Positions 1 to 64,000 of a DNA stretch of 64,000 bases are shown here, in pieces. A model generated the notes under the pieces. That model was not told where the DNA came from, did not search any database, and was given only the letters and a program-made list of their open reading frames with translations. The translations under genes and the position numbers were made by a program. Position 1 is the stretch's first letter; each line of letters begins with the position of its first letter. The stretch covers positions 79,646,643-79,710,642 of the forward strand of contig CM049307.1 of the NCBI GenBank assembly GCA_026874595.1, written 5' to 3'. This stretch comes from Sipunculus nudus (Eukaryota; Annelida; Sipuncula; Golfingiida; Sipunculidae).

Positions 1-455
1 CTGGTTGACATTAATCAATCGATTCAATAGACAATCAGTATGAACAGGTTTAGAACTCTGAAGTATGAAATATATAACCGAAGGAAGAGCGGCACATCCT
101 CCAAACTCAAGAGTGCTATTAAGACTTGTTTGCAGTTAAAGTATAATAAAAATACTATCTAATACTTATAAAAGGAATTCAGTTCACGTTTGTGCGCAAT
201 GTTCTCTAAAACCGCGCTGTGTACAATATTGTGCCATACATCATTTTAAAGGTTATTATCCCCGCAGTGACATAGGCGATATGAAAATAAATAATTTTTA
301 ATATACATATAATTTTGAGTGATTTTTCCATTTTTTTAACCGAGCACAACCGAACTGTCTTCGGCAATTACCGGAATGCGTGCATCGTGGTCACTTAACC
401 CCTAATACTAAGGACTATTGTTCATATGAATAGCGCATGCTTTCAATGAGGGATT
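1..455. repeat. Direct repeat pair, copy 1
   Basis: This block begins CTGGTTGACATTAATCAATC and ends at TTTCAATGAGGGATT. It recurs in the same orientation at 1,447-1,895 with only scattered differences, such as ATTAATC against ATTTATC and a short deletion after GGTTTAG. The left edge may be cut off by the window. No coding content is recognised. Confidence 0.85.
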
Positions 456-589
456 ATAGATCTTGTTTTGATTGCAGCACGCTCTTAAGAGGGCATTTGT
501 TATGGGGTAACATAAAATCGGACCGAACATTCTCGCTAGCCAAGCTTGCTTTTCCTGGGAAGCGGTAGGTACGCCGGACTTGTGCGCCA

Positions 590-625
590 CCGACATATGT
601 TCGAATCCCGGAACGGCCAAGTACT
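590..625 (+). other. Isolated tRNA B-box-like motif
   Basis: GTTCGAATCCC at about 599-609 matches the T-loop/B-box consensus of tRNAs and tRNA-derived SINEs. I could not fold a convincing cloverleaf or find a clear A box at the right distance, so this is at most a decayed SINE head. Confidence 0.2.
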
Positions 626-644
626 TTTCCCCTTAGCAATTTGT

Positions 645-810
645 CTTCGTACCCTAATCCTAATACTAAAAACCATAATCTAACCCTAACCTAAAACCAA
701 CTTATCTAACTTAACAAAAAAACCTAACCGAACCCTATAACCCTCACCCAACCCAAAACTAAAAACCTAACCTTTAACCCTTACTAAAACCTAACCCTAG
801 TCCCAACTGC
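645..810. repeat. Degenerate CCTAAC/AACCCT-rich tract
   Basis: Many imperfect repeats of CCTAACC, ACCCTAACC and AACCTAACC occur here. They resemble heavily mutated TTAGGG-type telomeric repeat on the C-rich strand. The same tract leads into the repeat copy at 25,425, so it is probably the edge of a dispersed repeat rather than a true interstitial telomere. Confidence 0.5.
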
Positions 811-1290
811 AGTAGTAATTCCCCAATTACCCTCCTTGAACTCCTTCTGACGTATCAAATTATATTGTCGTCTTCGGAATGTCTTCCATTCAGAATGTCG
901 TCAATCCCAGAGTCTTCAATCCCGAAGTCGTCCAGGTGGAATGACAGCTCCGTACACCCCCCCCCCCCCCCCCCCCCCGATCCGCCTCTAGCATTCCAAA
1001 CTCATGTCTCCAGAAAGCACATAAATGCCACACAGGTTGATGGCGGCGATTTAAATGATAAACACACAGATAGTATTATAGTAACGATGATCATGACGTA
1101 AACATATTTATGGCAGAACTTGATGTAAATACCGTTCAATCTTTATATTACTAATAGGTAATGGCCTAGTTTGTGTGTTGTAACCACTGTTTTTTGTTTG
1201 TTTGTTTGTTTTTACATTTTAAGTATCAAGGGAAAATATTTTCACATATGCCAATGTACTATTTTAATTTTGTAGTTGATCAGCAATGGC
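770..1290. repeat. Dispersed repeat with poly-C core, copy 1
   Basis: The block includes GGTGGAATGACAGCTCCGTA, then a run of C at about 957-978, then GATCCGCCTCTAGCATTCC and a tail ending GTAGTTGATCAGCAATGGCA. A second copy lies at 25,425-25,888 in the same orientation. The poly-C next to GATCCGCC is shared with several short elements elsewhere in the window. Confidence 0.75.
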
Positions 1291-1446
1291 AGGCCACCCT
1301 GAGCTATAAACACTCTGGTCCAGGTTACTGTGACCAGTAAGGCTTAATCATCCACTGGCATGCAGATGATTTTAAATACTACTGTGAATACTAGTGATGG
1401 GAATCAGTTGGAATTTAATTTTTAAGTTATGCAATGATGTTTCATT

Positions 1447-1895
1447 CTGGTTGACATTTATCAATCGATTCAATAGACAATCAGTATGAACAGGTTTAGA
1501 AGTATGAAATATATAACCGAAGGAAGGGCGGCACATCCTCCAAACTCAAGAGTTCTATTAAGACTTGTTTGCAGTTATAGTATAATAAAAATACTATCTA
1601 ATACTTATAAAAGGAATTCAGTTCACGTTTGTGCGCAATGTTCTCTAAAACCGCGCTGTGTACAATATTGTGCCATACATCATTTTAAAGGTTATTATCC
1701 CCGCAGTGACATAGGCGATATGAAAATAAATAATTTTTAATATACATATAATTTTGAGTGATTTTTCCATTTTTTTAACCGAGCACAACCCAACTATTTT
1801 CGGCAATTACCGGAATGCGTGCATCGTGGTCACTTAACCCCTAATACTAAGGACTATTGTTCATATGAATAGCGCATGCTTTCAATGAGGGATTT
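1447..1895. repeat. Direct repeat pair, copy 2
   Basis: Second copy of the block at 1-455. Similarity stops abruptly at GAGGGATTTGACC, where copy 1 reads GAGGGATTATAG. Confidence 0.85.
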
Positions 1896-3440
1896 GACCG
1901 ACGTGCGTGGTCAGTAAAAGAGAAAAACGCATGTTTCTCGCTTTATGAAATGGAGAGATCAACCCAGGAGGATTAATGACAAAACCTTATTCAAGGTCCC
2001 AATTTCAGGAACATGCGTCGGGTGGGGTCGAGTGGTGTCTGGGGTTTCAGGCCTCAAAATTTGACTGAAACGATGAAAAAAATAACATTGCGGCGGTTGA
2101 AAATGAATACGGACCCTCTGCATGGAATCCCGTTGGGTCCGCTTAATAAATCTTTCATGTGTTCCTCACATCAACCTAATCTTTATACGTCCACCTATAG
2201 AATCCAGTCACATATCATCGAAAACCTGAATGCCCCCGCGTCTTATTCCGGTTCGCAATGTCAACACCATCACTGGCCAGGACATCAAGGTTAACATAAC
2301 GGGGTATAAATTTCTTGCCACTAGGACAGAACCACAGAATGAATGTTAAAAATAATGTTGCGACTGCAGGATCACTCACGCACCGTCTCCACCAGATTAT
2401 ACGGAGTTTATACGGACGGAAGGTATGATGTTAAGGATTCATGTAATTTAAAAGTGGCAAAATTAAGATACAAGCAGCTGTACATAGAAACGTTTCTGTT
2501 CACAGAAGTGTTGTGCCTTAGAGAGGTGCGTGAGTTATTCTGCAGTCGTGCCAAAATGTTTATACATATCTTATGGAGATGGTTTCCCACTGAAAACCTA
2601 TATTTTCTGTTAACTTTTGGATTAAAAAAAATGAGCCAACATTTCACATCTCAGTTAATAAATCTCCCCAACCCCGGCAATAAGCCCGGTATACCGGGTC
2701 TATCAGCTAGTATTTGATAATGCTTATGCTATAGCCCAGATGTGTATGTAGTAAACTAAGGCATGCAGTTAACAGTAGTAGTTCTGTTAGTTCAGACATT
2801 TGTTGTGGTACTATGAGTAGAAACATTTGTATAGATTTTTTATTGTAAACATTTTCTCATGACAAAGAAATATATATCAGGAAAACTTTTTAATCCAATG
2901 CACTGCAACATTGATTATCTGATCGTTTAGCACCAACCAGCTGGTCATCAATTATAAAAGTGTGGAACCCATCACTACTGAATACACCAGTCAATAGCTG
3001 TATTTCACATGTTGGTCTGCGTTCAGGAGGTAATCCTCAGTTTAGTTCAAGCTTCAGCAGTGATATATAATATCATAACATTATTATTTACACTTGATTA
3101 AAACACAAATGACCCCCTATTGAGTACTTAGGTCCAGCCATTAGACAGATTGACGTCACACTTGATTTACAGTGTTTGATTGGTCTACAATGACAGATGA
3201 CCCTGATTACCCAGGTCCTGCTTGTCGACAGAACAGCATAACCGTATCACAATTGCTGCAATTAGAAACCAATAAGAGACTATTACCAAGTGACTTTACT
3301 AATGTGGTAGTATCGAAATAAGCTAAATTCTGCGGCAGAAAGCAACTTAATTAAAATGGTCTGCCGAAGTTTATTACCAAATTGGAAATTTACCATGATA
3401 ATTTTAAGATAGAAGAATATCATAAAAAAGAGTGTTGAAA
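1896..3440. other. No gene recognised
   Basis: Short open frames occur at 2,013-2,294 and 2,343-2,717, but neither shows a recognisable domain or convincing splice context. A small palindrome, CCCGGTATACCGGG, lies near 2,687-2,700. Confidence 0.5.
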
Positions 3441-3449
3441 TGATTGCAG

Positions 3450-3641
3450 ATTTCCGAACAAGATCAAGCAACCTGTAGGCCACGGAGACCGGAGAGTGGG
3501 TGAGAAACTGCCGGCGGACTGTGCCTTTCACTAATATGCAGTCAGCATTTTCCTGAATGCAGCCTAGACCGTACTGGACAGATTGTGAGGCTGGGAGAAG
3601 TTGCAGTACCGACAATATTTGATCTGCAAGAATATCTGCAG
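3450..3641 (+). pseudogene. THAP zinc-finger domain exon, broken
   Basis: An acceptor-like TGATTGCAG precedes 3,450 and a donor-like CAG|GTATGT follows 3,641. Translation gives pieces typical of a THAP DNA-binding domain: FPNK, then EWVRNCRRTVPFTN in another frame, then SLICSQHFPE followed by LDRTGQIVRL, ending AVPTIFDLQEYLQ. The CxxH (CSQH) zinc-ligand pair and the AVPTIF block are the diagnostic parts. The frame changes between FPNK and EWVRN, and again just before ICSQHF, so the exon appears dead as read. THAP domains occur in P-element-like transposases and in many host regulators, and I cannot tell which this was. Confidence 0.6.
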
Positions 3642-4560
3642 GTATGTACATAAAATGCCCCGTTATGTTAATAAGTTGAATGCAGAGCCATCTACTATAT
3701 TATTTTAGAAATTTTAGTTAAAAAAAACGTAGTCGTGACTGTCTCGAATTTTATACAAATACAGGATTTGATTAATTGATTCAATAATTTTTAAACAGAA
3801 CCTCACAATTCGAACATTGATTTATTTTATCTTAGATGTTAACATTGCATTTACATGGTGAAGAGGAAACAGATTCACAGTTTACAGTCTTTATATTTTT
3901 TTCAGGCTTTAGTGCTCGGTTTCACCTACCAATATGCCTATAGATATGCATAGCCAGGGTGTTCACAATACAAGTAATATCAAGCTTTACCTTAGTGCTC
4001 TTTGTAATCCAGTGGTAGACATAATCACATATACTCAAATTATCCTTTCCAGTGTTTCCATACATACAATTTTACCCTTATTTCTATTATCACTTTATTA
4101 AAATATGGTTGACCACTTTAAAATTGTAAAATGAAATATTTTGAAAAGATGGCTACAAATAGATCAAGAATTCATTATAAGTCCAGCCTGCATGAATCAC
4201 TACCTTTCTAAATAAAACTAAACAATATTTTCGGACAAAGAAATTTTTATGTTATTATAATTAGTTTATATATTTAATGCTTTAAGATGTTCATGTATTG
4301 ACAAGGTATCGATAGACAAGTGAACAAAAATTGTACTGGGAAGCCTAGTTCGATAAAATCACTAATAAGAAGTTTTAAAAGGAACTGAATATGTATATTC
4401 CCTGTGTTGTAGTAAAATTACTATACAACAAATATTTATCTTCATAAAAGTAATTGGTGTATACTAATTCCATTCGAGGTGCATTCTGTGAGATTATGTA
4501 CAGATCTACAAATATAGGAATAAATGTACAATGTGTAAATGAAATATTTTTTTTTTAGAC
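3642..4560. other. AT-rich intergenic, no gene seen
   Basis: No convincing coding sequence or repeat structure was recognised. Confidence 0.5.
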
Positions 4561-4574
4561 TAAAGTGAAGCTCA

Positions 4575-4690
4575 GTCGGAATACAGAGACATCCAAACGG
4601 CACACTGCGCAGACTCGGACTCTCAAGAGTACGACACTGCTGTCTAGGGATTGTTGGAGTCAAAATCTGACTCCAATAATGCACCGCGCG
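4575..4690. repeat. Short diverged repeat, copy A
   Basis: ACTGCGCAGACTCGGACTCT and the following GACACTGCTGTCTAGGGATT match 7,778-7,880 at roughly three quarters identity by eye. A related downstream motif, CTCTGGCGGAAGG, also occurs in both regions (about 5,491 and 8,141). The function is unknown; this could be a decayed exon or a repeat. Confidence 0.5.
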
Positions 4691-4694
4691 GCAT

Positions 4695-6430
4695 CAACAT
4701 GTACTACACTGACAGCGGAAATACACAAGTGGCGAAAAGGAGCCAATGTAGTCCGTTAAATTGAATTTTGTGTAAAGTAGTTCTATGTCATGTAAAACGA
4801 ATTTACTTTGCGACTCTTTTGCCTTATTTATGCTGAAATACCGTGGTTGGCGTCTTATCGGCACTGCTGGACAGTACATTCCTCCATGGTACACTTTCAG
4901 TGTCTATGGCTGCGTTTTGTGTTCGTCAGACAACAGTGACGTCACAAAGACGTCACAATGTTCGGTCGCGCGTCACCATAATTGACTGACGTCATATGTT
5001 TTCACTGGCTTTTTTATTATCAGTTCTCAGACAAGGAATAATTCGTTAACACTGTAAACTGTTTTGTCATATTTTGGATTATTTGTCTCACACAAAATCA
5101 AAACAAGGTAAGGCATTACTTTTTACGCAGGTAGTCGGCGGAATAGCTCCTGCAACCATTGGACAAGAAAGGTTCACACTGCTTTATACGTATAAAAAAA
5201 TTCTCCCAGAAAAACATGTTGACACGGGTACTGGGACGTACTTTTAAATATAGGTGCATAATATATACGGGGCTAAACTTCGGCAAGTTAAGGGACCCAC
5301 AATTTTAGCTCAGCTGACGTCTGACTATTAGCTGATAAGTAACCCGGTATATATGTGCTGTAGTTATGGTTAATCGTCCGTCCGTCCGTTAATTTCGTGT
5401 TAAGAGAATTTGGTACCAGGCTTCACTTGTCAAGTAGTTCGGTCCTTCCCACAGTGCCCAAACAGAAGAGATTCGTTTTGAGTAGAAACGACCTCTGGCG
5501 GAAGGGTGATCCAAACGGCATGTCAACCATTGTTGATCCCAGACACTGTTAAGAGGTCAAGAACAGATTCAAACTCTCAATCCTTGGTATGTGCATTAAA
5601 CTTACTCTGTTTGCATTCACTGTCTCTTAAGTTTTGCATTTCTGACCTTAAAGAGCTTAACCCGGCCTACAACCTGCATGGCGTGTACACGCATAGCATG
5701 CATGCTCCACCTCTGTTTAAACAATTTACGTACTAAACAGCTAAAAAACAAATATGCCTTGACTCGGTGGAAATCGGAACATGAATCCATGTAAGCAAAG
5801 AGACAAATGTGATCACCAAACCATTCCGTAACTGAAGTTTTACAATCAAGATAATTACAAGACAGATCAATGAAGCTCTCGAATACATCTGAATGGGCAC
5901 TAAGCGTTACAAAGACAAAGCGAGGTCGTCGTCATTCAATAGTATCAGAGGACGTCTTTGTTCTGGCGGGCAGGGCCGAACTGTAGAGTTAGCCAAGCCT
6001 GGCACACACTTGTACGCCCGGCCTTTATAACACACAGAAATGTTTGATCAGGATGATGGTAATATTCTGGATCTGGTGACCTATTGTGTTCTCGGAGGTG
6101 GAAATGTGGTCTATAAGTGCGTTCTGTTTTTTCTTAACTGTTACTCTCAGGAGGTAGCGAACATGTATGTTAACCCTGAGGGTCAAAGGGTAAAGAAAAT
6201 CCTACAAATATGAGCCATTCGGTGGCCAAAGGACGTATTATGGGGAGTCGATAATTGTAATAAACCGCTTCAGTATTATTATTATTATTTAATTATACAG
6301 CGCTAAACTGGGGCATTTTTCTCAGTACATGTATTATGTGGCAGTTTACATGCCTTGAGAAAGATAGTTAAGAGTATATGCAATGAATTATATCCACTTA
6401 TAAACTTAATATTCATTAAATTAAAATTAC
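4695..6430. other. Intergenic with one dispersed-repeat end
   Basis: At about 5,307-5,390 there is TTTTAGCTCAGCTGACGTCT followed by GTCCGTCCGTCCG. This motif pair also terminates the large arrays at 20-22 kb and 29-31 kb. No gene was recognised. Confidence 0.45.
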
Positions 6431-6930
6431 TTAAATGCTTGGGCATTTCCTGAAGTTCTGAGTATTCTCGATCTGCCTGATCATTATTGGAAGATCAGTC
6501 CAATGGGTTGGGGGCAAATACACAGAGACTACGATCTGCAAAAGCTTATAAGCCTTTGTCTTTGGTACATATAGAACAATACCATTGGTGTGTGACCTTA
6601 ATGAATTATTAGATTTTCGTTTTAATTGCAACATATATTGCAAATATATTGGTGCTTGTTTTTGTAGGCATTTATGTACAAGAGTGAGAAATTTAAACAT
6701 TAAGCTAGACTGAATAGGAAGCCATTGCAAGGCGTTCAGTACCTCTCAACTGCTAACATACTTTATACCATTCAAGACCAATATTGCTGCTAAATTCTGT
6801 ATTCTTTGCATTCTATTAATATCTACCTTTGGTAGGCCGATAAAAATACCATTACAGAAATTTAGGTGAGAACGAACTAAACCATACACTAACTGCTTAT
6901 ACATGCCTCAACTGTCAATGAATTAGAATC
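6431..6930 (-). pseudogene. Non-LTR retrotransposon reverse transcriptase, C-terminal fragment
   Basis: Read on the minus strand, the sequence gives LVYGLVRSHLNFCNGIFIGL, then a KV.INRMQRIQNLAA block, an internal stop, then ALQWLPIQSSLMFKFLTLVH and TDLPIMIRQIEN. This order (LVY.LVRSHL.YCN, LPK..L.RLQRIQN.AA, LHWLP...R..FK, WN.LP..IR) is the familiar thumb and C-terminal region of CR1/L2/Jockey-type LINE reverse transcriptases. The catalytic palm is not in this fragment, and the internal stop shows it is dead. Confidence 0.75.
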
Positions 6931-7241
6931 AGAAAAGAAAGCAAGTCGTAAACATGGATTTCCTAGAGAAACATTACGAAGACAATTTATAAAAAGCCAG
7001 ATGTGGTGAAGGGGTTGAAAAGAAGTTTGGACGACCCGCAGTATTAAACACAGAACAGGAAGAAGGGTTGGCCGAAATAATTCTAGACATGGAAGCTCGC
7101 TTGTTTGGTCTTACCATAATGGACGTTCAGTATCTTGTATATTCATTTGGCGAGAAAAACAAAATAGACAATCCGTTCAACAAAGGAAAACAGGTGGCAG
7201 GTCCAGGCTGGCTGGGAGAGTTCCTTAGACTTAAAAAATAA
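6930..7241 (+). pseudogene. Pogo/jerky-like (CENP-B-type HTH) transposase fragment
   Basis: The translation reads GFPRETLRRQFIK, then after a frameshift near 7,000 GVEKKFGRPAVLNTEQEEGL, then EIILDMEARLFGLTIMDVQY and GPGWLGEFLRL. This matches the helix-turn-helix plus Tc5/CENP-B DNA-binding region of pogo, Tigger and jerky-like proteins (P.RTL.R..., G.K..L..EQE..L...I..ME...FGLT..DV..L.Y, PG..WL..FL.R). No DDE catalytic part follows, so it is a truncated relic. Confidence 0.7.
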
Positions 7242-7688
7242 ATGTCTATGGGCGTTTCAGGAAGACGAACCTGGGTTCCACAATACAAAACTAGTAAAAT
7301 TCTTTTCTCTTTCTGCTGATTGGGCGTCTGTTATTAGGGGGATTTAAACTGGTGTCACGACAGTCATACAGCAAGAATTCTCTGGTCTAGAGGTATTTTA
7401 CTGTTTTCTGATTGCACATAAGTTATACAACTAGTAGTAGTAGTGATTACAATCAAACCACTGTGCCAAGCAGAGCAGAATCTCAGATTAACGTAGACTG
7501 GCCCAGTCCATGCAATGGTTTAAACATAATTTCTCCCACTGTCAGGGGCAGCATACCTGCTTTTGCTGTGTCGCAACGCTCAGAACAGGTACTACCAATC
7601 GCGGTAAATTATATAAGTAAATTACGCCTTTGCCTTATTAATAAACATGATAATGCATTTTCTTCATGGGACTAACCATTGTCAAATG

Positions 7689-7739
7689 TCATTTTTTGAC
7701 TTTTCCAAATCTTTCAACCTTGTCTATCATTCTATTTAA
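7689..7739 (+). pseudogene. Reverse transcriptase motif remnant (FFDFSKSFNLVYHSI)
   Basis: The stretch translates as SFFDFSKSFNLVYHSI before a stop, resembling the LDFSKAFDTVxH motif that carries the first catalytic Asp of non-LTR reverse transcriptases. It is short and isolated. Similar remnants lie at 8,195-8,270 and 28,417-28,560. Confidence 0.5.
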
Positions 7740-7777
7740 CGATTCATTTCCACCATCGCTTGGAAATTGCATCAGCC

Positions 7778-7880
7778 ATACAAACTGCTGCGCAGACCAA
7801 GACTCCCAAGAGCATGACACTGCTGTTTAGAGATTATGAGCGTCACAGTCTGACCCCCACAATGGAATGCGGCTTTTGCA
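7778..7880. repeat. Short diverged repeat, copy B
   Basis: Partner of 4,575-4,690: ACTGCTGCGCAGACCAAGAC and GACACTGCTGTTTAGAGATT align with that copy. Confidence 0.5.
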
Positions 7881-8194
7881 TACACCAGCAGCACAGGTTA
7901 AAAAAATGTTGAAGAGGTTAAGGTAGTCGGTTCAAATATGCTGGATTAGAATTGTTTCAAGGCAAATTACACAAACATATTGTAAGGATTTCATGTTAAA
8001 AGTAATATTTTGTAAGCATCATCGTGTGAAATACAAACAAAATATTTCCTGCAAATGTAACAAATTTTTAAGTTTGACCATTGAGAGAAGTAGTTCTGGC
8101 CACAGTGTCTCACATGGATAGATTTGTTTCGTGTGAAATGATCTCTGGCGGAAGGATGTCAGGGATATCACGACGGTGACCAAATAATGTCTTA

Positions 8195-8270
8195 TTTCTT
8201 GGACTATTCAAAGGTCTTTGACTATGTCCATAATAGCTTACTGTTCGTGTCCTACAGATTTAATGCAAAA
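8195..8270 (+). pseudogene. Reverse transcriptase motif remnant (YFLDYSKVFDYVHNSLL)
   Basis: The frame YFLDYSKVFDYVHNSLLFVS matches the FLDFSKAFDxVxHxxLL signature of non-LTR reverse transcriptases. It stands just upstream of a repeat copy that starts near 8,330 and has no longer open frame. Confidence 0.5.
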
Positions 8271-8329
8271 TTCATAGGTTTATTTTCATATTTATCAATT
8301 TGTATTTGATCAGTTGTGTGAATAACTAT

Positions 8330-8407
8330 AATGACTGCTTGTTTGCCTTTTGATATAATATGTCAGTGGACCAAATTCTGTCATATGGAATACAGTTAAA
8401 TTAACGT

Positions 8408-8469
<62 letters not shown>

Positions 8470-9250
8470 AATACATAAAGGCTTGAACTTTTTAGCACCC
8501 TACTGGTTTCCATGTGTTAAAAGGATGCAATAAAATCAACAAACGGTCCTAAAAATTTGATCCTTAAAATGGAAATGTCACTTTTTTTTTCAAAGCAGAC
8601 TGTTATATTTAAAAATCACAATGGCAGGCCTACAAAAGTTCTCGTGAATATTTTGAGGCGTGTTCGTTGTCGACTTGGACCCTGCTGTTCAGTTTGAGCA
8701 AATGTAGTGTTAATTCATTAGTATCATATAATTTAACTAGGTTACCATTGTGATATATTCCAAACGCCCTGATGAAATCAAAGAATACACGGCGGAAATA
8801 TTTCAATGATTTATTTCTGTGATCATTCTATGTTTAAACATGTCATGTGATTTTTTTTTTTTTCTCGGGGGGGGGGGGGGGTTGGATAATAAAACTTTGA
8901 TGGTACATTACTAATTGTTGTTTCTATACTTGGCAGTATATTGTTACTGTCTATGCTTCAAGATAATGATTATAAGTTTGATGATCACTGGGTCTCGTTT
9001 TTTGTAGTATTAGTGAGGATTTACTCGTAGTCTATACTGATTGTCTGATTGAAGTTTATTTTTCGTGCTTTTTTTGATGTTATAAATGGGTCATTGGGCC
9101 CCTCTGTGAATCGCGTGTTTCTTGTAACTAATATTCATTCTCTATCCGTATTTCCGTTTTTACTGCTGCTTAATCAAGGACTGAAATGGTTTTTGTCTTG
9201 ACTGTTCCTGTCATTCCATCTAACATGAAATTCAGTTATTATGTGATACC
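8330..9250 (+). repeat. Approximately 0.9-kb dispersed repeat, plus-oriented copy
   Basis: Landmarks in order are a (TA)n run at 8,410-8,466, AAGGCTTGAACTTTTTAGCA, CTTGGACCCTGCTGTTCAG, a poly-G run, TTTGATGGTACATTACTAAT and GAGGATTTACTCGTAGTCTA. All of these reappear in reverse complement at 26,870-27,800. A partial third copy is at 33,140-33,370. Confidence 0.75.
8410..8466. repeat. (TA)n microsatellite
   Basis: Uninterrupted TA dinucleotide run at one end of the dispersed repeat. Confidence 0.98.
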
Positions 9251-9321
9251 TTCAATGATCAAGTTATCGGCAATAGATTTTGAGCTGGTCAATGACAATG
9301 GTTTTTATAACAATAACGTTA

Positions 9322-9333
9322 CCCCCCCCCCCC

Positions 9334-9389
<56 letters not shown>

Positions 9390-9438
9390 ATTATATATAT
9401 ATATATATAAATATATATATATACACACACACACACAC
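9322..9438. repeat. Compound (C)n (AT)n (AC)n microsatellite
   Basis: A run of C is followed by AT dinucleotides with a few interruptions and then by AC dinucleotides. Confidence 0.97.
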
Positions 9439-9677
9439 AAGGCTTTCAAAAGGAAGAAAATTTGAAGATTCAGACAGGCATAAATTTTTGGGAGTCCCAT
9501 GTGAGTTTAGAACGTCCAAAGGGTAGATGATATATGTCCAGTATTAAGGGTTTTGTAAAACTTTGATTTTGTTACGTATTTTTTGTTTAGTAATTTTGTG
9601 TGATTATCATATTATTATTTGTTGATAAATTGTGTCGTCATAAGAATATATGTATGCTTATAGCGAAATGTAAACCG

Positions 9678-9678
<1 letters not shown>

Positions 9679-9738
<60 letters not shown>

Positions 9739-9739
9739 T
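9679..9739. repeat. (TA)n(GA)n microsatellite
   Basis: A TA run of about 36 bp is followed directly by a GA run of about 26 bp. Confidence 0.97.
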
Positions 9740-9788
9740 AAATATGAAATAAATAAAATGTCCTTTATATTTTCTGGAGTGTTTGTTA

Positions 9789-9990
9789 AGCTGTGTTTCC
9801 ATGTATCCACAAATATCGTTTCCGCAAAAGACGTACGTACGCTCCTTAGTGCGAAGTCCGCAAAGCCAAAAGCTGTTTCCATAAGTACGTACGTGAAAGA
9901 GGGTGAAAGACCTAAAAACGCACTGAAAAACGTATCTAATGGACACACATGCACAAATATCCGCATACGTATCCGCACCGCACACGCACC
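9789..9990. mobile_element. Left part of a short inverted-repeat element split by the large transposon
   Basis: It begins TTAAGCTGTGTTTCCATG, like other short element ends in the window. From about 9,905 it matches 46,704-46,791 almost base for base (GTGAAAGACCTAAAAACGCA ... CGCATACGTATCCGCACCG). Its missing right part, GCATCCGTACAAGTGGACAC GCGGCTT, is found at 18,378-18,406, on the far side of the 8.4-kb transposon. Confidence 0.65.
9985..9990. other. Left copy of 6-bp target-site duplication (CGCACC)
   Basis: CGCACC immediately precedes TACGGAAGCG and recurs at 18,372-18,377 immediately after CGCTTCCG. The related unoccupied site at 46,786-46,791 has a single CGCACC. Confidence 0.7.
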
Positions 9991-10028
9991 TACGGAAGCG
10001 TATATAGGACATGGGAAAAAAAAAAATA

Positions 10029-10205
10029 ATCCGCCCGGGCGGAATACTAATCTGCCCGGGCGGTTTAGTACTTCGCCCGGCGGATTGCTATTTCGCCCGG
10101 GCGGATTGCTATTCCGCCCGGGCAGATTACTATTCCGCCCGGGCGGATGAGTATTTCGCCCGGGCGGGTGAGTGTTCCGCCCGGGCGGAATATATAGTAT
10201 TCCGC
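10029..10205. repeat. Subterminal array of CCGCCCGGGCGG palindromes, left end
   Basis: About nine units, mostly 20-22 bp, each have a 12-bp palindrome core CCGCCCGGGCGG (or a near variant) plus an AT-rich spacer such as ATTGCTATT or AATACTAAT. The first spacer has the orientation expected of the terminal inverted repeat. The following spacers read like AGTATT on the plus strand, the same direction as in the right-end array. They could be transposase-binding sites, by analogy with subterminal repeats of other DNA transposons. Confidence 0.85.
10191..10200 (+). promoter_or_regulatory. Candidate TATA element of the integrase gene
   Basis: TATATAGTAT lies about 66 bp upstream of the integrase ATG, at the inner edge of the palindrome array. 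The position is right for a core promoter but nothing else supports it. Confidence 0.35.
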
Positions 10206-10256
10206 TTGAGCGAAATAACAGGACTCAACATCGCACTAACGTTTCTGACTTGTAAG

Positions 10257-11158
10257 ATGGATCGACCGGAGATTATTCGTGTATATTTTAATCTGGGATT
10301 TACTCAGAAAGAAATACTTTTGTGTTTAGCACATAACCACAGAATCATCATTAGTCAGAGAAATCTGCGCAGACTGTTAAATAAACAAGGTCTATATCGA
10401 AGAAAAAGACAAACTGATTTAATGACAGTTGCTTTGTTTATTGAGGAGAACCTGCAGCATTGCAGCCAGCTTTATGGCTATCGATGGATGCATCAAAGGT
10501 GCTTACAACAAGGTTATGTTGTAACTCAGGATACTGTTCGGATATTGCAGCAAATACTTGATCCAGAAGGTGTTGAAGCTCGGAGAAGACGGAGACTGGT
10601 TCGTCGAAGATACAGAAGCGTTGGACCGAATGAAACGTGGCATATGGATGGATACGACAAACTAAAACCTTTTGGCTTAGCCATCAGTGGGTGTATAGAC
10701 GGGTTTTCTAGACAAATTATCTGGCTGGAAGCTTATTATACAAATAACAACCCAAAGGTTATATTAAGTTATTATTTAAGTGCAGTTATCGAAAAGGAAG
10801 GCTGTCCAAAAAGAGTGAGAGCTGATATGGGCACCGAGAACGGACGTGTGGAACAAGTGCAAAGATTTCTCCGCCGAAATTCCACAGACAGTTTTGCAGG
10901 ACAAAAGAGTTTTATGTATGGTACAAGCACAACAAACCAAAGGATAGAGGCATGGTGGGGTTTCCTACGAAAAAACTGTGTACAGTACTATATGGATATT
11001 TTGCATACGCTAAAGGAGGATGGTCATTTCACTGGTAATCAGCTGGATAAAGAACTGGTCCGGTTTTGTTTCATGAAACTGCTTCAGGTCAATTAATTAC
11101 ATGCATGTATAAAATTTGAAAAACATTACGACTAATTTATGTAAAATGATTTATGAAA

Positions 11159-11210
<52 letters not shown>

Positions 11211-12030
11211 GGAGAATTGAAACATATATTTACATGTTTTACAAAATAAGGCGCCAAGGCTCCACTGTTAAACTGTTAAGATGTTAACTTCCATCAAATA
11301 GCAGAATATAAAATAGAAAAGCAGAATGGAGGTATAAATTGTGCATGCAGCTAACAAAATGTGACATACTCTGCATAAAATTAAAAAGTCAAAGTCAATT
11401 GGAATGACATGTTAAATGAAAGTTCGTACACGATTTTCTATAAGTGGTACCCACTAGCTATGTCCCTATATTGCACTTATTTCCACATAATAATTAATTT
11501 GTTCAAGGGGAGTAAAAATAGCCAAGTCTTGCAATTGTGTCCACCGCAGTTCTGGGAAAGTGGCTGAACCCATTAGTTTCAAACTTTCCATAATGGTAGC
11601 ATAATATATAGGAGTGATAATATATAGGTGTGATAGTTAATCTTCAACATCACTCTGTGACTATAGTCATTAATATATTTGTATATCAATGTTTCAGAAT
11701 GACCTGGACCGAGTAAAACACACATGGAACACACACAAAATGAGAGTCAATAAAACGATAAACCATCCAGGAGGACGTCCACTGCTGTTCTATTCTCTTC
11801 CTGAATTGTACGGCATGCAAGACCAGATAATTGAAGTAAACTTGGACGAGGTTTATGAATGTGAAGCTGAATGTGTATACAAAGGACAGTATCCGTGTGA
11901 CAGCGACATTTTTGAGATATCGTGTATCCTGATGGACGAAAATGACTGGCAAGTTCCAAAAAGTGGATACGAGGCGGCACAACTATATATAAAACTCATA
12001 AATCAATTACACAATGACCTTGGTATGTGA
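10257..12030 (+). CDS. IS3-OrfB-like DDE integrase/transposase, spliced
   Basis: Transposase of the enclosing element. Exon 1 (10,257-11,087) encodes 277 residues. Residues about 15-50 look like a helix-turn-helix (FTQKEILLCLA ... RNLRRLLNKQGLYRR). Residues 73-105 (YGYRWMHQRCLQQGYVV, then TVRILQQ) match the HTH_21 segment of bacterial IS3 OrfB. The rve-type core carries D131 (WHMDGYD), D190 (RADMGTEN) and E231 (NQRIEAWW), a DD(40)E arrangement. Exon 1 ends CTTCAG|GTCAAT and exon 2 starts after TGTTTCAG at 11,698 in the same phase, restoring the family tail NDLDRVKHTWNTHK ... PLLFYSLPELYG. If the stop at 12,028-12,030 is used, the protein has 387 residues. However, TTG|GTATGT at 12,023 is a strong donor, so a third exon is possible. 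The intron holds a (TA)n run. Upstream in-frame codons in the GC-rich array are not family-like, so the ATG at 10,257 is preferred. Confidence 0.85.
11164..11210. repeat. (TA)n microsatellite in integrase intron
   Basis: Uninterrupted TA run inside the intron at 11,088-11,697. Confidence 0.98.
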
Positions 12031-13531
12031 AAAGCGGAAATTCAATGCGTGGTCATTCTAATTTTACCGTCAAATAAATCATAAACTTGGTTCCTCCCTG
12101 TGTGTTTACCGTTAATTGATTTTTAAAGGAGGAAAATAATATATTGCATTATTGATAATATAACAGTATATCTGGATTCACGAGTCTCACAGATTGCTTA
12201 TCTGGCTAGCTTTCTTATTTTGATCAAACTAAAAATGTTAATGACTCTACAAAGAGCAACACGCTGAATCAAATCGTTTACTGTAGATGTATAAAAGAAC
12301 AATATAAACTTAATCTGATCAAAGTGCATTAAGAATAAAACGTATTTAGCTCTTTTCTTGATTCGACAATTTTTCCATTTGTGTGTCTGTTATCATTTTT
12401 CTTATTTATACTCGTCGATTTAAGGTAGCGTGAGAGATGTATTAAGATATATTAAGTAGGTCAGAGGATGTGTCCTATAAAATTATCAAGACGTATCATA
12501 ACATGTTGTTTCATGATCATATAATATTAGGAAAAAAGAGCATACGGCTTTTAGCTCGTCTGGTTCGAAGGACCAATGAGCTTTCAGTATGAGTGGCATC
12601 TGGCGTAGTCCGTCTGTATGTCTGTTAAATTTTGGTATTTTCTTCTCCCAAAATGCTACCTGAGGAATGGTTTCATATTATGTGTGTAAAATTAAACCAT
12701 CACCACTACCGCATTGATATCTGAGTGTTGTTTTAACAAGAGTGTATGGTTAACGGGGGCTCGATTAGTGTTTGTGGAATTTAGTGATGCGGGTTGGACG
12801 GCCAAACCTTGCGAATTTGGAGGTGATGGTTTGTGTATATATTGTGTTTGAATGTTGAAGTGGAGTGGTTTCAGTATTGCTTGGTGATGGGGTGATATGG
12901 CAGGCAGCAAATTCCCCAAGTCTTCCCCATTATCGGTAATGATGCAAAGTTAACAATTAACAGGAAGCGACTAGAATCTTATCTCGTGAAAATGACCGGA
13001 AATACTCCATGGTAAGTATATAGCCAATTTATTGATAACCAGTGCCGCATCACGGAATGGATTTACATCATACATGTTATAAAAACAGTCTCTTGTGATA
13101 GCATAGTTATTACTTATACATAACATATTCATGTGGATTGACAAACCAACAATGATGACAACCCTATCTTCGCATAGTAACAGCCTGATCTATTGATCCT
13201 TACGTGATTGATTCTATGAAAAACGAGCAACAAATTATCATTTATATTCGAAACTCTTATTGTAAAGTGATGCATGCTTTGCATTTATTAATCTTTGTAA
13301 GTCCTCTTTAAAATGATCATGGGGCGTAAGATGGGGCGTAAATCTTGTATCCAAATGGTCATGCGAAAGGTTTTCCTTATGATTAGTCCATAACTATAAC
13401 ATGAAATAAAAATGAAATTCTAGCACCACCACCCCCCCCCCCCCCACCCCATACGGTAAACTAAGATAAGCATTAAACATAACAACAATATCATTCAATT
13501 ACAACCTTTCAGACTCCTTGAAATTTTGTAG
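12031..13531. other. Non-coding stretch between integrase exon 2 and candidate exon 3
   Basis: AT-rich. At about 12,550-12,620, TTTTAGCTCGTCTGGTTCGA followed by GTAGTCCGTCTG resembles the end of a mollusc-type dispersed repeat. A poly-C run lies at about 13,431-13,445. No convincing gene is seen; the minus open frame at 12,692-12,919 shows no domain. Confidence 0.45.
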
Positions 13532-13633
13532 AGAGCGTACATGAGCGAGTAGGTCTATCTCTTGAACCATACATTGATGAATTAGACACTAATCGTGTTA
13601 ATGCTCTCTCAAGTTATAGAGTTGCTACTATTG
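13532..13633 (+). other. Candidate third exon of the integrase gene
   Basis: A 102-bp open stretch is bounded by a pyrimidine-rich acceptor (AAATTTTGTAG) and a consensus donor (TTG|GTAAGT). Joined in phase to the GTATGT donor at 12,023, it gives ESVHERVGLSLEPYIDELD, then TNRVNALSSYRVATI, with no stop. I do not recognise the sequence as part of the integrase family and no terminal exon was found before the convergent HECT gene, so this is only a splice-signal-based suggestion. Confidence 0.3.
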
Positions 13634-13820
13634 GTAAGTCTGCTACACATTAAAGCACGGCAAATGAGGCTCAAATGCCAGATATATATCTAATGTGTAT
13701 TATATTTTATGCAAATGATGTCCGACATGATTAGTCTCTAACAATTACAAGAAATACAGCTTATTTCTATTAATCAGATCATAACAGGATTTCCCATAAA
13801 CCAGTAGGCCTATCACAAGT

Positions 13821-16800
13821 TCAGTCAATGTCAAACTTCCCAGAATGGCCTGCGAGAACATTCAAAAACTCATGCCTGAACTCTGGAAAAGAGGAGTAAG
13901 TACTTGAAAGCTCCAACATGGGCGTACAGGTGCGGGCAATTGGTGCTCTTGCTAAGCCCCGTGCTTTGTTGAATGAGATACTGATCTTCTCTACGCAAAT
14001 GACCCGCGCTCCAGTAACAAAATGCAGAAAATTGACCAGAATATCAGGGGCAAAACCTCTTATGAGCTGTTTCACATATCCAAACACTCTGTTTTCTTCA
14101 ACATCTGCAGGCGATGCCTGTAAAAGCTTCAGTACCTTTCGACATGATGGTTGTTTGGATTCATAAAGATCCAACAGACTTTTCGGATTAGGCAAATTTG
14201 GCAACAAAGCCCCTCTTACAATTGTTGCCATGGCATCGAGAGCATACTTGCTTTGCTGTATCAGTTCAGCCTGAGCGATTTGATTGAGAACTACCTTGAC
14301 ATGATCACCTGTAGGTACAGTATGGCAATCCATACGTGCCAACAAATCCTCGAAGTCTTCCTGATCGTCTTCGTCAACCAGGTTACTATCTAAAGCTTTC
14401 TTAATGACTACCCTCTCTGGTTCCGTTACATAAAGTAGAAAAGATTCCATTAGGAGATCCGTTGATACTTCATGTTCCCCAAACAACATGGCTACCAAAA
14501 AGGCCCTAGAAATCTGTATGGGAAACACTCCGTGATCAAAAAAACCCTTCACGAGAATGCGTCCAACAGCCTCCCATTCACCAAACTGTAAATGAGGCAT
14601 TATGGCTGGCACCCTCTCTTCCTCTCCCTTTGCAGACGAACTCAGGAACTGGTCCCAACAGCAGGTATATGCATCTCTTGAGACCCCATACACATCTACA
14701 CCTCTTTCATTCACAAATGTAAACGTAAGAGGAGTATCTAGTATGTTTGGGTCCATGAATCTGGTGATGATGTCATGCTGAAGCATGACTCTACGCACTC
14801 TGATTTCACCTTGAACTCCTTTAGCGACCACAGGCGATAAAGGTCCAGGCTGAAGTTGCTGTACAAATGCAGCCACGGAAACCTGGGGATCTTGCTCGGA
14901 TGAAAACTGATTAATTGGCTGTATGGATGATGGAGGCGGTGTTGGAGACCGTTGCTCGGGTGAAGACCTATTGGATGAGAAAGGAGTCGGGTCCCTTTCT
15001 GTGTCCTGAACGGATATCTTCTGTTCATCAAACGTCAGCGGGAGAGTATCCGATAAGTTAACATTGGAACACATGGGATCCGGTCCAAATGTGACCTCAT
15101 CGTCATTTGTAGGAGCAGAGCAACTTCCATCAATAACAATCTCCTGTTGGACCCAAGGCTCATCTAAATCAGGCAATGATTCAAAAACCGGACATTCACT
15201 TTGAATTTCGTTTGCCCTGGGCGCGCTGGTATTAACCGGTTGTTTGAAATTACAGGGAGATATCTGTATTGGTGACACCTCATGTTCAATAGGTCCCTGT
15301 AGGACATATACTTGGCTTTGGGTGGGCGTGCTTGCTGTACATATTTGGTTTTGGGTGGGCGTGCTTGTTGTAGCCGGGCGAACCACAGTATGAGACACCT
15401 CTGGTCTTGCAAACGTATCTTGTGTGTCTAACTTACAGTCTGTGACCTTTCTGAGAGGAGGGCCGGTTGAGTACAGAAAAAAACGGAGCTTTCCGCTCAT
15501 TTTCACCATGTCACAAAAATCTCCAACTGTTATATTCGGTGATAGTTCTTCCTGGGTAAAATCACGCACTGTAAAGGTACATTCTTCAACCTTTACAGAT
15601 TTACGACAGACCCCTTTTGGAAAGAATAAATTCTTGGCCTCATTTAACAAATCTTCATGGGTGCTGCTCTTGGCAATAGTTGTTTTTCTAGTCCCGCCAC
15701 CATTTGGCCTTCGAACATTAGTACCATTATGATACCACCCAAACTCTATTGTACGTGTTGATTTGGAAGCATTTTGATTTCCAATTAACTTGCTGGCCTT
15801 CGAGGATGTTTTTATTTCATCCTCAGAATGCTCATCACTATCTTCAAAAGAATCATTAGTGTTTAATCTCATTTTCTTTCGAATAGATGCGTAACATTTC
15901 CTCTTTCTTTGCTGTCTTGCACTTTCTTTGTGAAGAGCCTTTTCTTTCTGACAAAAATCCCTTAGAGCCAATCGGTCACCAATGCACAAGAATTTCGCGA
16001 GCTCATCACTGTTTGACCCCAGCTTTGTCACAACATCCACGTCGATCTAAAAATGAAAGAATCACCCACTGAAAATATATATCATGTACATGTACGTTTT
16101 ACATAAAAATACATATTTTTTCTTATAATATTCAGGTTCTACTCTGTTTCTGCTAAACGTGTTGACACCCCTGCCACTAATGAAGGATTTTTCTAAAGCT
16201 GTCAGACAAGCAAGTATTAAGATAGCAGTCGCTCCATTTAATCACGTACAATCAGCATAATCACAAAAATATACAGAACAAAACAGACGGACTCAACGCT
16301 ACTATTAAGTCATATCTTTAACCTGTGCACTTTAGGCCCCTTTTCCATGCGCGCGGAAACGCGCTGAAATAAATCGCGCATGTGTAAATCAGGTATACCT
16401 TTTCCATGCAGGCGGAAATGCGCGAGTTTAAACGCACCAGTGTTAATCATGTGTCCCTTTTCCATGCACGCGGAAACGCGCGCGGGTGAGCCTGCTTGTG
16501 GAGGTCAAGGACGCGAATGCAGTCTGCTTGAGGACGCCCCAGCATAGTCTTATATCATGCATGGCAACAAATCATACTTAACTGCTGTTATGCTTGTCTA
16601 CTTTAATGCATGATTATATATATATTATATAAACATATATATATATGTGCGGCGGGAGTGTTGAATATCTTATTACCGACTGCGGTAGTTAATAATCTTC
16701 TCATATATAACCTATATATGACCCCCGCCCTCCTGTCAATAGTACATGCACTACCGTAATAAAAACTATACGTTCCTGCAAATATAACGAAATTTTAAAT

Positions 16801-18101
16801 GTCTACATGCATGCAGTGAACAGACACATGCTTCACATGATGCCGGGAAGGCTGTGGGACGGGAATACCTTGTGAAAACAGGTCACGCGAAGGAGGGGAT
16901 TCTGCTGAAACGCGCGCGTTTCCGCGCAAATGGAAAAGCTAAATTCAGCGCGATTTTTTCAACGCGCGGAAACGCGCGCGTTTCCGCACGCATGTAAAAG
17001 GGGCCTTACTTCGGATTACAGATTATGTCATTTAAAGATTTTAATGATTTTGAGTTTAACTTTAAATGAGGTTTTATTTTTATTCTGGAAGATGTTTTTT
17101 TATATTAGGGAAAATGAACATGCGGGTCCTTATTATATATGGTAATATATTGCCTGATAGAAGTTGCGGTGGCGTAACAGGGACAATACATATATGCCAC
17201 TTGTTATATAGATAATGAAAGCGACTATGGATTGAACAATAATATTTAATTCTAAAAATCATAAACCAAAAACATATCTCTGACTCATACAATCACTTCT
17301 GATAGCATTCCTGTTTCGCAAGTCTCGTGTATATACACATGTATCCCTCTTTAAAACCTTGTCACTGACTGACTACTTGCTAGCTCCCCCAGGGACCTCT
17401 GACCCCATGCAGTCCTCCAGTATTCCGGCTAACGGGGAATTCTATTTACATGTATCTGCCGCTTATATCTTTGCCCTAAGGCGTAGACAGCAGTCTCGGT
17501 AACAAGTAGCATAGCAGGCCAGTGTAATATATATATTCAGAGTCGCCTATATCCCTGTAACATAGGCCTATGTCTGGCAGAGCCTATTAGGGTTATGAGA
17601 ACAGTGACAAACTTGGCGGGGTTGGGGTAGTCGGAGGAGCTGAAATCTCGTCTCCATCATTTTAAAACCTTATATCCCCACTGAACAGTATAGGTAAATG
17701 CGTATGTTGACGTTGGATCTTGTAAGGTGAAATATTTAAGTTCTACATTGCACAATTCAGGTTTTCTCTTACCCTAAAATCAAGCGTAATTATCCAACGA
17801 TCTCCACATTCAAATAGGTTTAACGTTATTGTACAAACAGTGTAAGCTACAATATTGACTACTATATTATTCAAGTAACACCAAAATATAAAACAAATAA
17901 TAAAGAAGACAACAGAATCATTTAATTGACTGTATCTTTTGACGTCTTGATTGTTTTTCAATTCTATACTTTTTTATAAGAGAGAACATGGTCTTAAAGT
18001 TCCAAAGCAGGCCTGTTTACCTTTTCATTCTTCATCTCTTGTATAACATCTTCTTTCAAGCCTCTTTTTCTTAAAAAAGTATATATTGGATCCTCTGCCA
18101 T
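13821..18101 (-). CDS. HECT-domain E3 ubiquitin ligase (G2E3-like), spliced, carried by the transposon
   Basis: Exon 1 (18,101-18,021) encodes 27 residues, MAEDPIYTFLRKRGLKEDVI then QEMKNEK, ending AAG|GTAAAC. Exon 2 (16,046-13,821) follows TTTTTAG in phase and starts IDVDVVTKL. The junction rebuilds a SAM-like module ending GDRLALRDFCQKE. After a basic stretch (QQRKRK ... RKKMR, residues about 72-87) comes a GGGTRKTT ... LFFPKGVC region (about 124-214) shared with fish and bivalve 'G2/M phase-specific E3 ligase-like' proteins. A Ser/Pro-rich linker and a HECT domain (about 440-768) complete the 768-residue protein. Recognisable HECT parts are FVNERGVDVYGVSRD, WEAVGRILVKG and RTCTPMLEL, with catalytic Cys734 present. 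HECT enzymes pass ubiquitin from an E2 through this Cys to a substrate. Intron 1 (16,047-18,020) contains another inverted-repeat element. No canonical AATAAA was seen downstream. Its role for the transposon is unknown. Confidence 0.85.
16334..17008. mobile_element. GC-rich inverted-repeat element (MITE-like) in the HECT intron
   Basis: The left end reads TAGGCCCCTTTTCCATGCGC then GCGGAAACGCGC. The right end is the inverse, GCGCGTTTCCGCACGCATGT then AAAAGGGGCCTTA. CCTTTTCCATGC.CGCGGAAA-type motifs repeat about three times near the left end, and GCGCGTTTCCGCGC palindromes repeat near the right. It has no open frame of its own. At about 675 bp with complex subterminal repeats it looks non-autonomous. 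Confidence 0.75.
17009..18014. other. Remainder of HECT intron 1
   Basis: AT-rich sequence without a recognised gene. Confidence 0.5.
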
Positions 18102-18195
18102 GTTGAAAACTTCCGCAGCGCTTTCATTCAGCCTTTATGCAACCACTCCCTATACCGCCTAACATCGATCTACGTTCCCGCCAATGTGCACTTTT

Positions 18196-18203
18196 TATTT
18201 ATA
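18196..18203 (-). promoter_or_regulatory. TATA box of the HECT gene
   Basis: TATAAATA on the minus strand lies about 95 bp upstream of the exon 1 ATG, just inside the right-end palindrome array. A start about 30 bp downstream would give a 5' leader of roughly 65 nt. A second copy lies at 19,277-19,284 in the duplication. Confidence 0.55.
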
Positions 18204-18204
18204 C

Positions 18205-18335
18205 CGGGCGAAATAGGATCCGGGCGAAATAGAATTCCGCCCAGGCAGATTAGTATTCCGCCTGGGCGGATTAGTATTCCGCCCGGGCGGACTAGTATTC
18301 CGCCCGGGCGGACTAGTATTCCGCCCGGGCGGATT
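18205..18335. repeat. Subterminal array of CCGCCCGGGCGG palindromes, right end
   Basis: Five consecutive units at a 21-bp pitch (a 12-bp CCGCCCGGGCGG-type core plus a 9-bp spacer ACTAGTATT or ATTAGTATT), with two half-like CCGGGCGAAATAG units before them. Cores decay inward (CCGCCCAGGCAG, CCGCCTGGGCGG). The array is repeated at 19,286-19,416 by the tandem duplication. Confidence 0.9.
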
Positions 18336-18371
18336 ATTTTTTTTTTCAAATATGTCCTATATACGCTTCCG

Positions 18372-18377
18372 CGCACC
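18372..18377. other. Right copy of 6-bp target-site duplication (CGCACC)
   Basis: CGCACC follows CGCTTCCG and continues into GCATCCGTACAAGTGGACAC, the remainder of the interrupted short element. Confidence 0.7.
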
Positions 18378-18409
18378 GCATCCGTACAAGTGGACACGCG
18401 GCTTAACGC
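18378..18409. mobile_element. Right part of the interrupted short element
   Basis: GCATCCGTACAAGTGGACAC then GCGGCTTAA matches the right terminus of the 46.5-kb element. It completes the short element whose left part is at 9,789-9,990. Confidence 0.65.
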
Positions 18410-18574
18410 TTGACTCTTTTGAAACTGCACACATGCACGATTTCATTTTAATTGCACCCGGTGACCTGGCGCCGGGGCACAGTTTGGAAATGTAGCCATT
18501 TTTGCCATCCGCAAAACGGATGAATCGCTCACCGTTCCGTTTCGATGCGGTCCGTTTTTGCGGATACCTATGCG

Positions 18575-18680
18575 GAGCACGTTTACGTACACATGGAAAC
18601 AGTTCATCTTAAAAAGAGGCATACGATTATTTTGCGTACGAGACGTACGAGATTTACGTACATGGAAACACAGCTTACTG
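18575..18680. repeat. Short-element terminus with TTTACGTACATGGAAACACAG
   Basis: TACGTACATGGAAACACAGC then TTAC is the inverse of the TTAAGCTGTGTTTCCATGTA terminus at 9,789. ACACATGGAAACAGTT nearby is a degenerate second copy. These are probably ends of related MITE-like elements nested here. Confidence 0.5.
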
Positions 18681-18746
18681 TAGAAGATACCACCTCCATA
18701 AACTCTTTATATTTTACTTACAAGTACTTTTCTCGAGTAAACAAGA

Positions 18747-18840
18747 CCAGCTGTGACACTGAAATGTACAAGCCGAGTCCGGCGAGTGTTGTTAATTTCA
18801 ATGCCATGGACGGAAAGTACACCCGCACTGGTGTGTGAAA
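18747..18840 (+). repeat. Dispersed repeat 'CAGCTGTGACACTGAAA', copies in the tandem duplication
   Basis: CAGCTGTGACACTGAAATGT, then GTTAATTTCA and GGAAAGTACACC. Related copies are at 19,828-19,921, 26,580-26,710 (minus), 33,575-33,715, 46,850-46,920, 49,980-50,045 and more weakly 59,195-59,265. Confidence 0.7.
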
Positions 18841-19012
18841 TAAAAACCTATGTTAAAGAAAACAATCGTCTGCTGCGACAAATGATGTCTGCAGCTGGCA
18901 GCCATACTGAAGTATCACTCGACCCAGCGATTCTGGACCTAATGCGTTTGCCTCTCTTTAAGGGAGGGTGCAGTTGGAGCAAAAGATAACCCCAGCAGTG
19001 GCTGAAGCAATG
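18836..19012 (+). other. Possible captured exon of unknown gene
   Basis: The frame reads EIKTYVKENNRLLRQMMSAA, then GSHTEVSLDPAILDLMRLPL FK. A one-base shift would continue VQLEQKITPAVAEAM up to ATG|GTATGC, a donor-like site. Codon content looks protein-like, but no family is recognised and the frame changes once. The tandem duplication copies it at 19,917-20,093. Confidence 0.3.
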
Positions 19013-19170
19013 GTATGCAGCAACTTATTTCTTATTTAGATATTTATAAAATACTGCATTCATTATTTTTTTATTCTAAAGAAAACAAGGGACCCATGAG
19101 TCACAGTGCTCAGCTGAAATTGATCATAAAAGTCATAAATAATAGATGTTATCATATAGAGATTAATGTA

Positions 19171-20251
19171 ATCCTCTGCCATGTTGAAAACTTCCGCAGC
19201 GCTTTCATTCAGCCTTTATGCAACCACTCCCTATACCGCCTAACATCGATCTACGTTCCCGCCAATGTGCACTTTTTATTTATACCGGGCGAAATAGGAT
19301 CCGGGCGAAATAGAATTCCGCCCAGGCAGATTAGTATTCCGCCTGGGCGGATTAGTATTCCGCCCGGGCGGACTAGTATTCCGCCCGGGCGGACTAGTAT
19401 TCCGCCCGGGCGGATTATTTTTTTTTTCAAATATGTCCTATATACGCTTCCGCGCACCGCATCCGTACAAGTGGACACGCGGCTTAACGCTTGACTCTTT
19501 TGAAACTGCACACATGCACGATTTCATTTTAATTGCACCCGGTGACCTGGCGCCGGGGCACAGTTTGGAAATGTAGCCATTTTTGCCATCCGCAAAACGG
19601 ATGAATCGCTCACCGTTCCGTTTCGATGCGGTCCGTTTTTGCGGATACCTATGCGGAGCACGTTTACGTACACATGGAAACAGTTCATCTTAAAAAGAGG
19701 CATACGATTATTTTGCGTACGAGACGTACGAGATTTACGTACATGGAAACACAGCTTACTGTAGAAGATACCACCTCCATAAACTCTTTATATTTTACTT
19801 ACAAGTACTTTTCTCGAGTAAACAAGACCAGCTGTGACACTGAAATGTACAAGCCGAGTCCGGCGAGTGTTGTTAATTTCAATGCCATGGACGGAAAGTA
19901 CACCCGCACTGGTGTGTGAAATAAAAACCTATGTTAAAGAAAACAATCGTCTGCTGCGACAAATGATGTCTGCAGCTGGCAGCCATACTGAAGTATCACT
20001 CGACCCAGCGATTCTGGACCTAATGCGTTTGCCTCTCTTTAAGGGAGGGTGCAGTTGGAGCAAAAGATAACCCCAGCAGTGGCTGAAGCAATGGTATGCA
20101 GCAACTTATTTCTTATTTAGATATTTATAAAATACTGCATTCATTATTTTTTTATTCTAAAGAAAACAAGGGACCCATGAGTCACAGTGCTCAGCTGAAA
20201 TTGATCATAAAAGTCATAAATAATAGATGTTATCATATAGAGATTAATGTA
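19171..20251. repeat. 1,081-bp tandem duplication, unit 2
   Basis: Copy of 18,090-19,170. Only the first few codons of HECT exon 1 are included, after which the reading diverges, so this copy has a promoter and ATG but no ligase exon. Confidence 0.93.
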
Positions 20252-20319
20252 ATCAAAAGCGAATATTAGTTTAAATGTATCTGTTACATATTTGATGGTT
20301 TAGAAATTCAGGTTTCCAA

Positions 20320-22495
20320 GATGACTTTTCATGGGCCTCCCTGCATGTCATGATGGAAGATTCTAAAAAAAAACTGTCTGCAAAAACTTATGAATCACTC
20401 CATGATCAATATCCATACAAAGAATCATGGTGATCAATGCAATAGTTGTTCAGATACTTCAGCTTTTGTATCAAATTTTCCATTATTCCGGGGGTACTTC
20501 AGAGCCCCATAGCCCAAAGAATATGAGTAACAGAGACCTTATTCCAGGTTTCCAAAGAGACATTTCATGGGTCTCCCGGAATGTCAAGAGAGAAGATTCT
20601 AGGTCCAGTCCTTAGGATTTGTGCCCTGTTAACAGATGACCAAATCTTAAAGAGGTCTCAAAAATAGAGAAAACTAGTGGCCCATGGGCCATGCGCTCAG
20701 CTGAATTCATGGAATGTAGAACAATGAGCAAAATGACTGCCAGAGTGCCGAAAAATCATGAATTTTGTGAAGTCTTTAGAACTGTCAGGTTTATGAGAAA
20801 ACTCTCCAAGACAGATTGACATGCAAAATTTGAGACCGATATCTTGAACCACTCCTAAGATATGAGCAATTTTCACCCAAAGCACATGTAGGCGTGCAGA
20901 TGGCACCACCAGTCTTAAGTACAAGATGGAGGAGTCCAAGATCTATAGGTATGCACCAATTCAGGCCAATACAGCAAACACTCCTGAGAAAAGGGCATTA
21001 ATTTATTCTACAAAAACCGCGAAAGTATGTGGCACCACCTGTCTGGTTTACGAGAAAACTTTCCAAGATGGATGGACATGCAAAATTTCAGACCAATATC
21101 TTGAACCATTCCTGAGATATGAGCAATTTTCACCAAAAGCAAATAAACTGATGGACGCCACACGAAAACAACTGCAGACTGCACCACACTTCTTGTTTAC
21201 AAGATGTAGGTGTTGAGGATCTAAGAACATGCACAATTTTACCCAAATACATTGAAGAACCACTAAAACAAACAGATGGCAAATGCACTGATGGACCCTA
21301 TGCAAAAAGTATTGTAGATGGCCCCATCAGTCGCAAATATGAGATAGAGAGATCCAAGATCTATGAACATGCAAACTTTCAGCACAATACATTGAGCTTT
21401 TCCTGAGATATGGGCTGTTATCTAAAAGACACCCAGATTTTTACTGCACAGAAAGGACTGCTGGTGGTGCCACCTGTCTTTGTTAGGCACAACAACATAG
21501 GTAAAGGAACAACTATGCTCGGTTTCAGAAAGATTGGTCAAAGAGTCTCAATGGAGTTCTCTGGAAACTAGTGCAGAGTTTTTATATCTCATTTTTAATT
21601 ATTCTTGGGGGTATTTAAGAGCCCCATAGCTCAGAGGATATGGGTAACAAAGACTGTATTTCAGATTTCCAGAGACTTTTAATGGACCTCCCTTGTTGTC
21701 AAGTAAGAAGATTCAAGGTCTAGAAGTATCGATTTGTGCCCTGTTAACAGATGACACCTTCTTTAAAGGTATCAGAAATAGAGAAAAAAATTCGTAAAAA
21801 TTAGAAAAAACAGGTGGCACCACCAGTTTGCAGCAACTGACGGAACACTCCATGATCAATATTCATGCAAAGAATCATGGTGATCAATGCATTAGTTGTC
21901 AAGATAGTGCAGCTTTTGTATCAAATTTTTAATTATTCTGGGGGGTACTTATGAGCCCTAAATATCAGAGGATATGAGTAACCTAGACTTAATTATAGGT
22001 TTCCAAAGAGATTTTTCAGGGATCTCTCTGGATATCAAGTTAGTAGATTCAAGGTGGAATAGTTACAATTCCTGCCATGTTAATAGAAGAGCACTACTTT
22101 GGAGGTCCCAAAAATAGAAAAAAACACGTAAAAGTTCGACAAATTCCATGTGGCACCACCAGTTTGCAGGAATGAATGAAACACTCCATGATGAATACCA
22201 ATGCAAAAAATCATGGTGATCAATGCATCAGTTGTCCAGACAGTGCATCATGGTGGTCAAGGCAGTAGTTATTCAGGTACTGAAATTTTTGTTTCAAATT
22301 TTTTATTATTCTGGGGGGTACTAACGAGACCCATAGCTCAGAGAGACCTAATTTCAAGTTTCCCAGGAGATTTTTCATGGACCTCCCATGATGTCAATTT
22401 AGAAGATACCAGGCCCAGCGGTTACGATTTGTGCCCTGTTAACGGACGGACGGACAGACAGACGACAGACCAAGAGTGATCGCTATAGCTCAGCT
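20320..22495 (+). repeat. Composite tandem repeat array, plus orientation
   Basis: Repeated landmarks are GAATCATGGTGATCAATGCA, TTTGTATCAAATTTTTAATT, a GGGGGGTACTT tract, GATTTGTGCCCTGTTAACAG and TGGCACCACC. Units of about 330-360 bp frame an inner region (about 20,780-21,430) of shorter 130-140-bp units sharing CAAGATCTAT, ACATGCAAAATTT and CCTGAGATATGAGC. It ends GGACGGACGGACAGACAGAC then CTATAGCTCAGCTGACTG. The same family lies in reverse at 29,560-31,465. The open frames inside are by-products. Confidence 0.85.
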
Positions 22496-22503
22496 GACTG
22501 AAA

Positions 22504-22908
22504 GTAATGATAACAATCACTGCATAACACTTGGTGGGTTGGGTTTGTGGGGGAGGGGGGATTTGAGTGGTGATATGACAATAATTGTACACCGGTCACG
22601 GCAGAGGATCTCCCCCAGTGAATGTAACAATTCAGAAACCCTGGCATAGCTGACTTCCAATGACCTGGAGTGGGACCTTGCATCTGTAATCAAAGCAAAT
22701 GACTACAATAGAGCCTCAAGAAAAAAATCAATAACTAGCCTAATTTTCAAGCTTTTACTTTCAAATTTCAGATTTAAACAAATAAAATACTTATGTTTAC
22801 ATGATGTGAAAATAAAATCAATGGTACTTACAGGAAAAAAAGTGCCATGGTCAAAGTTTGGGCATAAAGTAAGGTACTGATTTTATTTTTATGTTAATAA
22901 CTTAAACA
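22504..22908. repeat. Direct repeat pair, copy 1
   Basis: Shares AACACTTGGTGGGTTGGGTT, a G-rich run, CAGAAACCCTGGCATAGCTG and TGACCTGGAGTGGGACC with 23,860-24,276. Confidence 0.85.
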
Positions 22909-23859
22909 AGGCACCCATGGGTCACTGTGCTCAGCTGAAGTTGATCTTGAAGGTAAAAATCTAAAATAATATCAAATGGAGATAAAGTGTAAGAGGAAGA
23001 GGTAATAAAAGCCATGGTTGGTTTTTATGATTGGTTTGTATTGATGAGCAAGAAATTGTTGCAAATAATATTTTGTGACCTGACCATGTGTTTCCTAATG
23101 TTGAAACTGAAGCATGTGAGCAGTTTGTGAACAAATGATCTGTACTATTACCATGATCATTAGTTGGCTTTTTCATTTTTGATTAACTGTTGACATTTCA
23201 GTAGTTTACACATTTGTTCAATTGAATCTATTTTTGTATAATGTATATTATTAAATATATATGTATTTTTTATGAAATGTATACAGTTGAAATACAACTA
23301 ATTAACAACATAAAACAGGACAAAGCCTGATCTCAAATTCTGCTGAGGCAGGAAAACAATGAACAAATGTTTGTATTAACTCCTCCTTTTTTATCATATC
23401 AATTTTTTTTTTAAATTTAAGTTTATATTTCTATACATTTCCAATATAACATATATATCTGAATATGAAAGTTGATTCATAATTCTCAACTGCATCATCA
23501 TAAATTTCAATCTTGTTAGATAACACCACATCATGCATACAAATGTTTATTTATTTTTTACCACAAAAATATATCTTTTAAATCTGCAAAACAATAAATA
23601 TCTAAAAATAATAGTTGATTTAGATATCATAAGTTTTAATTGTGTCTTTATTTATCCATAATGTGCTTCATATTTTATAATTAAAGCATACTGATGGATT
23701 CAAATATATTTGTTAAAATCATTTAAAAGAAAATTGATTTCTTTAAAAATGCTACATTACACAACATTGCATCTTCTGGATTACACCTTGAATTACTTTT
23801 TCAAGGAAAGTTTTGCATATCGGAGTGGAAAAAGCATTACAATTGAGGAGATACAGTGA
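22909..23859. other. AT-rich intergenic
   Basis: Starts with AGGCACCCATGGGTCACTGT GCTCAGCTGAAG, a dispersed-repeat end also seen near 19,090 and 20,170. Otherwise AT-rich with no gene seen. Confidence 0.5.
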
Positions 23860-24276
23860 AAATAATAACAATTACTGCATAACACTTGGTGGGTTGGGTT
23901 TGATGGGGGGGGGGGGGGGGGGGGGGGGATGATTGGAGTGGTGATATGAGAATAACTGTACACCTGTCACAGCAGGGGACCTCCCCAGTGACTGTAGCAA
24001 ATCAGAAACCCTGGCATAGCTGACTTCCAGTGACCTGGAGTGGGACCCTGCATCTGTAAACAAAGCAAATAACTACTATAGAGCCTCAAGAAAAAAATCA
24101 ATAACTAGCTTTTTTTCAAGCTTTTATTTTCAAAATTCAGATTTAGACAAATTAAATATTTATGTTTACATGCTGTGAAAATTAAATCAATGGTATTACC
24201 AGGAGGAAAACGTGCCATGGTCAAAGTTGGGCAAAATTTAATGTACTGATTTTATTTTTATGCTAATAACTTAAAA
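23860..24276. repeat. Direct repeat pair, copy 2
   Basis: Partner of 22,504-22,908, with a longer poly-G run at about 23,904-23,927. Confidence 0.85.
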
Positions 24277-24280
24277 AAAT

Positions 24281-24487
24281 TACAAAATTCAGATCTAATT
24301 TTGGGTAAACAATTGAATCTTAATTAAACATAGTTATATACTTGGGAAAATTGACTCTAGTTTCAAAATTTTTGATGTTAAACGAGTAAATATTTTTCCT
24401 GATTTTTTACAAAGTCCATTATGTTCAGGCCCATAACTTAAAGAATTTAAACTTAACACACTTAATTTCTTGCATGTACGTAGGAAC
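24281..24487. repeat. Direct repeat pair (TACAAAATTCAGATCTAATT), copy 1
   Basis: TACAAAATTCAGATCTAATT TTGGGTAAAC through to CATGTACGTAGG recurs at 24,811-25,016. Confidence 0.85.
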
Positions 24488-24689
24488 TATATAGAGGAAT
24501 ATTTATGGTAAATATGAGGAAAACAGTTAAGTTTTGAAATTAGGCAGTCCTGAAGTGTGAAAATATGTTTTTTAATAAAAAAATAAGGTTTTTCCTTAAT
24601 TTCTCAAAGGAACGAAGTAGCAAAGACCCAGTTTTTGGCTTAGTAGGAGATCTTGGGGACATCTAACATTATGCTGAATTTTGGATTCC

Positions 24690-24805
24690 TAGGTCTTACG
24701 GTTTCAAAACGTGCCACATCTACGGACAGACGGACGGACGGACAGAAGGACGACGGACAATGGACCACGACTACAGCTCAGATGAATTATAGTCAGCTGA
24801 TCCAG
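24690..24805. repeat. Dispersed-repeat end with GGACGGAC / AGCTCAG motifs
   Basis: CGGACAGACGGACGGACGGA followed by CTACAGCTCAGATGAATTAT is the same terminal motif pair as in the large arrays. Confidence 0.6.
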
Positions 24806-24810
24806 AAATT

Positions 24811-25016
24811 TACAAAATTCAGATCTAATTTTGGGTAAACAATTGAATCTTACTTAAACATAGTTATATACTTGGGGAAAATAGACTCTAGTTTCAATTT
24901 TTTTTTATGTTAAGCGAGTAAATAATTTTCCTGATCTTTTACAAAGTCCATTATGTTCCGGCCCATAACTTAAAGAAATTATACTTAACAGAATTAATTT
25001 CTGGCATGTACATAGG
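24811..25016. repeat. Direct repeat pair (TACAAAATTCAGATCTAATT), copy 2
   Basis: Second copy, ending just before the LINE remnant at 25,017. Confidence 0.85.
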
Positions 25017-25253
25017 TCTGTGGAGAATGTTATTTTAGGGTGCGATGATGATAACTGGATGAACTTTTTAACATTGATGGTAAAGAGGTATTTATATATT
25101 ACTAGATGTGGTAATGAAAAGCCAACGAAAGGGGGGGTTCAATATTTTATTAAAGCCACATTGAATATTGAAAAAGAAATTGCAATAAAAAATGACAAGT
25201 TAAACCAACACCATATTAAGTGGGCACCAATACTGTGTATACTCGAAGAGTAA
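25017..25253 (+). pseudogene. Non-LTR retrotransposon ORF2 C-terminal fragment
   Basis: The open frame reads ILGCDDDNWMNFLTLMVKRY, LYITRCGNEKPTKGGVQYFI, then IEKEIAIKNDKLNQHHIKWA, followed by a stop. The pattern NF.LL..K.YI..CR..N..P...G....IK...EK.IA.KN...HH.KW matches the tail of ORF2 in zinc-finger-ended animal LINEs. The catalytic domains are missing, so this is a 5'-truncated copy. A poly-T/(AAT)n/poly-A stretch at about 25,378-25,423 may be its tail. Confidence 0.6.
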
Positions 25254-25424
25254 CTAAATATTTGTTTAATTTTATCAAAAAGGTAAACTTAGTTAAAAAG
25301 GATGCTGAAAATGATCGTATTATTGTGAAGGTTCAATATGTATTTGTATGTTTTTATATATGTGTGTATGTTGTATATTTTTTTTTTTTTTGTATAATAA
25401 TAATAATAAAAAAAAAAAAAAACT

Positions 25425-25888
25425 TAACCTTAAACCCTTACTAAAACCTAACCTAGCCCTAACTACAGTAGTAATCCCCCAATTACCCTCCTTGAACTCC
25501 TTCTTACGTTTCAAATTATATTGTCGTCCATTCGGAATCCGAAGTCGTCCAGGTGGAATGACAGCTCCATACCCCCCCCCCCCCTCGTATCCGCCTCTAG
25601 CATTCCAAACTCATGTCTCCAGAAAGCACATAAATGCCACACAGGTAGATGGCGGTGATTTAAATGATAAACACACAGATAGTAACGATGATCATGACGT
25701 AAACATATTTACGGCAGAACTTGATATTAGTACCGTTCAATGTTTATATTACTAACAGGTAATGGCCTAGTTTGTGTGTTGTAACCATTTTTTTTTTTTT
25801 TTTTCTTTTTTTTTTTTTTATCAATGGGAAAATATTTTAAGATATGCCAATGTACTATTTTAATTTTGTAGTTGATCAGCAATGGCAA
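25425..25888. repeat. Dispersed repeat with poly-C core, copy 2
   Basis: Partner of 770-1,290, including the CCTAAC-rich leader, poly-C at about 25,572-25,584, and the end GTAGTTGATCAGCAATGGCA. Confidence 0.8.
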
Positions 25889-26251
25889 TCTGATTGGCTT
25901 AGCATGTAAACAAACACGGCTGCACCCGTGGCAAACTCGTGTAGCACCACAGGAAAGGATAACTGACCTCAGGCCACACTAGCAAGTCAGTATATAGCCC
26001 GATTTAATCGGACTCAATATTATTAGGCCCTGTCATATATAACGTTAGAGCACGATAGCCATATACAGTGAGTTTCTACAATATAACTCACGGACGATGC
26101 GACGGATCGGTTACATTTTCTTTGACTGCCAGTTTACTGCCTAACAACAAGACACAGGATAACAACACCAATAAGTATGGGTTTCATGGTTTCGAAAGCA
26201 ACTAAAATTAAAACTTGGATCATCGTTTGGTAGTGACGTCATAGTCTCACC

Positions 26252-26327
26252 CACTACAAGAGGCCAAGAGGACTAAGGCAGCCGCACCGGAAATCGAAAA
26301 TCGTGGGTTCGAATCCCACTGGCAGTG
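26252..26327 (+). pseudogene. tRNA-like sequence / SINE head (Ser/Leu-type A box)
   Basis: AGGCCAAGAGGACTAAGGC resembles the A-box/D-arm of Ser and Leu tRNAs (TGGCCGAGTGGTTAAGGC). GTGGGTTCGAATCCCAC makes a perfect T-arm stem and loop. The acceptor stem pairs only at CACT/AGTG. I cannot assign an anticodon and see no clear variable arm, so it is more likely a tRNA pseudogene or SINE promoter than a working tRNA. Confidence 0.5.
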
Positions 26328-26353
26328 AACCACTTTTCTGTGTATACCCTTTC

Positions 26354-26355
<2 letters not shown>

Positions 26356-26418
<63 letters not shown>
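26356..26418. repeat. (TA)n microsatellite
   Basis: TA run 30 bp downstream of the tRNA-like sequence. Confidence 0.98.
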
Positions 26419-26420
<2 letters not shown>

Positions 26421-26424
26421 CCGG

Positions 26425-26860
26425 TCCCGCGTGGTATCTATGAGCAACACTAATTTACGTGCCGGGACATCTGAAATTTCTCATTCCGCATGCCGTACAC
26501 CAGTAGCTTTGATCGAGATATGCACTATAGCAAAATGATTTGGGGATATGTATGTGTGCATTAACTAATGTATAATGTATTGTAGATTCAGTGTCACGCG
26601 GTTCATTTGAACGATCACACACCAGTACGGGTGTACTTTCCCTCCAGGTCATTGAAATACACAACACTCACCGGACTCAGCTAGTACATTTTAGTGTCAC
26701 AGTTAGTCTTGTTTACTCGATCCTGCTTTCAAGGTTGGCTACATGGATGGTGAATTTAAAGAATATTTGGAACTCATACACGCATTCCAGCTATATTCCT
26801 TTAAACGCTGCAAATAGTCCCTCTAATATTTCATCATATCCTTTTTGGATAAAACCTTAA
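26425..26860. repeat. Repeat-derived sequence with inverted copy of the CAGCTGTGACACTG repeat
   Basis: The reverse complement of about 26,580-26,710 carries ACTGTGACACTAAAATGTAC, GAGTGTTGTGTATTTCAATG and GGAAAGTACACCCGTACTGG, aligning with 18,747-18,840. No gene is recognised. Confidence 0.55.
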
Positions 26861-26869
26861 AAATGAACA

Positions 26870-26896
26870 TTTGGTTTTATTTTTTTTCCATAAGAA

Positions 26897-26956
<60 letters not shown>

Positions 26957-27800
26957 CGCCTAAACAAAACCATTTCAACCCTTGATTTAGCAGCAGCAAA
27001 CACAGAAAGAAATAAGGATAGAAAGAGACTCGAGATTCACAGAAAGGCCCAGTGACACTCCAATAACCTCCCAAAAGGTGCACGAAAAATCAACCTCAGT
27101 CTAGGCTACGAGTAAATCCTCATTAAAATTGCAACAAAGTGACCCAGTTATCACCGAACTAATAATCATTATCCTGAAGAATAGACGGTAGAAATATACA
27201 TTGCAAAGTAAAAACATTTTGTCATGTACCATCAGTTACACGAATAATCCAAATTATTTATAACCCCCCCCCCCCCCCCCGCGGGAAAAAAAAAACTCAA
27301 AAGACATAAAACTTAGATAAACCTCCTACAATTATCACAAAAAAAGAACATGGAAAAATCTTCCTCCGTGAATTCTTTGATTTCATGTGCGTTTGAAATA
27401 TATCTCCGGGGTATACTGGTTGAATTATATGATTCATATGAAAATAAGCACTATGTACAAACTTTGAACTAAACAGCAGGGTCCAAGTTGTCGATGGCAC
27501 GTCTGCTGAAAAAAAGACGCGACAACTCCTGCTGGTCTGCCAATGCCAGTGTGTTCCCTTCTTTGAAAAAATTGACATTTTTTATTTTAGGATCACATCT
27601 TATGGACCTTATTTTGAGTTGATTGCATCAATAAAAAAAAAAAAGGAACCAGTGGGGTGTTGAAAAGCTCAAGGCTTAATTTATATTGTATACATATCAA
27701 CGTTAATTTAACTGTATTCAATATGAAACAATTTGTCCATTTGACATTATATTAAACATGCAAAACATGTCAATAATAAGTTATTGACACAACTGGTTTT
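26870..27800 (-). repeat. Approximately 0.9-kb dispersed repeat, inverted copy
   Basis: Reverse-complement partner of 8,330-9,250. It shows GTACCATCAG, a poly-C run at about 27,265-27,280, GCAGGGTCCAAGTTGTCGA, AACCAGTGGGGTGTTGAAAA, and (TA)n at 26,899-26,955. In this copy the TA run is at the opposite end from the one at 8,410. Confidence 0.75.
26899..26955. repeat. (TA)n microsatellite
   Basis: Uninterrupted TA run. Confidence 0.98.
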
Positions 27801-28416
27801 ATTGACAAAGACAAATATATTAATATGATGACATACAAGGTTAAAACCCTCGGAAAAGTCCAAAAATGACATTCGTCAATGGTTGCTCTCATGAAAAAAA
27901 TGCATTATCTGAACACCAAATGTGAAGTGTGAACACGTCCGTGACAGTTACCCAATCGCACCAGTCCGCCTAGAATAAGTGCATGTACGCGAGTCATTCG
28001 ATTAGTTCAATTGCCTTGTTCTTTGAAAGCGTAGCCACATACACTTAATAGTAGGAAGATGCAGTAAACCCTTCCTTGTTTCATGCAGCGGATTTTTTTT
28101 AATTTCCCGGACAAAGGTTATTCAGTTCTAGCCCCCCCTTAAAAAAATCCAACCACCGCTCTCCCATTAAGAGCACATTCGGACTCTCATGAAAGTCAAT
28201 ACTAGGCAACCAAATGGTTTTCATTAATAGCAGCACAATATAATTTTCTTGAAAGTCTAGAAAAACGTTATTAACAGAATAGTCAAATTTATTTGAAAAT
28301 AAGAAAATGTATAACATGACTAGTATAATTTATTTTACCGAGCTTAATTCAACTTTTGCTACATTGGAACACAAGATAATGAATTTTCTTCATAACGGTG
28401 ATCATCTACGAAGTGT

Positions 28417-28560
28417 TCTCACGCTTTGGATTTTTCCAAGGCATTTGATATTGTCTATCATTATATTTCAGGCCATCCATTAAATAATATTGTTCTACGG
28501 AATTGCCGAATCTATTATGTTTTGCAACTGGAGACCGACCATGTCCCTGGTAATGTTCCC
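28417..28560 (+). pseudogene. Reverse transcriptase motif remnant (CSHALDFSKAFDIVYH)
   Basis: The frame gives CSHALDFSKAFDIVYHYISG, then HPLNNIVLRNCRIYYVLQLE. It clearly contains the LDFSKAFDxVxH motif, with a following LxxxGI-like segment, of non-LTR reverse transcriptases. It is short and not extended on either side. Confidence 0.6.
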
Positions 28561-29555
28561 CATTTCTGCTGGGTTAAAAATTCCATTTTATGATACCTGA
28601 GGGTATGGAAAATGGACTAAATTTTGTTGATCATAATTATAACACCATCTCAATGATTGGAGCCAATTATAAGTTTTTTATGGCCTTACTCTTTTTTAAC
28701 ACTGACATTGAGATAGGACATATAAATAAATGTAATTATATGCATTTAAATTGTTCACAAAACGAACATGCATAAATTAATATATATAACAATAAACGTA
28801 TATAATAAATATATATATAGTCAATATTTCAGATTCTCGGTAAAATTCATTATATTATTCAATTTTAATAAGATTTTGTCCGTTTTTATCCAGCTGTGTA
28901 AATAGCTGGCTCACGGTTGACGATTGTTTGGTTTATATGTTTATTGTAATTTTTCAATGGGCTGAATCGTGTCTTGTTGAGTAAAAATAAATTAGCATTG
29001 TTATGCATGTCGCTACTGTATATAATATACAATAAGGGTAAAACTTAGTCGTATTATAGACATTTCTGTGCTTTTGTTTTGTAAACGGTTCAGTAAAATC
29101 AACGAATGAGACCCTGTTACAAACCTCCGTGATTCCTGAATACCATATAAATCGATTTATGTATTACATCATGGTCAAATGTGTCAAACACAACACATTG
29201 GACATTAATTGGATATAAAGCAAACAATGCACGAACATTTATGTTTTATTTCAATAAAAAAGATAAATGCATCAACCTTGTTGTCAATGCCTTGCAATAG
29301 ATTTATTTTGGTCAGTGTTTAAATAAATAAATTATTGTAAAGTTGTAAGTTAACATTATAGGAAGAAGGTATTTTACCTGTATTTTTTCTGATGCTTTAA
29401 ATTTTATGATTTACTAAAACACAACTTATTAGACAATTTACCCTGTGTTTTGCTGTTTCGCAGACAATAAGTTCAAGAATGGGACACTTCCCAGTTGTTA
29501 GTATTACGAAAGTATTTAAAATGTTTATCCAGTCATTGGTCGTAAATGAGGAGTT
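28561..29555. other. AT-rich intergenic, no gene seen
   Basis: No domain-bearing frame or repeat structure was recognised. Confidence 0.5.
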
Positions 29556-29559
29556 TCAC

Positions 29560-31465
29560 CTTTTTAACTCAGCTGACTGTAAGTCATCTGAGCTATAGCA
29601 ATCACTCTTTGTCCGTCGTCCGTCCGGCCGTTAACAGGCCACAAACTGTAACTGCTGGCCCTAGAATCTTGTATCTTGACATCCTGGGAGGTTCATAAAA
29701 AATCTCATTGGAAATTTGAAATTAGGTCTCTGTTACCCATATTCTTCAAGCTCTGGGGCTCAAAAGTACCCCCCCCCCCCAGAATAAAGGAAAATTTGAT
29801 ACAAAAGCTCAATTATCTGAACAACTAATGCAGTGATCACCATGATGTTTTGCATGGATATTGATCATTGGATGTTCCATCACTTTCTGCAGACTGGTGG
29901 CGCCACCTGGATTTTATTCCAATTTTTACGATTTTTTTTCTCTCTTTTTTTTTTAGACCTGCAACGAAACTGTCATATGTTAACAGGGCACAAATTGTAA
30001 CCACTGGACCTGGAATCTTCAAACTTGATATACAGGGAGGGCCATGAAAAAACTCCTTGAAAACCTGAAATTAGGTCTCTGTTACCCATATCCTTTGAGC
30101 TATGGGGCTCTGAAGTACCCCCTAGAATAATGCAAAATTTGATACAAAAGCTCAAGTATCTGAATAACTACTGCATTGATCACCATGATTCTTTGCATGA
30201 ATATTGATCATGGGATGTTACATCACTTTCTGCAGACTGGTGGCACCACCTGTATTTTTTCCAATTTTACGATTTTTTTCTATATATTTAAGATCTTCAA
30301 AGAAGCTGTCATCTGTTAACAGGGCACAAATCGTAACCACTGGACCTGGATTCTTCTAACTTAATATCCAGGGAGGTCCATGAAAAATCTCCTTGAAAAC
30401 CTGAAATTAGGTCTCTGTTACCCATATTCTTTGAGCTATGGGGCTCTGAAGTACCCCCCTCCCCCCAGAATAATGCAAAATTTGATACAAAAGCTCAAGT
30501 ATCTGAATAACTACTGCATTGATCACCATGATTCTTTGCATGAGTATTGATCACGGGATGTTACATCACTTTCTGCAGACTGGTGGCACCACCTGTATTT
30601 TTTCCAATTTTAAGATTTTTTTTCTATATATTTAAGATCTTCAAAGAAGCTGTCATCTGTTAACAGGGCACAAATCGTAACCGGTGGACCTGGATTCTTC
30701 TAACTTTACATCAGGAGAGGTCCATGAAAAGTCTCTATGGAAACCTGAAATTAGGTCTCTGTTACCCATATCCTTTTAGCTATGGGGCTTGTAAGTACTC
30801 CTTAGGATAATTTAAAATGTGATTCAAAAGCTGCAGTATCTGAATAACTAATGTACTGATGGCCATGATTTTTTGCATTTATATTGATCATGGAGTGTTT
30901 CATCAGTTCCTGCAGACTGGTGGCGCCACCTATTTTTTTTAAATTTGTACGCATTTTTTTCTCATTTTGAGACTTTCAAATAAAGCCTCATCTTGTAACA
31001 GGGCACAAATCATAACCACTTGACCTAGAATCTCCATACCTGACATCTAGGGAGCTCCATGAAAAGTCTTCATGGAAATCTGAAATTAGGTCTCTGTTAC
31101 CCATATCCTCTGAGATATCGGGCTCATAAGTACCCCCGAAATAATTAAAAATGTGATACTAAAACGGTGTTTGTTTCTGGAGAACTCCTCTGAGACCCTT
31201 GGACTGATCTTCCATAACCCGGCATAGTTGTTCCCTCACCTATGTAGTTGTGCATAACAAGACAGGTGGCACCACCTGCAATCCTTTCTGGGCAGTCTGA
31301 ATCTGGATGTCTTTTAGATAACAGCCGATATCTCACGAGTGGCTCAATGTATTGAGCTGAAAATTAGCATGTATATAGATCTTGGATCTCTCCATCTTGT
31401 AATCGAATTCAACAATCCTTGAATTCAGCTGAGCGTCATGGCCCATGGGCCACTAGTTTTCAAAA
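29560..31465 (-). repeat. Composite tandem repeat array, inverse orientation
   Basis: Five units with TTAACAGGGCACAAAT-type starts at 29,631, 29,980, 30,316, 30,660 and 30,995 (period 335-349 bp), each with ACCTGAAATTAGGTCTCTGT, GTACCCCC and TTTCTGCAGACTGGTGGC. The left end is AACTCAGCTGACTGTAAGTC, then GTCCGTCGTCCGTCCGG. The right end is GAATTCAGCTGAGCGTCATG GCCCATGGGCC. It is the reverse complement of the family at 20,320-22,495. Confidence 0.9.
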
Positions 31466-31869
31466 GCAGGCTCCTCTTTATTCAACCATACCTATTGCCG
31501 TGTGCAGTACCTTTTGTGTATTTTGTAGACGCGTCATCGAATAATTGGACTGTATCGTTAACAGTTTTAGAACTGATTCATTAGTTCCATACTATGAACA
31601 TCCTTCGGGAACTAGTAAACCATGGTTTCAAGTGACAAACGCATGGGAGAAATAAAGTAGTAAACTATGGGGAAATTTTTCAAGATCTATTTCTGTAACA
31701 GGGCTCGAAGAATTTTGTAAAATCTACTGGTCCCGAGGACAGGACACTCAAAAACTAGTGGTCCTCCTGTATAAATTGGTTGCCCCCCGTAAAGTTTTTG
31801 TCCACATTTATCAGTGCATAATAGAAAAGTCTTTTCTTGGTTTGAAGTAAGGTGTCACACGAAATGAAA

Positions 31870-31919
<50 letters not shown>

Positions 31920-33109
31920 GGTATTTTATTATGGCTGTTTTAGGTTTGTGAACTACAAGAATAAATTTCAAATAATTTGAAGACCAACAATATTGGGCTT
32001 TGTTTTGTTGTTTCTTTTCTTGATTATCTTTGGTAAGTGTAGTAATATTATGAGCACATTTATTAATAAAATAAATTAAGGTTAAAACAGACATAATTAC
32101 GTTATTACACAGACTAGTTGTAAGGAATGCTGTGTTTTAATAATTTTGACTTGATTATTTCGGCGTGAACACCCGTGCAAGTGGCACCTTCAGTTTCACT
32201 GACGCCTTAGGTGACAGAGCCCGTCACACCGGGGCTAGGCGAAGTTTTGCTACATTTTGCTGGCTTAGTAAAAAACCTAAATAAGTCAGTCTGATTCTGA
32301 TCTGACCTCTTTAAATTTGAATGGTCCATTGTTTGCGGAATATATGCCTGAGATCCACAACAAGACGCTGACAAGACGCTCGCAAGCCACTTGATTATGG
32401 AGGCAAAGGAATAGTGTTAAAATTACAGAAAGACAGAATTCTCGGAGTACAGCGATCTGTAATTTGTGGACAGCGTGTTTTTAAATTAGCTAAACTTTGA
32501 TATTAAAATCCTTATTTTACATTTAAACGAAATTAAACTGTGAAAAGAGAATGATATTTTGAATATAACTAACATTTTTAAGATTTATATTTTATATCCT
32601 TTAAATAAAAATGTAGCTCCATAAATTAACACAGACCCTTCGCTATTTAAACGTGCTCAGAATTAATACTATATATAACCGACAGACGGCGCCAAAGACA
32701 ACCACGGCACATTCGGCTTTCCTCGGGTATCATTAGAAATCGACCGAGGACGTCCGGTATAAGACGAAAGAGCCGACAGGAGAACACGGCTGACATCAAT
32801 TTAAGTCTTACATCGTCCAAGAACCCTTACAAATTTACAGCTCTGTTTTGTTTTATGGCCATCAGAGGTTTCATATCAGTACTTTACATTGTCAGTAAAT
32901 GAGACTGGTGGACACTTATAGTTCTCTTAACGGACATGCAGCGTTTCATGACTCGCCCGCGCGGACGTTGCCATGAGCAAATACCGCCGCCCCCCAGATT
33001 TTTAACCCGGCTCGGACGTCGGACGGCCTGATTCTTCGAGCCCTGTGTAATCGTTTGATGAGGTGTGTCTAGGATTGCCTGCCATGTGGTCGATTTTATC
33101 GAATTGGTT
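31466..33109. other. Intergenic with one (TA)n run
   Basis: The (TA)n run is at 31,873-31,917. The rest shows no gene that I recognise; a moderately GC-rich patch at 32,680-33,080 has no supported frame. Confidence 0.5.
31873..31917. repeat. (TA)n microsatellite
   Basis: Uninterrupted TA run. Confidence 0.98.
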
Positions 33110-33139
33110 GCCAGACAAATAGATAAGAAAAATATTCGT

Positions 33140-33370
33140 CCCATTGATGGTACATTAATAAAGATTTTATACTTGTCATTACTATGAGTAGGGTGATACA
33201 TATCTAGATCATGGTTATTGGTTTGGTTATCACTGAGTCAGTTTTTTTGTAGTATTGGAAATAACCCGGGGCCTATACTGATTGCCTGACTGAATTTTTA
33301 ATAACATGTTGTTCTTTGGACTATTTAATGGACCTTTTGAGCCTTCTGGCCATTTCATAGGGACTACAAA
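33140..33370 (+). repeat. Partial third copy of the 0.9-kb dispersed repeat
   Basis: CATTGATGGTACATTAATAA, TTTTTTTGTAGTATTGGAAA and CCTATACTGATTGCCTGACT align with 8,899-9,055. Confidence 0.55.
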
Positions 33371-33574
33371 CACAGTATTTTGAAGGGACAAATGATTTTA
33401 CAAGTGTGTTTGTTGTTATTCAGAACGCTAACGGCATATGCACAACAGCAAACAAATAAATTTGATATATTAATTTAAAAGTCTACTATATTCTGGAATG
33501 CATTCAAGAGATGCCACCTCCGTGAATTTTTTAAATTCAACTTTATTTAAACCTTTAAAGCAGGAACAGTAAGC

Positions 33575-33715
33575 ATGACCAGCTGTGACACTGAAATGTA
33601 CAAGCCGAGTGCGGAGTGAGTTGTAAATTTCAGTGGCCTGGATGGAAAGTACACCTCATGACCTGTGCCGCGGCGAGATCATTCAAATGAACCACGTGAA
33701 ACTGAATCCACACAA
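33575..33715 (+). repeat. Copy of the CAGCTGTGACACTGAAA dispersed repeat
   Basis: CCAGCTGTGACACTGAAATG, TACAAGCCGAGTGCGG and TTCAAATGAACCACGTG match 18,747-18,840 and the reverse complement of 26,580-26,710. Confidence 0.7.
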
Positions 33716-33884
33716 CACATCAGTCTAACCTACACACCACAAAGAGTGTGAATACACAATTTTGTTCCATTTTTTGTTCCAATTCTCTCTCAATAATTGG
33801 CCTTGACCTTAAAACTGACATTCACTTCACATTAATTGAAGAAAACAATCGTTTAAACTTGCACCTTTTCGCAATAAACGATAT

Positions 33885-33970
33885 TTTTCTTTTTATACGC
33901 CCGTCGATGACGTTACGAATTATGGTACATACTTTCCGTCCGGCTGTCCGTCCGAAACCAGGGTAACCTC
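33885..33970. repeat. Dispersed-repeat end (TTTTATACGCCCGTCGATGA)
   Basis: TTTTTATACGCCCGTCGATG, TTATGGTACA, and CCGTCCGGCTGTCCGTCCG. A sister end at 35,468-35,520 reads TTTTTATACGCACGTC ... TTATGGTATACCCACAGTCC. The pattern recurs widely in molluscs, from memory. Confidence 0.55.
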
Positions 33971-35225
33971 TAAAGTCCGTTTATCTCTTTTTTTAATAAA
34001 AAGTTCTTTAAAATTAAAATGCTCTTTGTTTGATCTTCTCCGTTTTTACTGCAAAAGCATTATATAGAACTACACACCTTCAACACACATTCCTGCTAAT
34101 AGAGCCTTATTTGTAAAGGTTACGCAGACATTTTAATTTCCCTCTATATCATTTTTACAAAATCCTCATATTGCTCATATATAGATCGAGATTTTTCATA
34201 ATACCCGTTTTGTTAGACGCCGCCAGTCATCTCCGCAATACATAAAACACAAGAAACATATATGCAATTTTCGAGCTACTGTGAGTTCAAGGCGCTACCA
34301 CTAGATGTCGCCGACGCCCGGTCAGAGGAACTGCAAATTTGCTCGTCGAGGACGTTCGAGGACGTCTGGTACCAACAGCGGTAGTTTAAAAATTTACAAA
34401 CCTTTTAAATAAAATCAATTTATTCCTATGCATTAACAACACGCACATTGATTGTCACGCGGATTACAAACGTGATGTACCTAGTAACCACGGTCTGGCC
34501 TTCTAACCCGGGCTTGTTAATTATAACTAGATCTTGCTTCGGATGTATTTGGCCATATAGCAATCTTACCAGGCTCAGCATGTGATTGATATAATGGCTC
34601 ATGATTAGGGAAAAGAGACTCGTATATTTATTGTCCTTCATGTATGAGGATAAAGTTGACGGTACCTGGTACGCTTTCTGACGTGAATATTAGGGCGTGT
34701 TTTGGCGCTCTGACCAAAATTTGGTTGTACGGTTGGTTACGACCAGATGCGTTTAGGCGCTCTAGTTCAGGACTTTTGTTGAACCAGTGGTCGGACCAAG
34801 CTGAACCGGGAACGGTTGTTGGTTCTGCGCAGATAGGAGATGGTATTTAAGGCTCTCTTTCAAAATCAAAGTTCCCGGGCCTAGACATCTGTAGAAGTGG
34901 CCCCAGAACAAACATAAGTGTAATTGGGCATTGGATGCAAACGGGTTGAAACCCAATCGCTTCAGGGTCATTTTGCCGTGAAAAACAAATCCATAACAAG
35001 CTAGTAGATAAACAACGCGCTTGTGCATGTATGCTTTTGTTTTTATTTTTCACATGCGACTCTAATTCTCAAATATTTTTCTGGGATCTGTCCAAATAGT
35101 CTGGACCATTCCCGATGACGTCTCAGCCGACGTCATACACACGTGTTCATAATTTATATATTTATGAGGAACTCTGAGACATGGAACACTTATGCTCATG
35201 GCGGTGCTTTTCACAATGTTATTAA
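33971..35225. other. No gene recognised
   Basis: Short frames near 34,644-34,850 (+) and 34,762-35,028 (-) overlap each other and show no known domain. Confidence 0.45.
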
Positions 35226-35229
35226 GCAT

Positions 35230-35470
35230 GATCAATTTTTTTAGCTCAGTTTACTATGTCATCTGAGATATAGCCATCACCCTTTGTAAGTCATACGACA
35301 GGCCACTAACAGGGCACAAATCTTAACCACTGGACCTGGAAACTTCTAACAATATATCCAGGGAGTTCAAGGAAATTCTTGATTGTATTCTTTCATTCCA
35401 TATTAATCACAGACAGTTTTATCAGTTCCTTAAGACCGGTAGTGCCAGCTGTATTATATTTTAACGCATT
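35230..35470 (-). repeat. Degenerate single unit of the 340-bp array family
   Basis: TTAGCTCAGTTTACTATGTC, TAACAGGGCACAAATCTTAA, CCAGGGAGTTCAAGG and TTAAGACCGGTAGTGCC match the units at 29.6-31.1 kb. Confidence 0.65.
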
Positions 35471-36115
35471 TTTATACGCACGTCATATGACAGGAGTATT
35501 ATGGTATACCCACAGTCCGTCCGTAAAAACGTATGTCAGCTATTAGTGTCGCCGTGATAACTAACCAGGGCTCCGATGGATTTTGGCGATACTCACCATA
35601 AGTTCCTTCAAACAAATTATCTCCTCCGAGTTCGATTATGGGCAACATCCACACATAAATAATAAGGTCACCGGTCACTGGTCTGCTTTGTGGTGTCTCC
35701 ACGATATCTTAGAAGAATAAGAAGTATCTTCATAAAACTCATCAGAAATGTAAATCAATAAGATATCTCGCCAAAGTTCGATTTCCAGTGAAATCCATGC
35801 ATGTTTAATGAGGTCAGAGGTTACCGAACCTTGGAGGCACCTTGGTGACTTACCAAAAATATTGTGGATCTTCAAGAAAATCATTATACATATTTACTAA
35901 TACCGTTTCTCACCTAAATTACATTCTCAACATTCTCAATATATTATACTAGGTAAGAGGTCACCCCGTTTGGAGGCAAATTGATGACTTACCAAAAATC
36001 CTACGGATTTTCATGAAACTTATTCTTCATATTTATCAATAGTATCTCCCCTCAATTATGTTCTCATAAAAAAATCATGCATATTTAATAAGGTCAAAGG
36101 TTACCAAAAAACATG
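35470..36115. repeat. Imperfect tandem repeat of about 140-150 bp
   Basis: GAGGTCAGAGGTTACC, TTGGAGGCACCTTGGTGACT and TACCAAAAATATTGTGGATC are followed by a second, diverged unit (GTAAGAGGTCACC, TTGGAGGCAAATTGATGACT, TACCAAAAATCCTACGGAT). A third fragment (AAGGTCAAAGGTTACC) closes it near 36,107. Confidence 0.6.
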
Positions 36116-36424
36116 ATGGCGTATGATGGACGTTTGCGGTGCTCTTTTCCATTCTTGAGAACTTCAAATATAACAGGAATACAACAGAGCCATTTGAGCA
36201 CCCATTTAATCAGGTGGGGCTCCACTTGCATCCATTACCCAGAAACTAATGGAAATTCCAAGGGGTTCCTAGGCAAATCCCACAGCTTTTTAAAATAAAT
36301 CCAATGAAATTATTTCATAGAAACCAATTAATAGATTATTAAGAAATAAAATGCAGATATTCCCATTTTGTTATTTTTTAAGGTAATAGTATTACCCATC
36401 TCCTGTGAGGTCACCCGTACCAAA

Positions 36425-36830
36425 GTTCAGCATATGCTGCTTTTTAAGCATATGCTGTATTTCTGCTGCGAATATACTCATATTATGCTGCAACCTGGAG
36501 CAGCAAAAGAGCAGATGTTACTATAGAGCATATGCTTTATTACTGCTTCACCGTAGTACATTCTGAGCAGATATACTGCAAATCTGCTCTCCTGAAATAG
36601 CCTCCGAGGGCGATGCTGTTTCTTGGAGATTTGACATAGAGTTCCTGGAGCAGATTTGGAGCATATGCTGATTCACTGCTCCATTGAGATAGATCCTGCC
36701 CCTTGCATTTATTATTTTTTTTCACAAGTGTAGACAGGTAGATTTGGAGCATATATACTAATTCACTGCTGCTATGAGATAGATCCTGCGCCCTCGCAAT
36801 TATTCATTTTATTTTTCTTTTCAGATTTGG
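36425..36830. repeat. AGCATATGCT palindrome cluster with a duplicated 80-bp block
   Basis: AGCATATGCT or near variants occur at about 36,429, 36,448, 36,527 and 36,660, with GAGCAGAT and CTGCT motifs interspersed. GATTTGGAGCATATGCTGAT, then TTCACTGCT and GAGATAGATCCTGC, is repeated in diverged form at about 36,740-36,800. Confidence 0.65.
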
Positions 36831-36849
36831 ACAGCAGTTTCGAACCATT

Positions 36850-39800
36850 TGCTGACTTTCTGTTTCTATCATGATCGATCATCCATAAATACTATTTAAA
36901 ATCTTAAAATGATTCTCAAAATAAATCGGTTGTTTAAGAGTTTCAGGTAGAGTGATCTAGTTTCCCAACATCTGTAAATAGTAGCTAACCAGATGTATAA
37001 TAATTCAAATAGGTTTAATTCTTACAGGGTGTTTATATTTTGAAAATTTCAAATTTATTCATGAAAAAAAAAGATAAATTGCTGAAACCGTCATTGACAA
37101 AGTTATATAAGTTTTTTCCCCTAAATTTTATACCACATTGAACTGGATAATATTGAGAGCAGTGTTATAATGAATTAAGTTTGTTCAATGTATAATGAAA
37201 ACTGATAAAATATTTAATATTTAATATTTGTTTTCAGGCCACACAATAATATAACAATTCAGGGATCAAATGAAAACTTAAAAACGTTTAATTATTCTGT
37301 ATGCTGTCACACACGTCTTAAGTTACGTTTGTTTTAAATTGTAACTTGGTGAAAGCGTTAACCGGATTTCGTATATTTTCGTTATATAGATTACGCATTA
37401 GTTACGTAATTCTTTTTTTAACAAATAATTCGGGAGCAGGTATGCAACAATATCAATGTATGCAACAATAGATAAAAGGGTGCCTGTAGAGCATTCTTCT
37501 TTTTCTGGGGATGGGGGGGGGGGGGGGGGGGGAAGGGGTTGGAGATTGCCCTTACCTAGATTGTCCTAACCTTAACTTTTTTTTAACTGAAATGAAGAGC
37601 TTCTGCTGATTCAATACTTATGAGTGTTATTCTAAAATTGGGAAAGTCATGATTCCTAAAAACGAGGGAGGTAACACTTGTATATGGGTTTCCTAATATA
37701 TAAGCTTGCCAGATCAATTGACTCTCAATGAAGAAATTATGTTATAGTGACAAATAGAGAGAAATGACAAAAAAGACACGAATTCAGCACAAAAGTTTAA
37801 GTTTGAGTAAGTTTGCAATGAATTTCCTCTTGTTTTCTCCATAACAATCACAGTGTAAAACGCAGGAATTACATTGTGATTCCCACGTGTAGTGTTTTCT
37901 TCTTGGAAAATACCAGTAGCATGGGTTGTTACAGTTTGTTACAAATCCGTCATCATGCAAATCTACCAGAACATATCCGAGGACTACCCTTACATCTTCT
38001 CCAACACGTAGGTCTTTATATTAACCGTTAAATTGGTAACCGGGTCCGGTGGTATTATGAGTAATAATATTATAAAAAAATAGTATATGGGTTTTTGAAG
38101 CAAAATTAGAGAAAAATGCAAGAGTATATAAACCTTGAAGAACATTCTCAGCCAGATCTTTCTAGCATTTTCACGCTATTACATGACAGATTAACTGTTT
38201 TGTTCGTCAGCGTCAGGCAATTTGGCACTTGAAGACCCTAACTTTACTTGATTGTTGCCTGACGTTGACCTTACCAGTCCAGTAAATGACCATAGGAGGC
38301 TGGGCAAATTGAGCAGGGGGGCTACTGTCAACTTCCCTTGACCTGACCATAAAGACTTTAGTAATAGTGTATCACTAGCTTTGGCTTGTATATAGCAGTG
38401 TACAAAACAGTGTCACAGAGAGCACTGTGAACATGTTGTCATGCTGGCCTTCACTGGCAATCAAAAGCTTGTGTACTCAACAATGAACTCCCACATCAAG
38501 TACCCTCTATCACGCAAAGCTTATATATAAATATGTGCGTGTGTGTGTTGGCCAAATCAATTTTCTGTTTTATTCAATTAAATAATACTCGTGGAATAAT
38601 TGTCCTGCATATCTTACTATTTATATTGGACTAAGAATTACGAAAACTGCATTAGATATATTAAACAAATAAACTGCTCATATCAAGAAGTCATAGCTAT
38701 ACATGGTAATTATGTTCAGTAGATCAAAGTCTATAGATTTGGATATTCGCCTGTTTTTAATTTCATTGTGCTAACAGCTCCCGAATTGAAAAAAATATTA
38801 AAAAATGAAACAAATGGCCAAAAGGCTAGCATAACATAAAATCCATGTTAACGAAAAATGCAGCTCTAGACCATTACTGTCTACATTCTTTTGCTCTACA
38901 TATTATGAGTTTTATATCTTGATACATCCTTGACAGAGTATTGACTGTGAATTGACTTGACATGTGTAATAGCTGTAAATAGAGAAAAAAAATCTGAAAT
39001 GAAGGTGTTTTCAATTAATGGTCTTGAATATCTTAACAAAAGGAATCAAATGAGGTAAACACTCATACAATATACTTCATACAAACCGGATGCAGAGGTA
39101 TTGTTACCATAGCAAGCTTCACAATTATTTTTCACTCATCATCAACCGTCATTGAAATCCATTGCAAAAGGACAAAAAAGCCTATAGGTATAGTAATGAT
39201 AATACGCAAAGCATAATTAATAATCATTAAAAATATATTAATCATATTATACTCGAAATAACTAGTTAATATCATTCACTGGGTTTATTTCTGTTTTTTT
39301 TTTATTTAAGAAACAGTCTACATTTTACAACATTTCTGCGCAGATCCATTAATCGCGGTCAAATTCAATCGTCACATATAAAAAAACAGCCTAAGGTTAC
39401 AGCCTAAGCTTGTAAATGGATGAAATTATGTAAACACTCTAAAAGGGACGCATAAACGATCAAAACGTTGTGAAATATAAACTTGAGATATATTTTCAGT
39501 TTTATTTTCTTATTCGGCTGATGTAACGAGGAATAGAACTTTGATAACACTTCTGTGTGTGAGATTATTATATTTAGTCTGCACAACTTGTTTCAATAAA
39601 GTTTGTCGGAAGTTCGGTCTTAGGCTTGTATGCCTCTACTTTTTTATCATATTATTTAATCATTTAAGATATGGAGATTTGTTAAACATATGTTCCTAAT
39701 CTGATTGGTTGAGATGACATTGGTAAATTTAACCAACACATTGGGTATTTCAACCAACTCGTTGATCAGGTTCTAACACTACCAGACTACTGTCATTTTG

Positions 39801-41330
39801 AAAGTGCAGTATTTTGTTGTTGTTGACCATCTGATTACACATACTAGTAATTTGTTGAGTTAATATTGGTAGATTTTACCAACATATTAGCTATTTTTAC
39901 TAATTGAAAAAAATACAGTACAAAAATGTTCGGTTAAAAAATAAAGGGTATATTAGAAGAACATATATATCAGATTCGATCTTTAATCATTCAGGTCAAT
40001 AAGCAAGCTGTCAAAAACCGAGGAACCTATTAAACAAGTCCTGCCAGTAGTCCTGTGCTACTGGCTTCAATGTGTAACCGGTTGTCAAATAGTTTTCGCA
40101 GATTTACTGCATGGACTATAGTGGTCCGGACATTGATGCCTTTATATCCATGCCTGGGCAAGATATTCTTTTGTACCACAAGTTAATAATATTTTTCAAA
40201 CGGGATTATATTATAGAGATTATATTTCAATATAAATGTTTTTTATAGTTGCGTGAATTGTTTAATGAACGTATTTTTTTTCATTTATTAACTAAAATTT
40301 AACAAAATCTTTATTATAACGAGGTTTTTTCTTTATATATAAGATCGCAGTTTGTGTAAATTAGTAGGTGACATTCCTGAACTACGTCATGCAGTCTAAT
40401 GTTATCAAAAGCACTTGCAGTTACCGGAGCCAAGCATGAACAATTTTAGTGTGTACAAGGTTTGTCTAGTGCCGCGGATGCCCCTCGACCGTGCCGTCAC
40501 ACCCCGAACATCTCAGTCTGGGTATAAATAAATGAGCTGCTTTCAGTAGATCTTGATAAGAAGGCACAGGGTATGCTGGCACAAGACTGACCCTTGATTC
40601 AAGGACGCACTTGCATGTCACAAGCAGTCCTTAGTGACCCTTTATCGCCAGTGCATGGTATATAGACAGAAAACATTCTTGTATACTTAACATGCAGCTT
40701 ATACCTATCTAAATCTATATATCTATATCGATACGTCTGGTCTATATACTGAACAATAAAATAAATAATAATAAATTAAAAAATGAGATTTTATTTTATG
40801 AGACATTCCAGGAGGACAAATATATATTTTTTTCATGGTGTCCCTTTACACAAATGTTGAAGATATCGAGTGATATATACCATAGCATTCTCTAGCGGAA
40901 ATGCCCAGTGCTGTTGGCCTATGCCGTAAACTTAATAGATATAGACAAGTGCAAGAGCCTCCTTTACTTATATCCTCTTTCAGTAAAATCTAATCAAATT
41001 CCATTAGTTTATAATATTGTATAGATTAATATGGAATCGTATGCATTTTGATACTAGATACTGTATATCTTGGACATAAATTTGCATAAAGACCATACAA
41101 TACAAAATACGCTAAATCACTCGATAAATGTTCACACAAATTACTACAAATACCCGTAGTCATATTTGCTTACGTAGCACAGTAGCACAGTTGAGTAGCT
41201 TGCATAAAGTTAGACATTTAAGTCCATGTATTCCTGCTGCTTTCCTTTATATTATCTTTGCATAAGTTAAAAAGATACCTTAACACTGCTCTATATTTAA
41301 TTATTGATTTAGGGGCGGATACAGGATTTT
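36850..41330. other. Long AT-rich stretch without recognised genes
   Basis: I found no domain-bearing frame, SINE or clear repeat. A poly-G run is at about 37,516-37,542. TATAAATAAA near 40,522 has TATA-like form but no gene follows that I can support. Confidence 0.5.
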
Positions 41331-41384
41331 GCCAGTGAATATGTGTGAGTGTATGTGTGTGGGGGGGGGGATAATGGATACTTA

Positions 41385-41389
<5 letters not shown>

Positions 41390-41456
<67 letters not shown>
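41390..41456. repeat. (TA)n microsatellite
   Basis: Uninterrupted AT run immediately upstream of the Penelope-like fragment. Confidence 0.98.
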
Positions 41457-41457
<1 letters not shown>

Positions 41458-41458
<1 letters not shown>

Positions 41459-41650
41459 ATTCAGATTCAATAACCACCAAACCTCATTCAGAAACGCAGC
41501 CAGTAGACAAAAGCGCAGAACTCAGCAAATACATATGGAATTTAAAAGATAGAGCAACGTGCGCCATAATATAATTTGGAAAATACTGAAAAAGGAGAAA
41601 CCCTATTCTCCGGCAATAAATAGATGTAATCTATGTCTCTCGGAAAAAAA
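41458..41650 (+). pseudogene. Penelope-like retroelement fragment (GIY-YIG-type region)
   Basis: Split over frames, the sequence reads RFNNHQTSFRN, then AELSKYIWNLKDRATCAII, then IWKILKKEKPYSPAINRCNL CLSEK. The order NH..SF, TELSKY.W.LKD, I.W.I...YSP....CNLCL.EK is typical of the endonuclease-side C-terminal segment of Penelope-like and related retroelement proteins. At least two frameshifts make it a relic. Confidence 0.6.
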
Positions 41651-42530
41651 CTTATTTTTTTTACTTTTGATGTTCAGAATGTTATAATGAGTGAATATAG
41701 GTCACTTTATACCTATATAAAAACTCATTTTAAAAATATAAACAGTAATTAATAGTTGAGAGAAAATAACAGCTATTAGATGTTACCAGTATCACATTCG
41801 AACTATTGTAAGCACCAAGTTTCAATCTAACATGCAGTAATTTTACATATGTTGGGATATTTTTGCAAATCTTGAAATAGTTGTAAATGCATGGGTTCAA
41901 ATGTGCAAAGTATAATATGTTCCCAAGACATATAGCTTACAGCTGGAAAACCATTGATAAATTTAGACAAAGTGTTAATTCAGACTTAAAAGTCAGGATA
42001 TTCATATTATGTGTATTTATTTTGGATATTTACAGCTTGTAGTGGAATATATAGGAATATATATTAATCCAAGCAAAGAGAGATGTAAGGTACAGTTCAC
42101 CAACTCAGTGGTTGAATCATAGGTCTGTTCATATTAATGAAAATATTTTGTAGATGATCCATTTAACCTCTAAACGTTTTTAAATGTTCTTTCTGGCACT
42201 ACGCGTCTCCTCAAAGTCCCTTTTTAATATGACATTTTAATATAGACGAATCAACCAAGCCGCTAAATGAATAATTAATTTTGCATGGGGGAGGGTTGTA
42301 CTTCCTCTTTAGCCGCCGCACCTTTTTTTAATCGTATCAGACCAATCAGAAAACTGGCAAAAAGAAAACTCAAAATGTTGTGTACATTAAAATTTATTTA
42401 TTCTCAAATCGGCGATGTCACCGTGGGAACAATAACTTTAAAATGAGGCATGGCACAGTGTCATATACGCAACGCGGTTTCAGAGAACATTGTGAAGAAA
42501 GGTGGACCGAATTTCTTTGATAAGTATAGA
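41651..42530. other. Intergenic, no gene seen
   Basis: Nothing was recognised beyond AT-rich sequence. Confidence 0.5.
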
Positions 42531-42532
42531 AG

Positions 42533-42801
42533 TTAACTAGTAGCTTAAATTATTTTTCCTTGTGTGCAGTCCGATGCAAACGTCCTATCTCTTTAGTGTA
42601 TAAATCTGGACGTATAATAACGTGTTTTTTTAATTTTTATGTATTATTGTGAACATATATGTGTATTTGATAAATGATACATTTGTGACCTTTAATAAAT
42701 GTTCCATAAAACGATACTGTTGGTTTCAAATGTTGTTAATTTACTAGTTTCTCTTACCGTTTATAAAGGATTATCTTTTCACCAGGGGGCTTGGAAAGTC
42801 A
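42533..42801. repeat. Local duplication A, copy 1
   Basis: TCCTTGTGTGCAGTCCGATG CAAACGTCC through CACCAGGGGGCTTGGAAAGT recurs at 43,898-44,167 with few changes. Confidence 0.88.
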
Positions 42802-42984
42802 CGGTTGAGAAACCATGTATCTATAATTAGAAAAAAATTAATGTCTGACTCACGCATTTCTCACAGTATTTCATGCAGCTTTTGTTCGTGATGCAGTTGA
42901 AAGAGTGATTAAAGTTTCATACCTGGAAAATGCAAAGAAATATGGGTTTGTATATTTTTCTGAAAAAAAAAAACACACTGATTG

Positions 42985-43045
42985 CAGCTGGGGGGAGGGG
43001 GGCTTCAGCCCCTGAGCCCCCCCCCCCCTTCTGGATCCGCCATGG
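42985..43045. repeat. Poly-G / poly-C hairpin-like sequence ending GGATCCGCC
   Basis: CTGGGGGGAGGGGGGCTTCA, CCCCTGAGCCCCCCCCCC and TTCTGGATCCGCCATGG. This resembles the terminus of a short element family also seen near 965, 25,580, 41,310, 48,020, 51,555 and 52,390. Confidence 0.5.
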
Positions 43046-43497
43046 TGATTTACATATTATGCTATACTTCAATAAAGGCAACCGTCTTGAGGTTGCGTAA
43101 GTATACACTTTTTTGGTGTTTTTTAGTCATGTTTATGATTGTCAATTATGTGACAAGTTGTGATCATCCGCTGAGTTCAAGGGTCATCCAACAGACACCA
43201 AATCCAGTGACGTCAATTTTTCTTCAAGGGTTAGGAGGATGACTCGCAGGCGTATAGGAGGGTATTTTTGGACAACTTTTTTTTATAAACACACACACAC
43301 CTTTCATTATACGACACATTTTAAATATAGTACTAGTAGCCTACTAACATATAAGGTTTAAAAAAAAAGTTATAATGTTTCCATTCTATGTTATTTCGAA
43401 ACCAAGTTTATATATATAATATTTCATGGCAAACTCAAAATTGAACCCAAGTCTATAATTCTAATTCTGATATATGTCATTCCCGTATATAATATAA

Positions 43498-43599
43498 ACT
43501 TTATTTATTTTGCATGGATCATACAACTTGTTAACTAATACGAGGCACTCTCCATGGCTCAGATGTTGGCGTTCATGGTCGGTAAGGGTACAGGAAACT
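43498..43599. repeat. Local duplication B, copy 1
   Basis: ACTTTATTTATTTTGCATGG to GGTCGGTAAGGGTACAGGAAA recurs at 44,180-44,279. Confidence 0.88.
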
Positions 43600-43715
43600 G
43601 GAGGAAACCACCGACCTTTAACCTATGCACTCCTATAGCCACGCCGATAATCGAACTCATGTCACCAGCGGAGAGGGCCGATCGTTTTAACACTAAGCTG
43701 TCCAGGCCCCATATA
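43545..43715 (-). repeat. tRNA-derived SINE-like sequence
   Basis: On the minus strand, GGACAGCTTAGTGTTAAAAC resembles an A box and TGAGTTCGATTATCGGC a B box, at tRNA-like spacing. The following GGAGGAAACCACCGACC-type sequence is typical of the body of invertebrate SINEs only in a general sense. Confidence 0.45.
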
Positions 43716-43897
43716 TATTCCTGAATATCAGGGGGCGGTTACATTAACCCCCCCCCCTTCCTCCTCTTGCTAAAAAGGGGTGTTGATATATACGTACCCC
43801 GATCCATTGTGTTGACGCCTTGACCCAATTGATGCATGTTTAGAATGTTTACATACCATTTAAATGTTTTTAATGGCTGGGACACCTAGCTGAAATT

Positions 43898-44167
43898 AAC
43901 TAGAAGCTTAAATTACTTTTCCTTGTGTGCAGTCCGATGCAAACGTCCTATCTCTTTTGTGTATAAATCTGGACGTATAATAACGTGTTTTTTTTATTTT
44001 TATGTATTATTGTGAACATATATGTGTATTTGATACAATGATACATTTGTGACCTTTAATAAATGTTCCATAAAACGAAACTGTTGGTTTCAAATGTTGT
44101 TAATTTACTAGTTTCTCTTACCGTTTATAAAGGATTATCTTTTCACCAGGGGGCTTGGAAAGTCACT
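43898..44167. repeat. Local duplication A, copy 2
   Basis: Partner of 42,533-42,801. Confidence 0.88.
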
Positions 44168-44179
44168 GTAATAATATTA

Positions 44180-44279
44180 ACTTTATTTATTTTGCATGGA
44201 TCATACAACTTGTTAACTAATACGAGGCACTCTCCATGGCTCAGATGTTGGCGTTCATGGTCGGTAAGGGTACAGGAAA
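44180..44279. repeat. Local duplication B, copy 2
   Basis: Partner of 43,498-43,599; it stops at ACAGGAAA, where the next exon-like sequence begins. Confidence 0.88.
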
Positions 44280-44289
44280 GCATTTGCAG

Positions 44290-44654
44290 AAAATGTTTAG
44301 CGCGTTCACCTTCAAGTGTGTATCTGGAGACAGGCCACAGATCCTGACCCTCCGCACCTCAACCCTACTCTAATCGGCTGGCAAAAGGATGAGTCTTCCA
44401 TGTCACTACTTCCAGTTCCTATTCCTAAAGGCACTAAGCCAGCTCCGGCAGAAGTCTTAGAAATGATCAAATGCGGTCGTGCCAGCGATACACCATGCAA
44501 GACTGCAAAATGCAGTTGTATGACAGCACAGATATCGTGTACAGTTTTCTGTGCATGCAATAGTGCTGGAAACTGTAACAACGGGTGGAAAAGACAGGAA
44601 AACATCAGTTGTGACTATGAAGATAGTGAGGAAGGGCTCCTCACAGAGGGTTAA
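44290..44654 (+). pseudogene. Cys-rich CXC (tesmin/TSO1-like) domain fragment
   Basis: The frame from 44,316 reads ATDPDPPHLNPTLIGWQKDE, VPIPKGTKPAPAEVLEMIKC, then SDTPCKTAKCSCMTAQISCT and VFCACNSAGNCNN. The P..P...P..WGW.KE lead-in, LP.AP...L.MI.C, and then C.C....C...C.C....C...C..C spacing match the C-terminal CXC-like cluster of large uncharacterised proteins common in corals and bivalves, many probably transposon-derived. The upstream part of the gene is absent, so this is an isolated final exon or a relic. It ends in a stop at 44,652. Confidence 0.55.
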
Positions 44655-44854
44655 AACTTGAGAGTTACTGGCAGTTGGGACTTCATATAGAATAAATATA
44701 CTTGCCCTATGCCTGATGTCATATATTCTATAAGTTTTATATAATGTTTGGTGTGCTAAATATTTCGAGCATCAGTGGCCATCTTGGATGCTGAATTATT
44801 ATTTTCTAAATCTTATCAAAATCAGTACCTGGCTATATTAACTTTTACTTACTT

Positions 44855-45000
44855 TACTAGCCCAAGTGGTCTGGAGTAAATCTCAGTACTCTTTAGTCTT
44901 AGGAAGAGCACAGCACAAAGGTTGTGAGTTCAAATCTCAGCCTCAGCAGAGGTAAGAGTTTTATGGTTGGTCCCCATCCAGGCTGAATGCTCGGCAGGCT
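44855..45000 (+). repeat. tRNA-derived SINE-like sequence
   Basis: TAGCCCAAGTGGTCTGGAGT resembles an A box and GTGAGTTCAAATCTCAGCC a B box with a short T-arm-like stem. A longer body follows to about 45,175. Confidence 0.5.
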
Positions 45001-45175
45001 TAAAAGGAAACGTACAGGAGACCAAAACCCGTGTATCACTCACAAATGAGTGCGTCTTTGGGTGTTTTTCGGTCTTATGGACCACCAATGGGCTGTTTAC
45101 ACACACAGGACCAGCAGGCGCGGTAGACACCGATAAGATGTATATACTTAGATTAAGATTTATATAAAACAGCAT

Positions 45176-46505
45176 AAAAAGAGGCGGTTCCCTCCAACAA
45201 AAAAAAATTCTGTCTGTTCATAAACCCTTATATGAAATCAATGTCATCAAATGTCTGTACCTCTTTTTGCCAAAATATGCTTTTATTCAACTTGGTGGTC
45301 GCCTGACTGTCATTTTATCTTTAAAGGATAATCCTGGTTGTTTACAATAGCGTAAACTATTAATTTATGTACCAAAGACCACTCGAGTGCGAGTCATGCA
45401 CACCTCATTTTTATTTCCTTCAACATATATTTTCTTAATATGTTACGGCGGCCATTTTGGACGCCATTTTGCCTTAAAAAATCAAAAATATTTTTTAGTT
45501 GTTCACAGTATTGCACATAATTGATCTCCTTACCAAATTAATTGCAAATTTGCAGTACATATATACACCATATAATTGCAAATATATGGTGATTTCATAT
45601 TTGGCAGCCATCTTGGCGGCCATCTTGAATATCTCAAAACCCTCAAGGATGTCAGAGTGGCATCATCCAGATGTGAATTCAGCACCCTCAAAAGAGGGTA
45701 TAACCATCAAATAACATTGGGCAGACCATAAAACAAGGTTCCACCGCTGGCACCTGGACTACAATGCGCGTCCGGAACTCTGAACTGGCTAATTAGAGAT
45801 AGTAAGTAAGTGTACTGGGACGGTTTTGTTGGGAAATGTTTGCATATAACAATATACATATGTAGCCATATCCTGCATCAGATAAAATTATCCATATCAT
45901 TTCGTTTTGGAAAATCGCTGATTCGTTAAGTTTTGTCATTTCATAAAGAAAACAATGATAAATGAATCAAGATACTACCCCTTTTTATTCGTTCTTCAGA
46001 TTGATAATTATTTGTTGCCATAAAATTTGCAATATTATATTTGACTTTGCTAGTATAAGGTGATATTGCAGATATCTAAGTTCCAGTCGTGCTGTATTAA
46101 ACTTGTTTTAAAAAGAATAAATTACATGATTAATACCTGTCAGGTACACAACCGATAGCATTAACAGCAGTTAGATGAAGAGATGTGAGCAGACTGACTG
46201 TCATGTCCCTGTTAGTGTTGTCATAGTCAGCCGCTATGCTGTGATCTCTCCTAATGTTACATATGCAGATCTGAATGATTTCCTATGGCATTAAAGTATG
46301 AAGCAATATTTATCTGGAAAAATTTAAGAATTTAAGCCAATCTGAAAAGTGTTCATCTCCTAAAATCGTTTGAAATGAAAAATGGTGGACGAGCCGTGAA
46401 GTGATAGATCGAGGGAATCGTACAATCGAATAACAGCGTGTGTGGCTTGGCCGCGGTGTAAGTCTTAAATGAATAACCAAGTGAAGTGAAATTAACACCT
46501 TTGCG
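45176..46505. other. No gene recognised
   Basis: GGCGGCCATTTTGGACGCCA at about 45,447 and GGCAGCCATCTTGGCGGCCA at about 45,604 are short repeated motifs; a related GTGGCCATCTTGGATGC lies at 44,776. Otherwise AT-rich. Confidence 0.45.
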
Positions 46506-46512
46506 CCAGCAC

Positions 46513-46820
46513 TAAAGCTGCGTGTCCACTTATGCGGTACGGATACGGATGCGGATGCGTTTTTAATCGCGCATATGGAATAAAGAAGGAGTGTGTCCAC
46601 TTATGCGGTGCGGAAACGTATACGTTTGTTAAAAACCGGACCATGAAGCCCCGGGTACGGAAACGCATGCGGAAACATGCCATTTTGTAGAGGTTTAAGA
46701 GAGTGAAAGACCTAAAAACGCACTGAAAAACGTATCTAATGGACACACACATACAAAATATCCGCATACGTATCCGCACCGCACACGCACCGCATCCGTA
46801 CAAGTGGACACGCGGCTTTA
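46513..46820. mobile_element. Short inverted-repeat (MITE-like) element, the family hit by the large transposon
   Basis: The ends are TAAAGCTGCGTGTCCACTTA and, inverted, TAAAGCCGCGTGTCCACTTG. A second internal terminus-like motif, GTGTGTCCACTTATGCGGTG, is at about 46,590. It has no coding capacity. 46,704-46,791 match 9,905-9,990, and 46,786-46,817 match 18,372-18,403. It therefore preserves the target site before insertion. Confidence 0.75.
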
Positions 46821-46849
46821 ATCATAAATGACCTGACTGATCAAACACA

Positions 46850-46920
46850 GCTGTGACACTAAAACTAACAAGATGAGATTTGTTAATTTCAAGTACCTTG
46901 ACGCACCTGGATGCGCTCGT
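46850..46920 (+). repeat. Copy of the CAGCTGTGACACTGAAA dispersed repeat
   Basis: CAGCTGTGACACTAAAACTA and GTTAATTTCAAGTACCTTGA. Confidence 0.55.
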
Positions 46921-46988
46921 GCGATTGTTAGGACCAAAAAGTGTGGTTCTCAGGAGATTGTTAGGACTAAAAAGTGTGGTTCTCAGGC
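46921..46988. repeat. 33-bp tandem duplication
   Basis: GATTGTTAGGACCAAAAAGT followed by GTGGTTCTCAGGA occurs twice head to tail with one base change (ACC/ACT). Confidence 0.85.
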
Positions 46989-49900
46989 ACATTTTTTTTA
47001 GAAATCTGTGCGGATGGGCGTTTTTTTCCCATTTTTTGGTATGTTTCGATAATAATGTCATGTCATTAGGATAAATGTATGATAATAACTCATTTTTTTC
47101 TCTGAACAGGTAAATGTACTACATTAGAAAGGAAAACTTATCACAATTGTTATATTTTATCTTCTTGAAGGGTGTAAATCAAAATAAAATTTTTTTGCGG
47201 GAGTTCAAATTGACACGGGCCGTGCCTGAGAACCGTACCTTTTATATTTTTGGCCTTAATCAATTTTATATGATATATGATGCTTGTGATGCTCATGATG
47301 AACCCAGCACCACCGGGCTTTAGAAAAATATTATTATTTGATTTGGAACTGGGGGGGGGGGGAGGAACTTAAAGCCTCAAATCAGACGTTAACAAATAAT
47401 AGGATAGCAAAGTTCGATTAAGAGAAGTATAATTTCACCACCAATGGCTGTGACGCCCCAGTCGGATTGGCGTCCAGGGTTTTTTTAATAATATTATGAA
47501 AAGAAGTGCTGACGTATGCTTGACTCAGACCAACGACACTGAAATTTAAAAAAAAAACAATATAATTATATGACAAGAAAATGTTGATCTGTGGTACAGA
47601 TCTGGTTTGTTCCCCGCCTGTTGTAGGCATACTCCTTCATGCGCAGTGTCTGTTAGCATTATCGCGTCATTTTCGGACCTTGACAAATGTTTCAAGGTCA
47701 TCCATATTCGGAGTTGACATAGCCCTTCATAAGGTGTATCAATACTACAGATTTTAGACAGCATGTTTCAAATTCTTTTCAAGTTATTGCGTTAACATCA
47801 TTTTAGCATTATCGCCTCTGTGATCTATAAATAATATTCAAGGTCAACTGTCATTCACAATTAGGTCAACCTCCATGCAGCACGGGATTAAGTTCTATTG
47901 TGCATGTGAATTAATCCGGGGGTGACAGTTCCACTTGTAGGGTGAGTAGATGTGAGCACAAGGTGTTATCGATCCCTTGGCACTAATTTCTTATGTCGGT
48001 ATACAACAATGATAGAAGCGGATCCGGGGGAGGGGGGGGGGGGTTCTCCCTTTTTTCAGGCACCGAATTCGTTTTTGATGAACCAAGATCACCCCCCCCC
48101 CCCCATTGAGCTCTGACATCTCTCATGTTATTCATTTCTTTTCGCAGTTTTTATTAATTAATTTTCATTTTTATCCCCCGCTCCCTATACCTACACTAAA
48201 TATTCTTCAGTTTAGGCCTACGCCACTACATCCAGATATTTTCAATACTGCAATTCATACTTTACTATCAACCATAATCTGATAATCTGCATCCCTCTTG
48301 ATCTGATATTGACGATTAACACACCCACCGGTTCACAATACTTCTTTTCGTATAACGTTTATGAATCTCTTTTCATTGCACGCACAACATTCCTCACTTC
48401 ATCCCCCCCCCCCTCCGCCCAGGGGTAATTCAAGGTCTTTTTTTTTTCAAATTTACTAAAAATCTGAAGAATTTGATATTATTTCGCCAAAAGTCTACAG
48501 AGGAACTACGGGCAAACCGGATGAAAGTTAAAGAGAAATAAATATCGTTTGTAACAGCCTACCACCTGTTCAATATATCGTATATGTTGGACTTGTGAAC
48601 CCCCTGCCAGCCTTGAACAACTGCATCACAATTCACACTTCCGGTGATATACATATATCCAGTTGATTAACAACATAAAAACTGGGTTTAACTGGATTTC
48701 AGTGGATTTAAATTTACTCCACCTGGTTAACTTGAATTAAGGCCAAAATAGTGTTTGTCGTCAGAATGGTTTATAAACCTTCGTATTTTCCCCCTTTTTT
48801 TGGGGGGGGGGGGGGGGGAGAAATTTGAAATACAAAGTATTCTGTACTGACCTTATTAATTTATTTCAGTTTTACATATACATAATGTGCAACATAAAAT
48901 CTTGCCTATGTATGATAAAATTAAACTGAATCTTTTAGCAGGAAGTTCCCACTCTTGAATGATCGACTGCAAATGAGTCGGAGAAAGGACTCATGGTTTC
49001 TGTCACAGCTGTAATAGTTATACTAACGTTACAAGAAAAGATTAGAGGATTCTAGTGAGCGACCACAGGATTATAGTAGTTCATGAAAATACGAAATATT
49101 AATGTTTCCAGACATTTTCTAACTACAATGTTTATATATATATGACCTAATACAGTGTATTATTCTCATTACTTTGCTGAAATTTCGACCACCTTCTGTC
49201 AAGGAGTGTTATCATTCACTTATTTGGCCCATATTCCCTGATTCACCCGTGCATAAGTCACTCTACATTTGTGAATATTCCTCGATGTATTTCCCGAATA
49301 TGGATCATGTGCCTGATACACCACAAGCTTATCAATTCTTCATTGGCCCATTCCTAAAATGTCCTGAAGTTTTCATGAGATTCCGTTTATGATTACATGA
49401 GTTATGTTTTGAACAAACACAAACACACACACGAACGTGGATAAACATATACGCTCCTGGCGGAAGCAAGTATAAGATGGTATAGCACTTTTAGCAAAAC
49501 TGTATACTTTTGATATCTTAAGGGCTATTTTGATATATAATTTTTTAATATTTCTCGGTGATACGGAGTGGTCTCTCATTGAGTGTATCTGTAACCTTCA
49601 TTTCGTCTTCCGATTTCATTTATACCAAAATCATGTAGCCCTTTTTGTTCATTTTTTAATGTCAGTCGTGGGTAATCTATTCCGCTTTGTGTGCCCGGGT
49701 GTGTGTGGTGTTCCCCGGGCATGTCTGCATGTAATTAAAAAATCAAGAAATGTCAATTTGCAGTAGTACACTCGCCAGGGATAAGTCAAACCGTGTCTTT
49801 TCCTGGTGGAATGAAAGTCAAAGATAAATAGGAGTGTTAAGCGACGCTTATTGAGTAAGATTATGTAAACACACACACAACTACATTGAACTGGAAAAGC

Positions 49901-50460
49901 ATAATGATACATGACACAGATAGTCAAAAAGCGAGAGAGAAATGAACACAAACAAGCAGAATGACTTGAGTGGTAAACACCAGCTGTGACACTGAAACTT
50001 ACAAGGCCGGATTTGTTAATTTCAGGTGCTTGGTACATCTGTATGCATTCAGGGTCAAGGTAAACTCGGCTGATGACGACAACAATGTACTAGAATATCT
50101 TCTAAAATATCAGAAGAGAAATTGAAGTTTCATCTGACATCTTTGCCTGTTTATAAATCATTACAAATGTGTATGAAACAATTTTAATCTTTGACAAATA
50201 TATAATTTTTCACCCGAAAGTCTTTTTTTTTAATGCACCCAAATAATATTTAATGTGCTAATATTTACTGATATGTTTGATAAAAATGATTACATATATA
50301 AACTTTGTGTTATTACAGGAAGTACTTACAGAGGTTTGAAAAGTCTAGGTTTATTTTTTTTAATCAATTGAAAAAGCAACAGGTTATCAAAATATGGATA
50401 ATGGTTTGGTTGATGATGATCAAGGGATGAAAAAAAAATCATATATCAGATATACTTAAT
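46989..50460. other. No gene recognised
   Basis: Poly-G and poly-C runs lie near 47,350, 48,035, 48,093, 48,403 and 48,800. GCGGATCCGGGGGAGG at 48,018 resembles a short element end. A further CAGCTGTGACACTGAAA repeat copy is at 49,982-50,045. Confidence 0.5.
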
Positions 50461-50466
50461 TTTTAC

Positions 50467-50528
50467 ATATATATGTACATATTATATATTCATATATATA
50501 TATTCATATATATATTCATATATATATA

Positions 50529-50581
<53 letters not shown>
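50467..50581. repeat. Interrupted (TA)n microsatellite
   Basis: AT run with ATTCAT interruptions followed by a long pure TA run. Confidence 0.97.
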
Positions 50582-50583
<2 letters not shown>

Positions 50584-51037
50584 CTTTTCTTTTCAGGTTT
50601 ACTCCGACAGAGTAAGAAAATATTAATCCAGTTCCTGAATCTAATGTCTTGGAGATATATTGTTTTAAAGAAATTGCTCACATTCTTCAGGTAAAGATCT
50701 CGATTGTTTGCCGGGAACATGAAAATGTTAGGTCTTACATGTTACCCCCGTGAAAATTAACACTTCGGTTAGATCTGGGTAACTTGCTCTAGACAAAGTA
50801 CGTGAACCAGCGTTGAGTTTTATTTCGCTGAGCGCCTCGGGAATGATCCCATTATTACGTGTTATTTTGCATGTAATATTATTTCAATTCAACAGTTTAT
50901 ATCCATTATGTCATGTGTAATGTTACCTGTAATTTACTTTTCAATTAGAGCTCCGGTACAATTTTTCATGAAATTTAACTCTATAGCACCCGTTACGGCT
51001 ATCAACCCGTGATGCTGGACTAAGACTTGTTTTGTGA

Positions 51038-51130
51038 TCAGGGGCGTAGCCGAGGGGTGGGGTGGGGGGTGGGGGGGGGGGTCGCAAAGTGCCATGCCCC
51101 CCCCCCCCCGCCCGCCCCCTTCCCCGGTCG
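51038..51130. repeat. G-run / C-run inverted sequence
   Basis: CAGGGGCGTAGCCGAGGGGT then a G run, a short spacer CGCAAAGTGCCATG, and a C run ending CCGGTCG. It could form a long G:C hairpin and resembles a short-element terminus. Confidence 0.6.
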
Positions 51131-51552
51131 CACCCAGTACTCGCCGTCTTTTCTGAATTTCACTTATTCTATAAATGAATCAATAAATATATATATATTA
51201 TAAAACAACACTGTAAATTCACAACAGTCTGTTTCACGGGATGCGACCCGATCATCAGGTGAATGTTGTTAGAATGAAGCTAACGGCGTGGTTTGAAAAG
51301 CCGAGACTTTACGAGATTACAAGATTATGCTTTGTGCGTATCAGGTGGGGAGGGGGGGATCCTATTGGGGGCACTATAGGATTGGTCGGGGTATACGTGA
51401 CCAATAACAGGGCAAAGAGGTTTGTTGTTGTTTTAATGTTTATATTTGATACAAATATAATTTACCAGGATGCCCAATTAGCATAGTAAGATGATAAAAT
51501 GTGCATATATACGTGCATATTTGAATATGTGCAATAAAATGCCTTTGCTATC

Positions 51553-52407
51553 AATGGCGGATCCAGAGGGGGCGCCTTCGGCGACGGCCCCCGTTGAACT
51601 GCAATATATCTCATTTTATCTAATTTCCCAATTTTCATGATAAATTTTCATTTTTCATATTTCTTTTTATTAATTCATAATTAGCAATTATATTTTATAT
51701 CTGCAGTTTTTTACTTTCAAATTCATTAGTTGAGGATGAGGATATTTATGAACAGCTGCAGAACAAATGCAGAGCACCAGGGCCTGGTTGGGGTCGACTG
51801 TGAACAATCTCACGGCTCCTCTGCATGGCGATACCGGTACTCGAACTCGCGTTCTGTGCTGTAAGGAGGCCTGTGTGCTGTGGAGATAACTTCAATATTT
51901 ATGTTATTTTACTCCGAGCATTACAACTAAAATATAATATTTTTCAAATTATAAACGTAAATGCCCCTATGCGCCATTGACTTTTACACGTTGAAAAAAT
52001 ATAAAAAATTTGAAGAAATATAAAAATTAATATTGTACATCTCTACAGTATGACCACATGAAGAAAAGACACAGGAGAACATTTTTTCAGGAACAGAAAA
52101 TCCTTATATTTTTTTTTCATTGCCTCAAAATATCTTCCTAACATTGCATATTCAAAATAATCCCACACACCCTCCCCATGTACCTGTAATGAACCTTAAC
52201 AAAGCCATGGTTCATAATTGAAAATTAAAAAAATCTATATTTTTATAAATTAGATTATATAACGTATAATAATAGTTATAATTATTATATATATATATAA
52301 CACTTAGTTTTTATAAATATAAATACCAACACATATTAAAGCGCACCTTCCTCCCCCCCCCCCCCCCCCCCCAGCCGCCTCGGTTCTCGAATTTCTGGAT
52401 CCGCAAT
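51553..52407. mobile_element. Candidate non-autonomous element with GGCGGATCCAGA / TCTGGATCCGC ends
   Basis: The left end is GGCGGATCCAGAGGGGGCGC and the right end is GCGCACCTTCCTCCC, a C run, then CTGGATCCGC, roughly inverted. The inside is AT-rich and non-coding, with a tRNA B-box-like GGTACTCGAACTCGCG at about 51,836 (minus). The flanks do not show an obvious duplication. Confidence 0.4.
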
Positions 52408-53900
52408 AGTAAGTCGATCCTATTTTAAGTTAAGTTCTTATTTCGTTAGAATGAATTTTTCCGACTATTGTGATTTAGAATGAGATGTAATGCGGTTCTG
52501 TTGTTCCTTATTACAAACATTAAAAATGTGGCTTACCCGTAACACTTCATATATCATACACAGATTAACGGCTGCGATTGTTTCGCGAGCTCATCGTAAC
52601 CAACATGAAACATCTGGCACTGCTGAACTCCTCCAGACTGTAAATATTACTTATCATCCGTCCTACCCTCGGAAAATTTCCAATGCAACAGTCAATTGTC
52701 TATAAAAGACCAGTTATATACCTGTTTCCAATGCGATACGTTCATTTTCTGAAGATTATGTAATAAAACACAGTTGTAATTCATCTGATAATACATGCGA
52801 GTTATATTTTTTCAAAACTATTCCCGTAAGTTCTGTTTAACTCTCGGTTCTTTTTACAGTACTCCGGTTGCTGAGACTGACAAATGAAGATTAACGACCA
52901 AAGATGCCTTATTTCTGTATCCCTTATCTCTCTTGTCTGTGTAACAGACAGTAAAAACACAAAGCCCTGAAGTTAATTGCGGAATTTTGGAACGTTATCT
53001 GAACCGGCTGTCTATACAGGCATAAACTTACATAACTGTGGCTTGTAAAATATTGACATTCACTCACTTATCGCATTAACGGCACTAATTACTGCGAGTA
53101 GATCATTTGTATACATACAGCTGGAAACTGCTGCTTCAAAGTGAAGTTTAACAACACGTGAAATGTCATTAATAACTCTCACCACAGATTAGCTTGTGGC
53201 CCACCACCACATGCACTAGATCCGGGGCTGCAGGTCCGGCTGGCAGCTACCAGCTTCAAACAAATACGCCAGCTTGCTGTTATTGAAGTGGTGTCTCGTT
53301 TCCGAAGCTAAGACCGAGTTCCCAGATCTAGAGGAGAAACGAACCACCAAACTGGCTATTACCAAGGTTTGCTGAACAATTATTTGTTTGACACTAGTTT
53401 TGGTTTCACGGATAATGCAAATTAATTCGCATGTAGTTAAATGATACGGAACGGATTGATTACAACGTTTGTGTGAAAGTCGGCATTTGTTAGCCAAAGC
53501 TCTATATGGATATTTAAACACGCTCCCAGATGGAATGTTAATATAACGTTTTTTGTCAGTTTTATAGGCACCCGATCGCCAGTGGTTCATCGAAACTATA
53601 TCAAGACAATGACAAATCTTCTTTGACGCACAACAGCGTGTATATACAAATTTCGGAAAAACGGTACGTATATTCTAACATATATAAAAATATTGACTTT
53701 TGTTACCAAGGTAACTGCCTTCTTGCAACAGTAGCTACTATCAGTTAGTATCAAATGACCAATCAATCTTATTTCGGAGATAAACCCATCATTTTTAAAA
53801 AGTTTGCAAATGGACTCTTACAATGTATTTTTAGATCTTACCAGACTCTTATCAGACGTAATATTGTGCCAGGAAAGAACTCAGAGGCGTTCAACAACTT
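52408..53900. other. Region upstream of the receptor gene, no gene recognised
   Basis: The open frames at 52,490-52,705 (+) and 53,216-53,590 (-) show no known domain or supporting splice context. Confidence 0.5.
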
Positions 53901-53934
53901 TTATGAGAACCAAATGTAATAATATAACGTCATC

Positions 53935-56163
53935 ATGAGTCTTTTGACTACAATCACGTATCCGGTGGTTACGTTTCTGGCTTTCTGTGTATTATGTATA
54001 AATAGCCAAGAAATATGTGATGTAGAACCACAAATACCACCCGGAGAAATATTCGCTTGCAAAATAAATGACAACGAAAGGAGAGACAATGGACAATTAA
54101 TGTGTGAATATTACCCACAATTTCAAACCCGTGGCTGTTTTTGTGACAAGCATTGCGCCTACTTTGGGGACTGTTGCGATGAGTATATCTCCAATATCAC
54201 AGCACTGGAGGACATTACGTTTTCCTGTAGCTCTGTGGACGGGGTTTACAGTCAGGGTGTTAGCGTTTACGTCGTGGATAGATGCCCATCTTTCTGGAAG
54301 GAAGAAGGAGTGAGGGAAGCTTGTGAAGACACACCGGGTATATGGTACAACTCGCCAGTAACAGGGGAACATGATATTTTGTACAAGAACGTGTACTGTG
54401 CGCAATGTAACGAAGAAAACATGGACAGTATTACTTACTGGCTTTCAAATTTCACGTGCGATTTTATGGATCAGGAACTAACAAACAGTACAAATATCGC
54501 AGATATTATCGATCAGCAAAATCAAACCAGTCCTTGCAATGTGTCATTTGTCCATCCTGACGCCTGGCACAAATATTCCACGTACAAACCATACCGCTTC
54601 TGTAAGCCCAATATTGGCCACTGTCCAGATTCGTGGAAAGATAAGTGTGTACGGAACAAATGTGAAGCTGAGAACGCGACAGAGTTGTACAGATACGACA
54701 AACAAAGAGAGGGCGTAACATACAAAAACCCACATTGTGCTCTCTGTAATAACGCTAACGTCACCTGTGTGGATACCTATACTAAGCAACACTTTAAAAT
54801 TGCTCCGTATTTTGAAACTGTCAGAGGAACATCACACCCACTGTGTATTGTAATAGATCTTAACCTTGGTTCCGGTGTTATCACACGAGAGGTAGGATAT
54901 ATGACAGGGACGCGAGTCAAAGTTGAAACCGAATTAGTGACCTGCCCATCAGGTAAAATATTTGATCCATACTCAGCAGTTTGTAAAGTTGTAAAATGTC
55001 CCCTTGAAGCCGAGTACCGAGACGGACAGTGCGTGAGTACCTCTACCTCCCCAAATAATAATAACACTTGTTCATATTATGCAAAAGTTAATGCCACAAG
55101 CTTTGAGTTTTACAACAATGGTTCCATCTTTGATCCGACTTCAGGTCGAATATACGGGAAGGACCTATATGTACTAGAGGAGCGTGGTATGTACCTATGT
55201 ATCGTTGATGCCATAAACATCACAGAAATAACACGCAATGTTACAGAGACATATCTCATTATGAAGTTTACCTACGCCCAGACGGTTGTTAGTAATTTAG
55301 GACAGAGTCTGTCAGTGATAGCGTTGCTCTTTCTCCTTGTGATCTACTGTTTCTATCCCGTTTTGAGGAATTTACCCGGCAAAAACCTCATGTGTCTGTC
55401 TGGTTCCTTGTTAATGTTTCAGCTGATGCAGATGACGTTGATGGGCGTGACCCACCTGCCGTTTTTCTGTATTATATCGGGAATTCTAATACACTTCAGT
55501 CTCCTTGCCGTGTTCTGTTGGATGAGTGTTCTCGCCTATGACATTTGGAGCACCTTTACCTCCAGGATTACAGTTTCAACAATTGTTAAATCAGACTTCC
55601 GGTTCCTCAAGTTTTCTCTGTATGCTTGGGGATGCCCCGCTCTGGTCATCCTTATAGGAGTACTGGTTAATTTCTGCGGTGGCAAAAGAAGTGACTTCTC
55701 CCCAGATTACGGTAAACACATTTGCTACATCTCAAACAGGTACGCTTTAATGCTGTATGTTGGAGTACCTCTTATCGGTCTGTTATTTGCTGACTGTGTA
55801 TTTTATACTCTAACAATCATAAGCATACACCGAACCAGCAACGTGACCACAGCGATCAGCGAGAACTGTCCAAACCGTCATAGGATGTGGTTGTACGTAA
55901 AGCTGACCTCCATCACGGGGTTGACATGGGTGTTTGGTCTGATCGGCTTCAGCACGGACCTTCAATTTCTCTGGTGGGTTTATATCCTCTTTAATTCTCT
56001 CCAAGGTGTTTTTATCTGCGTATCATTCGTTTGTACTCGAAAGGTATTTAAGATGATGCGCGAGACTTATCGGAGAAAACCTAGTGTGGACGCCAGTAAG
56101 AGTACTTCTTTACAGACTCAGCGCACCTCAGTTACGTCCGAAACCGCACATCGAACTCACTGA
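53935..56163 (+). CDS. Intronless seven-transmembrane receptor with somatomedin-B-like module (secretin/adhesion/Methuselah-like)
   Basis: A single 742-codon open frame encodes a plasma-membrane GPCR; the ligand is unknown. Residues 1-24 form a signal peptide ending near NSQ. Residues about 42-84 hold a somatomedin-B-like Cys cluster (RGCFCDKHCAYFGDCCDEY). Two further Cys-rich segments (about 117-160 and 223-280, each with RCPSFW/HCPDSW and CAQCN/CALCN) look like internal repeats. Many N-x-S/T sites suit an extracellular domain. Seven hydrophobic segments lie at about 455-475, 484-505, 511-535, 558-580, 603-630, 653-675 and 679-700. NLPGKNLMCLSGSL before TM2, GLTWVFGLIG in TM6 and YILFNSLQGVFI in TM7 are family B2/Methuselah-like signatures. 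I see no GPS/GAIN cleavage motif. The tail is short and Ser/Thr-rich. The ATG at 53,935 is the first in frame before the signal peptide. This is probably a resident host gene, possibly a retrocopy. Confidence 0.9.
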   Translation: MSLLTTITYPVVTFLAFCVLCINSQEICDVEPQIPPGEIFACKINDNERRDNGQLMCEYYPQFQTRGCFCDKHCAYFGDCCDEYISNITALEDITFSCSSVDGVYSQGVSVYVVDRCPSFWKEEGVREACEDTPGIWYNSPVTGEHDILYKNVYCAQCNEENMDSITYWLSNFTCDFMDQELTNSTNIADIIDQQNQTSPCNVSFVHPDAWHKYSTYKPYRFCKPNIGHCPDSWKDKCVRNKCEAENATELYRYDKQREGVTYKNPHCALCNNANVTCVDTYTKQHFKIAPYFETVRGTSHPLCIVIDLNLGSGVITREVGYMTGTRVKVETELVTCPSGKIFDPYSAVCKVVKCPLEAEYRDGQCVSTSTSPNNNNTCSYYAKVNATSFEFYNNGSIFDPTSGRIYGKDLYVLEERGMYLCIVDAINITEITRNVTETYLIMKFTYAQTVVSNLGQSLSVIALLFLLVIYCFYPVLRNLPGKNLMCLSGSLLMFQLMQMTLMGVTHLPFFCIISGILIHFSLLAVFCWMSVLAYDIWSTFTSRITVSTIVKSDFRFLKFSLYAWGCPALVILIGVLVNFCGGKRSDFSPDYGKHICYISNRYALMLYVGVPLIGLLFADCVFYTLTIISIHRTSNVTTAISENCPNRHRMWLYVKLTSITGLTWVFGLIGFSTDLQFLWWVYILFNSLQGVFICVSFVCTRKVFKMMRETYRRKPSVDASKSTSLQTQRTSVTSETAHRTH

Positions 56164-56192
56164 ATACTAAAATTTGTAAATGCATGTATGTT

Positions 56193-56198
56193 AATAAA
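56193..56198 (+). terminator. Poly(A) signal AATAAA of the receptor gene
   Basis: AATAAA lies 30 bp after the stop codon. A second AATAAA is near 56,448. Confidence 0.65.
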
Positions 56199-56199
56199 T

Positions 56200-56980
56200 T
56201 CTACATTTGTGTGTGTATAACATGTCAGAAACCATACCATCGAGTTATGCAAGTTGTTAATCGTAAGAAGCAACACCTTTTTTAAAGTTAAATTCTGAGG
56301 GTCTTGCAATAAGGGAACTCACCTTTCTCCATGACTATTCTATTAAACGGAGGGTTAAAGGGGATAGGGTGATGACAAGTATTTTCAGAGTGGAAAGTTA
56401 TTTTATCTGTTGTGACTAATATATTGCGTTTTCCCTTTGTGACTGGAATAAAGTATCAAAATTTTATATACCTGAATTCTTTAAAATAATTCTGGCCAAC
56501 CGGACAGGAAGAACGATTTAGTTCACAGACACACCTGTGCTCAGGAAAGGGATGGTTATATAGGATAGATTTTGCTTTAACCTGTAGTAAAACTCACGTT
56601 TTAAATGATTAATTATCATGATCAGCAGCATCTGATGTTTTCATGTAAACAAATTTTCATTGTATATTTGCTAGATCTATTGGTCAAGATCTAGGGTAAT
56701 GATGATTAAGGCGGTATTGTTGTCCAGTTATAACAGAATGGTCGCACTACCACACGTTCACAAAAAAAAATTTCTACCATGAGATAATGAGATCTAGGAG
56801 CGGCGGGAAACTAATTAGTACTAACGATTGGTGGACTCGCCCACATGATCATGTCTGACCCTTTCCATGTTTTTATTGAGCCAGCCACATGATTTTGTCA
56901 AATATTGATTATGATACTCTCGTTTTATATATTTATATGTTACAGTTGAATTAGGGTGGCTATTGTACTTTCGTCATTGT
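56200..56980. other. 3' flank of the receptor gene
   Basis: No gene or repeat was recognised. Confidence 0.5.
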
Positions 56981-56985
56981 ATAGA

Positions 56986-58197
56986 CAGTGAAACCTCGTT
57001 GTGTCGAAGTCGAAGGGACTGGAAAATTTACCGGAGTTCGAGACAACCAATGTTCATTATATTTAACCTTCTTCAGCCTCTATTATCGATAAATAAATTA
57101 CATGAATAAGGCCTATGTTATGTTCTCACAAATGTTTTCGCGAAAGAACAACACAGAGTTTATATACATTTTTTATTAATAATTATAAAAAAACACATAA
57201 GTACCACCAGAACTAGGTTTAGGTAAATCAAGAAAGTGAAATAAGAACACATATATGTACGTTTATAAAAGCACACCAACCAATTAATGATTGGCTCTGA
57301 TCATTTTCGGTTCAACAGATCAGATCTTCAGATCGTTCCAGCCACCCATTGCTGCACTTGAAGTTGGCGCCCGCTAACTTGACTGCGAGGTCATTAGCCT
57401 TGGCATGCAGCATTGGTCCACTGACTGGGATGTCCTGTGCACGAGCAGAGTTGAACCACGTCAGCTTCGCACTTCTGTTCAATGGTCTTTACATGAAGTT
57501 TACGCTAAGCAGGCCGCGACGCCATAGCAAACATGACACGAACAATATAAAAGTGAAGCAGTGATACTGTATAACGTACCCTATGGTGAATAAGAGTCAG
57601 TCTGTTTTAGAACTCATCTTCCTCCCTTTATATATAGTCCTGTATGTTTATTCTAGACACATCTAAGGTAAGGATTGGATTGTGTTTGATTTATCAATAA
57701 TATCTCATTAATGCTTTGTCGGCGGGAAGAGAAAGGAATGATCATGACTTATTGGCCAAACAAGAATAGAACGGACTAGGTATGTTAGCCTTCGCGCTTG
57801 ATGAGTAAGATCCTTGCTGGTTTCAATTTTGTAACTAGTCATCGCGGCCGTAGGTATGATTGTTGGACCGTGCACAACTGTTGTCCAAACATTTAAGCGG
57901 CATGACCTTGATTCGACAGAGGCATCGCGCTTGGTGAGTTGGAGCCTGGTCATCACGGCCCAACAATGATTGACGGGCCCTGCATAACTGTTATCCAATC
58001 ATGACTTCGAGTTAAGCGGTAGAAGTATTAACTGGGGGCCAACAAAACACCTCGACATATCCGGTTTTTCGACACATCCGACTTCGACACAAGCGGAGTT
58101 CAATTAGTAAAGTTTTAACTATTTTATGCAGGGATCCCACGTTCGACTTCGACACATGCGGGAATTCGACTTAACCGAGACCGACACAACGAGGTTT

Positions 58198-58202
<5 letters not shown>
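56986..58202. mobile_element. Degraded Tigger/pogo-like transposon
   Basis: The left end, CAGTGAAACCTCGTTGTGTC, and the inverse of the right end, CAATGAAACCTCGTTGTGTC, form good terminal inverted repeats of the CAGT.AAACCTCG type known from Tigger/pogo elements. Inner copies of TTCGACTTCGACACA-like sequence extend the repeats. TA flanks the right end, and TATAGA precedes the left. A transposase fragment lies inside on the minus strand. Confidence 0.75.
57312..57490 (-). pseudogene. Tigger/pogo transposase CENP-B-type HTH fragment
   Basis: Minus-strand translation gives LTWFNSARAQDIPVSGPMLH, AKANDLAVKLAGANFKCSNG and WLERSEDLIC before a stop. The pattern W....R....PISGP.L..KA..LA..L....FK.SNGWL.RF is the second DNA-binding helix-turn-helix of Tigger/CENP-B proteins. 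An upstream stop and the absence of a DDE domain show it is dead. Confidence 0.75.

Positions 58203-58274
<72 letters not shown>
58202..58274. repeat. (TA)n microsatellite at the end of the Tigger-like element
   Basis: The TA run starts exactly at the element's right end and is interrupted once by TTTATA. Confidence 0.97.
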
Positions 58275-58276
<2 letters not shown>

Positions 58277-61200
58277 AAGAAAGAAAATGACACAAGACGC
58301 GAGATCAGGCGCTGCTTTCGGTATTTGGCGTATATTTTTTTCATTTACCAAATCTTTTAATCGTGAAAAAGAGGCCCCCAGTAATCCGCCCCTGATTTTA
58401 CTTCAGTTATTTAAAGGAGACCATTACCTACCTGCCCTTTATAAACATAAGGCAATCACTTGGAGCTTTTATAAACAAATACGTCAGGAAACGTAGAAAT
58501 CAACACACAGAGACTGTTTGTGTTGTTTATATTTTTAAGTGTTTATAATATTTAGGGACCCGCTAAAATAAAAAGAAATTCAACAAGGGCATCTGGCAAT
58601 AATTCTAGAGCTTTGCAAGTGGCTTTTTGCAAAGAGTGACCTTCTACCTCCGTATATATTCAACCTTCCACCTTAGGTTACATGTTTTGCCGTTTGTCAA
58701 CATTGTAGTGTTTACTGACATGTTGATAAACAGTTCATACATCCTTCTCGAAGGCGGTGTTGATAAACAAATTCATGCATCGTTCACGAAGGCGTTATAT
58801 ATTTTTTTTTCACAACCAAAATTACCCTTAGATCATTATAATATACACAGAGGAAGCCAGAAAAAGGGAGGTGTATGGGCACCTTTAAGATATTTCAAGC
58901 ACGGTCTTTAATAGGTTTGCATTTTGTTTCAATTTTCGTCAACAGACGCTGCCCTGTTGATAGAAAAACACTCATAATTTGAAAAAATGTTAATGATTTT
59001 ATACAAATGTTGTGTTTAGGATATCATTTGGAATATCTTTCAACGTAATAAATGATTATCAAGAAATCGTGAAATAGATCCAATAAAAACACATTTAACA
59101 CACACTCGAGAACATGGTTCGAAACAATATGTGTGAAAAGCTACGGTCAGTCCCGGCGGAGAGATTAATACATGTCAGAACGTATAGAAACTTACAACAC
59201 TGAAACTTACAACATGGCATGCCGTTAACTTGTTCATTTCAGAACCCTGGATGTCATGTACACCTGACCACTCGGCCGGTCAACGACCAACACCGCTGAA
59301 CTAAAATACATTGACAAGATATGTTCTGGTTTGATTCCAGGTTATTTTCTTCAATGAATCATCTGTATATAAAACATCTAATGAAATGAGAAAAAAGAAA
59401 GAAAATGTAACAGACGCTCATATCATAAAAATGTCTAAAATATCGAAGACAGAAAATAAGTCAGATACCACAACCTGAGCCAGGATCCTAATCAAACTTT
59501 GATGTGTACACAGCTGTTCAACAACTACATCCCATGTCACCTATAGAACTATGCCTCCCACTAATACAACAGTCCCATGTATTGGTTTGTAAATTTCAAT
59601 GATGCAGCTAGTGCTGACTGCCCGACCCTGTTTGCTTTAAATTTAATGTAAATGGCATAATTTTTAAGGAATATATAAGGAACAACAATTGATGAATCTA
59701 TATCTTTCTCCCCAAATCTGAATATTTTGCACTTGCGGTAACATCCCAAACTACCCTCACTTCCGCTGCGCCTTTCATTTTGAATTTCCGTTCTCCGTAA
59801 TAAAGTCGCTGTAATATGGGTAGGGGAGACTGGGGAAACCAATAACAAATAAATTAAACGATGTGTCCTTACCATCACAAAAGCACATTTTCTGGACGGA
59901 GACCGGGCTCCAGCTTTTTTGACTTTATTTAAAGTTAATATGGGGAAAGATGTCCGTTTCCAATGTTCAAGTGTCCGGAGGGCAGAACCCTAAACAATGA
60001 ATCGTCAGCTACGGAATGCGGAGCCAACCATTAATGCCGCAGTAATATACAGAACTATTTAGAAAAAAAAATTTCCCTTGTGTCTTAATTACCAAGCAGA
60101 ACTGCCAGAAACACAACAAGATCTCGTGCAGCATGTTATTCCCCATTAGGACTTGCTGCCAAACATCAGTAACAATTAACTGTCGCTCTATCAAATTTGG
60201 AAGAAAGGGCAACATCAGCCATTGTCTGTTATAAAGAGAATTCTAATTTGTATACTCTGTGATTATGTACTCATCATAACTTACTGATTACAAATTTTAT
60301 AGCATTTTTATGTAATCCAAAATTAAAATTAAATAAACCCCTGTCTGATGAAATGAACAATATACTGATTTAACATTCGCATATTGCGTATCGCGATTAA
60401 GTAAAAATATTTTTCGGTTACAAATAATGGGTTTATGACAGGCTTAAAGTGAAAGCCTTTGCCGTGTCTTTAGACGTGTAGTAGAAAATGTTCAAGTAGG
60501 TCTCATATACCATTGATCAAAGGTCTGTCCCAGGATATTTGCATGTATGCTTAATGACTTATCGGCATACGAATAATATTTCCATGCCACAATATAGAAA
60601 GAAGTGCTGAAAACGGTCATAATAATTAATCATTCATAAATATTCTCCCTTCACATCCGACGATAACTGCATTAAGAATGTCAGGTTTTGTTCAAGATCG
60701 GCAGCCCTGATGAGATTGTAGACAGTGCTTTTCTTTGCACACCAGTTCTTTGCCATATTTGGAAAGTCGCTATGCAACTTCACTTGCATGGTCACTTTTC
60801 ATGTCTCTGTGATGCAAGCAGATTTGAAAGTACAGTTAGAACAAAGGAAAATACGCCGCATGTGGGACAATAATAATTTATACTACCATGTTTTGTATTT
60901 AAAATAAACTGATATGCATAAACATTTTTTTTCTCATTACGTTCAATATGATAATTAATGATTTATAATAATAATAATAAGTTAATAATATTATAAACAA
61001 TAAAAACATTTATTTCCTATAAATTTATTACAATAGAAAACGTATCGCAATACGCTACCAAATATCGCAATAAATGGCTATACGAAGTTATTGGCGATAC
61101 CCAGCTCTTTTTAGAAGGTACAAGGTTTAAGTTGTGGTATTCGCCTTTTAATATTTTAAATAGGCCTCAGAAAGACTATGAAACAGAAAAATACTGAAAG

Positions 61201-63795
61201 CAAAAAGAACTAATCTTTTGAGAAATTACCTGGTGCATGGCCATAAGCATAAGTAACTCTGTTCGTGGACAAAGTAATCTCTACAATTGTCCGTATATAA
61301 TCCTTAATAATTGTAAATATATATTCATTTATTTTCTTTCTTAATCACATCAAACGGCTTATTCAAACCAAGATTTTTGTTTTGTGAAAACTATGGCTGT
61401 TATTTGTAAGTTATATTTGATAATGTTATGATCTTGTAGTCTGTTTAAGTGTATGGTATTATGAATTCTTTTATGAAATTTTAACCATGTTGTTTTCTCT
61501 TTATATTTCCAATAACTATTGTGAATTGGCGCATGTAGTAACAATACAAATGATGCATGAATGAATGGTGGTGTTTATTCCTGAGCATCATCAGTTTCCG
61601 ATCAACTGTTTTCTTTCTGTTTTTAGTTTTTTTTTTTCTGGTGGAGGTTACCGGCCTACTTTTTATGCTCTCTTATCTAGTTCCTTATCTAAGTCTGTAC
61701 ATCTGCAGAGTTCCATTTCGGTTTGGGACTACGTGACAGCGCGGTAGCACTCGATTCGTATTGTATTATTTTTGCATCCTTCTGTCACCCAGGCCCGCTG
61801 TATTCCGCACCTGCAGGTTAACAACTAAAATCATCGTTTCTGTGGTGTCCTTTGAGCTTCAGTTTATACATATTATCTGTCATTTTTTTTATATCCAGTC
61901 ATGTAATTTCTTCAATTTTTTCACAGTATACATGGCTTATATGTACAATCGCTATCACTCCGGCAATGAAGAAATCGTGCCTATGTTGTTAATCGGAAGA
62001 AAAAATCTCACGCAAATTTGCATATCCTATATATCCCTAACGTCTACTCCTTTGTTTGATATCCTGTATTTTTCTTTGTAATTACATACATTGCAATACA
62101 TATAAAATTATCAGCTTAACACGTTACAATTTGTTAAGACGGCACTGTTGCAGGCTGAGTATAAAAGAAACCAACGCTTGCAATTTTAATTTATACAAAA
62201 GTTTGATAACATATATTTAAATTAAAACCTATAGTTTTACACACCTTCGTATATACAGACACACAAGTACGTATCTCCTCATGGGGCTTACTCTTGTAAT
62301 AAACCAGCATCAAGGTAGGACCAAACACAGATAAAGTCAGATAAAAATTCAGTGAAACAGCATCTGTTTTTCTACTTGATATAATTATCAAAACTTTTAT
62401 TCATTTATAAAATTCCTATCATATATTGGATCGGAACACCCGTACCCCCCCCCCCCCCCCCCCCCATCGAGTGCACATGTTCTGAATACACGTTGTATTA
62501 TTACCCCCTAAATATACGCCACGTGTATGAGGACTTCAGGTAAGCCATGTTGTAAGACGCTGACATTATAATTATTATTATTTGAATCAGTAGTAGTCGT
62601 ATGCAAACCAATTCAGTTGGAAAACAAAACCTTAAAGGGTGTTCAAAGCGTGTCTCTATACCATGCTCATACCTGTATGTATGTTAAGAAGAATGCATTG
62701 GATACACACCCACAATGAATGCAGACATTAACATTTCTATCTTAACGATTTCTCTGCCATGACTTCCGCCGTCCACATGGCCGCCATTTTAATTTTTTTC
62801 AGGTTCTGGAAATACACTCTTGGTTTATTTTTACTGAATGATCTTGTATTGACTTTCAGTTAAAACAATATACAGTGTATGTTTATGCATGGTCTGTTTT
62901 ATGATTGCAGAAGTAAGTACTGAGAACGTATTGCCTCGTCATAAATAACATATAAAGTGGACCTAGAAAGGGGCTGTGTATATCGGTTCAAATTTTCGTA
63001 AGGGAACACATTTCTGAACGTATTTGTCCTTGCCGATGGTGAACTGATAAACTATTATTAAAAAGGGGGATTATAAAATTAGATATACTCACAGCATCGT
63101 TTTGTATTTGATATCGATCAAAATGTATTTACAAGTATTTATAAGTGTATAAATATTAAAGTGAGCGTTTAAAATACGTCAAGACGTACAAGCCACTGAT
63201 CAAATTACCCAAAAGGTGATAAGCTGCATAGATATAACAACAGAACACAGGCACGAGTGATGCAAGCTGCTGAATTATCAAATAAACCTAAGTGATTAAA
63301 GATTCGGCAGTGTAATTCGAGGATAACATCAATTATAACGAAGTATTGCTTAAACATGATTAATATATACATGTTGTTTTAATGTTGATTATTGCTTTTG
63401 GTAGTTCACGTTTGTCTCAATTTTATAAATGGGTAAACCATGTTTTGATCAATAATAAATGAACTGTTTAAGCTGGTCCCTTGCGCATACTCCGTTCCAT
63501 GCATGTTATCATAACGAGAGATAATTAAAAGGGCGTATAAGCTAGTGGTAGGGTAATTGCACTGGATCCTCCACTGGTTCCGGAGTGATTATTCTACAAT
63601 ATAGCAGATACGATATAAATATACTACACCATGAATATTCCATAGTAGCCTCCTTGCTGTGAATTATTAAATTTGCTTAAATTTGTTCTGATCACACTTC
63701 TTGAATGACGGATCAGAAGTGTCGCCACAGTCGTCACTTTACACATTATTTCGCATTACCTTGACTGACTGGGTAGAGATTATAAAGCCGGCACT

Positions 63796-63797
<2 letters not shown>
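58275..63797. other. Long stretch without recognised genes
   Basis: A weak CAGCTGTGACACTGAAA-type repeat copy (AACACTGAAACTTACAACAT) lies at 59,195-59,265, and a poly-C run at about 62,446-62,465. Short frames show no domain I can name. Confidence 0.5.

Positions 63798-63838
<41 letters not shown>
63798..63838. repeat. (TA)n microsatellite
   Basis: Uninterrupted AT run near the window end. Confidence 0.98.
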
Positions 63839-63842
<4 letters not shown>

Positions 63843-64000
63843 ACGGAACCTAATATAAACAGATCACGTATGCGTGATGAAAACAAATTCTGTAACGGAG
63901 ATAAAAAAAATCCTTTATATTAAAAGTGACCACGTAAGGTGTTTATGCACATTTTATTTTGTGAAACGTTCAGTATGTGAGAGTGGGTAGAATGTAATGG

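What the first reader, a model, noticed from the sequence alone, without database searches (positions are those of the whole stretch)
9991..18371. A DNA transposon that carries its own HECT ubiquitin ligase
One 8.4-kb unit with terminal inverted repeats and a 6-bp target duplication holds two intact convergent genes: an IS3-OrfB-like DDE integrase and a 768-residue HECT ligase with its catalytic Cys. HECT proteins of this 'G2E3-like' type, and integrases of this type, are both known from memory to be multicopy in fish and bivalves, and a shared mobile element would explain that. Other DNA transposons carry Ulp1/SENP or OTU proteases, so a ubiquitin ligase would fit as a ubiquitin-pathway accessory (host-factor control or transposase turnover). 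I do not know of a published description but cannot search.
Basis: partly seen in the sequence, partly recalled or inferred. Interest (0 to 1): 0.88.

Follow-up and report, generated by a model that had tools for sequence, protein, structure and literature searches.

The report
Transposon carrying a HECT ubiquitin ligase
This stretch of animal DNA is a mobile element that carries, beside the enzyme that moves it, a gene for a ubiquitin ligase, and the same pairing is found at other sites of this genome, which suggests that the ligase helps the element.

Summary
Confirmed and extended. Window 9991-18371 is one inserted unit: inverted ends with 21-bp palindromic repeat arrays, a CGCACC duplication, and an empty paralogous site in the same window. 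It holds two convergent genes: a DDE integrase (PF24764) and a 768-aa protein ending in a divergent HECT domain with its catalytic Cys. Genome searches answered 2 of 42 requests. The first led to a second full-length copy on contig C6: 99.3% identical, both genes open, unrelated flanks, TACGG...CCGTA ends. The second gave 73 HECT matches at about 37 places. I examined 11 of these for a neighbouring integrase: 7 have one, convergent each time, in three diverged families; 4 have none in the stretch read. Between window and C17 elements synonymous sites are near saturation while amino-acid-changing sites are far less changed, in both genes. Ends, duplication and transposase fit the IS3EU superfamily, whose fungal members carry other extra genes. 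My paper searches found no HECT gene in such an element; Repbase was not available. What the ligase does is inferred. New variant of a known kind.

The parts
9985..9990 (.). left copy of the target duplication CGCACC
   Evidence: single copy at the empty paralogous site 46697-46818
18372..18377 (.). right copy of the target duplication CGCACC
9991..10192 (+). left terminal inverted repeat: TACGGAAGCGTATATAGGACAT, then an array of a 21-bp unit around the palindrome CCGCCCGGGCGG (10030-10189)
18220..18371 (-). right terminal inverted repeat with the same kind of 21-bp array (18220-18336); the final TA is missing
   Evidence: the C6 copy ends CCGTA
10257..11087 (+). integrase-type transposase, exon 1 (277 aa; proposed catalytic residues D131, D190, E231)
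   Evidence: PF24764 1.5e-27; IS3 and IS481 models 2.2e-8 and 4.6e-8, far below their cut-offs; the three residues invariant in 3 sequences
11698..12030 (+). integrase-type transposase, exon 2
   Evidence: splicing lifts PF24764 to 119.3 bits; a related exon in the C17, C14 and C16 elements
13821..16046 (-). HECT-type ubiquitin ligase gene, exon 2 (741 aa; HECT region about the last 310 aa)
   Evidence: PF00632 25.7 bits for the HECT region alone, cut-off 23.9; 22.0 bits for the whole exon
13926..13928 (-). codon of the catalytic Cys (exon-2 residue 707)
   Evidence: aligned with the Thr-Cys of HUWE1, PDB 6fyh, E 0.028; invariant in the 5-row alignment
18021..18101 (-). HECT gene, exon 1 (27 aa), just inside the right end; intron 16047-18020
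   Evidence: spliced frame of 768 aa; frame and GT/AG kept in the C6 copy; weak 11-aa match near the decayed C10 copy
46697..46818 (+). paralogous empty site

Best explanation
Shown: the unit is a DNA transposon of the IS3EU/GingerRoot type in which a HECT-type gene is a resident second gene and moves with it. Likely (shown for part of the loci): the pair is old and kept by selection. Inferred: the integrase-like transposase binds the 21-bp palindromic arrays at the ends and cuts and inserts the unit. The ligase, read from the opposite end, uses its HECT Cys to ubiquitinate a nuclear host factor that silences the element or repairs its excision and insertion sites, so that copies with a working ligase spread better: a ubiquitin counterpart of the TET dioxygenase proposed to free fungal IS3EU elements from methylation. 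I put about 0.4 on a host factor as main substrate, 0.25 on the transposase itself, and the rest on other roles. The confidence given is for the shown and likely parts, not for the role.
For: Empty site and duplication. Second full copy on C6: 33 substitutions in 8381 aligned bases, both genes open, flanks unrelated, CATAACT on both sides. Third, decayed copy on C10:24.45M with both genes in the same layout. Family C on C17: HECT exon 2 (646 codons) and transposase (52% aa identity) open, 12 copies of another 21-bp palindromic repeat, end AATACGCTTCCGTA; its second insertion on C10:16.86M has the same end, another flank and an identical transposase exon 1. Third family on C14 and C16: HECT plus convergent transposase exons. 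Window against C17: transposase pN 0.326, pS 0.86; HECT region pN 0.375, pS 0.83. HECT assignment; 33.9 bits in the C17 relative.
Against: 4 of 11 HECT loci examined had no transposase in the stretch read: C4:74.47M and C12:35.24M (9.9 kb each), C3:53.68M (3.0 kb), C10:61.56M (2.8 kb); the C4- and C12-type genes are multicopy, so HECT copies may spread by other routes. About 26 of 37 HECT places were not examined, and those examined are mostly the ones most like the window's. Window against C6: 11 amino-acid-changing and 2 silent differences, no sign of constraint since those insertions; against the decayed C10 copy dN/dS 0.62 and 0.71. For family C only the right end and no HECT exon 1 was found; for the C14/C16 family no end was found, the transposase core is missing at C14 and its first 74 residues were not found at C16. 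The HECT domain is divergent: below the cut-off for the whole exon; the C12 and C4 relatives gave no Pfam match; the structure model was unusable. The genome-wide transposase search did not complete.
Confidence: 0.87

Rival explanations
1. Recent passenger: a host HECT gene was captured once by an ordinary IS3EU element and plays no part in its life cycle.
For: Two near-identical copies alone could be one capture and one jump, and the differences between them show no constraint.
Against: The same convergent pair occurs in three families with transposases about 50% identical and HECT genes about 43-45% identical; both proteins changed far less than synonymous sites between window and C17.
Confidence: 0.07
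2. HECT genes here are an independent multicopy family carried by several kinds of element and picked up repeatedly by IS3EU elements, as TET genes pass between fungal transposon superfamilies.
For: C4-type (8 near-identical matches) and C12-type (6 near-identical matches) HECT genes are multicopy, and the one locus of each that I read shows no transposase. Passage of TET genes between superfamilies is reported in PMC12730594 (passages read).
Against: The convergent orientation is the same in 7 of 7 paired loci, which repeated capture need not give; these are three families, so three independent observations at most. No tree was made.
Confidence: 0.2
3. The ligase acts on the element's own transposase and limits or times its activity, not on a host factor. 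(A rival to the inferred role only; compatible with the shown part.)
For: Both genes are encoded in one element; element-encoded regulators exist in other transposons (recalled, no call).
Against: Nothing was tested here; by reasoning, a self-limiting gene is hard to keep under selection among copies of a parasite.
Confidence: 0.25

Closest known systems
IS3EU / GingerRoot DNA transposons
   Same: TA..TA ends, duplications usually 6 bp (PMC10045372, passages read); fungal members end TAYGG..CCRTA (PMC12730594, passages read); here TACGG...CCGTA at C6 and 6- or 7-bp duplications, IS3/IS481-like integrase
   Different: a HECT gene; arrays of 21-bp palindromic repeats in the ends, not mentioned in the passages that I read
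TET-bearing fungal IS3EU elements and Styx
   Same: IS3EU elements with extra genes: TET/JBP between transposase and alpha-kinase genes, the last two in opposite orientations; Styx with four coding sequences, derived from a two-protein IS3EU (PMC10853768, passages read)
   Different: the extra genes named there are not ubiquitin ligases; the passages read do not say what the second IS3EU protein is
Ginger1, Mutator and Helitron elements with Ulp1 or OTU protease domains
   Same: ubiquitin- or SUMO-pathway enzymes in transposons; the authors propose that the ubiquitin pathway is involved in transposition (PMC2836005, passages read)
   Different: those remove ubiquitin or SUMO, and in Ginger1 are domains of the transposase; here a separate gene for a conjugating enzyme
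HECT ubiquitin ligases, incl. G2E3-like repeats in fish
   Same: HECT profile and Thr-Cys; unclassified repeats in Cottus with a match to G2E3 (PMC5638112, one passage read)
   Different: divergent HECT domain; a conserved GGGTR...LFFP region upstream without a Pfam match.

Membership tests
IS3EU superfamily | TA..TA termini | tested here: met
   C6 copy TACGG...CCGTA; the window copy has TA on the left only; family C right end CCGTA at two sites
IS3EU superfamily | target duplication usually 6 bp | tested here: met
   window CGCACC; short copy on C7 CAAATC on both sides, on C11 gctttc/gcttta, on C3 TATATA in simple sequence; but C6 reads 7 bp, CATAACT
IS3EU superfamily | IS3/IS481-like DDE transposase | tested here: met
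   PF24764; NF033516 and NF033577 at 2.2e-8 and 4.6e-8, far below their cut-offs; D/D/E invariant in 3 sequences
IS3EU superfamily | transposase groups with Repbase IS3EU transposases in a tree | not testable with these tools
   Repbase not held
HECT ubiquitin ligase | C-terminal HECT domain with the catalytic Cys | tested here: met
   PF00632 25.7 bits against cut-off 23.9 for the HECT region; 22.0, below it, for the whole exon; 33.9 in the C17 relative, no match in the C12 and C4 relatives; Cys aligned with HUWE1, weak E 0.028
HECT ubiquitin ligase | HECT fold | tested here: inconclusive
   one-sequence model of the C-terminal 352 residues, mean pLDDT 38.6
HECT ubiquitin ligase | Cys-dependent ubiquitin transfer | not testable with these tools
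   needs the bench

The most novel reading that the evidence does not exclude
An animal lineage of IS3EU transposons is a two-gene system, transposase plus HECT ligase, in which the ligase is a dedicated counter-defence or transposition factor, and the spread of these elements is a source of the many HECT gene copies in animal genomes.
Probability: 0.45. Interest if true: 0.88.

Novelty: new variant of a known kind. Interest (0 to 1): 0.76.

Why it matters
Ubiquitin and SUMO proteases in transposons have hinted that mobile elements use the ubiquitin system. A resident ligase would be the conjugating side of that story, with an obvious single-residue test (the HECT Cys). It would also help explain why HECT genes multiply in some animal genomes, and warn annotators that such genes can be transposon genes.

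Tried and rejected
Segmental duplication of the locus: rejected, the C6 flanks share only simple repeats and one 11-base match with the window's. A HECT gene that dropped by chance into an integrase element: made unlikely by the three families. Scans of viral contigs with both proteins and with a conserved motif: nothing. The same motif in bacterial genome contigs: 2 stretches, both chance matches. PDB searches with the HECT exon or region: best matches weak RalGDS chains (E 0.027 and 0.01), not accepted; HUWE1 came lower (E 0.29) and was first only with the last 100 residues. PDB search with transposase exon 1: nothing. Structure model: unusable. Rfam on 9900-20300: nothing. Relics of either gene elsewhere in the window: none at E 1. 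Literature: ten searches. Those for HECT domain with DNA transposon and terminal inverted repeats (22) and for HECT with transposase and terminal inverted repeat (120) gave 0 papers; in the others I saw only listings (some capped: 30 of 35, 20 of 98, 15 of 7,764, 12 of 18), and none of the titles or abstract starts named a HECT gene in a DNA transposon. Passages were read in PMC10045372, PMC12730594, PMC4255032 (not relevant), PMC5638112, PMC10853768 and PMC2836005; no paper was read whole. Not tested: expression, trees, other species.
Full report
The element. Window 9991-18371 is bounded by CGCACC on both sides. A paralogous repeat at 46697-46818 gives the uninterrupted site with one CGCACC, so the boundaries are known to the base. 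The left end is TACGGAAGCGTATATAGGACAT; the right end is the same inverted but lacks the last TA. Both ends contain arrays of a 21-bp unit around CCGCCCGGGCGG. The flanks carry short inverted repeats, so the element may sit in an older repeat.

The genes. The integrase-type transposase has two exons. Splicing raises its PF24764 score from 97.1 to 119.3 bits. It also matches the IS3 and IS481 transposase models, far below their cut-offs. The HECT gene runs the other way, with exon 1 just inside the right end, a 2-kb intron holding an insertion with inverted ends, and a long exon 2. The HECT domain is divergent: 22.0 bits for the whole exon against a cut-off of 23.9, 25.7 for the HECT region alone, 33.9 in the C17 relative and no match in the C12 and C4 relatives. 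With the last 100 residues as query the best solved match is HUWE1, weak (E 0.028), with the Thr-Cys aligned. With longer queries weak RalGDS matches came first.

Copies in the genome. The window lies in an assembly of 1.43 Gb and 153 contigs. The end search gave 32 matches, several of them different alignments of one array. Two ends on C6 enclose a full element: 99.3% identity over 8408 columns, both genes open, TACGG...CCGTA, CATAACT on both sides, unrelated flanks. The two copies differ by 33 substitutions: 13 in 3471 coding bases (11 amino-acid-changing, 2 silent) and 20 in 4910 non-coding bases, besides 30 gap columns, of which the last lie at the missing TA. This shows no constraint since the insertions. 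Short copies on C7 (CAAATC on both sides) and C11 (5 of 6 bases alike) keep both ends; C7 holds transposase fragments, C11 none, and neither holds HECT.

The pairing test. The HECT search gave 73 matches, from 60 of 108 candidates scored, at about 37 separate places by my grouping. I examined 11 for a neighbouring transposase, chosen mainly by likeness to the window's HECT gene and by intact frames. Seven have one, convergent in each: the window; C6; C10:24.45M, decayed, right end not found; C17:22.63M and C10:16.86M, family C; C14:47.27M and C16:40.46M, third family, transposase pieces 32-58% identical. At C14 the transposase core was not found; at C16 its first 74 residues were not found in the stretch read. 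Four have none in the stretch read: C4:74.47M and C12:35.24M (9.9 kb each), C3:53.68M (3.0 kb) and C10:61.56M (2.8 kb). The two long negatives belong to multicopy HECT families, which may be carried by something else or have a transposase further off.

Family C. At C17 the HECT exon 2 (646 codons) and the transposase (52% identical to the window's) are open. The transposase side ends with 12 copies of TATGTCGTACGTACGAGATAG, again 21 bp around a palindrome, and then AATACGCTTCCGTA. The insertion at C10:16.86M has the same end with a different flank and a transposase identical over 278 residues. So the terminal sequence and the 21-bp spacing are shared between families while the palindrome differs, as expected if each transposase reads its own repeat (inference). 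The left end and HECT exon 1 of family C were not found.

Constraint. Between window and C17, pS is 0.86 and pN 0.326 for the transposase; for the HECT region pS is 0.83 and pN 0.375; for the whole HECT exon pS 0.798 and pN 0.431. With synonymous sites saturated no exact ratio can be given, but both proteins were kept. Against the decayed C10:24.45M copy the ratios are 0.62 and 0.71, with 5 and 11 stop triplets in that copy.

What it is. Ends, duplication and transposase match the IS3EU superfamily as described in PMC10045372 and PMC12730594 (passages read). IS3EU elements with extra genes are known in fungi: TET and alpha-kinase and Styx (PMC10853768, passages read). Ubiquitin and SUMO proteases occur in other transposons (PMC2836005, passages read). 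A ligase was not found in my searches. Repbase, which held 45 IS3EU families in May 2022 by PMC10045372, could not be consulted, so a database-only example is possible; the Styx paper says that the ancestral IS3EU encoded two proteins, and the passages read do not name the second. One passage on Cottus fish reports unclassified repeats with a match to G2E3 (PMC5638112).

How it may work. Shown: insertion of the unit at two unrelated sites with both genes, and the pair at further sites in diverged form. Likely: long-term constraint on both genes. Inferred: the transposase binds the palindromic arrays; the ligase is active; its target is a host silencing or repair factor (my first choice) or the transposase. 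These last steps need the bench.

Noticed in passing
window 18090-20251: An exact tandem duplication of 1081 bp copies the right end, the start of the HECT gene and flanking DNA; a recent duplication or an assembly artefact.
   Followed up: partly
window about 16334-17006: An insertion with inverted ends (AGGCCCCTTTTCCATGCG...) inside the HECT intron.
   Followed up: no
window about 9787-9819 and 18647-18677: The flanks of the element carry a short inverted repeat (TAAGCTGTGTTTCCATGTA), so the element may have landed in an older repeat with inverted ends.
   Followed up: no
window 13522-13650, plus strand: A short exon-like frame between the two genes; no match was sought.
   Followed up: no
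own genome: C4, C5, C2, C9, C10, C17, C7 loci and C11, C12, C2, C16, C1 loci: Two further HECT gene families with 8 and 6 near-identical matches; in the C4:74.47M copy the last HECT piece lies 6.7 kb downstream. What multiplies them is unknown.
   Followed up: partly
L058 1490-1720 and 6212-6341: Two other ends of this type near a HECT gene, one with a 21-bp array around TTGTGCGCACAA and the end GGGGCTCCGTA: probably a further family.
   Followed up: partly
window 53923-56163: A 746-codon single-exon frame that looks like an adhesion-type seven-helix receptor (by eye, no search).
   Followed up: no
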